DNA of 33,450 bases. Source: a virus. The stretch spans positions 1-33,450 of IMG/VR virus record IMGVR_UViG_3300037104_000145; one strand, written 5' to 3'. The notes beneath the pieces are model-generated. The model searched no databases. It had not been told where the DNA came from and worked only from the letters and a program-made list of their open reading frames with translations. Position 1 is the first letter of the stretch; each line of letters opens with the position of its first letter. Positions 1 through 33,450 of the stretch are shown here, in pieces. The position numbers and the translations under genes were made by a program.

Positions 1-1
1 C

Positions 2-172
2 TGGTTCAATATCCGAAAATCCTACATCGAGCTTGACGTTCGTGTTCATTCACAGAATGGCAAATGCCCGACGTGTGGGTCATCCCATGTGGAAGCGACC
101 AAGGAAGGTTTGTTGTTCTGTTGGGATTGCGAAATGAAAGCGTATTTCCTGAAGCGCGGAGTGAAACTGTAA
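2..172 (+). CDS. Zinc-ribbon protein, 3' end only
   Basis: This is the end of a gene that begins before the window. The reading frame is open from base 2 and stops with TAA at 170-172. It holds two cysteine pairs, CPTC and CWDC, about 20 residues apart, which is the pattern of a small zinc ribbon, followed by a short basic tail (KAYFLKRGVKL). Zinc ribbons of this kind occur in small phage nucleic-acid-binding proteins, but the function cannot be given from this fragment. The stop overlaps the ATG of the next small gene (TAATG), so it belongs to the same transcript. Confidence 0.6.
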   Translation, partial: WFNIRKSYIELDVRVHSQNGKCPTCGSSHVEATKEGLLFCWDCEMKAYFLKRGVKL

Positions 173-252
173 TGGTCACCTTGTGTGTGTTGCTCATCGT
201 CCTTGCTGTCGGTTCGCTGGCAGCTATCGTTGACGTTGTGGAAAGCCTGTGA
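172..252 (+). CDS. Very small membrane peptide
   Basis: A 26-residue reading frame starts with the ATG that overlaps the previous stop and ends overlapping the GTG of the next gene. Almost the whole peptide is hydrophobic (VTLCVLLIVLAVGSLAAIV), so it would form one membrane-spanning helix with a short acidic end. I recognise no family. The tight overlaps on both sides support real translation, but a peptide this short could also be only a coupling element between its neighbours. Confidence 0.45.
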   Translation: MVTLCVLLIVLAVGSLAAIVDVVESL

Positions 253-548
253 CTAAGGTTCGCAGCGATTCGCACGGGCTCTATATCAGAACTGGCGGAT
301 ACGTGTTCCGCCCTCAGCTCGCGATCTATTCTTACCTCATGAATCCCGACGTGAAAGCGGGAACGACTCGCTATCACGAAGGTGATGCGGTCAAGGCTTA
401 TCATATGAGCCAAACGCCTCACGCGAAAGTCAAAGATGTTTCGGGCCCGCACTCGGAAATCTGGCACTCGCATGGGTGCTATATCAGCAATGTTGCTGGT
501 GTTGGATGTAAGACTCTCTCATCTGAGATTCTTTGGAGTCCTAAGTGA
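249..548 (+). CDS. Unknown small early protein
   Basis: This 99-residue protein starts at a GTG overlapping the previous stop (GTGA) and ends overlapping the GTG start of the DNA ligase, so the three are probably translated together. It contains RTGGYVFRPQ near the N-terminus, several histidines (HMSQTPH, WHSHG) and two cysteines near the C-terminus. No membrane segment or known motif is seen. I do not recognise the family. Its place directly before the ligase gene suggests an early, DNA-metabolism-associated transcript, which is only an inference. Confidence 0.65.
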   Translation: MTKVRSDSHGLYIRTGGYVFRPQLAIYSYLMNPDVKAGTTRYHEGDAVKAYHMSQTPHAKVKDVSGPHSEIWHSHGCYISNVAGVGCKTLSSEILWSPK

Positions 549-1789
549 AGAACAAGCTCACGCTCTACCACGAAGCAAGTTCCGGCGGATTCAAACAGTG
601 GTCTATCTGGATGGAGAAGGACAAGCAGACCGTCACCGTCGAATGGGGCAAGGTCGGGCACAAGCTCCAGACCTCCAGCGATACTGCCAAGCCGAAGGGC
701 ACTCCAGGCACGAAGTCCTACGTGGACGAATACGGTGCCGCACAGTTCAATCTCGACAAACAGATCCGCAAGAAGCGTGAAGAGGGATACCGCGAGTCAA
801 TGGACGACGCGGAAGTTCTGGATATCTTCGTGGGTCTCACCAAGCGATTCGTGCCTGCCAAGCCCCGCAAGGATGTAGCTGTTGATACGCTTTACCAGCT
901 TGATTACGAGAGTAAGCTCTGGATTCAGCGTAAGCGGGACGGACAGCGCCACCTGGTGCTCATCACCAGTAAGGGTGAGGTGAAGATTTACTCCCGCCGC
1001 ATGGACGACATGACGGCGCACTTCCCTACGCTCTGTGGTTGGATCAAACACCTCAAGCTCCCCAAGAAAACGATTCTTGACGGCGAGATCATCATCGACC
1101 GAAACGGGAAGGACGACTTCCGCGCTGTTGGGACCATCGTTCGCGCCAAGCCCGAGAAGGCTGCTCCGCGTGAAATCGCGTTTGCGAATGCTGGACAGCT
1201 TCGCTTCATGGTGTTCGATTGCCTGTATTTTGCGGGTAAGCCCGTGTGGGAAAAGCCCTACGAGTATCGGTACCATGAAGTGCTTTGTAACTACCTCGCG
1301 GTAGGCGGAACCAGTCACGTCTTTGTTCCCGAAATCCTGAATGGCGGCATTGGAGTCCTGATGACCCGCGCCAAGGCGGAAGGCTGGGAAGGTCTCGTGT
1401 GCTGGCTGTGGGAAGACCCGACCATCGTGCGTGACGGCGGCAAGCCCAAGCGGACCGGGTGCATCAAGTGGAAGCCCAAGAAGGAACAGGACTTCATTGC
1501 GACGGGATACTACCTGGGGTCTGGCGACATGCAGGACGTGGTCGGCGGGCTGAACATCGAGGAATACATGCCCGATGGGTCCATCCGGTCATGCGGGAAC
1601 GTGGGTTGCTTCAGGGGCGACTCCATCATCCGTAAGGAAGCTCTGTCGTGGGATTACCCATGCGTTGTGAGCGTGGAGTTTGACCTACAGGAACCCGAGG
1701 GAACGCTTCGGTTTCCTGTCGTGCTGAAGCTGCACGAGGACAAGCTGCCTGAGGATTGCGTGGCAGTTGACGAGGACGAGGACGAGTAA
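545..1789 (+). CDS. ATP-dependent DNA ligase with N-terminal WGR domain
   Basis: The protein joins nicks in DNA through a covalent lysine-AMP intermediate. Residues 1-85 look like a WGR domain (VEWGKVG at 32-38, then a basic helix KKREEGYRE). The ligase core follows: motif I KRDG at 130-133 with the adenylated lysine, SRR at 150-152, motif III LDGEII at 178-183, motif IIIa FMVFDCLY at 221-228, motif IV EGLVC at 282-286 and motif V CIKWK at 306-310. An OB-fold-like C-terminus and an acidic tail end the 414 residues. T4 gp30 lacks a WGR domain; WGR modules bind nucleic acid in PARPs and related proteins. The start is a GTG overlapping the previous stop. This is probably the phage's replication and repair ligase. 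Confidence 0.9.
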   Translation: MKNKLTLYHEASSGGFKQWSIWMEKDKQTVTVEWGKVGHKLQTSSDTAKPKGTPGTKSYVDEYGAAQFNLDKQIRKKREEGYRESMDDAEVLDIFVGLTKRFVPAKPRKDVAVDTLYQLDYESKLWIQRKRDGQRHLVLITSKGEVKIYSRRMDDMTAHFPTLCGWIKHLKLPKKTILDGEIIIDRNGKDDFRAVGTIVRAKPEKAAPREIAFANAGQLRFMVFDCLYFAGKPVWEKPYEYRYHEVLCNYLAVGGTSHVFVPEILNGGIGVLMTRAKAEGWEGLVCWLWEDPTIVRDGGKPKRTGCIKWKPKKEQDFIATGYYLGSGDMQDVVGGLNIEEYMPDGSIRSCGNVGCFRGDSIIRKEALSWDYPCVVSVEFDLQEPEGTLRFPVVLKLHEDKLPEDCVAVDEDEDE

Positions 1790-2049
1790 TGTTGCCGCCT
1801 GGGTGGAGTTGGGAAGAACACGGAACGAACATGTTTGGTAAGACTGACTGGGCGCTGTATGACGCCGTTCGTCTTACTAGAAAGCGTCGTGTTCGTCGCA
1901 GGAAGATTCGCGCTACCGTGTTTGCCAATGGAGTGTGGTTTACGTGGGATGAGCGCGGCACTGGCGGCGAGAACGACGTGAACAAAGACATCGAGGGCGC
2001 CAAGCGTGATTGCGAAGATGCGCTCCGTAGACAAGGATGGATGAAGTGA
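1789..2049 (+). CDS. Unknown small basic protein
   Basis: An 86-residue protein begins with an ATG sharing a base with the ligase stop (TAATG) and runs 13 bases into the next gene, so it sits in the same operon. The middle is strongly basic (RLTRKRRVRRRKIR), followed by FANGVWFTWDERGTGG, which looks like beta strands, and a charged helix at the end. The basic patch suggests nucleic-acid contact. I recognise no family. Confidence 0.65.
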   Translation: MLPPGWSWEEHGTNMFGKTDWALYDAVRLTRKRRVRRRKIRATVFANGVWFTWDERGTGGENDVNKDIEGAKRDCEDALRRQGWMK

Positions 2050-2333
2050 AAGAACGAGACCTAGCACAGTTTTTCGAGGACAACCAGAACGAGGCATGGA
2101 AAACTCCATCGTCTCTTACGACCAAGTGTCGGGACATCATCGCGTTCCTGTTGCTGGACAAGCTGGTGCCAGGACATACGAGTATCATTGCGGCCGCGAC
2201 ACACGACCAGATATGGTTGAGTCCCGACCCGCATAAGGTCAACGAGGTCGCTACGGATGAGGAACTGTTGACCCTGATGCAGTGCGGTGTGTGCTTTGAT
2301 GATGGTGAAGAATCGTTCTTCATGTTTGTGTAG
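2037..2333 (+). CDS. Unknown small acidic protein
   Basis: This 98-residue protein overlaps the end of the previous gene. It is mixed alpha/beta by eye: an N-terminal charged helix (KERDLAQFFEDNQNEAW), a hydrophobic helix around IIAFLLLDKL, and an acidic C-terminus (CFDDGEESFFMFV). There is no signal peptide and no motif I can name. It ends just before a strong ribosome binding site (AGAGGA) for the next, apparently frameshifted, gene. Confidence 0.6.
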   Translation: MDEVKERDLAQFFEDNQNEAWKTPSSLTTKCRDIIAFLLLDKLVPGHTSIIAAATHDQIWLSPDPHKVNEVATDEELLTLMQCGVCFDDGEESFFMFV

Positions 2334-2341
2334 AGGATATT

Positions 2342-2735
2342 ATGAAGTGGGGGAAAGACGCTGGAAACACAGTGGGTGCCGTTTGATAAGGACGGAAACC
2401 AGAATACGTATTCATCTTTCGGCGACCCATCTCATGAGCCGACACCTGAGGAACAGGCGGGCATCGATCATGGTTGGGGTATATCAGAGAAGTGGAGACC
2501 CAACGAGGTATTCACCGATACGCTCCAGTATGTGGGCTATTCGCGGGGGCGCTCGTCCGCGATGTTTGTGTTCGAGCGGCTTAGCACTCGCACTGAGGTC
2601 TCAATGTTCATGACGGACATTGATGAAATCGTGCCGCTGATGTCCGGCGGGATGCTCGGCGGAGTATTCACGTTCTGCAAGCGCGGAGCAAACTACGGCG
2701 TTAAGCTCCTGCCGTCGGTGATGCCCAGTGTCTAA
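2342..2735 (+). CDS. Unknown early protein, apparent frameshift near the start
   Basis: The continuous frame is open from a GTG at 2376 to the stop at 2733-2735 and encodes about 120 residues (PFDKDGNQNTYSSFGDPSHE...), but that GTG has no good ribosome binding site. A clear site (AGAGGA) lies 5 bases before an ATG at 2342 in another frame, which stops after 14 codons. Removing one G from the run of five at 2349-2353 joins them into MKWGKTLETQWVPFDKDG, which reads like a natural N-terminus. The gene is therefore probably 2342-2735 with a +1 shift, either real, programmed or a sequence error. The product is an unknown acidic protein with a glycine-rich end. Confidence 0.55.
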
Positions 2736-3162
2736 ACCACTTGGGCTCAAGATCAAGAACGCTACGACGGGGAAGTTCTCCGCTTCTGGCATCATTGGAT
2801 GTCATTGGTCGACTGTGGGCCGGACGTGGACGAACCGCGCAGCGTTGGGCGCGTCTATTGCTGTGTGGGCCCAGCGCAATGCTCAGTGGCCGAATCCACA
2901 TCAACATCCAGGCGATTGGGTGGTCGTCATGATGACGGAACAAGGGCTCGTGGAGTTTAGTTTTTTGGATTGGCAGATGGCGAAGGGTAAGAAGAACCTG
3001 CCAGAGCCGATCAATCAGCCGCCTAAGATGACGCTGACGATTGAGGAAATAGACGAAGTGGAAGAAGCGATGCGGAACTACATTGGTGATGCTGATGCCG
3101 CTGGAGAACTAAGCCAGCGTGTTGTCGAAATCCTGATGACGCACATGGAGAACACGGTATGA
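2728..3162 (+). CDS. Unknown protein
   Basis: A 144-residue protein starts at a GTG overlapping the previous stop by eight bases. Residues 1-75 form a beta-rich part with several tryptophans (GCHWSTVGRTW, AVWAQRNAQW). A proline-rich linker (LPEPINQPPK) follows, then an acidic helical C-terminus (IEEIDEVEEAMRNYI). It may have two domains. I recognise no family. The stop overlaps the next ATG (ATGA), which continues the chain of coupled early genes. Confidence 0.65.
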   Translation: MSKPLGLKIKNATTGKFSASGIIGCHWSTVGRTWTNRAALGASIAVWAQRNAQWPNPHQHPGDWVVVMMTEQGLVEFSFLDWQMAKGKKNLPEPINQPPKMTLTIEEIDEVEEAMRNYIGDADAAGELSQRVVEILMTHMENTV

Positions 3163-3398
3163 AGATTTGGATTGCTGATTGGTCAGACGGGCATGATCAT
3201 GACAATGAAATTCTTGGTGCCTACGCGACAGAAGAACTTGCGAAGGCCGCGATTGAATCGGATATCAAATGTAGATACGCCGGGAACTCGCGGGCCCATG
3301 CTGACTGGTTGCTTACGTTTTCCTTTGTGCAGGTCTACTTCGGATGCGGACATTCGGATCGGTATAGTTGGTGTGATTACGATGTTCAAACTGCCTAA
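3159..3398 (+). CDS. Unknown small protein
   Basis: A 79-residue protein starts in an ATGA overlap with the previous gene. It opens with MKIWIADWSDGHDHDNEILGA, a strand followed by an acidic, histidine-containing loop, and then has a helix (TEELAKAAIESDIKCRY). Small phage proteins with this kind of start are common, but no function is known to me. Its end overlaps the next gene by 17 bases. Confidence 0.6.
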   Translation: MKIWIADWSDGHDHDNEILGAYATEELAKAAIESDIKCRYAGNSRAHADWLLTFSFVQVYFGCGHSDRYSWCDYDVQTA

Positions 3399-3669
3399 GA
3401 TCGGTGACGGCGTGACTATCTCGGTGGGGAGTGACAGCTATCCCGGCACAATCATTGCGGTGACTTCTAAGACTATCATGGTCCGAGAGGATGCCGCGGT
3501 CTGTATTTCGGGATGTTACGCAACCGAGATTCAGGATTGGCAGATTACTCCCGATCCGAATGGACGAGTATTCCGCGCTCAGTGGAGTGAGAAGCGCCAA
3601 TGCTACCGGGACCACGGCACACCAGTCTATGTGGGGCATCGTCGTCGCTACAATGACCCGTGCTTTTGA
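3382..3669 (+). CDS. Conserved phage protein of the GDGVT-SVGSDSYP type
   Basis: The start is the ATG at 3382, which gives 95 residues beginning MFKLPKIGDGVTISVGSDSYPG. Small proteins sharing the GDGVT..VGSD.YP start and a C-terminal GHRRRYNDPCF-like end are, as I recall, widespread in phages and some bacteria, with no assigned function. The fold is likely an all-beta barrel, since the sequence alternates short strands and turns. A late-promoter-like CTAAATA lies five bases after the stop, so this gene ends the first early block. Confidence 0.65.
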   Translation: MFKLPKIGDGVTISVGSDSYPGTIIAVTSKTIMVREDAAVCISGCYATEIQDWQITPDPNGRVFRAQWSEKRQCYRDHGTPVYVGHRRRYNDPCF

Positions 3670-3673
3670 TGTG

Positions 3674-3680
3674 CTAAATA
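3674..3680 (+). promoter_or_regulatory. Candidate late promoter (CTAAATA)
   Basis: CTAAATA lies in the 73-base gap between the genes ending at 3669 and starting at 3743. It matches the T4 late promoter TATAAATA at seven contiguous bases except the first. Expected initiation is about 6 bases downstream, near 3686, leaving a leader of about 57 bases. No convincing hairpin with the downstream ribosome binding site was found. Confidence 0.5.
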
Positions 3681-3742
3681 GTTAGAGAACGAATGGCGTC
3701 CGCTGTCGGATGTCTAGAGAATAACAGAAAAGGTGAATAGAT

Positions 3743-4015
3743 ATGGGAACGATTACACTTGAACAGCTTGAGACCAAGGTTCTTGAACTGTCCCGCGACC
3801 TCGCACAGCTTCGTTTGGACTTTCAGAAATACGTGAACAGCAAGGAAGTTCGTTTGATGGACACTCCGAATACGAACGCTCCCGCGCACGAAACACTGCC
3901 GGCGCCAAAGTTCATCAGCCCGGTAGATGAGATTGAAGGCGCCCGCCCCGTTCGCGCCACGTCTCCGCATGGTGATTTGGCAGACGTGCTTGGATACCCG
4001 AAGGACGGTCGGTAA
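3743..4015 (+). CDS. Unknown protein with N-terminal coiled coil
   Basis: This 90-residue protein begins with a heptad-rich helix (LEQLETKVLELSRDLAQLRLDFQKYV) expected to form a coiled coil, followed by a proline-rich, probably unstructured part and a short end. The ATG has a good upstream AAAAGGTG. It follows a candidate late promoter at 3674 and shares its last bases with the start of the next coiled-coil protein (TAATG), so the two may act together. A structural or scaffolding role is possible but unproven. Confidence 0.65.
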   Translation: MGTITLEQLETKVLELSRDLAQLRLDFQKYVNSKEVRLMDTPNTNAPAHETLPAPKFISPVDEIEGARPVRATSPHGDLADVLGYPKDGR

Positions 4016-4539
4016 TGAGAATCATTGATGCGTTGGTGGGTCGGGCACCTGCATATCGAAAACTGTTGACCGAATGGCAGAAAAGTCTTGAGCGGATTAA
4101 GACTCTAGACAAGTTGCTGTATGAGGAAACTCAGCATGGGTTTAACTTGTTGGACCATCAGCGGGAATTCACCAACGAGATTACCAAGCTCAGAGAACAG
4201 TTGAAGGAGTATGTCCCGAAGGATGTTCACCTGCAGGTCGTGGAAACCGCGGATCGTTTGTGGTTCCTCAACGAGCGTTTGCGGTTCCTCAACGAAACTG
4301 GTGAGACGTTGATTCGGACACTCCAGCAGCGCATCTACGACTTGGAGCATCCGACGATTGTTGGTGTATCTTCGTGGATGCCAGAGGACGACACACCACC
4401 CAAGAGGAAGCAAAGGAATTCGACCAAGAAGATCGTGATAGACGAATTCCCTGTCAAGGGTAGTAAGGTGCGACGAGTGGTTGCCAAGAAAGCCAAGAAG
4501 CCGCTGTCCATTCTCAGAGGGAAACACACAAAGAAGTAG
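4015..4539 (+). CDS. Unknown helical protein with basic tail
   Basis: The 174 residues are mostly helical: a long heptad-like stretch from residue 15 to 115, then a lysine/arginine-rich tail (PPKRKQRNSTKKI, RRVVAKKAKKP, RGKHTKK). A short in-frame duplication gives LWFLNERLRFLNET, encoded by a repeated GGTTCCTCAACGA at about 4261-4295. The basic tail suggests binding to nucleic acid or to a charged surface. The start overlaps the stop of the previous gene. No family is recognised. Confidence 0.65.
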   Translation: MRIIDALVGRAPAYRKLLTEWQKSLERIKTLDKLLYEETQHGFNLLDHQREFTNEITKLREQLKEYVPKDVHLQVVETADRLWFLNERLRFLNETGETLIRTLQQRIYDLEHPTIVGVSSWMPEDDTPPKRKQRNSTKKIVIDEFPVKGSKVRRVVAKKAKKPLSILRGKHTKK

Positions 4540-4544
4540 ACATC

Positions 4545-4796
4545 ATGACTATGACTGATGCACAAAGGTTAGCCGATATCCGCCAGCGTTCTGTTGAGAC
4601 CTGGCGGATACACGACCTTCCGCCGTTTGATCCAAAGACCGGAGAACCGAAGCCGTTTCGGATTGTCTCCAAGTTGGATGAGGACGTGAAATTCCTGTTG
4701 GAAAAACTGGGCATCGCAGAAGATGAGATTGCCCGGTTAGAAGAACTACTGGAAGATCGGGATTACGAAGGTGACCGGGCGGCCCCCGATGTATGA
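4545..4796 (+). CDS. Unknown small acidic protein
   Basis: An 83-residue protein starts at ATG 4545 (another ATG at 4551 is possible) only five bases after the previous stop. It has a proline-rich middle (PPFDPKTGEPKPF) and a very acidic helical end (EDEIARLEELLEDRDYEGD) that could form a coiled coil. It ends in an ATGA overlap with the next gene. The function is unknown. Confidence 0.6.
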   Translation: MTMTDAQRLADIRQRSVETWRIHDLPPFDPKTGEPKPFRIVSKLDEDVKFLLEKLGIAEDEIARLEELLEDRDYEGDRAAPDV

Positions 4797-4990
4797 TGCA
4801 TGTGTTAGTGTTCCTCGCCACGGTACCCGTCATCGTTCTGTTTGTAGTGTTTCTCTTGGCCCGACGAGCGTGTAAGGCCGAGGAACAGCTTGCTCTCGAA
4901 CTGCTTTGCCTGATTAAGGACGAAGAACTCCGGCGCGAGGACGAACGCCGATTGGCAGGGAACAATACTGTCTCCACATTCGTCAAATAG
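4793..4990 (+). CDS. Small single-pass membrane protein
   Basis: The gene encodes 65 residues. The start is one of two adjacent ATGs (4793 or 4796) overlapping the previous stop. Residues 3-24 form one strongly hydrophobic helix (VLVFLATVPVIVLFVVFLLA), followed by RR and then a charged helix (EEQLALELLCLIKDEELRREDERR). The layout suggests an inner-membrane anchor with a cytoplasmic helix. It lies just before the Imm-like membrane protein, so both may act at the host envelope. No family is recognised. Confidence 0.6.
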   Translation: MMHVLVFLATVPVIVLFVVFLLARRACKAEEQLALELLCLIKDEELRREDERRLAGNNTVSTFVK

Positions 4991-5005
4991 TGTAGGGGGT
5001 AGCGT

Positions 5006-5254
5006 ATGCATTCTCTGGTTCATTTCGTGTTCGGTCTCTCGGCATTCTTTATGTTGTTCTTTGCTCTCCTGATTTCCATCTGTGCCTACTTCCTGCCAAC
5101 CATCAGTGCGTTCCTCACGCACCATTCACGCCGCTGGCTTATCCTCGCAATCAACCTGTTCCTGGGTTGGTCCTTCATCGCGTGGTTCGTTTGCATGATC
5201 TGGGTCTGGTCGACTCCGTTCCGTGCCCCGCGTTCCTCTCAGCTTTTCTCATAG
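5006..5254 (+). CDS. Imm-like superinfection immunity membrane protein
   Basis: The 82-residue protein has two or three hydrophobic helices: residues 5-35, and 45-70 containing NLFLGWSFIAWFVCMIWVW. The core (N-x-x-LGW-x-x-x-W-x-x-x-x-IW) matches the superinfection immunity family that includes T4 Imm, where the equivalent reads NVLLGWTFIGWVVALVWA. In T4, Imm sits in the inner membrane and blocks DNA entry from later-arriving related phages. A GGGGG-containing ribosome binding site precedes the ATG. It is the last gene of its block; a palindrome and a new early promoter follow. Confidence 0.75.
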   Translation: MHSLVHFVFGLSAFFMLFFALLISICAYFLPTISAFLTHHSRRWLILAINLFLGWSFIAWFVCMIWVWSTPFRAPRSSQLFS

Positions 5255-5300
5255 CGAAGTAAAAGCGAAAGCTAACGTCTCAAAAGTCTAAGGAATCCTC

Positions 5301-5318
5301 GATTACAGAATTGTAATC
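5301..5318. promoter_or_regulatory. Palindrome upstream of early promoter
   Basis: A perfect 7-base inverted repeat, GATTACA - GAAT - TGTAATC, ends ten bases before the -35 box at 5328 and is followed by ATTTTG. It could be a repressor or activator site for that promoter, or a weak terminator for the Imm-like gene, whose stop lies 47 bases upstream. The low-GC stem makes an operator more likely than a strong terminator. Confidence 0.45.
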
Positions 5319-5327
5319 ATTTTGTGC

Positions 5328-5356
5328 TTGACTCTGCCCGGCAGATATGAGACAAT
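5328..5356 (+). promoter_or_regulatory. Early sigma70-type promoter, leaderless
   Basis: TTGACT at 5328-5333, a 17-base spacer and GACAAT at 5351-5356, within the extended context TATGAGACAAT. The -10 box ends six bases before the ATG at 5363, so transcription should start on or next to that ATG. No Shine-Dalgarno sequence lies in the six bases between them. The spacer begins with CTGCCCGGCA, shared with the promoter at 7488. Confidence 0.7.
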
Positions 5357-5362
5357 ATCATT

Positions 5363-5974
5363 ATGGTAAAGGGATTTAAGAGCATTGCGGTTCCCGCGAA
5401 TGCGAAGCTCGTGGCAGCGGTTGACGCGGACGAGTTGCCGACTGTCGTTCTAACGACGGAAACGGAACACGTCTGCGACGATAACTGCGACCACGACAAC
5501 GTGAACCCGTCGCCGTCTACCGTCACCGGTCCTCATTCCCCCGAATTGAGCGAGAAGTTCCTGCTTGCGGGTCGCGCTGTTTTCACAGTCTCGAACCCCA
5601 AAGGGGACCATTTCACGTTCAAGGTCCGCAAAGTCGAATCTGAGTGGCCCAAGTTTTCGGGGAAGATGAGCACCACGTTTTTCGTCAACGCAAAGGTCGC
5701 GGGCACCGCGCATCCTTACGGATACATCGGGATTCTGGACATTACGAAGGGCACGATCAAGTGTACCGCGAAGTCCGAATTTCTCCCGGGTTCGAAGGAA
5801 TACGACATTGCCGCGTGGGCGTGCCAAGCGGCGATCAACGCGAAGATGATCCCTGATGGGTATCACATCGAACACGCGGGTCGCTGCGGGAAGTGCGGGC
5901 GTCAGTTGACGGACCCGGTGAGCATCGAGCGCGGTATCGGACCGGAATGCTGGTCCATGATCGGGAGTCTGTAA
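5363..5974 (+). CDS. DUF6011-like zinc-binding protein, leaderless gene
   Basis: The product has 203 residues. Residues 30-60 contain a Cys/His cluster (EHVCDDNCDHDN). The middle (about 65-150) is a beta-rich domain. The end holds GRCGKCGRQLTDPVSIERGIGPECW, a zinc-finger pattern (CxxC...GxGPxC) that I associate with DUF6011, where it is found in phage and actinobacterial proteins. It probably binds DNA or RNA, but the role is unknown. The promoter at 5328 puts the transcript start at the ATG, so it is likely translated as the first, leaderless gene of a long early operon running to about 7460. Confidence 0.75.
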   Translation: MVKGFKSIAVPANAKLVAAVDADELPTVVLTTETEHVCDDNCDHDNVNPSPSTVTGPHSPELSEKFLLAGRAVFTVSNPKGDHFTFKVRKVESEWPKFSGKMSTTFFVNAKVAGTAHPYGYIGILDITKGTIKCTAKSEFLPGSKEYDIAAWACQAAINAKMIPDGYHIEHAGRCGKCGRQLTDPVSIERGIGPECWSMIGSL

Positions 5975-5976
5975 TC

Positions 5977-6245
5977 ATGAGTGCGAAACTGCCTAGCGGA
6001 ATTCTGAAGTCGGATACGTCGTACCCGAAGGTTTATACGGGCAACACGTATGAATCCTTCGAACTGTGGGACATTCGTGGTCTCGGGTTCGTGATCCCGT
6101 CCCTGCTCATCTCTCGTGCCGGCCGCCGGCAGCGGATGCGTATAAGCCTGCGGAATCTGTGGAAGCGGCGCTCGTGGATACTGTGGAAGTTCAGCACCAC
6201 TTGAAGCCGATCTACAATTTCAAGGCTGGGGAAGAAGCGCGATGA
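5977..6245 (+). CDS. Unknown early protein, apparent frameshift
   Basis: From ATG 5977 the frame is open to 6204, but after about residue 45 the translation turns into arginine-rich, shadow-like sequence. The frame shifted by -1 reads AADAYKPAESVEAALVD and later LKPIYNFKAGEEAR, then stops at 6243-6245 in an exact ATGA overlap with the next gene, as is usual in this operon. The intact gene therefore probably ended at 6245, with one base missing (or a -1 shift) between about 6066 and 6120. The protein would have about 89 residues. No family is recognised. Confidence 0.55.
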
Positions 6246-6535
6246 CGCGCCGAGTCCAGATCATCCTCGCCGTGTTCATTGCAACGCAAGTGCTCGACGC
6301 GAGCCTGACGTATGCGGGAGTCACGCGAGGATTGGCATCGGAAGCGAACCCTCTGATTGCTGGGCTTGCTCAGTATATCGGGCTGTTTACTTCACTGTTC
6401 GCGGTGAAGCTGCTTGCTGTGGTCGGCGCGTTCATTCTCGCGTTTCTCAACAGGACTAGACTTCTCGTGCTAGCTGTTGTGTTGTATTGGGTTGCCGCGG
6501 TATTGCCGTGGATGTTTGTATTGGGGATTCTGTAA
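6242..6535 (+). CDS. DUF5658-like membrane protein
   Basis: The 97-residue protein has three hydrophobic helices, at about residues 6-27, 45-68 and 72-95. The segment QVLDASLTYAGVTRGLASEANP matches the pattern of the DUF5658 family (a helix with LD..LTY, then G..EANPL), which is found in small integral membrane proteins of bacteria and phages. No biochemical function is known. The start lies in an ATGA overlap with the shifted frame of the previous gene, and the stop overlaps the next ATG. Confidence 0.65.
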   Translation: MTRRVQIILAVFIATQVLDASLTYAGVTRGLASEANPLIAGLAQYIGLFTSLFAVKLLAVVGAFILAFLNRTRLLVLAVVLYWVAAVLPWMFVLGIL

Positions 6536-6735
6536 TGCGTAGTTTGATGGTTGGCGACCGAGTGTTTGCACGTCTGGACCCGGACCGAAAGGGCACGGTG
6601 GTGAACCTGTACCGCTATGCTTCGTTCGTGACCGACATGCAGGATTTCGCTGATGTGAAGTGGGATAATCCCGTTCTCCCCAAGCAATTCGGGGATGTTT
6701 CGTCAATTTCAATTTCGTATCTGGAGCTTGCGTAA
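6535..6735 (+). CDS. Small SH3/KOW-like protein
   Basis: The start is the ATG overlapping the previous stop (TAATG), giving 66 residues. The opening MVGDRVFARLDPDRKGTVVNLY has the look of a KOW or SH3-like barrel (V-G-D-x-V, then K-G-T-V), and the rest alternates short strands. Such small barrels often bind nucleic acid or protein partners. No specific family is recognised. Its stop overlaps the next ATG. Confidence 0.6.
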   Translation: MRSLMVGDRVFARLDPDRKGTVVNLYRYASFVTDMQDFADVKWDNPVLPKQFGDVSSISISYLELA

Positions 6736-6962
6736 TGAGAGATTTAGCTGTGTCGGTTGGTCGGATGCTCGGGAACGTAGCGCGGTGGAAGCGTCAGTTG
6801 CTTTGCCATCATGACTACCTCTGGGCGTTCGAGAAAAAGCGCACGTTTCTGCGTTGCGGAAAGTGCAACCACGAAACCCCTGGGTTCGACATGACGGGCA
6901 TCAAGCCCCCGATTCAGAAGTTCGCTGGCGACTCTGCTCGGCACGTGGTCGGGCGTGCGTGA
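6735..6962 (+). CDS. Small zinc-ribbon-like protein
   Basis: The 75 residues start with a basic helix (VGRMLGNVARWKRQLLC), then HHDYLWAFEKKRTFLRCGKCNHETPGF, which has a CxxC plus an upstream C-H-H and looks like a small zinc-binding unit. Proteins with a RCGKCNHETPGF-like segment occur in many bacteria and phages as hypothetical proteins. Start and stop both overlap their neighbours by one or more bases, so translation is coupled. Confidence 0.6.
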   Translation: MRDLAVSVGRMLGNVARWKRQLLCHHDYLWAFEKKRTFLRCGKCNHETPGFDMTGIKPPIQKFAGDSARHVVGRA

Positions 6963-7222
6963 TGGAGTGGACAGACTACGAGGTCGCTAAGGCGCTCCAC
7001 GGGCACCAGTTCAGGCGGGTAACGGCCTGCGATAAGCTCATTCATCCTGCGGATGGTGAGTGCAATTGCGGTTGGCTGGAACGAGTGCAAAACACGTTCC
7101 TGGTGCTTCGCGCTATCCGCTTGGCAGAGCGTAAGGACTGTGAAGCGATTGCGCGGGTAAGCGGCGGCGCCCGTGCTGCCGACATGATTCGGGACAGAGA
7201 CAAAGACGATGACAGACGTTAA
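6962..7222 (+). CDS. Unknown small protein
   Basis: An 86-residue protein starts at the ATG overlapping the previous TGA. It contains several Cys/His residues (ACDKLIHPADGECNCGWLE) that could bind zinc, a helix (FLVLRAIRLAERKDCEAIARV) and a highly charged tail (MIRDRDKDDDRR). No family is recognised. The tail is translated in a region that overlaps the next gene by 14 bases. Confidence 0.6.
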   Translation: MEWTDYEVAKALHGHQFRRVTACDKLIHPADGECNCGWLERVQNTFLVLRAIRLAERKDCEAIARVSGGARAADMIRDRDKDDDRR

Positions 7223-7463
7223 ACCATTTCCCTCACTGTTGGAACGACTCCGCACATGCACATGCCACGAGTCGTATACCAAGCGCAAGATGTGGGACCC
7301 AAATTGCCAGTTTCATAGCGGGCTTCACGCTGAGGCTGCCGACGAAATCGTGGAACTTCAGGCACTCTTGAACCAGACGCTAGACGAGTTGGATGCATGG
7401 AAGCGCGTAGCTACGCGGATTGCCAGAGTTTTGGCAGTTTACCAAACCATGTCGCCAAACTAA
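7209..7463 (+). CDS. Unknown small protein with C-terminal coiled coil
   Basis: The 84-residue protein overlaps the previous gene. The first half has cysteines and histidines (LRTCTCHESY, PNCQFHSGLH), a possible metal site. The second half is a helix with heptad spacing (EAADEIVELQALLNQTLDELDAWKRVA). It is the last gene of the operon that starts at 5363; a new early promoter lies 25 bases after its stop. Confidence 0.6.
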   Translation: MTDVKPFPSLLERLRTCTCHESYTKRKMWDPNCQFHSGLHAEAADEIVELQALLNQTLDELDAWKRVATRIARVLAVYQTMSPN

Positions 7464-7487
7464 ATTCTGCTCTCGGGCATTTTCCTC

Positions 7488-7516
7488 TTGACAATGCCCG
7501 GCACTTATGAGATAAT
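7488..7516 (+). promoter_or_regulatory. Early sigma70-type promoter
   Basis: TTGACA at 7488-7493, a 17-base spacer and GATAAT at 7511-7516, with the extended context TATGAGATAAT. From -35 to mid-spacer it is nearly the same as the promoter at 5328 (both contain TGCCCGGCA). Expected start is near 7523, which leaves an 88-base leader before the ATG at 7611. Confidence 0.75.
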
Positions 7517-7522
7517 AGTTCA

Positions 7523-7610
7523 AGAGTTGAGGGAGACACAAAGACACTCCCCGAAAATGACAAGTCCGACGCATGATGCTGCCGGACAATGTTCGAAGGA
7601 GAACGTTACT
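7523..7610 (+). promoter_or_regulatory. Structured 5' leader
   Basis: The leader can form two hairpins: GGGAG at about 7531 with CTCCC about 16 bases later, and GTCCG with CGGAC enclosing GCATGATGCT (about 7565-7586). A ribosome binding site GAAGGAG precedes ATG 7611. The same GCATGATGCT occurs in the leader of the gene at 11145, also inside a hairpin, so it may be a shared control element. Confidence 0.4.
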
Positions 7611-7883
7611 ATGGTTCGCAAGTTTGCACAGATTATCAAGCTGATGGAGTCGAAGGGTGGGCGCGTGGAAGTCACGGACCCGGATCTCGCGGCTATCCTC
7701 GGCGATGCCCTCTACCGCGTGGCGTCCTACATTTGGGACATCAAGCACTACGCTGGTCTGGAGGTGAAGGCGATTCGTAACGGCCGCAAGGTGGTTGCTT
7801 ACGAACTCGTCGCAACGGCGTCCGCTCCTGCGGATGCTACAGTTTCGGCTGCGACTGACGGCGCGGCCGACGTGACGGCGTAG
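7611..7883 (+). CDS. Small winged-helix-like protein
   Basis: The ATG at 7611 has a strong GAAGGAG site eight bases upstream. The 90 residues begin VRKFAQIIKLMESKGGRVEVTDPDLAAILG, then ALYRVASYIWDIKHYAGLEVKAIRNGRKVVAYELV, a helix-helix-strand order typical of a winged helix (recognition helix near RVASYIWDIKHYA and wing near RNGRKVVAYEL). An alanine/threonine-rich tail ends it. It resembles in plan the protein at 11145, and both have structured leaders. It is probably an early DNA-binding regulator, inferred from fold only. Confidence 0.65.
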   Translation: MVRKFAQIIKLMESKGGRVEVTDPDLAAILGDALYRVASYIWDIKHYAGLEVKAIRNGRKVVAYELVATASAPADATVSAATDGAADVTA

Positions 7884-7889
7884 TTCTTT

Positions 7890-7906
7890 GCGGGGTGGCT
7901 CCCCGC
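7890..7906 (+). terminator. Short GC-rich hairpin
   Basis: GCGGGG - TGGCT - CCCCGC directly follows the gene ending at 7883. There is no T run after it, so on its own it is a weak terminator or an RNA-stabilising hairpin. Confidence 0.45.
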
Positions 7907-7916
7907 TGTCGTCACA

Positions 7917-7960
7917 GGGGTGCCGCGGGTTCTCTCCCCCGCCGCACCCCATCCTTTTCT
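7917..7960 (+). terminator. Strong rho-independent-type terminator
   Basis: A 13-base stem with one mismatch (7917-7929 with 7938-7950, rich in G and C) and an 8-base loop is followed by ATCCTTTTCT. It ends the transcript from the promoter at 7488 and marks the left border of the non-coding block. Confidence 0.65.
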
Positions 7961-8088
7961 CAGAACACTATGGCACTCGCACAGTTCAAACGAATCCTTC
8001 CGCCGCTACCTCCCCGCGATATTCAAGAGAAGGTCGGGGCCTCTCCCGCCGTTCGCTGTTTAAGGACGCACCTGGCGCGGGAAATCGG

Positions 8089-8160
8089 GAGCGAAAGCGA
8101 AGCGAAAGCGAAAGTCCTGAAATGCTTAGGAAACCGGCAAAAGCGAAGCAAAAGCGAAAG
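8089..8160 (+). repeat. AGCGAAAG repeat cluster (iteron-like)
   Basis: GCGAAAG occurs at 8091, 8102, 8108 and 8154, with near copies (GCGAAG) at 8097 and 8143. Reverse-complement copies (TTTCGCT, CTTCGC) follow at 8311, 8322 and 8349. The spacing is irregular, so this is not a CRISPR array. Iterons of a replication origin or binding sites for a regulator are both possible. Confidence 0.5.
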
Positions 8161-8354
8161 TCCCTCTAGGATGGGTTCCTACAGCGTCCCTTGCGGAATG
8201 ATACAGAGTGCGACCGACCCTTCTGGACCCCCACCAGCCCGATGGTAGCGCGTCGTTAGAGTCAGAATCGGGGGTCAGACCGAGTGTTCGGCAGCGTCAG
8301 AGCGACTTTTCTTCGCTTTCCTTTCGCTTTTGGAAACTCTGCCGACCTTTTCGC

Positions 8355-8383
8355 TTGACTCTGGACCCTCGGCATGAGATACT
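8355..8383 (+). promoter_or_regulatory. Early sigma70-type promoter, leaderless
   Basis: TTGACT at 8355-8360, a 17-base spacer and GATACT at 8378-8383, in the context CATGAGATACT. The -10 box ends seven bases before ATG 8391 and no ribosome binding site lies between, so the mRNA should begin at or one base before the start codon. Confidence 0.7.
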
Positions 8384-8390
8384 AGACTCC

Positions 8391-8978
8391 ATGCGATACA
8401 TCTGTTCAACGGCAAACCAAGACGAGGTCAACGCGGACCTTCGTGCTCGATTCGGTGAGACTGTCACGCGGCAGGAAATCATGGCGTGGCGGGACGAGAC
8501 GGGCATTGACCCTCGCTGGATTCGGAAGGGAAGCGCCTGCAACATCGGCCGCGGACTCTACCGGATTCCTGGTGGAGATGGAACCGCGGTTGCTCCTTCT
8601 GTTCCCGCGCCGAGAATGGCAAAGCGAGAGAAGGCAAGCTCTGACTCTGAGGATTCCCGCTCCGTCATTCCGTCGCCGTTTGACGATGACACTTACGACG
8701 AGGAACCTGCCGAGGAAACTCCTGAGGCGCCCAAGAAGCGTGGTCGGAAGCCCAAGGTGGTTGAAGAGGACAAGCTGGCGGGCCGCGGACTGGACGCGGC
8801 AGGGGAAATCCCTAAGCCCGTCTTCGTTCATGCGTGGATTTGTGATGCGCGAGTGGACAAGAAGTGCCCCGGTCGTCGTCCTGACTTTGCGCGGGGACCG
8901 GACGATGGTCCGCCCATCTGTGACTGTGGAAGCACGATGAGCCGGCATTCTTGGGCACCGAGCAAAAAGCTGTTCTAG
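8391..8978 (+). CDS. DNA-binding-type protein with AT-hook and zinc-like end, leaderless gene
   Basis: The start is ATG 8391, placed at the predicted transcript start. The 195 residues have three parts: an N-terminal helix-turn-helix-like domain (about 1-65, TRQEIMAWRDETGIDPRWIRK), an acidic linker with DSEDSR and DDDTYDEEPAEETPE followed by the AT-hook-like KKRGRKPK (about 125), and a C-terminus with several cysteines (WICDARVDKKCPGR, ICDCGS) that may bind zinc. The combination points to an early DNA-binding regulator. It lies immediately beside the repeat block, whose repeats it might bind. No named family is recognised. Confidence 0.65.
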   Translation: MRYICSTANQDEVNADLRARFGETVTRQEIMAWRDETGIDPRWIRKGSACNIGRGLYRIPGGDGTAVAPSVPAPRMAKREKASSDSEDSRSVIPSPFDDDTYDEEPAEETPEAPKKRGRKPKVVEEDKLAGRGLDAAGEIPKPVFVHAWICDARVDKKCPGRRPDFARGPDDGPPICDCGSTMSRHSWAPSKKLF

Positions 8979-8984
8979 AGGATT

Positions 8985-9013
8985 CTAAATAGTGGGTACT
9001 GAGAGTGCCCACT
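8985..9013 (+). promoter_or_regulatory. Late promoter overlapping a start-blocking hairpin
   Basis: CTAAATA lies at 8985-8991. Bases 8991-8999 (AGTGGGTAC) pair with 9005-9013 (GTGCCCACT) around a five-base loop, and the hairpin ends directly at ATG 9014. RNA reading through from upstream would form the whole hairpin. RNA starting at the late promoter (about 8997) would lack most of the 5' arm and leave the start free. Confidence 0.55.
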
Positions 9014-9271
9014 ATGAATACTGACGAACAGACCCAAGTCCGCGACCTCCTGAACGAGGCTCCGACCAGCTATACGGTGACACCACTCCACAACCATACG
9101 GTGATGGTGAACTACTATGCGATCACGCCTCGCAAGTCTCGGGCGAGATTCAATCGCACAGTGAGTCTTACCCAGTTGCGGGGAGCGCAGAGTGAGACTG
9201 CCGTTTTGTATTACCTGAAGTCGCTGCATCCAAGCTGTGACATCATGATTATGAACATCGAATTCCGGTAG
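9014..9271 (+). CDS. Unknown small protein
   Basis: The likely start is ATG 9014; a GTG at 9005 is in frame but lies in the 3' arm of a hairpin. The product has 85 residues: an N-terminal helix, a beta-rich middle (SYTVTPLHNHTVMVNYYAIT), a basic stretch (PRKSRARFNRTV) and a hydrophobic end (CDIMIMNIEFR). No family is recognised. The CTAAATA motif and hairpin upstream suggest late expression with read-through translation blocked. Confidence 0.6.
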   Translation: MNTDEQTQVRDLLNEAPTSYTVTPLHNHTVMVNYYAITPRKSRARFNRTVSLTQLRGAQSETAVLYYLKSLHPSCDIMIMNIEFR

Positions 9272-9282
9272 AACGAGGACAT

Positions 9283-9576
9283 ATGCCAAAACTTACAGCA
9301 CGTCGTTTACTCCATGCTCTGAATGAAGCCAAGCGTCCCGCGGCTCCGCCTCTGAATATGGACAAGTGGCGTATCCAGATTCGGGACATCCGCAACCAGT
9401 TGATCAAGCTCCGCGATAAGACCGAGGATGAGGGAGAACGGGTTGACGCTGCGCTATATGATGACGAAATCTTGACGGCAAAGGATACAGCGCGGTTGAA
9501 TACACTTCAAGACCGTGTTGAGATGGCGGTTGACGCGATTGCTGAGGCCATCAACCAGTTGGACACGATCCTGTAA
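9283..9576 (+). CDS. Unknown helical protein
   Basis: A 97-residue protein, with GAGG before its ATG, lies 12 bases after the previous gene. It opens with a basic, alanine-rich stretch (LTARRLLHALNEAKRPAAPP) and is otherwise helical and charged (IRDIRNQLIKLRDKTEDEGERVDAALYDDE), so it is probably a small bundle or coiled coil. Its end converges with, and overlaps by 26 bases, the HNH gene on the other strand. The function is unknown. Confidence 0.6.
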   Translation: MPKLTARRLLHALNEAKRPAAPPLNMDKWRIQIRDIRNQLIKLRDKTEDEGERVDAALYDDEILTAKDTARLNTLQDRVEMAVDAIAEAINQLDTIL

Positions 9577-10078
9577 GCCGTTTAGCAGCTTCTCGTCGTT
9601 TTGCGGCTTCGCTCATTCGTTGTCTGGTTTCACGGGAGAGTGTGTGGTGCTTGCCCAGTGCGTGATTATTTCCGCGTTGGGCAAGAGCATTTTTCAGTTT
9701 GTGTTCTTCAGTTTGGATATGACCCAGTGAGCTTTTATTGCCTAGATGTGCGATTCGCATTTTGCGTTTAGTTTCTTCGGATGCTTTCTTCCCCAATGCG
9801 GCTTCGCGGAGTTTTTGTTTGGTTGCTTCGGTTTTAGGCCGTCGTAGATATTCTGACCACGCAGCTTCTTGTTCTGCGGTGCGGCCAGACAGTCCGAGCC
9901 AAGCGATTTTATCTTGGATGCGGCCATATTGTTCGTAGAGCAACCGATGAGCTTCGGCATGTTCCGCTACTGGCAAACGAACGATGTTGGATGAGTCATT
10001 TGTGCCACCGGCGTGTTTAGGTATGATGTGGTGTTTGTGGAGAATCATATGCGTATAATGGCTATGGCCGACCTTCAT
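9551..10078 (-). CDS. HNH homing endonuclease with NUMOD3 repeats
   Basis: The enzyme should cut DNA at a specific site and spread its own gene. The N-terminus has the HNH pattern (LHKHHIIPKHAGG then N..N, and H at AEHAEAHRLL). The C-terminal half has NUMOD3-type DNA-binding repeats, seen as GKKASEETKRKMRIAHLGNKSS and SRETRQRMSEAAKRREA. At 175 residues it fits free-standing phage HNH enzymes. The start at 10078 is favoured because a late-type CATAAATA lies about 21 bases upstream; an alternative ATG at 10048 abuts the phosphatase start. It overlaps both neighbours, so it is inserted between convergent and divergent genes. Confidence 0.8.
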   Translation of the reverse strand: MKVGHSHYTHMILHKHHIIPKHAGGTNDSSNIVRLPVAEHAEAHRLLYEQYGRIQDKIAWLGLSGRTAEQEAAWSEYLRRPKTEATKQKLREAALGKKASEETKRKMRIAHLGNKSSLGHIQTEEHKLKNALAQRGNNHALGKHHTLSRETRQRMSEAAKRREAAKRLTGSCPTG

Positions 10079-10687
10079 GGTCGACTACCCGACTTGTCTA
10101 TTTATGAAAATATCGATTGTCTCCTCATCGCCGGGGATCTCTGTCCCGATTTTACCGACCAGTGGGACCCAGGCATCATGCGGGTCAGACAGACCGAATG
10201 GTTGCAAGAGGATTATGCGGAGTGGGAAAAGACTGTGCCCGCGAAGCACATCTTCATGACTCCGGGTAACCATGACTGGATTACCTGCCTCCCCGATGGG
10301 CTGCGGACCAAGCTGTTCATTGACGCGGGCTGTGAGCTTGGCGGCAAGAGCTTTTGGTTCACACCCTGGATCAATCCGTTCGGTAGCTGGAACTACATGC
10401 TCGACCGCAAACAACGGAAGGAACGCTTTGCCGAAATTCCTAAAGGGTTGGATGTGCTCGTGTCGCACTCTCCCGCGCTAGATATGCTTGATAAGACCTA
10501 CAGTGGAATTCGGGCGGGGTGCCCGGAGCTTCGCCAAGCCATTTATCGCGCTCAACCAAAGGTCTGTGTCTTCGGGCACATTCATGAGGGACAGCGGGAC
10601 AGTCGGGAAGGCAAACTCGGGGAAACTCGGATGCTGAATGTTGCCATGTGGAGTGCCCAATGGGAACCCACGGCATTTGAGTTGTAG
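10049..10687 (+). CDS. Calcineurin-like metallophosphatase
   Basis: The ATG at 10049 has GGAG six bases upstream. The 212 residues carry the metal-binding motifs of the family in order: ADLHG (residues 6-10), AGDLCP (about 28-33), PGNHDW (about 72-77), SHSPALD and GHIHEGQ. Two metal ions and a phosphoester substrate are expected, with the cytoplasm as its place. It resembles the small MPPED/UPF0046-like group, whose substrates (cyclic nucleotides or phosphoproteins) are not fixed. In a phage it could act on nucleotides or RNA ends. Its start codon lies back to back with a possible start of the HNH gene, sharing CATATG. Confidence 0.85.
   Translation: MRIMAMADLHGRLPDLSIYENIDCLLIAGDLCPDFTDQWDPGIMRVRQTEWLQEDYAEWEKTVPAKHIFMTPGNHDWITCLPDGLRTKLFIDAGCELGGKSFWFTPWINPFGSWNYMLDRKQRKERFAEIPKGLDVLVSHSPALDMLDKTYSGIRAGCPELRQAIYRAQPKVCVFGHIHEGQRDSREGKLGETRMLNVAMWSAQWEPTAFEL
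10099..10106 (-). promoter_or_regulatory. Candidate late promoter (CATAAATA) for HNH gene
   Basis: On the minus strand CATAAATA matches the T4 late TATAAATA in seven of eight bases, lies inside the phosphatase coding region and ends 21 bases before the HNH start at 10078. The start of transcription is expected near 10093. Confidence 0.5.
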
Positions 10688-10742
10688 ATAGTTGTGGTCT
10701 AAGTATAGGCTAACGATTCGTTACCTCAAACAGGAGACTCCT

Positions 10743-10994
10743 ATGTTCTCAACGTTCTGGACGATTATCAGTATCGGCGCCGTGGTGCTTGTAGCACTTT
10801 TCATCTTGGCAGCATTCTTGAGCAAGAAGCTCAAGGGCTTGGTAGAGCTTTTCAATGAGTTGAAGGCTGCTATCGGAGTTATCCATGATGCAGTGTCAAA
10901 GAAGGATAACCCACCGGCACCGACCGCACCGACGACTGGTGGAACAAGCGGTGGTGCGAATGCAACGCCTGACGGCAACATTCAGAAGTCATAA
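10743..10994 (+). CDS. Small single-pass membrane protein
   Basis: ATG 10743 has AGGAG six bases upstream. The 83 residues have one N-terminal membrane helix (residues 5-27, FWTIISIGAVVLVALFILAA), a basic lysine stop (SKKLKG), a short helix (LVELFNELKAAIGVIHDAV), and a flexible proline/threonine/glycine tail (PPAPTAPTTGGTSGG). The plan is that of a membrane anchor with a cytoplasmic helix. The function is unknown; a holin-like or envelope role is possible but has no direct support. Confidence 0.6.
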   Translation: MFSTFWTIISIGAVVLVALFILAAFLSKKLKGLVELFNELKAAIGVIHDAVSKKDNPPAPTAPTTGGTSGGANATPDGNIQKS

Positions 10995-11027
10995 GTTGCC
11001 AGTGTGACAGTTTGCCGAAAATAGTTG

Positions 11028-11056
11028 TTGACAATGACCCGGCAAGCTGCTATACT
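11028..11056 (+). promoter_or_regulatory. Early sigma70-type promoter
   Basis: TTGACA at 11028-11033, a 17-base spacer containing ACCCGGCA, and TATACT at 11051-11056. The predicted start is near 11063, giving a leader of about 80 bases before ATG 11145. The -35 and spacer start resemble the promoters at 5328 and 7488. Confidence 0.75.
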
Positions 11057-11062
11057 TACTTC

Positions 11063-11144
11063 TGTTGATTCGGATATCGTGTGTTCTGACGCCGCATGAT
11101 GCTCCGTGGTAGAGTTGCGTCATCATCGATGAGGACAGTGAAAC
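11063..11144 (+). promoter_or_regulatory. Structured 5' leader
   Basis: TGACGC at 11088-11093 pairs with GCGTCA at 11117-11122, enclosing GCATGATGCT. The same ten bases occur in the leader at 7523-7610, also in a stem-loop context. GAGGA lies about ten bases before ATG 11145. This may be a site for a shared RNA-binding regulator. Confidence 0.4.
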
Positions 11145-11456
11145 ATGGGTTATAGCAATTGGGTGAATATGAACACGCGCATTCTTCGTGCGCTCAAGAC
11201 GGGTCAGGACTTCACAGCGAATCAGCTTCGCTCGAAGTTCGGGATTCGGCGCGTGAGCGACCGCATCAGCGACATTCGGAAGGCCGGATACGCGGTGTAT
11301 CTCAACGCGAAGACGACTGCCAACGGCGAAAAGATCAAGGTCTATCGTCTCGGCACGCCCCGTCGCGCTGACGTTGTTCGCGCACAGTTCGTTGCTCAGA
11401 ACGGGTTTGAACCGTATGAGTATGAAGTGGCGGACCGTCTCGCTTTCGTGAAGTAA
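11145..11456 (+). CDS. Winged-helix DNA-binding protein
   Basis: The 103 residues show a helix-turn-helix with wing: helix 1 NTRILRALKTGQ, helix 2 TANQLRSKFGI, recognition helix RRVSDRISDIRKAGYAVYL, then a wing ANGEKIKVYRLG. T4-like cyanophages and related phages carry similar small HTH proteins. It has its own early promoter and a structured leader with GCATGATGCT, so it is probably an early transcription regulator. DNA target and partner are unknown. Confidence 0.75.
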   Translation: MGYSNWVNMNTRILRALKTGQDFTANQLRSKFGIRRVSDRISDIRKAGYAVYLNAKTTANGEKIKVYRLGTPRRADVVRAQFVAQNGFEPYEYEVADRLAFVK

Positions 11457-11576
11457 AGCTCTGCACGGGCGCAAGCCTGTTGCTCTCTCAAGGACTGATG
11501 CCTCTTGAGAAGAACGAAATGGCATTCGGGTTTTTGTTGCGAAACGGAATAGCGCAATCCCGCTCTATATGGCGAT

Positions 11577-11602
11577 ACTCGGTAGCCTGTTCCCGACCGA
11601 GT
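11577..11602 (+). terminator. Possible terminator hairpin
   Basis: ACTCGGT pairs exactly with ACCGAGT across a 12-base loop, followed by GTTTCTAT. The T tract is short, so termination would be weak. Confidence 0.35.
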
Positions 11603-11746
11603 GTTTCTATCTGACGCTACTGTTGTAGTAAGGAGAAGCTAGTATGTTGTACCCTTTTAGTTAAGATAGAATAGTAAAGTGCGTAGGGAAGACCTGCAAG
11701 CACGGTGAACCAAATAGTGCCGAAACCGTTTCGTGGTGAGGCCAGC

Positions 11747-11775
11747 TTGACTCCTGTGATGTTCTGTGAGACAAT
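11747..11775 (+). promoter_or_regulatory. Early sigma70-type promoter, leaderless
   Basis: TTGACT at 11747-11752, a 17-base spacer and GACAAT at 11770-11775, in the context TGTGAGACAAT. The -10 box ends six bases before ATG 11782, with no ribosome binding site between, so a leaderless mRNA is expected, as at 5363 and 8391. Confidence 0.7.
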
Positions 11776-11781
11776 GCTTGC

Positions 11782-12150
11782 ATGATTAATCTGTTCGTGG
11801 ACGACGTTCGTGTGTGCCCATATGTGGGATGGGTGACTGCCAGGACTATTGAGGCTGCCAAAAAGTGGCTGAAGGCAGGAGCCGTCGAGCATCTGTCGTT
11901 GGACCACGACATGGGAGCTTGCCAGGAGTGCATTGATGCCCGCCGAGATGTGGGCGACATGCTGACGCCGGAGACGACGTTTGTATCGTGGTGCCCACAC
12001 GCCGAGGACGGGACTAAACTAGTTCACTGGATGATTGAGACCGGGCACTGGTCTGTGATCAAGCCAACCGTTCATAGTGCGAACCCGGTCGGTGCTGCTC
12101 GTATGCGCGGCATGATTGACCGCTATTGGGTGGAGCATGAGAGTTCATAA
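11782..12150 (+). CDS. cREC-type receiver-domain protein, leaderless gene
   Basis: The 122 residues match the pattern of the cyclic-phosphate processing receiver domain (cREC): NLFVDDVRVCP at the N-terminus, a W-x-x-ART helix start, then EHLSLDHDMG. The acidic pair DD and the LDHD motif take the place of the phosphoacceptor pocket in ordinary receiver domains. Comparative work has proposed that this family acts on cyclic phosphate ends of RNA or nucleotides, so a role in RNA repair or in countering an RNA-cutting defence is possible but unproven. The start is fixed by the promoter at 11747, which should give a leaderless message. The next gene overlaps by 14 bases. Confidence 0.7.
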   Translation: MINLFVDDVRVCPYVGWVTARTIEAAKKWLKAGAVEHLSLDHDMGACQECIDARRDVGDMLTPETTFVSWCPHAEDGTKLVHWMIETGHWSVIKPTVHSANPVGAARMRGMIDRYWVEHESS

Positions 12151-12445
12151 TGGAACGCCGAATCATACTGCGTCAAGTATCTGCCATACTTGCGGCAACA
12201 GTCAGCACATCCAAGGCACGTTACTGAGCGAGGACGTAGTGCTCTGCCACTCGCGGGGTTGTAGTCCGCCAGTTCGTGTGACATGGAAAGTGACCATGTG
12301 CAACGATTACGAGGACAAACGGGAACCCGCGCTCTGGCAGATGGAAAAGGTTGCCTGGCGTTTCTCGGTGGACAACAAGAAGAAGACCGCGGGTTTCGTT
12401 GACCCGAAAAAGTGGAAGGAAAAGGGGAACGAACCGGATGATTAA
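12137..12445 (+). CDS. Zinc-ribbon-like small protein
   Basis: The likely start is ATG 12137, overlapping the cREC gene end. The 102 residues have CHTCG near residue 16 and CHSRGC about 21 residues later, a likely zinc ribbon, followed by a charged part (DNKKKTAGFVDPKKWKEKG). A later ATG at 12298 is a possible alternative start that would omit the zinc part. No family is recognised. It overlaps the endonuclease VII-type gene by eight bases. Confidence 0.55.
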   Translation: MRVHNGTPNHTASSICHTCGNSQHIQGTLLSEDVVLCHSRGCSPPVRVTWKVTMCNDYEDKREPALWQMEKVAWRFSVDNKKKTAGFVDPKKWKEKGNEPDD

Positions 12446-12845
12446 CTGCGCCAATTGCGAACAGGAGAAAGAGAATCCTAAACGCGCCCGGTGCCGTAAG
12501 TGTGAGACCGAAGGTCGTCGGAAGTATAAGAAAGTGTCCGGGCCCAGTGGTAAATCAACCCCGGAGCAATCTCGCCGTCGCACGCTGAAACGCAAGTATG
12601 GATTGAGTGTGCCGGAATACGTTGCGATGCTTTTGGAACAGCGCGGCGTTTGCGCGATTTGTGGAAACCCTGAAACGATGGTTCGCCGCGGTAAACTTCA
12701 ACCGTTGAGTGTGGACCACGACCATGTGACAGGACAGCCGCGGGGATTGTTGTGTCAAAAGTGTAACAGTGGTATCGGGTTCTTTGATGATGATCAGGTC
12801 TTGTTTGAAAATGCAAGACGATATTTGACTTTGTATGCTAAGTAG
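12438..12845 (+). CDS. Endonuclease VII-family (HNH) homing endonuclease
   Basis: The product has 135 residues. The first 25 hold two CxxC pairs (CANCEQEKENPKRARCRKC). After a basic linker comes a helix (KYGLSVPEYVAMLLEQRGVCAICG) and the catalytic core SVDHDHVTGQPRGLLCQKCNSGIGF, the pattern of the recombination endonuclease VII family: two zinc-binding CxxC pairs flanking the DHDH-type centre. Phages use such enzymes both as resolvases and as free-standing homing nucleases. The insertion between small genes and the similar gene inside the polymerase at 23689 favour homing. Confidence 0.8.
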   Translation: MINCANCEQEKENPKRARCRKCETEGRRKYKKVSGPSGKSTPEQSRRRTLKRKYGLSVPEYVAMLLEQRGVCAICGNPETMVRRGKLQPLSVDHDHVTGQPRGLLCQKCNSGIGFFDDDQVLFENARRYLTLYAK

Positions 12846-12941
12846 TTACGACGATGCGCGTCCGGCGAAGCTACTTTCTGACGTTCATAGCAATCCCCAC
12901 CGGACGTAGAAGTAGTGAAGAGCCGCGTTCCTGCCAATGGG

Positions 12942-12972
12942 GGCCCGCCAGACCGGCGGGCCTCAACTTTAT
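12942..12972 (+). terminator. GC-rich hairpin, likely terminator
   Basis: GGCCCGCC at 12942-12949 pairs exactly with GGCGGGCC at 12955-12962 around AGACC, followed by TCAACTTT. It lies between the endonuclease gene and the glycosyltransferase gene and probably ends the upstream transcript. Confidence 0.55.
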
Positions 12973-13012
12973 GGACGTGATGAGACTAATAACCGTATGA
13001 AAGGTGACTATA

Positions 13013-14002
13013 ATGCCCAAGTTGGAAATCCCTATTGCAGAGATGCGTAAACGCAAACTGTTTGTGGCCACACCAATGTATGGCGGGCAGTGCGCCGGGC
13101 CCTTCGCAAAATCCTGTTTGGACCTCGTGTCGTTGTGCTTGAAGCACGGTATTGAGTGCCAGTTTTTCTTCCTGTTCAATGAATCGCTTATTACTCGTGC
13201 CCGCAACTATCTCGCGGACGAGTTCCTACGGAGTCCTGCTACCCACTTGATGTTCATCGACAGCGATATCGGATTCAACCCGATGGATGTTCTGGCGCTT
13301 CTCGCGCTCGACAAACCGATTGCCGGCGGGCCCTATCCCAAGAAGACGATTGCGTGGGAGAAGATTTTGGATGCCGCCAAGTTTGGTTTGGCGAACGACA
13401 ATCCGCTCTACTTGGAGCGTTACTCCGGCGACTACGTGTTCAACGTGGTGCCCGGAACAATCGAAATCAAGATGGATGAACCGGTGGAAGTGCTGGAAAT
13501 CGGCACGGGGTTCATGCTCGTCAAGCGCGAAGTCTTTGAGCAGTTCAAGGCAACGTATCCCGACCTCTCATACACTCCCGATCACAACCGCACAGCCCAG
13601 TTTGATGGTTCCCGTAAGATCCACATGTTCTTCCAGGCACTCATTGACCCTGTGTCAAACCGGTACCTATCTGAGGATTACATGTTCTGTCAGTGGGCGC
13701 GGAAGATGGGTTCGTCTGTTTGGTTCTGTCCGTGGATGCACCTGAATCACATCGGCACCTACGTGTTCGGTGGGTCGCTGGAATCGCTGGCCCAGCTTTC
13801 GCATGAGCAGAAGCAGCGCGGACATGCGACAGCCGTGGCTAAGGACATCAACGAAAAGGTGAAAACCGATCCTGGTACTTTACCTGTTGCTCCGGCTCCT
13901 GCTCAGGCTCCTGTTCCGACTGTTGCTCCAGTTCCTACGGGGCGACTTGAAGAACTGCTTGGGGACCAGGTGATTACTGAGCCTGTCATTGAGGTGAAGT
14001 AA
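13013..14002 (+). CDS. GT-A family glycosyltransferase-like protein
   Basis: The start is ATG 13013, eight bases after AAAGGTG. The 329 residues open with KLFVATPMYGGQCAGPF and contain ITRARNYLADEF (60-71) and the DxD-type metal site FIDSDIGF (81-88), the signature of a group of GT-A glycosyltransferases common in phages. The enzyme would move a sugar from a nucleotide-sugar to an acceptor, which could be DNA, a virion protein or a host glycan; the sequence does not decide. The last 50 residues are a proline/alanine linker (VAPAPAQAPVPTVAPVP) and a short acidic end, perhaps for docking. It is coupled to the next gene (TAATG). Confidence 0.8.
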   Translation: MPKLEIPIAEMRKRKLFVATPMYGGQCAGPFAKSCLDLVSLCLKHGIECQFFFLFNESLITRARNYLADEFLRSPATHLMFIDSDIGFNPMDVLALLALDKPIAGGPYPKKTIAWEKILDAAKFGLANDNPLYLERYSGDYVFNVVPGTIEIKMDEPVEVLEIGTGFMLVKREVFEQFKATYPDLSYTPDHNRTAQFDGSRKIHMFFQALIDPVSNRYLSEDYMFCQWARKMGSSVWFCPWMHLNHIGTYVFGGSLESLAQLSHEQKQRGHATAVAKDINEKVKTDPGTLPVAPAPAQAPVPTVAPVPTGRLEELLGDQVITEPVIEVK

Positions 14003-14637
14003 TGGGAAAGAAGTGTGTTCTTTGTCATGATGGCGAAGTGTTTATCAATGGGGTCTGCCGAGACTGTTTTCATAAAGACCCCAAAGACCGCCCCGAGTTG
14101 GAGACATGTTTGGAATGTGGTCGCGCATCGTCTGAACCATTTACCAATGGGTTTTGTGTGACTTGTGGAAAGAAGCCCGACCCATCTTACGACGTAAGCA
14201 CCAAGCCCACGAACCCAAAGGACATTATCGGGAGCGATAAGGTTCCGATTCACCTTTGGCCAGAGACCGCAACACTCTTGGGAACGATGGCGCTGCTGGA
14301 TGGAGCCTTGAAGTATGGGCGGGCCAATTGGCGGCATGACGGTGCACGAGCATCTATCTATTTTGATGCGTGCCGCCGGCACCTCAATAAGTGGTTTGAG
14401 GGTGAGGATACGGACCCTGACTCGGGACTGCCGCACCTCGCGCACGCCCTCGCCAGTCTGGCGATTCTCGTAGATGCGGAAGCGATGGGAGAACTGGTAG
14501 ACGACCGCCAGTTTGAAACCGCATCGGATGGTGTTCGGTATAAGAAGCTCATTGACGACCTGACTCCGCATGTTCGGCGCCTGAAAGAGCTATACAAAGA
14601 TCGGAACCCGAAACACTGGACTATCGCCGATGTATAG
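14002..14637 (+). CDS. dATP/dGTP diphosphohydrolase-like enzyme with N-terminal zinc ribbons
   Basis: The product has 211 residues. Residues 1-57 hold four CxxC pairs (CVLC, CRDC, CLEC, CVTC), probably two zinc ribbons. From residue 68 the sequence KPTNPKDIIGSDKVPIHLWP, then LLDGALKYGRANWR, FDACRRHLNKWFEGEDTDPDSG and LPHLAHALASLAIL matches the phage dATP/dGTP diphosphohydrolase family (DUF5664-type), an all-helical MazG-like fold with acidic metal ligands. It should hydrolyse purine dNTPs to dNMPs, shaping the pool for replication. Relatives accompany 2-aminoadenine synthesis in some phages; no PurZ is seen here. It directly precedes the promoter of the clamp gene. Confidence 0.8.
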   Translation: MGKKCVLCHDGEVFINGVCRDCFHKDPKDRPELETCLECGRASSEPFTNGFCVTCGKKPDPSYDVSTKPTNPKDIIGSDKVPIHLWPETATLLGTMALLDGALKYGRANWRHDGARASIYFDACRRHLNKWFEGEDTDPDSGLPHLAHALASLAILVDAEAMGELVDDRQFETASDGVRYKKLIDDLTPHVRRLKELYKDRNPKHWTIADV

Positions 14638-14639
14638 TC

Positions 14640-14668
14640 TTGACTTATCACCCCTGTTCGCATATAAT
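14640..14668 (+). promoter_or_regulatory. Promoter of the clamp operon
   Basis: TTGACT at 14640-14645, a 17-base spacer and a perfect TATAAT at 14663-14668. The start is expected near 14675. Unlike the leaderless promoters, a good GAAGGAG (14677-14683) lies between it and ATG 14694. Confidence 0.8.
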
Positions 14669-14693
14669 GGTCTATTGAAGGAGACATATCACA

Positions 14694-15383
14694 ATGGCAG
14701 CATTCGCAGTTAGCAATACAATTCAGAAGATCCTCAAGAATTTCGCCGGGATTTCCGGGTCGGTTCTTTTGGCAGAGGGCAAGTCGCAGAAGATCGTTTC
14801 GCAGGGCAAGTCAGTTCTCGCTCTGGCGGAATTCCCTGATGCGTGGCCGAAGGAAACAGGCATCTATGACCTGGACAAGTTCCTTGGCATCCTCTCGCTT
14901 GACAGCAAGCCAGAGATTGAGTTCGGTGAGGAATCCATGACGATCACGTCTGGCGCATCCAGCGTCACGTATCGTTACTCCGACCCGTCCACCATCATTG
15001 TCCCACCGAGTAAGGTGCTCCCGACAACAGACCCCGCCGTGGAGTTCACGCTTTCGGAAGCAGTTCTCTCCCGTCTCAACAAGGTCACGTCCATGCTGGA
15101 CCTGGACCTCATCGTATTCAGCATCAACGTTGAAGGCGATACCAAGACAGTTACCGTTCGCGCCAAGAATTCTAAGAATCCTGTGTCGCATACGGCAAGC
15201 ATCGTCGTGCCGAGCGAGGACATCGTGGCACATCGGGACTTCACCGCGGACCTCAACATCAAGGCAGAGAACTTCCGTATGTTGCTTGACGGCGCATACA
15301 CTGCCTCCGTATCCAAGTGGCCGTATGTGTTCTTTACACACAAGGCAGAACCCGTATCGTATTACGTCGTTATCCAGCCATAA
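14694..15383 (+). CDS. 45: Sliding clamp (T4 gp45-like)
   Basis: This is the trimeric ring that tethers the DNA polymerase to DNA and, in T4, also activates late transcription with gp33 and gp55. The 229 residues are close to the 228 of T4 gp45. The opening (FAVSNTIQKILKNFAGISGSVLLAEG), the central ATAEF-like LALAEFPDAWPKETGIYDL and the end KWPYVFFTHKAEPVSYYVVIQP follow the gp45 family. The late promoter motifs in this window fit a clamp-dependent late switch. The gene has its own sigma70-type promoter and a strong ribosome binding site, and is followed by a small membrane protein, a tRNA and gp44. Confidence 0.9.
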   Translation: MAAFAVSNTIQKILKNFAGISGSVLLAEGKSQKIVSQGKSVLALAEFPDAWPKETGIYDLDKFLGILSLDSKPEIEFGEESMTITSGASSVTYRYSDPSTIIVPPSKVLPTTDPAVEFTLSEAVLSRLNKVTSMLDLDLIVFSINVEGDTKTVTVRAKNSKNPVSHTASIVVPSEDIVAHRDFTADLNIKAENFRMLLDGAYTASVSKWPYVFFTHKAEPVSYYVVIQP

Positions 15384-15392
15384 GGAGGCAGG

Positions 15393-15800
15393 ATGTTCAC
15401 TTTTCTACTATTACTATTCGTCACTCTCATTGCTGTGCTTGGTTATGCTTTGCGGAAGCTGTTTCTTCTCAAACAGGAACTAAACGCGAAGGAACTTGAC
15501 AGTCGGTTTGAGGAAGCGTGGCGTGGGCAGTCCGATTCTCGGGAACACTTGACGCGCAAGATTGAGGCGCTTGAGAAGACGGGCGAAGAGAACGTCAAGT
15601 ATCTGGAGTCCAATTGGCAGCGGTCGCTTGACGCATTGGACCTTCGTGTCAATGAAAGCATCGTGACGCTGGAACGCAAGGTTGACGAGAACGTTGCGGA
15701 GCTACAGCGCCGAATCGATGACCGGGTAGACGGAGTTTACCGTGCATTGGACGCCGTGGTGGCTGAGGTGAATGCCCTGAAGGCCACCAAGAAGAAGTAA
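15393..15800 (+). CDS. Membrane-anchored coiled-coil protein
   Basis: The 135 residues have one N-terminal membrane helix (residues 2-20, FTFLLLLFVTLIAVLGYAL) followed by a long charged coiled coil with heptads up to the end (TRKIEALEKTGEENVKYLE, NESIVTLERKVDENVAELQRRIDDRV). AAGGAGG precedes the ATG. It lies between clamp and clamp loader, so it could tie the replisome to the membrane, but this is only inferred from position. No family is recognised. Confidence 0.65.
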   Translation: MFTFLLLLFVTLIAVLGYALRKLFLLKQELNAKELDSRFEEAWRGQSDSREHLTRKIEALEKTGEENVKYLESNWQRSLDALDLRVNESIVTLERKVDENVAELQRRIDDRVDGVYRALDAVVAEVNALKATKKK

Positions 15801-15805
15801 CTGTT

Positions 15806-15897
15806 GCTCCCGTAGTGTAATGGCAGCACACGGGCCTTATAAGCCCGCAGCACTAGATTGGTGCGTAGTCTAGGTTCAAGTCCTAGCGGGAGTACCA
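15806..15897 (+). tRNA. tRNA with anticodon UAU (Ile, AUA) and long variable arm
   Basis: All arms can be drawn. The acceptor stem is GCTCCCG with CGGGAGT (one G-U pair), then discriminator A and encoded CCA. The D arm is GTGT/GCAC. The anticodon stem CGGGC/GCCCG encloses the loop CTTATAA, giving anticodon TAT at 15838-15840. The T arm is CTAGG-TTCAAGT-CCTAG. The variable region is 22 bases and folds as GCACTA-GAT-TGGTGC, as in class II tRNAs (Leu, Ser, Tyr). An isoleucine tRNA would normally have 4-5 bases here, so the charging identity is open. Confidence 0.85.
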
Positions 15898-15909
15898 CAA
15901 AGGATCATA

Positions 15910-16854
15910 ATGGAAGCGCGTGAACATTTCGCCTGGGTTGAGAAATACCGCCCGCAAACGCTGGACGAGTGCATTCTACCCAAGTCAGTGAAAGACACTC
16001 TCATCGCGGCCGTCAAGCAGAAGGATACGACCAATCTTCTGCTTGTGGGTCGCGCAGGCACAGGAAAGACCACCGTGGCCCGTGCTCTCGTGCGTGAGCT
16101 AGATGCCGACACATTGGTCATCAACGCATCAGAGGAAAACGGGATCGACGTTATCCGCGGCAAGATCAAGGATTTCGCGTCCACCCTGGGATTCTCTAGT
16201 GCCCGCAAATACGTCATTCTGGACGAAGCGGACTACCTCCATCCTCAGTCAACACAGCCTGCGCTCAGAGCCTTCATCGAGGAGTTCTCTAAGACCTGCG
16301 GGTTCATTCTGACTGCCAATTTCCCACAGCGGATCATTCAGCCGTTGCACTCGCGGTGCGCGATTGTGGACTTCAAGGTTCCATCGTCGGAACGGGCTGC
16401 TGTCGCGGCCGCGTTCACTAAGCGTGTCATGGACATCCTCAATAAAGAGGGCGTCAAGTTCAACACCAAGCTGGTCGCGCAGGTCGTAGCACTCCATTTC
16501 CCCGATTTCCGTCGTGTGTTGAATGAGCTACAGCGGTTCAGTTCCGGCGGCGAGTTGTCGGAAGCGATCCTGTCGCAGATTACCGATAAGGACATCAATG
16601 ACTTGTTTGATGCGCTGAAGTCACAGGACTTTCAAGTAGTCCGCAAGTGGATTGGTGTGCATGATGACATGGATTCCGCGGCGTTCTATCGGATGCTGTA
16701 TGACTACATCCCCAAGAAGGTCGATGACTCGTGTGTAGCTGAGATGATCGTCACGATGGCGGACTACAGCTACAAGGCAGGATTCTGTGCGGACCCGCAG
16801 CTTAATAACCTGGCGTGTCTTGTGGAGATTCTACACAACGCGAAGTGGAGATAA
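15910..16854 (+). CDS. 44: Clamp loader ATPase subunit (T4 gp44-like)
   Basis: With gp62, this AAA+ ATPase opens the clamp and loads it on primed DNA. The 314 residues compare with 319 in T4. Visible motifs are EKYRPQTLDE (11-20), Walker A GRAGTGKTT (47-55), Walker B DEAD (105-108), a sensor region TANFPQRII, and the arginine finger SRC (148-150). The ATG follows AAAGGA and lies 13 bases after the tRNA, so both come from one transcript. In T4 genes 45, 44 and 62 are adjacent; here four small or accessory genes and an HNH gene separate 44 from 62. Confidence 0.93.
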   Translation: MEAREHFAWVEKYRPQTLDECILPKSVKDTLIAAVKQKDTTNLLLVGRAGTGKTTVARALVRELDADTLVINASEENGIDVIRGKIKDFASTLGFSSARKYVILDEADYLHPQSTQPALRAFIEEFSKTCGFILTANFPQRIIQPLHSRCAIVDFKVPSSERAAVAAAFTKRVMDILNKEGVKFNTKLVAQVVALHFPDFRRVLNELQRFSSGGELSEAILSQITDKDINDLFDALKSQDFQVVRKWIGVHDDMDSAAFYRMLYDYIPKKVDDSCVAEMIVTMADYSYKAGFCADPQLNNLACLVEILHNAKWR

Positions 16855-16855
16855 T

Positions 16856-17128
16856 GTGAGCCCCGACTTTATCAATGGAGCATTTGAGTTTGTCGGCGCC
16901 GGCCTGACGTGGATGAGTATTCGGAATCTTCGGCGCGACCGAGGGTATGCGGGTATCTACTTGCCGGCTATCGTGTTCTTCATGTCGTGGGGATTGCGGA
17001 ATCTGTTCTACTATCCACACCTCGGACAGTGGTGGAGCTTTGCTGGTGGAGCGTTCATGGTCGTCACCAACATCATTTGGATTGCGCTGATGTGGTTCTA
17101 CGGTCCCATCAAGAAGGCGATGCAATAA
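16856..17128 (+). CDS. Small multi-pass membrane protein
   Basis: The start is a GTG one base after the gp44 stop, giving 90 residues. Three hydrophobic segments are seen: residues 8-22, 31-48 (GIYLPAIVFFMSWGLRNLF) and 58-82 (WSFAGGAFMVVTNIIWIALMWF). Small membrane proteins with a YYPHLGQWWS-like loop occur in other phages, but no function is known to me. The stop shares bases with the next ATG (TAATG). Confidence 0.6.
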   Translation: MSPDFINGAFEFVGAGLTWMSIRNLRRDRGYAGIYLPAIVFFMSWGLRNLFYYPHLGQWWSFAGGAFMVVTNIIWIALMWFYGPIKKAMQ

Positions 17129-17268
17129 TGCGGGATATGTTCATGGGGTTGTTGTTTGCGACGACCCTGTTCATACTCCTACCAAATCCGTGGACACTCG
17201 CGTTTGTGTGCATGATGGGTTTCGTAATTTATGAGCGTTGGATAAATCGGTATCGGTGGAGACACTAA
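17128..17268 (+). CDS. Very small membrane protein
   Basis: A 46-residue protein overlaps its neighbours at both ends (TAATG). It is almost wholly hydrophobic (FMGLLFATTLFILLPNPWTLAFVCMMGFVIY split by LPNPW), suggesting two membrane helices joined by a short turn, with a basic tail (ERWINRYRWRH). No family is recognised. Confidence 0.55.
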   Translation: MRDMFMGLLFATTLFILLPNPWTLAFVCMMGFVIYERWINRYRWRH

Positions 17269-17675
17269 TGAAAGTCTATCTAGCCTCTCGCTTTACCAAC
17301 AGGAACTTCGTCAAGGCATTTGCAAGTAAGGTGCTGACGATGCGCTGCACTGCCAGGGACCCGCACATTGAGTTTGTGCAAACGTGGACCGAGGAACCTG
17401 TGCTGACGGTCATGGAGAGTGGATTGCAGAAGGAAATAGCATATCGTGACCTCCATGACCTTGATGAGGCGGATGCGATTTTCATTCTGACTGAGGGATG
17501 TGAGTTAGTGCCTGGTGGGATGCACTTTGAGGCGGGATACGCTTACGCTTCTGGAAAGCGCATCGTTGTCATTGGTCCTCGCGTGAACGTATTTTACCAT
17601 TTGGGAGACGTCGAGTGGTATCCGTCGGTGCAGGCGTTTCTAGAGTCTAATTTTGAGTCGGCATTCAATGAGTAA
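17268..17675 (+). CDS. Nucleoside 2-deoxyribosyltransferase-like enzyme
   Basis: The 135 residues start MKVYLASRF, the typical first strand and loop of the nucleoside 2-deoxyribosyltransferase fold. DLHDLDEADAIFILTEG holds the conserved aspartate, and GGMHFEAGYAYASGKRIVVIGPR holds the catalytic glutamate (HFEAGYA). The family moves deoxyribose between bases or cleaves N-glycosidic bonds of (deoxy)nucleotides. In a phage this could salvage bases or make a modified deoxynucleotide. It stands beside two other dNTP-pool enzymes in this window (14002 and 19994). The start overlaps the previous stop, and its end overlaps the next gene by eight bases. Confidence 0.8.
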   Translation: MKVYLASRFTNRNFVKAFASKVLTMRCTARDPHIEFVQTWTEEPVLTVMESGLQKEIAYRDLHDLDEADAIFILTEGCELVPGGMHFEAGYAYASGKRIVVIGPRVNVFYHLGDVEWYPSVQAFLESNFESAFNE

Positions 17676-18015
17676 AGATTCTCGCACGTATGAACCTCCG
17701 GAGCCGTTTGACCTCATTTTCATCGACGGGGACCATTCGTTTGAGGGCTGTCTTGCCGATGTGGCGCGATATGTTCCAAAATATCTGAAACCGGGTGGGT
17801 ATTTCATCCTGCACGATTATTTCGGATGGTACCACGAGGGAAAGAACTGCTCTCCGATTATGATGGTGATTCAGCGGGCCTTGGGAGAACTGGACCGCGT
17901 TCTGATTGACACGGGCTACCAGAGTCTTGTGGTGTTCCGGAAGCAATCTCTTACCATCCCATTTTCTGCCGGAGCGCAAAATCTTCCGTCGGGTTCCTAT
18001 ACGATTGGTGAATAA
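17668..18015 (+). CDS. Truncated class I methyltransferase-like protein
   Basis: The ATG at 17668 overlaps the previous stop (ATGAGTAA). The 115 residues contain FDLIFIDGDHSFEGCLADV and YLKPGGYFILHDYFG, which match the middle and C-terminal part of class I SAM-dependent methyltransferases (Methyltransf_24 type). The N-terminal glycine-rich SAM-binding strand and loop (E/DxGxGxG) are absent, and no room for them exists upstream. It may be a broken remnant, or a half-domain with another use. An HNH gene on the other strand follows two bases after the stop. Confidence 0.6.
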   Translation: MSKDSRTYEPPEPFDLIFIDGDHSFEGCLADVARYVPKYLKPGGYFILHDYFGWYHEGKNCSPIMMVIQRALGELDRVLIDTGYQSLVVFRKQSLTIPFSAGAQNLPSGSYTIGE

Positions 18016-18017
18016 TA

Positions 18018-18515
18018 CTAATCAGGATATCGTGATAATATTGTGTGGGCCCAAGTTTTTAGGTCTTTGATTCGTTGACCACTCGGGTGTGATGATGCCC
18101 AAAGTTCGAGATTGTCAATTTGATTGTTTGCTCGATTGCCGTTTTTGTGGTGTATTTGTTCGTTCGGAAACAATGCTCGTCCCAGGTGTTTTACCATGAC
18201 ATATTCGTGTTCTAGAACATATCCGGATTTACGAACTTCACCGGGGTAAGTTTTGTCGGTTATATAAACGAGCACATATCCTTGGTTTGTGTATTTTTTA
18301 ATGTTCTTCCATGCGTGGTGTTGTGGCCCTTTACGTTTGCGTAGGCAACCACAACTTTTTGTGAACGGTAGATTGTTGGCGCCAATTAGTTTTATGTTGC
18401 CGCATTTACAGCGGCACTCCCATATTATACTGCCGCCGGCCGTGCGTTTGTCGGTAGGTTGGATTGCTGTTAATAGGCCAAATTGTTGTTTGGTGATGTC
18501 TTTGAGATGCGCCAT
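18018..18515 (-). CDS. HNH homing endonuclease with N-terminal zinc ribbon
   Basis: The 165 residues have two parts. The first (about 1-60) reads ITKQQFGLLTAIQP, then WECRCKCG and KSCGCLRKR, a zinc-ribbon-like DNA-binding unit. The second is the HNH nuclease: YVLEHEYVMVKHLGRAL, IHHKNGNRANNQIDNLELW, then HPSGQR. The genes at 19468 and 28265 have the same plan and are paralogues. It lies opposite to the replication genes, between the methyltransferase remnant and gp62, and has its own late promoter with a hairpin over its ribosome binding site. Confidence 0.85.
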   Translation of the reverse strand: MAHLKDITKQQFGLLTAIQPTDKRTAGGSIIWECRCKCGNIKLIGANNLPFTKSCGCLRKRKGPQHHAWKNIKKYTNQGYVLVYITDKTYPGEVRKSGYVLEHEYVMVKHLGRALFPNEQIHHKNGNRANNQIDNLELWASSHPSGQRIKDLKTWAHTILSRYPD

Positions 18516-18518
18516 TGA

Positions 18519-18554
18519 TTCTCCTAGTTTGTCGGGCGATTGTATTTAGGAAAA
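18519..18554 (-). promoter_or_regulatory. Late promoter within a ribosome-site hairpin (minus strand)
   Basis: CTAAATA on the minus strand lies at 18543-18549. TTTTCCTA (18554-18547) can pair with TAGGAGAA (18526-18519), eight pairs with one G-U, hiding the AGGAG site of the HNH gene. Transcription from the late promoter should start near 18537 and lack the 5' arm. Confidence 0.55.
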
Positions 18555-18557
18555 AGA

Positions 18558-18989
18558 ATGTCTAGTGAACGAAATACCCGCTTGTGGGATTATTTGAAGG
18601 CGATTACACAAACGAAAGACAGAAGTATATTTGAAGATGTGGATTTTGATAAGAATTACGAGCCATTTATTATTCATCGAATGCTCTTACAGCACAGAGA
18701 TGCCGTAATGGCGGCAAATTTGATGAATGAGCGGCCGTGGTTAGATAAGAAATTACAGGCAATGTTTCTTCTAAATACATTATGTGCTTGTTTTCGTCGT
18801 AACGAAAAGAGCCTAAAGATTACTGTGCCAAACGATGTTAGGGATGTGGCGGAATACTATGATTGTAGCCTCCGAGCAGCCCGCGACATTGTTCCGTTGC
18901 ACACCAAGGAACAGATGAAGATCATTCGGTCCCGTCTTGAGAAAGGCGGTACCGCAACGAAAGCGGGTTCCCGCCATGACGATTCATGA
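18558..18989 (+). CDS. 62: Clamp loader small subunit (T4 gp62-like)
   Basis: gp62 joins four gp44 subunits to form the clamp loader. The 143 residues are shorter than the 187 of T4 gp62 and closer to those of T4-like cyanophages. Recognisable parts are LWDYLKAITQTKD near the start, DKNYEPFIIHRMLLQHRDAVMAANLMNERPWLDKKLQ in pieces as the core, and a C-terminal LHTKEQMKIIRSRLEKGG. Place and order (between 44 and regA) support the call. The first 250 bases are richer in A and T than the rest, next to the HNH gene, which could be a co-conversion tract. The start ATG 18558 follows GGAAAAAG; the end overlaps regA by 14 bases. Confidence 0.85.
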   Translation: MSSERNTRLWDYLKAITQTKDRSIFEDVDFDKNYEPFIIHRMLLQHRDAVMAANLMNERPWLDKKLQAMFLLNTLCACFRRNEKSLKITVPNDVRDVAEYYDCSLRAARDIVPLHTKEQMKIIRSRLEKGGTATKAGSRHDDS

Positions 18990-19443
18990 GACCAATTCAA
19001 ACTCTGTCGTGCTGCTTCCCCATGTGGCAGCGGTGATACATGACTGTGTAGAGGTAACTCTTGCTAGTCCCGATGACTTTCTGAAGGTAAAAGAGACCTT
19101 GACCCGTATTGGGGTCGCCTCGCACAAGGACCATGAGCGTCCTAGATTGTATCAAAGCTGCCACATTTTACATAAGCGTGGTCAGTATTACCTTGTCCAC
19201 TTCAAAGAGCTATTCCTGCTAGACGGGAAAGCTGCTCAGACACACTTTGATGATACGGACCGGGCCCGTCGTAATACTATTGCGAACATGCTTGCCGAAT
19301 GGGGGCTGGTGAAACTGGTAGATCCCGCAAAGAGCGCAGCTCCTGTGGTACCGATTTCGCAGATTACAATAATACCGTATAGAGATAAAATTTCATGGGA
19401 ATTGGTTGCTAAATATGAGATTGGTAAGCGTCGTGTTCTCTAA
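18976..19443 (+). CDS. regA: RegA-like translational repressor
   Basis: RegA binds start regions of early phage mRNAs and blocks translation. The protein has 155 residues against 122 in T4. The family core is very clear: VEVTLASPDDFLKVKETLTR, then YQSCHILHKRGQYYLVHFKE, LLDGKAA, RRNTIANMLAEWGLVKLV, and a C-terminal SWELVAKYEIG. The first 23 residues are extra, so a start nearer to residue 24 cannot be excluded, though ATG 18976 gives the usual overlap with gp62. The T4 order 62-regA-43 is kept, but here an HNH gene, a MazG-like gene, a lysozyme and a small barrel protein lie between regA and 43. Confidence 0.92.
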   Translation: MTIHETNSNSVVLLPHVAAVIHDCVEVTLASPDDFLKVKETLTRIGVASHKDHERPRLYQSCHILHKRGQYYLVHFKELFLLDGKAAQTHFDDTDRARRNTIANMLAEWGLVKLVDPAKSAAPVVPISQITIIPYRDKISWELVAKYEIGKRRVL

Positions 19444-19466
19444 ATAAGAAATGGGGAGGTACGATG
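19429..19466 (+). promoter_or_regulatory. Late promoter in the loop of a ribosome-site hairpin
   Basis: CTAAATA lies at 19440-19446, across the regA stop. Bases 19429-19440 can pair with 19456-19466 (11 pairs, three of them G-U, one bulged T), covering the GGGGAGG site of the HNH gene at 19468. RNA starting at the late promoter (about 19452) lacks the 5' arm. Confidence 0.6.
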
Positions 19467-19467
19467 A

Positions 19468-20022
19468 ATGCCGAGTAAAATTGATTTGATGGGAAAGCGA
19501 TTTGGGCGGCTGTTGGTTGTTGAGGAAATTACTCCCGACAAACGAGGAGAATTTCGTTGGCGGTGTGTTTGTGATTGTGGTGAAGAGAAAACAACGACCG
19601 GTCATTATTTGCGAACAGGAAAAACCACAAGTTGTGGCTGTTATCGTAAAGAAGTTGCAACAGAGCGTATTAAAATTTGGTCCGCAAATAGTGTAGGCAA
19701 GTATCGAAGAGAAAAATCACATAATTGGAAGGGCGGCCGGAAATTTACCGATAAGGGTTATGTTGATTTATTGGTTGACGGTCATTATTGCTTGGAGCAT
19801 CGTTATGTTATGGAGCAGCATTTGGGACGAAAATTGTTGCCTGAAGAAAATGTGCACCATATAAACGGAGTTCGTGCCGACAATCGTTTTGAGAATTTAG
19901 AGTTGTGGAGTAGGTCGCAGCCGCCGGGACAGCGAGTAGTTGATAAAGTGAAATGGGCCCATGAGATACTAGACCAATATAAGGAGTTTGATAATGACCG
20001 TAGTGAAAGTGCCAGATATTGA
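19468..20022 (+). CDS. HNH homing endonuclease with N-terminal zinc ribbon
   Basis: The 184 residues start IDLMGKRFGRLLVVEE, then WRCVCDCGEEK and TSCGCYRKE (zinc-ribbon-like unit), a KSHNWKGGRK linker and the HNH core LEHRYVMEQHLGRKL, VHHINGVRADNRFENLELW, QPPGQR. It is close in sequence to the gene at 28265, including at the DNA level around GAGTTGTGGAGTA, so the two are recent paralogues. The ATG at 19468 is chosen over ATG 19464, which stops after four codons. A late promoter with hairpin lies upstream. Its end runs 29 bases into the MazG-like gene. Confidence 0.87.
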   Translation: MPSKIDLMGKRFGRLLVVEEITPDKRGEFRWRCVCDCGEEKTTTGHYLRTGKTTSCGCYRKEVATERIKIWSANSVGKYRREKSHNWKGGRKFTDKGYVDLLVDGHYCLEHRYVMEQHLGRKLLPEENVHHINGVRADNRFENLELWSRSQPPGQRVVDKVKWAHEILDQYKEFDNDRSESARY

Positions 20023-20434
20023 AGGACCGGAATGTCAGTTGTGCTGGAAGCAGGCTCCGTCGATGGAGCGGTGTGATCGGGCTGCTGGTCACGCGGGCCC
20101 GCATACGTGGGAACTGTCGTTCAGCCGGTATCAGAATGGCGTAGTGAAGACCTGGGATTGTGGGAAGACGGAGAAGGACCGCCTGCTCAACGCGGTGCTT
20201 GGGATTGCGGGCGAATCGGGAGAGTATGCGGACCTAATCAAGAAGCAGGAATTTCATGGAATTCCGGCGGACTCTCGCGCTGTGTTGAAAGAGCTAGGCG
20301 ATATTCTCTATTACGTGACAGCCGCGGCCATGGAGCACGGATACACGTTGGAGCAAGTTGCGATCACCAATAACCAAAAGCTCGCCGCTCGTTATCCCGA
20401 GGGATTCAAGCTCGGCGGCGGCATCCGCGAGTAG
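19994..20434 (+). CDS. MazG-like nucleotide pyrophosphohydrolase
   Basis: ATG 19994 has AAGGAG seven bases upstream, inside the end of the HNH gene. The 146 residues have an N-terminal Cys/His part (CQLCWKQ, RCDRAAGHAGPHTWE) likely to bind zinc, then the MazG fold: LLNAVLGIAGESGEYADLIKK with the E-x-x-E metal site, and LKELGDILYYVTAAAMEHG with the second E-x-x-D. Such enzymes convert (d)NTPs to (d)NMPs and pyrophosphate; in phages they can also lower alarmone levels. It is the third dNTP-pool enzyme in the window. Downstream comes the late-type lysozyme. Confidence 0.85.
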   Translation: MTVVKVPDIEGPECQLCWKQAPSMERCDRAAGHAGPHTWELSFSRYQNGVVKTWDCGKTEKDRLLNAVLGIAGESGEYADLIKKQEFHGIPADSRAVLKELGDILYYVTAAAMEHGYTLEQVAITNNQKLAARYPEGFKLGGGIRE

Positions 20435-20446
20435 TTTGCCCTAACG

Positions 20447-20479
20447 ACTCTACCTCTAAATAGTATTTGGAGGTAGAGT
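20447..20479 (+). promoter_or_regulatory. Late promoter in a hairpin hiding the lysozyme start
   Basis: ACTCTACCTC at 20447-20456 pairs perfectly with GAGGTAGAGT at 20470-20479. The GGAGG ribosome site (20469-20473) is in the 3' arm, and CTAAATA (20456-20462) fills the start of the loop. Read-through RNA would be closed. RNA from the late promoter (about 20468) has no 5' arm and is open. T4 gene e is controlled in this way. Confidence 0.8.
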
Positions 20480-20480
20480 T

Positions 20481-20951
20481 ATGCCACTTAGTCAATCAGG
20501 CGTAAAATTCATCGCACAATTTGAAGGGCTCCGGCTGTCATCTTACCAAGACGTAAGAGGCATCTGGACAATTGGATACGGAACAACGTATATCAATGGC
20601 AAACCTGTGACTCAGGGCATGACATGCACTCAGGAGCAGGCAGAGCAATGGCTCGCTGCCGATACGCAGGTCGCGGAAACTGGTGTTCGCCGATATCTGT
20701 CTGGCTGTGGTTTGACGCAGAATCAGCTTGACGCGCTTATCAGTTTTGCGTATAATGTAGGAGTCGGTGCATTTCAATCATCGACGTTGGCGAAGATGAT
20801 TCGTGCCGGCCAGCCGGTATTGGAAGATTACTTCACGCGGTGGAGTAAGGCAAAGGACCTAAAGACGGGACAGTTGGTAGTCGTTCCTGGGTTGCTACGG
20901 CGGCGCCAGGGTGAGTATAACGTGTATATGTCGGGAGTATATGATGCCTAA
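20481..20951 (+). CDS. GH24 lysozyme (endolysin), T4 gene e type
   Basis: The enzyme cleaves the glycan of peptidoglycan for lysis. The 156 residues carry the catalytic triad of T4 lysozyme with the same spacing: E15 (AQFEGLRLS), D24 (SYQDVRG) and T30 (WTIGYG), against E11, D20, T26 in T4. The later QLDALISFAYNVGVGAF and the C-terminal LLRRRQGEYNVY fit GH24 endolysins. No signal peptide is seen, so a holin is needed. Late expression is supported by CTAAATA and the hairpin directly upstream. Its place within the replication region, between MazG-like and polymerase genes, is unusual. Confidence 0.93.
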   Translation: MPLSQSGVKFIAQFEGLRLSSYQDVRGIWTIGYGTTYINGKPVTQGMTCTQEQAEQWLAADTQVAETGVRRYLSGCGLTQNQLDALISFAYNVGVGAFQSSTLAKMIRAGQPVLEDYFTRWSKAKDLKTGQLVVVPGLLRRRQGEYNVYMSGVYDA

Positions 20952-21312
20952 TGATGGATTGTTTGTAACGTCGGTGGATATGGGAGTGCGGAACGTGCAT
21001 CTATTGTCTGGTGAGGACATTATCGGGCATGTGTTCTATTTTAAAGCCGATAAGAACTTTCGCATCGAAACGCCCGTGATGCCCACAATGTCGCAGGACC
21101 AGCAGGGAAACTATCGCGTGGGATTGCTTCCGCTCCGTCCGTATTTGGACAAGATCCCACACGTTGATGTGCCGGAAAACAACGTTTTGTATGAGGTTCC
21201 GGTGGGCGAGAAGATGGGCAAGCTCTACGCACAGTTCACGAGCAACATCATCGTCGCTGGACCGGGATCGATTCCGACGGGTTCATTGGACCAGATTCTC
21301 AACCAGAAGTAA
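20944..21312 (+). CDS. Small Sm-like barrel protein upstream of polymerase
   Basis: The start is ATG 20944 (or the ATG just before it at 20941), overlapping the lysozyme end. The 122 residues are beta-rich. VHLLSGEDIIGHVFYF is like the first strands of an Sm/LSm barrel, followed by strands at RIETPVMPTM, YRVGLLPLRPYL and NNVLYEVPVGEKMGKLYAQF. Similar small Sm-like proteins are found in T4-like cyanophages, as I recall. RNA binding is possible but not shown. It is directly followed by the first polymerase gene, after three bases. Confidence 0.6.
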   Translation: MPNDGLFVTSVDMGVRNVHLLSGEDIIGHVFYFKADKNFRIETPVMPTMSQDQQGNYRVGLLPLRPYLDKIPHVDVPENNVLYEVPVGEKMGKLYAQFTSNIIVAGPGSIPTGSLDQILNQK

Positions 21313-21315
21313 AGC

Positions 21316-22353
21316 GTGAAGCATACTATTCGACAGGTGAAATACCTTAAGTCTCTACGGGCGGACTTGCAATACACAAGCATTGCAACGATTGGTAATC
21401 GTGTGTTCGCCCGAGCCCGTGCCAAAGACGGCGCCCCGGTTTACGTAGAGCAGGAGTATTGTCCTACCTACTATACTCCAGATACCACAGGCGCGTATGG
21501 TGCCGTGGGCTATGACGGAACACCCCTTATTCCTAACGTTTGCGATTCAATTAACTGGGGTCGCCAGTTTCTTGAAGAGCACGAGGAAAAGGGTGTTCCT
21601 GTTTATGGCAACATTCAGCCCGAATACATGGTGCTGTCGGACGTGTATGGCGGCAAGGAAATTGAACCGGACATGGATCGTCTCTATGTGTGGTTCCTCG
21701 ATATTGAAGTAGACCGCGACCCCGTCAGGGGATTCGCCAAGATTGACGATCCATTCTGTCCAGTCACCGCAATCACGGTCATCTGGCAGCATATGGGAAA
21801 GACGGGCACTGTCGTCTATGGGACGAAGGATTACACGCCCGCGCCCGATGTCACCTATCTCCATTGCAAGAATGAGGATGAACTGCTCAGGTGCTTCCTC
21901 AATGACTTCAGCGACGGATACGATTACCCGGACGTAGTGACGGGCTGGAACGTCCAGTTCTATGATATCCCGTATCTCATCAATCGTATGAAGCTCCTGT
22001 TCGCGGAAGAGAACTGGATTCGGTTCTCGCCGTTTGAACGCATCTCTGACCGTCGCGTGACCCTCAACGGCCGCGACCAGACGGTCATGGATGTCAAGGG
22101 CGTTGCTATTCTTGACTATTACGAGCTATACCGGAAGTTCACCTACACACAACAGGAATCCTACAGACTGGACCACATCGCGCACGTAGAGTTAGGCAAG
22201 CGGAAGCTCTCATATGCGGAGTTTCGTTCTCTCGCAGGGCTCTATCGTGGTGACCTGAAAACGGAACCTAATGTGGTGTATGAGAAGGGGTCGTTGCTTC
22301 AAGCGGCGCAATTGCGGGAGAAGTTGGCGAAACGTCTAAAGGGGAACGGGTGA
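21316..22353 (+). CDS. 43: DNA polymerase family B, N-terminal exonuclease piece (T4 gp43-like)
   Basis: This 345-residue piece holds the N-terminal domain and most of the 3'-5' exonuclease of a T4-type polymerase. Exo I is WFLDIEV (D129, E131), and Exo II is VTGWNVQFYDIPYLINR (N212, D217). It continues through LDHIAHVELGKRKLSYAEF, then departs from what I recall of T4-like polymerases after LAGLYRGD (about residue 313) and ends LREKLAKRLKGNG. Exo III is in the next piece. The start is a GTG three bases after the previous stop. The last 86 bases overlap, in antisense, the end of the GIY-YIG gene. The pieces must come together to give one enzyme. Confidence 0.9.
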   Translation: MKHTIRQVKYLKSLRADLQYTSIATIGNRVFARARAKDGAPVYVEQEYCPTYYTPDTTGAYGAVGYDGTPLIPNVCDSINWGRQFLEEHEEKGVPVYGNIQPEYMVLSDVYGGKEIEPDMDRLYVWFLDIEVDRDPVRGFAKIDDPFCPVTAITVIWQHMGKTGTVVYGTKDYTPAPDVTYLHCKNEDELLRCFLNDFSDGYDYPDVVTGWNVQFYDIPYLINRMKLLFAEENWIRFSPFERISDRRVTLNGRDQTVMDVKGVAILDYYELYRKFTYTQQESYRLDHIAHVELGKRKLSYAEFRSLAGLYRGDLKTEPNVVYEKGSLLQAAQLREKLAKRLKGNG

Positions 22354-22978
22354 ATATCCATCCTGTAGTGTGTTTGCGGTCTGAGCGAATGTTGACTCCC
22401 GCATTACGAGCCGGCGGCACGGGACGCCCGAGAAAGTTGTTCACGGCATCTTTGTTAAGTTGGTGTTCATCGATGAACATGCCGATGGTTTGTGTATGAT
22501 AAACAACGTTGTTCGGGGAAACACACGTCCACACATACTTCGCGTTTTTGCTGCCGCCCGCCTGCTTTGCTGTGGTGGTGTGGTGTTTACCCAACATGCC
22601 GTGCGTGAACCCTCGTTTTGTCCAATGGTGCGCCGACATGAGTTGCCGTGTTGCGTCGGAACACACCCATCCTGTCGCACCATCACCCCCGTCGGTGAGG
22701 TTGTAGCCTTTGGTAGGGTCGTTTGTCTCGTAGAGGCGGATGTAATGTTGTTCGAGTTCTCCCCATGCCAGTGACCGGTCGTTGGTTGTTGTTAGCACTG
22801 TAACAGTAAATGCGGGCCAGCCATGTTTGCGAATAGAACGACTCAGATATCGTTGCGGACTGTGGGTGCGTGGTTGACCCGAGTGTTTGTGGGCGCAAAG
22901 ACGACGGGGAAGATTGCCGGTAACACCGACGTATCGTTTACCGGTAGTTGTATTGGTGAGTAAGTAAATGGTAAACAT
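22268..22978 (-). CDS. GIY-YIG homing endonuclease splitting the polymerase gene
   Basis: The start is ATG 22978, preceded by AAAGGA. The 236 residues begin FTIYLLTNTTTGKRYVGVTG, which is the GIY (IYL) and YIG (YVG) core, then the conserved arginine in NLPRRLCAHK and the catalytic glutamate region WGELEQHYIRLYET. The rest, with ATGWVCSDATRQLMSAHH and HGMLGKHHTT, looks like NUMOD-type DNA-binding modules. It lies opposite to the polymerase and fills the gap between pieces one and two, overlapping both. A TATAAATA on the minus strand at 23063-23070, inside piece two, is a fitting late promoter. Confidence 0.88.
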   Translation of the reverse strand: MFTIYLLTNTTTGKRYVGVTGNLPRRLCAHKHSGQPRTHSPQRYLSRSIRKHGWPAFTVTVLTTTNDRSLAWGELEQHYIRLYETNDPTKGYNLTDGGDGATGWVCSDATRQLMSAHHWTKRGFTHGMLGKHHTTTAKQAGGSKNAKYVWTCVSPNNVVYHTQTIGMFIDEHQLNKDAVNNFLGRPVPPARNAGVNIRSDRKHTTGWIFTRSPLDVSPTSPAIAPLEATTPSHTPH

Positions 22979-23711
22979 AGAATCCTTTAACGTCACGTCC
23001 GGCGATGACCTTGAATACGTTGCCGGCCACATGGACGAATATACCGACGAGCAACTACAGAGTATTTATAATATTGTAGACGTTCACGTAAAGCAAGAAT
23101 CCCACGCCCATTTTATTCGTTATAACGTTAACGACGTGCAGTTAGTTGTTGACTTGGACGCGAAGATGAAGCTCATTGAGCTGGTGTGCGCCCTTGCGTA
23201 TGGTAGTAAGGCAAACTTCGCGGACACGTTCCGCCAGGTCCGTCTGTGGGATATCATGGCGTACCACTACCTCCGTGCCGAGGGCAAGCAGATTCCACCC
23301 AGGAAAGAGGGGTCGAAGACTGAACAATATGCGGGCGCGTTTGTCAAGGACCCATTGGTCGGTCTTCATAATTGGGTCGTGTCATTTGACGTGGCCAGCA
23401 TGTATCCGCATATCATCCGCGAGTGGAACCTGTCCCCGGAGACGATTGATAGTAAAGCAACGGTCAGCAAATGGACGGTTGAAGAGTTCTTGGCAAAGAC
23501 CGTCGATACATCCTTTGCTCCGGTCGCGGATGTCGCGTTAGCGGGTAACGGACTTCAAACGCGCCGCGATACGGAAGGGTTCCTGCCGCATATGTTGAAG
23601 ACACTTTATGAAGAACGGGTGCGGTATAAAGGAATGATGAAGTCTGCCAAGAATGAACTGGAACGGATTAAGAGTGAGAGGGCCCGCCGTGCCGACACCA
23701 GAACAGCGTGA
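22968..23711 (+). CDS. 43: DNA polymerase family B, middle piece: Exo III and palm motif A
   Basis: The 247 residues hold Exo III RYNVNDVQLV (52-60), ALAYGSKANFADTFRQVRLWD and palm motif A SFDVASMYPHII (D141), then GFLPHMLKTLYEERVRYKGMMK before the fingers. The first 45 residues (FNVTSGDDLEYVAGHMDEYTDE and after) have no clear counterpart in T4 gp43 and contain, at the DNA level, the late promoter of the GIY-YIG gene. The end (RARRADTRTA) overlaps the start of the endonuclease VII-type gene by 23 bases. The polymerase active site is thus divided between this piece and the next. Confidence 0.88.
   Translation: MVNIESFNVTSGDDLEYVAGHMDEYTDEQLQSIYNIVDVHVKQESHAHFIRYNVNDVQLVVDLDAKMKLIELVCALAYGSKANFADTFRQVRLWDIMAYHYLRAEGKQIPPRKEGSKTEQYAGAFVKDPLVGLHNWVVSFDVASMYPHIIREWNLSPETIDSKATVSKWTVEEFLAKTVDTSFAPVADVALAGNGLQTRRDTEGFLPHMLKTLYEERVRYKGMMKSAKNELERIKSERARRADTRTA
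23063..23070 (-). promoter_or_regulatory. Late promoter TATAAATA for the GIY-YIG gene
   Basis: A perfect T4 late consensus reads on the minus strand, inside the coding sequence of polymerase piece two, and points at the GIY-YIG gene. The expected start near 23057 gives a leader of about 79 bases before ATG 22978. Confidence 0.6.
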
Positions 23712-24012
23712 ACGATACCGCATTCGCCATTGGAAAGTATTGCGACAGAAGTTGTATGGCATCACTCCTGAAGAGCATGGGGCGTTGCTTGCGAAACAGA
23801 ATAATGTTTGTGCGATATGTGGGTTACCTGAAACGAATAGGTGGCGAGATAAGGTACGTGAATTGTCCGTCGACCATTGTCATATTACTGGTGTTGTGCG
23901 TGGACTGCTTTGTGCTCGGTGTAATCTCGTTCTTGGTAAGTGTAATGATGACCCGACATTGTTGCGAATGATGATAGCATATTTGGAGAAGTTGGAGAAG
24001 TATCGTGGTTGA
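23689..24012 (+). CDS. Endonuclease VII-family homing endonuclease splitting the polymerase gene
   Basis: The GTG at 23689 gives 107 residues: a basic N-terminus (TPEQRERYRIRHWKVLRQKL), the helix YGITPEEHGALLAKQNNVCAICG, and the core ELSVDHCHITGVVRGLLCARCNLVLG with CxxC pairs on both sides of the DHCH-type centre. It is similar to the gene at 12438 but lacks its N-terminal CxxC unit. It fills the gap between polymerase pieces two and three, overlapping both (23 and 8 bases), and leaves no room for an intron ribozyme. So the polymerase is split, not spliced, at this point. Confidence 0.85.
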   Translation: MPTPEQRERYRIRHWKVLRQKLYGITPEEHGALLAKQNNVCAICGLPETNRWRDKVRELSVDHCHITGVVRGLLCARCNLVLGKCNDDPTLLRMMIAYLEKLEKYRG

Positions 24013-25090
24013 TTTGACTGTAATGAGTGACGCGGAGTTGGATGCTTACGAGCGGAAAATGACGCGGGACGTGTCGCGATATAACAACCAGCAGTTGGTG
24101 CGGAAGGTCAACCTCAACTCCGCATACGGCGCCCTGGGGTCTGCTTACTTCCGGTTCTACGACACAGACCTCGCGGAAGCTGTGACTAAGACGGGGCAGC
24201 TAACCATCCGTTGGGTCGCGGAGCGCGTGAACACGTATCTCAACAAACAGTTCCGCACCAAAGAGGACTACATCATTGCGTCCGACACGGATTCCATCTA
24301 TGTCCGTATGAGTGCGTGTGCGCGGGCCTACCAGAACCTTTATCCACGAGACACTAAGGAACAAGTGATTGCGATGCTGGATAAGTTCTGTGAGCAGAAG
24401 ATCCAGCCCGTCATCAACCAAGCCTTTGCGGATTTGGCGAAGTATCTGAACGTCGCAACGCCGTGCCTGAAGATGGTGCGGGAAAGCATTGCCGATAAGG
24501 GCGTGTGGACAGCGAAGAAACGTTACATCCTGAATGTCTACAATAGCGAGGGGGTGCAATACGCGGAACCCAAGCTCAAGATCATGGGCATTGAGGCGGT
24601 CAAGTCCAGCACACCACAGATTTGCCGAGACATGATCAAGCACGCCATGAAGCTGTTCATGACAGGGACGCAAGAGGACGTGTGGACGTATATCGAGGAG
24701 TGTCGCACGAAGTTCATGGGTGCGCCCTTTGAGGATATCGCATTCCCCCGTTCGGTGAACGGACTCAAGAAGTATAGCCGGATGGACAAGAGCGTTCCGA
24801 TTCACGTCAAGGGTGCACTGGCGTTCAATGACGCACTGGCATCAACTGGACTGGAGAAGGAATACGAGCCCATCCATGAGGGTGAGAAGATTCGTTTCAC
24901 CTATCTGAAAGTGCCGAACGCATTTCACACGCACGTCATGTCCGCTCCCGAGGGATGTCCAGCGGAGTGGAAGATTGAGAAGTGGATCGATTATGATACG
25001 ATGTTTGAAAAGAGTTTGGTTGAGCCTTTGGAGGCGATTCTTTCCTGTGCCGGATGGTCCACCGCCCACACCGCGTCACTCTTCGACTGA
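24005..25090 (+). CDS. 43: DNA polymerase family B, C-terminal piece: motifs B and C, thumb
   Basis: The 361 residues start at a GTG overlapping the end of the homing gene. They hold fingers motif B KVNLNSAYGALGS (K34 to G42), motif C ASDTDSIYV (D94, D96, where T4 has GDTDS), the KKRY motif at 171-174, and the thumb with KIMGIEAVKSSTPQ. The end, CAGWSTAHTASLFD, resembles the clamp-binding tail of T4 gp43. T4-like Aeromonas phages are known to have gp43 split into two proteins near this fingers region. Here a second split upstream makes three. A palindrome and promoter follow. Confidence 0.9.
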   Translation: MVDLTVMSDAELDAYERKMTRDVSRYNNQQLVRKVNLNSAYGALGSAYFRFYDTDLAEAVTKTGQLTIRWVAERVNTYLNKQFRTKEDYIIASDTDSIYVRMSACARAYQNLYPRDTKEQVIAMLDKFCEQKIQPVINQAFADLAKYLNVATPCLKMVRESIADKGVWTAKKRYILNVYNSEGVQYAEPKLKIMGIEAVKSSTPQICRDMIKHAMKLFMTGTQEDVWTYIEECRTKFMGAPFEDIAFPRSVNGLKKYSRMDKSVPIHVKGALAFNDALASTGLEKEYEPIHEGEKIRFTYLKVPNAFHTHVMSAPEGCPAEWKIEKWIDYDTMFEKSLVEPLEAILSCAGWSTAHTASLFD

Positions 25091-25127
25091 GTGGCATGTG
25101 CTGGCGCCGCCGGAACGACCGAGATTT

Positions 25128-25162
25128 CCGCCCTTGCAATAGCGTGGGCGGTGTGTTATAAT
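25128..25162 (+). promoter_or_regulatory. Early promoter with overlapping palindrome, near-leaderless
   Basis: TTGCAA at 25134-25139, a 17-base spacer and TATAAT at 25157-25162. CCGCCC (25128-25133) and GGGCGG (25146-25151) bracket the -35 box and could form a hairpin or an operator. The -10 box ends eight bases before ATG 25171, so the leader would be none or one to two bases. Confidence 0.6.
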
Positions 25163-25170
25163 GAGGACTT

Positions 25171-25428
25171 ATGAAAGTAAAAGATTTGATCGCCGCATTA
25201 CAGAATGTTGACCCGGAGCGTGAAGTGATCCTTCAAAAAGATGCCGAAGGGAATGGATATTCTCCGTGCGCGGGAATAGACGACAACTGTACCTATGAGG
25301 CGGAATCAACTTGGTCGGGTGTGGTGTATTACCAGAAACTCACTCCTGAACTAATCGCGCAGCAGTTTACGGATGATGATGTGTATGAGGGTGGAGTGCC
25401 CGCGCTAGTGCTCTTCCCGATCAATTAG
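25171..25428 (+). CDS. Conserved small phage protein (MKVKDLI type)
   Basis: The 85 residues begin MKVKDLIAALQNVDPEREVI, followed by LQKDAEGNGYSPCAGIDDN, a pattern I recall from many small phage and bacterial hypothetical proteins. They have a helix, then a beta sheet with an acidic turn, and an end VPALVLFPIN. The function is unknown. The promoter at 25134 puts the transcript start at or next to the ATG. It is the first gene before uvsX and is joined to it by a GGAG overlapping its stop region. Confidence 0.7.
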   Translation: MKVKDLIAALQNVDPEREVILQKDAEGNGYSPCAGIDDNCTYEAESTWSGVVYYQKLTPELIAQQFTDDDVYEGGVPALVLFPIN

Positions 25429-25436
25429 GAGTGATG

Positions 25437-26498
25437 ATGGCGAAAACGGACTTTTTCAAAACGTTTGTAGATGACTTGGGCGACCCGGGTACGGCGATTG
25501 CCGCAGACGGCACGGCATCATCGGAGTTCTCAGGATACATCGACACGGGCAGCTACGTGCTGAATGCCGCGTTATCAGGCAGCATCTTCGGCGGACTCCC
25601 GAATAACAAGGCGATTGTGTTTGGTGGCGACCCCGCGACGGGCAAGACGTTCTTCGCGTTGGGACTCGTCAAGCAATGGCAGAAGCAGTATGCTGACGGC
25701 CGCACATTCTACTTTGACACGGAATCGGCAGTCACCAACAAGATGATGACGGACCGAGGGATTGACATCGGACGTGTCGCCAAGTCGGAGCCAGACTCGC
25801 TAGAGGGGTTCAGGAACACAGCGGTCAAGCTGCTGGACAAGTATGCGGAGCTTGACAAAGAGACGCGGTTCCCGCTCCTACTCGTTCTGGACTCTCTTTC
25901 TATGCTCCCGTCGCGCAAGGAAATGGCGGACGTAGCGGAAGAGAAGGACACAAAGGATATGACAAAGCCCGGCATCATCAAGGGCACATTCCGTCTTATC
26001 CGTTTGAAGCTTGCCAAGGTGCAGGTTCCGTTCATCATTACCAATCACGTCTACGCACAGATTGGCGCTTACATGCCGACCAAGACGATGGCGGGAGGCA
26101 GCGGCGCTCAATACGCATCCGATACTATCGTGATGCTATCTAAGAAGCAGGAGAAGGTTGGGGATGACATCGTGGGCATTTTGGTCCATGTGCATGTCAA
26201 GAAGTCCCGCCTTTCCCGTGAGAATACCAAGGTGGATGTTCGTATCCTGTTCGACGGCGGACTGGATCGGTATTACGGATTGCTGGACTACGCTGTTGAA
26301 GCGGGGTTCATCAAGAAGGTGTCCACACGTTACGAGTTACCAGACGGGTCCAAAGTGTTCGAGAAGGCGATCCTTGCTCATCCAGAGAAAGTGTTTACCC
26401 AAGAGCTATTGGAAAAGCTGGACGAATACATGAAACCCAAGTTCACATATACCGCGACTGTCGCGGCTACGACTGAGGGTTCCGATGTTGAAGAATAA
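25437..26498 (+). CDS. uvsX: RecA-like recombinase (T4 UvsX-like)
   Basis: UvsX coats single-stranded DNA and drives strand exchange for recombination-dependent replication. The 353 residues (391 in T4) show NAALSGSIFGGLPNNK before Walker A GDPATGKT (64-71), then FYFDTESAV, Walker B LLLVLDSLSMLPSR (147-160), an L1/L2 region with MAGGSGAQYASDTIVML, and HVKKSRLSREN. The start ATG 25437 has the best spacing to GGAG; ATG 25434 is possible. Gene order 43-uvsX-41 is as in T4-like phages. The end overlaps the next gene by 14 bases. Confidence 0.92.
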   Translation: MAKTDFFKTFVDDLGDPGTAIAADGTASSEFSGYIDTGSYVLNAALSGSIFGGLPNNKAIVFGGDPATGKTFFALGLVKQWQKQYADGRTFYFDTESAVTNKMMTDRGIDIGRVAKSEPDSLEGFRNTAVKLLDKYAELDKETRFPLLLVLDSLSMLPSRKEMADVAEEKDTKDMTKPGIIKGTFRLIRLKLAKVQVPFIITNHVYAQIGAYMPTKTMAGGSGAQYASDTIVMLSKKQEKVGDDIVGILVHVHVKKSRLSRENTKVDVRILFDGGLDRYYGLLDYAVEAGFIKKVSTRYELPDGSKVFEKAILAHPEKVFTQELLEKLDEYMKPKFTYTATVAATTEGSDVEE

Positions 26499-26802
26499 GC
26501 AAGAAGTTCTAAACGCTGTCCTGCCTAGGATTGTCCAGCCCAGTTCGACCGACGATGCGAAGATGGCGCTGGAGATTGTCGCAGGACCGTATAAGGGTGT
26601 GGTCTACGGATACACATCATTCCAGGCGGTAGGGGAAGTCAAGGATAGTATGCAGCCCGTCAAGTATGAGACGTGCATCTATTCCGCGCCAGATGAGTTC
26701 AAGCATGATGAGGCCTTTGATGTGTTTACCACAGAGGTGCTCGTCGCGTGGTTGGAGTTGGTGGCAGAGCTAGAGAACAAGACACACACAGAAGGGCAGT
26801 AA
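26485..26802 (+). CDS. Unknown protein between uvsX and 41
   Basis: The 105 residues start at an ATG inside the uvsX end and stop overlapping the gp41 start (TAATG), so translation is coupled in the order uvsX - this gene - 41. The middle is beta-rich (LEIVAGPYKGVVYGYTSFQAVGEVKD), with a C-terminal amphipathic helix (VLVAWLELVAELENK). No motif is known to me. Its place suggests a helper of recombination or helicase action. Confidence 0.65.
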   Translation: MLKNKQEVLNAVLPRIVQPSSTDDAKMALEIVAGPYKGVVYGYTSFQAVGEVKDSMQPVKYETCIYSAPDEFKHDEAFDVFTTEVLVAWLELVAELENKTHTEGQ

Positions 26803-28223
26803 TGCAGCCACTCGAACGCACAATACTCCGCCAACTCTTTGATAAGAAGGATTTTGCGGAGCGTGTTGTCCCGTATCTGAAGGAAGAGTATTTCTTCACT
26901 CCGGCCGCGGCGACGATCTACAAGCTGTATCAGGCCTTCTTTGACAAGTTCCATGCGGTGCCTCAGTTTACCGCGATTCGGATTGGACTGGATTCTGTTA
27001 CGACGTTGACAGAACGGGAAGCGAAGGAGGCACAGGCGGAGCTAGCTGAGGTGGAAGCCGAGGTGCCGCTTTCACACGATCAAGATCCGTGGTTGCTAGA
27101 ACAGGCTGAGGAGTTTTGCCAGGATCGTGCTATCCATGTGGGTTTGCAAGAAAGCATCCGAGTCATGGACGACCCGAAGGCGACTCGCCACACGATTCCA
27201 GACATCATGAAGGCCGCATTGGCGGTGAGCTTTGATAATCATGTCGGACATGATTTGATTGCTGACGCGGATGCTCGGTTTGATTTTTACCACAATCAGG
27301 AATCCAAGGTGCCATTTGACTTGGAAGTGTTCAATGCGATGACACGCGGCGGCGTTCCGAAAAAGACGCTCAACGTGGTCATGGCCGGCACGAACGTCGG
27401 GAAGTCGCTGTTCCTGGTGCACCTCGCGGCCGCCTACAAGCGCATGGGTCTGAATGTGCTCTATATCACCATGGAAATGGCGGAAGAGCGCATTGCGGAA
27501 CGTATTGATGCGAACCTCATGAATCTCCCGATTGATGACGTGCATGACCTCCCGCGCTCAGACTATATCCGTAAGATTCAAGCGATCAAGACGCTCTCAA
27601 CGGGGCGAGTGATTATCAAAGAGTATCCGACTGGTCAAGCTCACGCGGGGCATTTCCGGTCGCTCTTGCAGGAACTGAAGCTCAAACAGAACTTCAAACC
27701 AGACGCAATCATGGTGGACTATATCACGATTTGCGCGTCCTCGCGTCTCAAGCTCGGTGCCAACGTCAACTCATTCGGACTGTATAAGTTCGTTGCGGAA
27801 GAGCTTCGCGGATTGGCGGTAGAAGAGAATGTGCCGGTCTGGTCCGCGGCACAGTTCAACCGCGACGGGTTCGCCTCGTCCAGCCCGGGTTTGGAGCAAG
27901 TCGGAGAGTCATGGGGAATCCCGCAAACTGCTGATTTCATGTTCGCTCTCGTCTCTACAGAGGATTTGGCAAAGTTAGGTCAGATGGGTGTAGTGGAGAT
28001 GAAGAATAGATATGCTAAGAAGAAGACATTCGGACAGCAGCTTATCGGCGTAGATACGGACCGAATGAAGCTCTATGATTTGACTTCGGCACAGCAAGCA
28101 CTCGCTGTTCATCAGCCGCCTAGCACTATGAATACACCGTCGTCTACGTTCCAAACGTTCAACAAACGGAAAAAGCGGCCACTCCAAGCTCTCAGAAAGC
28201 AGGGGCCCGCGCAGGACGAATAG
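26802..28223 (+). CDS. 41: Replicative DNA helicase, DnaB/gp41 type
   Basis: A hexameric 5'-3' helicase that unwinds the fork and works with primase. The 473 residues (475 in T4 gp41) have an N-terminal helical domain, then Walker A GTNVGKS (196-202), LYITMEMAEERIAERID, Walker B AIMVDYITI (D306), and the RecA-type motif VPVWSAAQFNR with a later NRYAKKKTFGQ. The C-terminal 60 residues are basic (NKRKKRPLQALRKQ). The start ATG overlaps the previous stop. A perfect late promoter TATAAATA begins five bases after the stop. Confidence 0.92.
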   Translation: MQPLERTILRQLFDKKDFAERVVPYLKEEYFFTPAAATIYKLYQAFFDKFHAVPQFTAIRIGLDSVTTLTEREAKEAQAELAEVEAEVPLSHDQDPWLLEQAEEFCQDRAIHVGLQESIRVMDDPKATRHTIPDIMKAALAVSFDNHVGHDLIADADARFDFYHNQESKVPFDLEVFNAMTRGGVPKKTLNVVMAGTNVGKSLFLVHLAAAYKRMGLNVLYITMEMAEERIAERIDANLMNLPIDDVHDLPRSDYIRKIQAIKTLSTGRVIIKEYPTGQAHAGHFRSLLQELKLKQNFKPDAIMVDYITICASSRLKLGANVNSFGLYKFVAEELRGLAVEENVPVWSAAQFNRDGFASSSPGLEQVGESWGIPQTADFMFALVSTEDLAKLGQMGVVEMKNRYAKKKTFGQQLIGVDTDRMKLYDLTSAQQALAVHQPPSTMNTPSSTFQTFNKRKKRPLQALRKQGPAQDE

Positions 28224-28227
28224 ATGT

Positions 28228-28266
28228 TATAAATACTCTGCGGACAGGTTGTTGTGGAGTATATAT
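28228..28266 (+). promoter_or_regulatory. Late promoter forming part of a start-hiding hairpin
   Basis: TATAAATA at 28228-28235 is a perfect T4 late consensus. Bases 28229-28238 can pair with 28257-28266 (nine pairs, one mismatch), covering most of the GGAG site (28256-28259) and the A and T of ATG 28265. Late RNA should start near 28241, without the 5' arm. Confidence 0.6.
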
Positions 28267-28777
28267 GCATAAAATAGATTTGACGGGGCGCACGTTTGGT
28301 CGGCTTATCGTGTTACGGGAATCTTCCTCTCGCAAAACAGACAACCGGTGTATGTGGGTTTGTCGCTGTAGTTGCGGCGTCGAAATAGACGTTCGGGGCG
28401 ACAGTTTGCGTAACGGAAATACTCAAAGTTGTGGTTGTATGCAGCGAGAGTATGCTCGGCAAAACCGAGGCGAAAACAACAAAAGTTGGAAGGGCGGCCG
28501 CCATACAACCAAGTGCGGCTACATTCGTATTCTCATGCCAGATGGACGGTACCGGTTTGAGCATCATTTGGTAATGGAGCAGCATATAGGCCGATCTCTA
28601 AGTAAGCACGAAGAGGTGCACCATAAAAATGGTATAAGAAATGATAATCGGTTTGAGAACTTAGAGTTGTGGAGTAAGTCGCATCCCTGCGGGTCACGAG
28701 TAATAGACCTTGTTACTTGGGCCAAAGACATCCTATCTCAATACGGAGACGTAAGTGAGAATCCACACACTGCATAA
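28265..28777 (+). CDS. HNH homing endonuclease with N-terminal zinc ribbon
   Basis: The 170 residues start IDLTGRTFGRLIVLRE, then WVCRCSCGVEI and QSCGCMQRE (zinc-ribbon-like), KSWKGGRH, and the HNH core FEHHLVMEQHIGRSL, VHHKNGIRNDNRFENLELW, HPCGSR. It is the third copy of the type at 18018 and 19468 and nearest to the latter. ATG 28265 follows GGAG. It is inserted right after gp41, under a perfect late promoter whose read-through RNA would hide the start. Its end overlaps the next gene by 23 bases. Confidence 0.87.
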   Translation: MHKIDLTGRTFGRLIVLRESSSRKTDNRCMWVCRCSCGVEIDVRGDSLRNGNTQSCGCMQREYARQNRGENNKSWKGGRHTTKCGYIRILMPDGRYRFEHHLVMEQHIGRSLSKHEEVHHKNGIRNDNRFENLELWSKSHPCGSRVIDLVTWAKDILSQYGDVSENPHTA

Positions 28778-29513
28778 CCGGGTTATCCGCGACATGGATA
28801 TGATGTTTGACGAGGTGAACACTGTATTCCCACCGAAAATGCCGAAACGATATGAAACGCGCCAGATGAACCTGGGCGCATTCGTGAAACGGCTAAATAC
28901 AGTGACGACGAAGTTCAATGTTTTCAACGAACTGAAGGATGACCTCGCAACACCGAAGGGGATGGTGTTGGTGTCGGGATTTTGGTATCCTGAGAGCTGG
29001 TTGCCCGTGCGCGAGAGTGATGCGGACGCTAGAGTAATCTGGCATCTCAATCCAGACTCGCATCGGATTCGGATTACCCCGACAATCTGGTCGCGCCGTC
29101 GGTATTACTTTTGGGAATACCTCGCGCATGAGTTGGTGCACCGGTATCAGGATTTGGATCGTCCTGATGACGCCCGGTCACGAACGTTCCGTGTGCGAAC
29201 GGATGATAGCGACCAGGCAGCGGAGCAGAAGCAGTATTACAGCGACTATGATGAGCTTGAGGCTTACGCGCATGGCGCCGCGCTGGAGTTACTGACGTGG
29301 TGGCCGGATTGCACCGTGCAACAGGCTATCGGACATGCCCAGGAAATCGATCCAAACTCTCGGGTTTGGACAACATATAACAGCTACTTGACGACCTTTG
29401 AAGTAGGACATCCGGCGAGGACGCACTTTAGACGGAAGGTGAAACAGTGGTACCACGCAATGCAACAGACACCGGACTTCTATTCGAGGCTGGCACTCCC
29501 GCGTTTAGTGTAG
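28755..29513 (+). CDS. HExxH zinc-metalloprotease-like protein
   Basis: The 252 residues start at a GTG within the HNH gene end. The centre YLAHELVHRYQDLD contains HELVH, the HExxH zinc site, and DELEAYAHGAALELL about 40 residues later supplies the likely third ligand glutamate, as in gluzincin or SprT-like proteases. There is no signal peptide, so it would act in the host cytoplasm or in virion assembly. Substrate and family are not known to me. It overlaps the next gene by 67 bases if that gene starts at its earliest GTG. Confidence 0.7.
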   Translation: MRIHTLHNRVIRDMDMMFDEVNTVFPPKMPKRYETRQMNLGAFVKRLNTVTTKFNVFNELKDDLATPKGMVLVSGFWYPESWLPVRESDADARVIWHLNPDSHRIRITPTIWSRRRYYFWEYLAHELVHRYQDLDRPDDARSRTFRVRTDDSDQAAEQKQYYSDYDELEAYAHGAALELLTWWPDCTVQQAIGHAQEIDPNSRVWTTYNSYLTTFEVGHPARTHFRRKVKQWYHAMQQTPDFYSRLALPRLV

Positions 29514-30736
29514 TCCGTTTTGATGATTACTCTCCTAGCCTTTTGGCTGAGGCAAAGAACACGCATTTGACCCATCTTGAGGATGTGGTCTTAGACGATG
29601 GTCCTGCCGGCGTTACATTTGCACTGACTATTTTACGTGAGTTCGGGCGCATTTTGAACGGTGGGACAGTTTCCCGGGCGCTCAACGTCTCTGTGAAGTG
29701 GGACGGGGCGCCCGCGATCATCTTCGGGGAAGACCCCGAGGATGGCAGATTCTTTGTGGCAACGAAGGGCGCGTTCAACAAGACTCCCAAGCTCGCCAAA
29801 TCCCACAAAGACATCGATGGGTTCTGGAGTGGCGGACTTGCGGCCAAGATGCACGTCGCGTTTGACACACTCCAAGCTGCCAAGCCGAAGGGTGTGCTTC
29901 AGGGTGATGCGCTCTATTCCCGCGATGAGATTGCGGTCCAAACGATTGACGGAGTAAGCTATCTTACATTCCGTCCCAACACGATCACCTATGCGGTGGA
30001 CCAGAATAGCGACCTTGGCGCCAGGATTGCAGCGTCGGCTTTCGGTATCGTCGTCCACACGATGTATACCGGCAAGGGAACGCTCGCCAACTACCACGCA
30101 TCTCCGATTACGTCCGCGGCGTTTTCCGCGATGCGCCCCGGCTCCGAGGTCGTGATTTTGGATGCGAAGTTTGACGACCTCTCAGGAAGCGTCACATTCA
30201 CAGCACAGGAACAGTCGGACTTTGACTTGGCGTTTGATGAAGCGCAGGGTTGGGCTAAACTTGACGTTCGTGTTTATGACGCGATTTTGACAGAACCGCT
30301 CCATGCGTATCTTCAGCAGTTTATCAATGCTCAGGTTCGGCAAAATAAGTCCGGTACTCCCGCTCAAGACATGCAGGATTTCACCATTTGGCTTGCCGAA
30401 ATAGAGGATAAAGAGCTTGCGGGAAAGAAGAGCGATGCTGGAAAAGCAAGCACAAAGGCTAAATTTGGGGCGCTCCTGACGGATATTCGTCAGATCAAAA
30501 AGGGACTGACCAATTGGTTTGCACTCCATTCTGCTATTGCACGCACGAAAAACATTGTCGTGCGGAAATTGGGCCAGGCTTCCAAGATTGCGTCGTTCGT
30601 TTCGACGCCAACGGGATATTCTGTCACAGGACCCGAGGGATTCGTTGCGGTTGCTCATAGCGGCAAAGCAATCAAACTTGTGGACCGTTTGGAGTTCTCC
30701 CGTTTGAACTTCACTGTGCCAAAAGAATGGAAATAG
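29447..30736 (+). CDS. DUF6267-like protein, possible KxDG nucleotidyltransferase fold
   Basis: The 429 residues include SVKWDGAPAIIFGEDPEDG (motif KWDG at 84-87), FFVATKGAFNKTPK, VLQGDALYS and YLTFRPNTITYAV, all of which I recall from T4-like cyanophage proteins of DUF6267, with the N-terminal AEAKNTHLTHLED also typical. The KWDG site, with GDALYS and a later C-terminal lysine-rich part, recalls motifs I and III of the covalent nucleotidyltransferases (ligases), but activity is not shown. The earliest GTG (29447) is used; because the family starts near AEAKNTH, a later start is possible. It precedes the NMNAT-fold gene by 26 bases. Confidence 0.7.
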   Translation: MVPRNATDTGLLFEAGTPAFSVVRFDDYSPSLLAEAKNTHLTHLEDVVLDDGPAGVTFALTILREFGRILNGGTVSRALNVSVKWDGAPAIIFGEDPEDGRFFVATKGAFNKTPKLAKSHKDIDGFWSGGLAAKMHVAFDTLQAAKPKGVLQGDALYSRDEIAVQTIDGVSYLTFRPNTITYAVDQNSDLGARIAASAFGIVVHTMYTGKGTLANYHASPITSAAFSAMRPGSEVVILDAKFDDLSGSVTFTAQEQSDFDLAFDEAQGWAKLDVRVYDAILTEPLHAYLQQFINAQVRQNKSGTPAQDMQDFTIWLAEIEDKELAGKKSDAGKASTKAKFGALLTDIRQIKKGLTNWFALHSAIARTKNIVVRKLGQASKIASFVSTPTGYSVTGPEGFVAVAHSGKAIKLVDRLEFSRLNFTVPKEWK

Positions 30737-30737
30737 C

Positions 30738-30744
30738 CTAAATA
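30738..30744 (+). promoter_or_regulatory. Candidate late promoter (CTAAATA)
   Basis: CTAAATA lies in the short gap before ATG 30763, two bases after the stop at 30734-30736. GCCT (30736-30739) can pair with AGGC (30750-30753) next to the weak ribosome site, but four pairs make this hairpin far weaker than those at 20447 or 28229. Expected start near 30750. Confidence 0.5.
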
Positions 30745-30762
30745 CAGACAGGCGGACTGCCG

Positions 30763-32073
30763 ATGGATAACTTGCAAGAAATTGAACAACAGAAGGCAGA
30801 GCTAGCCTTGGCTCGGGCGCTGCAAGAGGCGGAAGAAAAGGCCGCCCGCCAAAGTAGAGATGCGCGTTCGGGTAAAGGGATTGTTATAGCGTTTGGGCGG
30901 TTCAATCCGCCAACGGTGGGACATGCGCTTTTGATTGACTTGGTCAAGCGGGAAGCAGCCAAGCGTCATGCGGACATGTTGATATTCCCGTCACAAACGC
31001 AGGATACGGTGACGCTGAGATCCCGGGTTGCCCCAAAGAACCCCCTTCCGTTCTTAGAGAAGGTAGATTTCTTGGAAGAGCTTTTTCCGGGGGTGCCGTT
31101 TAGTGACGATGTGCGCGTCAAAACTCCGATTGATGCCGTTGCTGCATGTTCGTTTGCGGGCTACGATAGAGTTTGGGCGGTAGTCGGGAGTGATCGTGCG
31201 GCGGACTTCATGGCGTTTTCGAAGTTCATTAAGCCGCGAGGCATAAAGGGGCAGGACATCATTCTAAAGGAATTTGGGATCATTCCTGTGCCCGGTAATC
31301 GTGATCCCGATTCAGAGGGAGTCGCAGGAATGTCCGCGTCAAAGATGCGTGCTGCCGCGCTCGTGAACGACTTTGAGGCGTTCCGAAAAGGTGTCCCAAC
31401 GAATCGCATAGATATAGCACAACGTCTGTTTAGAGCAGTGGAGAAACATATGGGACTTAGAGAATCAGCACAATACGGGTTCTTGCTTTACGGACCACAG
31501 GTCGCTGGGCTGTCCGAGGCGGTGCAGGAGCATACGACAATGGTTGCTCTCACGCCGCGGGATATCTCGCTCCAGAGCCCTCGCTTTGTGAAGCAGTTAT
31601 CCTCAAAGCTCCCGTTTGTGATTGACGTGCGGAATGAGTCATATGTTGCCATCAAGCATCTACACTCGCTGTTGGAAGCCGCAAACATTACGCCGCTGGT
31701 GTATGTTCACGCGGGCCGCGGCCGCGTAGTCTCCGAGGATGCTGTGCTTCATATGACGACTGCGGGGCTTATCAAGCGTGGATTGACGCGGGATGTAGTT
31801 GAAGTAGCGACCGCGGGACAGATGATTCAGCACATGATTGGTATTATGGAAGCTATGGGTGGTGAAGGTAAAGGAACAACTGAGGTCGGTCTCAAGACAC
31901 CGAGCGAGGTGCAGCGTCTACAGGCTACGCAGAAGCAGCAAGACCTGATGACGAAACAGCGACAGGCCCAGGAACTCTTAGCGGCAAAGCAATGTGAGCT
32001 TGCTAAGAAAACGCGGGATAGCATGAATAAAATCAAGACCGGCGAAAAACCGACATCATCCGCCAACGCATAA
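30763..32073 (+). CDS. NMNAT/cytidylyltransferase-fold nucleotidyltransferase
   Basis: The 436 residues begin with a charged helix (1-35), then the nucleotidyltransferase domain: VIAFGRFNPPTVGHALLI with the (T/H)xGH site (T51-H54) and GMSASKMRAAA (189-199), the SxSxxR-like second motif. The remainder, from about 225, is an extra alpha/beta domain (FVIDVRNESYVAIKHLHSLL, VYVHAGRGRV) with a long coiled, glutamine/lysine-rich tail. T4-like cyanophages carry similar FGRFNPPT.GH proteins near DUF6267 genes. The enzyme should transfer a nucleotide to a phosphorylated small molecule; NAD metabolism or a sugar/lipid activation are both possible. Confidence 0.75.
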   Translation: MDNLQEIEQQKAELALARALQEAEEKAARQSRDARSGKGIVIAFGRFNPPTVGHALLIDLVKREAAKRHADMLIFPSQTQDTVTLRSRVAPKNPLPFLEKVDFLEELFPGVPFSDDVRVKTPIDAVAACSFAGYDRVWAVVGSDRAADFMAFSKFIKPRGIKGQDIILKEFGIIPVPGNRDPDSEGVAGMSASKMRAAALVNDFEAFRKGVPTNRIDIAQRLFRAVEKHMGLRESAQYGFLLYGPQVAGLSEAVQEHTTMVALTPRDISLQSPRFVKQLSSKLPFVIDVRNESYVAIKHLHSLLEAANITPLVYVHAGRGRVVSEDAVLHMTTAGLIKRGLTRDVVEVATAGQMIQHMIGIMEAMGGEGKGTTEVGLKTPSEVQRLQATQKQQDLMTKQRQAQELLAAKQCELAKKTRDSMNKIKTGEKPTSSANA

Positions 32074-32091
32074 GCGGGCAGAGGAGATCAC

Positions 32092-33435
32092 ATGTCTAAG
32101 GGAAATTGGGGCGCAGATACAACAGACGAACGGAAACCTACTTGGCCATGGGTTGCCGAATACATTGGATACGCAAACTGCTTCGCATCGGGTGGCGGAT
32201 GGACAGTCCGGTGGCCGTGGGGTGACGAGGTCATCGTCGCTCTGAGCAACCTGACCACGAAGCTCGGGACCGCAAACGAAGCTGGTCTAGCTGTGTATGC
32301 ACTACCGGCAGCGGGCTATCTTGTCAATTCAGCAGCACAGTCATTGCAGGTGCTTGTGGAGTTCAACGAGGCCGTGACCGTGTCCGGCGTGCCAACATTG
32401 TCTCTCATTTCGGCGACAGGCGCGGCGAACGGCGGAAACCCTGCAAACGTAGCACTGAGCTACAACGCATCCGTGAGTGACCTGACCGCTGGTCGGGTTG
32501 TATTCGGGAACAACACGTTCTCGATGGCGGCCGGCGGATATGGCGGCGATTCGCTCGTAGCCAATTCTTCGTCTATCGTCGCAAATTGGGATACGATTGA
32601 GGACGCAGGGTCCACCGCAAACGTGGCGAACGGAATCCCGGCAGCACTCTCGCTTACGATTCCTGTCTACCAGGCTGTTCCGATCCAGACGCTTACGCTA
32701 CGTGCGGGAACCGCGCAGGATACAGTCAACCAGGCTATCGGGTTTGAGTTGGATTTCAACCAGGCGTTGACCATCACCGGCACGCCGTTCGTGATTGCTA
32801 TTGGTCCGAATACGGGCATTGCGAACACGAAGTTGAGCTATGTTGCCGCATCAAGCAACACAGCCAACGGACAGTTGGTGTTCAAGAGCGCAGCTAACCT
32901 GGACTTCAGCGCACTGACAGGAAACTGTGCATTCACGCTGACGACTAACGGAGCATCGGTGAATACAACTGATGGTTGGACGGGCATTGTGGGTCCGGCG
33001 CCAGTGCTTGGTGTTGTCCTGCACGCGATTGTTGTGGCGAACACGTTTACCGTTGTCCAGAATGAGCCGTTCCTCGCAACGACCGCCGCTGGAGCGAACG
33101 TAACGAACGCGGCCGCGCGGACGATTACCTTTGGTATTACGTTTGACCGTGCGGTGCTCGTCAATACGTCCATTGCAACGCCGACCGTGCTGGCTATCAG
33201 TAACGGTGCAAGCGCAAACGTATCGCTGGCTTACGTATCGGGCAGCGGTTCTGCGAACCTCGTGTTCAGCAGCGCGCCACAGGATTACACGTTGGCAGCT
33301 AATGAGGCGTTCTTCGTCAATGATAGCTCAACGATCACGGGGTTCGGAGCAATCTCAAACACCGGTATCGTATGCAGCTTGACGGGTGTGCTCACTGGTG
33401 CGGTTTCGAACCACACATTCCTCGTAAGCGCATAA
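32092..33435 (+). CDS. Likely virion protein with repeated Ig-like beta domains
   Basis: ATG 32092 follows GAGGAG. The 447 residues open with SKGNWGADTTDERKPTWPW, similar to the start of some T4-like phage structural or decoration proteins. The rest is rich in Ala, Asn, Thr, Ser and Val and repeats a beta-sandwich unit about every 130 residues: VLVEFNEAVTVSGVPTLSL, FELDFNQALTITGTPFVI and FGITFDRAVLVNTSIATP. Such units resemble bacterial Ig-like surface domains. It probably sits on the capsid or tail. No cysteine-rich or enzymatic motif is seen. The next gene seems to begin at ATG 33445, at the window edge. Confidence 0.65.
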   Translation: MSKGNWGADTTDERKPTWPWVAEYIGYANCFASGGGWTVRWPWGDEVIVALSNLTTKLGTANEAGLAVYALPAAGYLVNSAAQSLQVLVEFNEAVTVSGVPTLSLISATGAANGGNPANVALSYNASVSDLTAGRVVFGNNTFSMAAGGYGGDSLVANSSSIVANWDTIEDAGSTANVANGIPAALSLTIPVYQAVPIQTLTLRAGTAQDTVNQAIGFELDFNQALTITGTPFVIAIGPNTGIANTKLSYVAASSNTANGQLVFKSAANLDFSALTGNCAFTLTTNGASVNTTDGWTGIVGPAPVLGVVLHAIVVANTFTVVQNEPFLATTAAGANVTNAAARTITFGITFDRAVLVNTSIATPTVLAISNGASANVSLAYVSGSGSANLVFSSAPQDYTLAANEAFFVNDSSTITGFGAISNTGIVCSLTGVLTGAVSNHTFLVSA

Positions 33436-33450
33436 TAGGTTATTATGGAC

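Follow-up and report, generated by a model that had tools for sequence, protein, structure and literature searches.

Hairpin-controlled genes of T4-like phages

The timing of a late gene by a hairpin combined with a late promoter has long been known from phage T4, in which a hairpin at gene e acts as an early/late switch (PMC3014915; McPheeters et al. 1986, as reported in PMC2988022) and cuts lysozyme synthesis from early RNA about 100-fold (PMC3014915). Hairpin control extends to homing endonucleases, namely, I-TevI, I-TevII, I-TevIII, segB, and mobE of phage Aeh1, with a late promoter inside a hairpin that sequesters the ribosome binding site and with the gene embedded in an early/middle operon (PMC2988022). 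For the T4-like phage Aeh1, CTAAATA from -12 has been deduced to be the late promoter (PMC1524935), and the start of its gene e, unlike that of the gene described here, is listed without apparent RNA structure (PMC3014915). Here, we describe a viral lysozyme gene for which a mechanism of the T4 e type is likely; its closest relatives are without it at their lysozyme genes.

The lysozyme gene and its replication cluster

The stretch of DNA analyzed (the window) is a linear virus record of 33,450 bases, a fragment from a metagenome through which alone this T4-like virus is known, and holds a T4-like replication cluster. The cluster contains the sliding clamp (14694), gp44 (15910), an antisense HNH gene (18018-18515), gp62, regA, an HNH gene (19468-20022), a MazG-like pyrophosphatase (19994-20434, + strand, with the ATG at 19994 chosen by eye), the lysozyme, a small orf, DNA polymerase (three ORFs), UvsX, gp41, a further HNH gene (28265), and a cytidylyltransferase-like gene. 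Isolated phages are distant, the nearest being cyanophages, Pelagibacter phage HTVC008M, and Caulobacter phage Cr30, with 33 to 37% identity over a polymerase fragment.

The lysozyme gene (20481-20951, + strand) encodes 156 amino acids that match Pfam Phage_lysozyme (PF00959, E = 7.8e-39) and the endolysin family phrog_7 (E = 5.6e-55). The Pfam match and the residues E15, D24, and T30, read from the translation and spaced like the catalytic triad of T4 lysozyme, identify it as a GH24 phage lysozyme. Upstream, the start of the MazG gene overlaps the end of the HNH gene, and about 40 additional N-terminal residues with a CxxC pair (19994-20113) are missing from the MazG of three relatives (L005, L007, and L008). 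The polymerase (21316-25090) is split into ORFs starting at 21316, 22968, and 24005; what divides them is a gene for a GIY-YIG homing endonuclease in antisense orientation (22268-23032) and, at 23653-24012, an ORF that resembles endonuclease VII. In L007, the polymerase is one 854-aa ORF. A search of the window with Rfam yielded tRNA only, a gene at 15806-15894 between sliding clamp and gp44 (60 bits), with no intron match, including at the split polymerase. The window's two co-directional HNH genes look similar to the hairpin-controlled homing endonucleases named above; the gene studied here differs in being a lysozyme.

A hairpin over the lysozyme start

MazG and lysozyme are separated by a 46-nt spacer (20435-20480, + strand) that is missing from three close relatives. 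It contains an inverted repeat of two 16-nt arms, 20447-20462 and 20464-20479, which are 94% complementary and 1 nt apart. The 3' arm, which includes the whole Shine-Dalgarno site GGAGG (20469-20473), stops a single base short of the ATG at 20481; the 5' arm is an anti-Shine-Dalgarno strand, and its 3' end contains the late-promoter-like box CTAAATA (20456-20462). The minimum free energy structure of the RNA is a stem of 15 to 16 bp that includes a single U-G wobble and is capped by a loop of at most about 3 nt, and in computed folds of read-through RNA the Shine-Dalgarno site lies inside this stable helix.

At -21.8 kcal/mol (z = -4.7), the hairpin is more stable than all 200 shuffled sequences and has the lowest energy among 96 candidate starts in the window (mean, -10.0; standard deviation, 4.2). 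The window contains two hairpins whose stems reach 14 bp or more around a loop of 3 to 6 nt, with ten shuffled windows giving 0, 1, 0, 0, 0, 0, 0, 0, 0, and 0. The wobble, formed by T20457 (U in RNA) with G20469, is the sole break in an otherwise perfect palindrome and suits box, Shine-Dalgarno site, and RNA stem at once, since the box would suffer from a C at 20457, and an A at 20469 would make for a weaker Shine-Dalgarno site.

An earlier note on this DNA had described a 10-bp hairpin with the late promoter in its loop. The pairing of 20447-20456 with 20470-20479 is indeed free of mismatches, and CTAAATA does begin at the end of that 10-nt arm. The 10 bp, however, are the uninterrupted Watson-Crick outer part of a stem that continues to 15 to 16 bp with a loop of at most 3 nt, and the box therefore lies in the 5' arm, in the upper stem, rather than in the loop. 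Similarly, the arm 20470-20479 holds the last four bases of GGAGG, the full site starting at 20469.

An Rfam scan over the hairpin gave only a subthreshold match to an irrelevant microRNA model. We also considered a mobile hairpin and rejected it: the exact 15-mer CTCTACCTCTAAATA matches 118 times in IMG/VR, approximately the chance level by a rough estimate, and none of the 118 matches repeats the hairpin with a Shine-Dalgarno site, a handful being other hairpins with a T-run.

The candidate late promoter

CTAAATA occurs nine times in the window (1.3 expected; 0 of 100 shuffles), and in fragments of two relatives it outnumbers the reversed control motif 7 to 1 and 5 to 2. Boxes 18 to 30 nt before an ORF start are found on the + strand (CTAAATA at 20456, 19440, and 30738; TATAAATA at 28228) and on the - strand (18549; TATAAATA at 23070), with a seventh box (CTAAATA at 8985, + strand) 22 nt before the ATG at 9014. 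Motif and spacing at the lysozyme are those of the Aeh1 late promoters, in which CTAAATA starts at -12 (PMC1524935), so that the box is a putative late promoter with a predicted start six bases past it, at 20468 (or 20469/20470). Judged from the sequence, an RNA starting at about 20468 would lack the 5' strand of the helix, which ends at 20462. Of the phage late transcription machinery, the window encodes the gp45 clamp, along with a clamp loader; genes for gp55 and gp33 were not found in the window or in the relatives' sequences, all of which are fragments, and we count this against the switch.

Opening cost of the ribosome binding site

Wherever a late box precedes a start that has a Shine-Dalgarno site, we computed the relief, i.e., the free-energy cost of opening the region from the Shine-Dalgarno site to the start in read-through RNA minus that in RNA from the late start, and we calibrated it on the complete T4 genome. 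T4 late boxes have a median relief of 2.4 kcal/mol (n = 19), the highest values being those of gene e (13.4), I-TevII (12.9), gene e when transcribed from the distal one of its boxes (10.7), and gene 26 (9.4), and hairpin control is documented for gene e, I-TevII, and gene 26 (PMC3014915, PMC2988022). T4 soc, which is documented too, has a relief of only 1.3, so that low values do not demonstrate the absence of hairpin control.

The lysozyme start shows a relief of 13.2 kcal/mol, with an opening cost of 21.3 in read-through RNA versus 8.1 in late RNA, the start being, by this computation, far easier to open once the 5' arm is gone. The relief is at least 12.3 for a late start at any base from 20464 to 20471, the read-through cost stays between 20.9 and 24.0 with 50 to 400 nt of upstream RNA, and none of 1,000 shuffles of the 58 upstream bases reaches the relief of 13.2. 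The predicted late leader is only 12 to 13 nt, with the Shine-Dalgarno site at its extreme 5' end, which we count against the switch; weak pairing of GGUA with UGCC in this leader explains an opening cost of 8.1, above the 1.9 of T4 e.

The locus thus resembles T4 gene e in the order of anti-Shine-Dalgarno arm, late box, Shine-Dalgarno arm, and ATG, in a single U-G pair within the stem (the T4 wobble sits in the arm corresponding to that of the wobble here), in a relief of 13.2 versus 13.4 kcal/mol, and in lysozymes that both match phrog_7. It differs in that the box is CTAAATA rather than TATAAATA, in having one late box rather than two, in a longer stem, in the place of the gene between MazG and DNA polymerase, in a leader that is not homologous, and in having relatives without the switch at the same locus.

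Proposed early/late switch and alternative explanations

We consider the best explanation of this locus, and a probable one, to be that translation is switched between early and late RNA in the manner of T4 gene e, by a switch that was placed here independently. The cluster of regA, HNH, MazG, and lysozyme genes is co-directional, and a terminator scan of the + strand gave nothing terminator-like from MazG to lysozyme. Early or middle RNA reading through regA, HNH, and MazG into the lysozyme gene would carry both arms; the hairpin of 15 to 16 bp would bury the stretch from GGAGG to the base preceding the AUG, and lysozyme would hence hardly be made during DNA replication. Late in infection, RNA polymerase modified by the phage (with a gp55-type sigma factor and the sliding clamp) would start at CTAAATA, at about 20468, and since such RNA would begin inside the 3' arm, the hairpin could not fold and the RNA would be translated. 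The claim of the earlier note that late transcription removes the 5' arm is supported by this anatomy, with an anti-Shine-Dalgarno arm, a box, a predicted start at about 20468, a Shine-Dalgarno site that would be freed, and the ATG.

Three other explanations were weighed against the switch. The palindrome could work as DNA, with a repressor or an autorepressing endonuclease like I-TevI binding the repeat over the late box and controlling transcription instead of translation. In its favor, the near-perfect 16-nt inverted repeat is centered beside the promoter, and I-TevI is a documented autorepressor of a late promoter (PMC2988022). However, a DNA site has no need of an arm that coincides with the Shine-Dalgarno site and stops one base before the ATG, the palindrome's only asymmetry, the U-G, forms a pair in RNA but not in DNA, and the window's other three hairpins differ in sequence, so that no shared operator is seen; we regard this explanation as very unlikely. 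We judge it just as unlikely that the hairpin is an element of RNA processing or stability, or an attenuator, dividing the mRNA for replication from that for lysozyme. Its location in an intercistronic spacer fits such a role, as does the T-run behind the stem of a related cyanophage leader (see below), but here the 3' arm passes straight into TATGCC with no T-run, and the terminator scan found no + strand site. Cleavage would, moreover, leave the Shine-Dalgarno arm much as a late start does and would complement the switch rather than take its place.

Very unlikely too, in our assessment, is an accidental palindrome, in which case MazG-coupled translation of read-through RNA would supply the lysozyme, as it seems to do in the relatives. 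The lack of conservation and the touching or overlapping genes of the relatives speak for it; against it stand the 0 of 1,000 shuffles, a stem that is the extreme of 96 starts, the coincidence of box, Shine-Dalgarno site, and stem, and three further cases within the same window, and coupling would be weakened by the 46 nt past the MazG stop.

Relatives and origin of the switch

The relatives L005, L007, and L008 (polymerase 87, 83, and 63% identical) share the order regA, MazG, lysozyme, orf, and polymerase, as does L006 across the part covered. Their lysozyme ATG overlaps the end of MazG (L005 and L007) or lies 3 nt past the MazG stop (L008), with no spacer, no box within 400 nt upstream of the lysozyme, and no comparable hairpin in the three. 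In more distant relatives (L013 to L021), the lysozyme likewise lies between regA and polymerase without the switch, and a search of L005 to L008 and L013 to L022 found the hairpin kept in none of them, which we count against the switch. Since lysozyme occupies the same slot without it, the slot is old, in contrast to the switch; either this lineage gained the switch or the relatives lost it, and its source is not the T4 e locus. Among known sequences, it is specific to this lineage. We also count it against the switch that the relatives live without one, so that early lysozyme may do no harm when holin is absent.

The earlier note had seen a T4 e arrangement kept despite a new neighborhood. 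Given the absence of the switch from L005, L007, and L008, and with only the Pfam family shared with T4 e, this reading does not hold; BLASTP aligns the two lysozymes at 29% identity over 70 residues, and the neighboring genes differ, so that the loci are not homologous. Replacement of the lysozyme in this lineage alone was considered and rejected: lysozyme, gp62, and orf133 diverge more than polymerase and regA in all pairs, and the similar lysozyme divergence in all pairs (50 to 59%) gives no sign of a swap confined to this lineage.

Other late boxes and hairpins in the window

We report here three further co-directional late-box genes with hairpins, all on the + strand: two HNH genes and an 85-aa ORF. 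CTAAATA at 19440-19446 lies in a hairpin (19440-19467) of the same build that closes the start of HNH 19468-20022 (relief, 8.9 kcal/mol; 15 of 1,000 shuffles as good), TATAAATA at 28228-28235 lies before HNH 28265-28777 with a hairpin over its start (28228-28264; relief, 10.3; 3 of 1,000), and CTAAATA at 8985-8991 comes with a 12-bp hairpin (8989-9000/9004-9015; whole element, 8985-9016) over the ATG at 9014 of the 85-aa ORF (relief, 12.1; 0 of 1,000). The idea that HNH families import the switch was rejected, with 80 HNH relatives showing just two late-box-like sites before ORFs (relief, 5.8 and 0.6).

Two homing endonuclease genes in antisense orientation also have late boxes but lack such hairpins, and their relief is low, with HNH 18515(-) at 2.7 and GIY-YIG 23032(-) at 3.6, compared with 8.9 to 13.2 for the four + strand boxes, a contrast that is post hoc and drawn from a small sample. 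Because read-through of a + strand operon could express only co-directional genes, this contrast is what selection for insulation would leave. Counted against the switch, the + strand box at 30738, before orf 30763, has no hairpin and a relief of 0.3. This CTAAATA, 18 nt upstream of the cytidylyltransferase-like gene, is kept with its flanks, hairpin-less, in L006.

Outside the window, a scan of IMG/VR for CCTCTAAATA followed after 2 to 20 bases by GGAGG matched at least 120 contigs; among the matches listed, 57 of 120 lie directly before an ORF start, versus 9 of 121 with a scrambled box, and 43 of those 57 carry a leader also found in marine cyanomyoviruses. This leader (CCTCTAAATA...GGGAGG, behind gp41-MazG-thioredoxin, e.g., in Synechococcus phage S-H9-1) is similar in having an anti-Shine-Dalgarno arm, CTAAATA, a Shine-Dalgarno arm, and the ATG, and different in its shorter stem, a terminator-like T-run after the stem, and its occurrence always in one slot with different genes behind it. 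In S-H9-1 (L272, MW117966; 6001-6041) and about 40 listed IMG/VR loci, it reads ACCTCC-CTCTAAATA-GTTAGAC-GGGAGGT-T6-ATG, a hairpin with late box and Shine-Dalgarno site. The slot, UvsX-gp41-MazG-thioredoxin-[leader]-variable gene-hypothetical-cytidylyltransferase, combines a late leader that stays the same with a gene that can be exchanged; the leader fronts at least five mutually BLAST-unrelated gene families (340 to 560 aa), with no Pfam match in the members tested.

Implications

Our tentative generalization, which we hold to be possible but somewhat less than even in likelihood, is that the late-promoter hairpin is a general, repeatedly reinvented insulator in this phage group, gained by co-directional late-type genes in an early replication operon and not by genes on the opposite strand. 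It would cover the lysozyme, the homing endonucleases, and the small gene, and would add the cyanophage leader as one more instance that arose independently and became fixed at a single slot. On the reading we prefer for the lysozyme, a distant group of T4-like phages, whose sisters lack the T4 lysozyme time-switch, would have built it anew at an unrelated locus. Such switches would then look like quickly gained solutions, not inherited T4 features, and the contrast between co-directional and antisense genes in one window suggests a simple rule, open to testing, on the conditions under which they arise.
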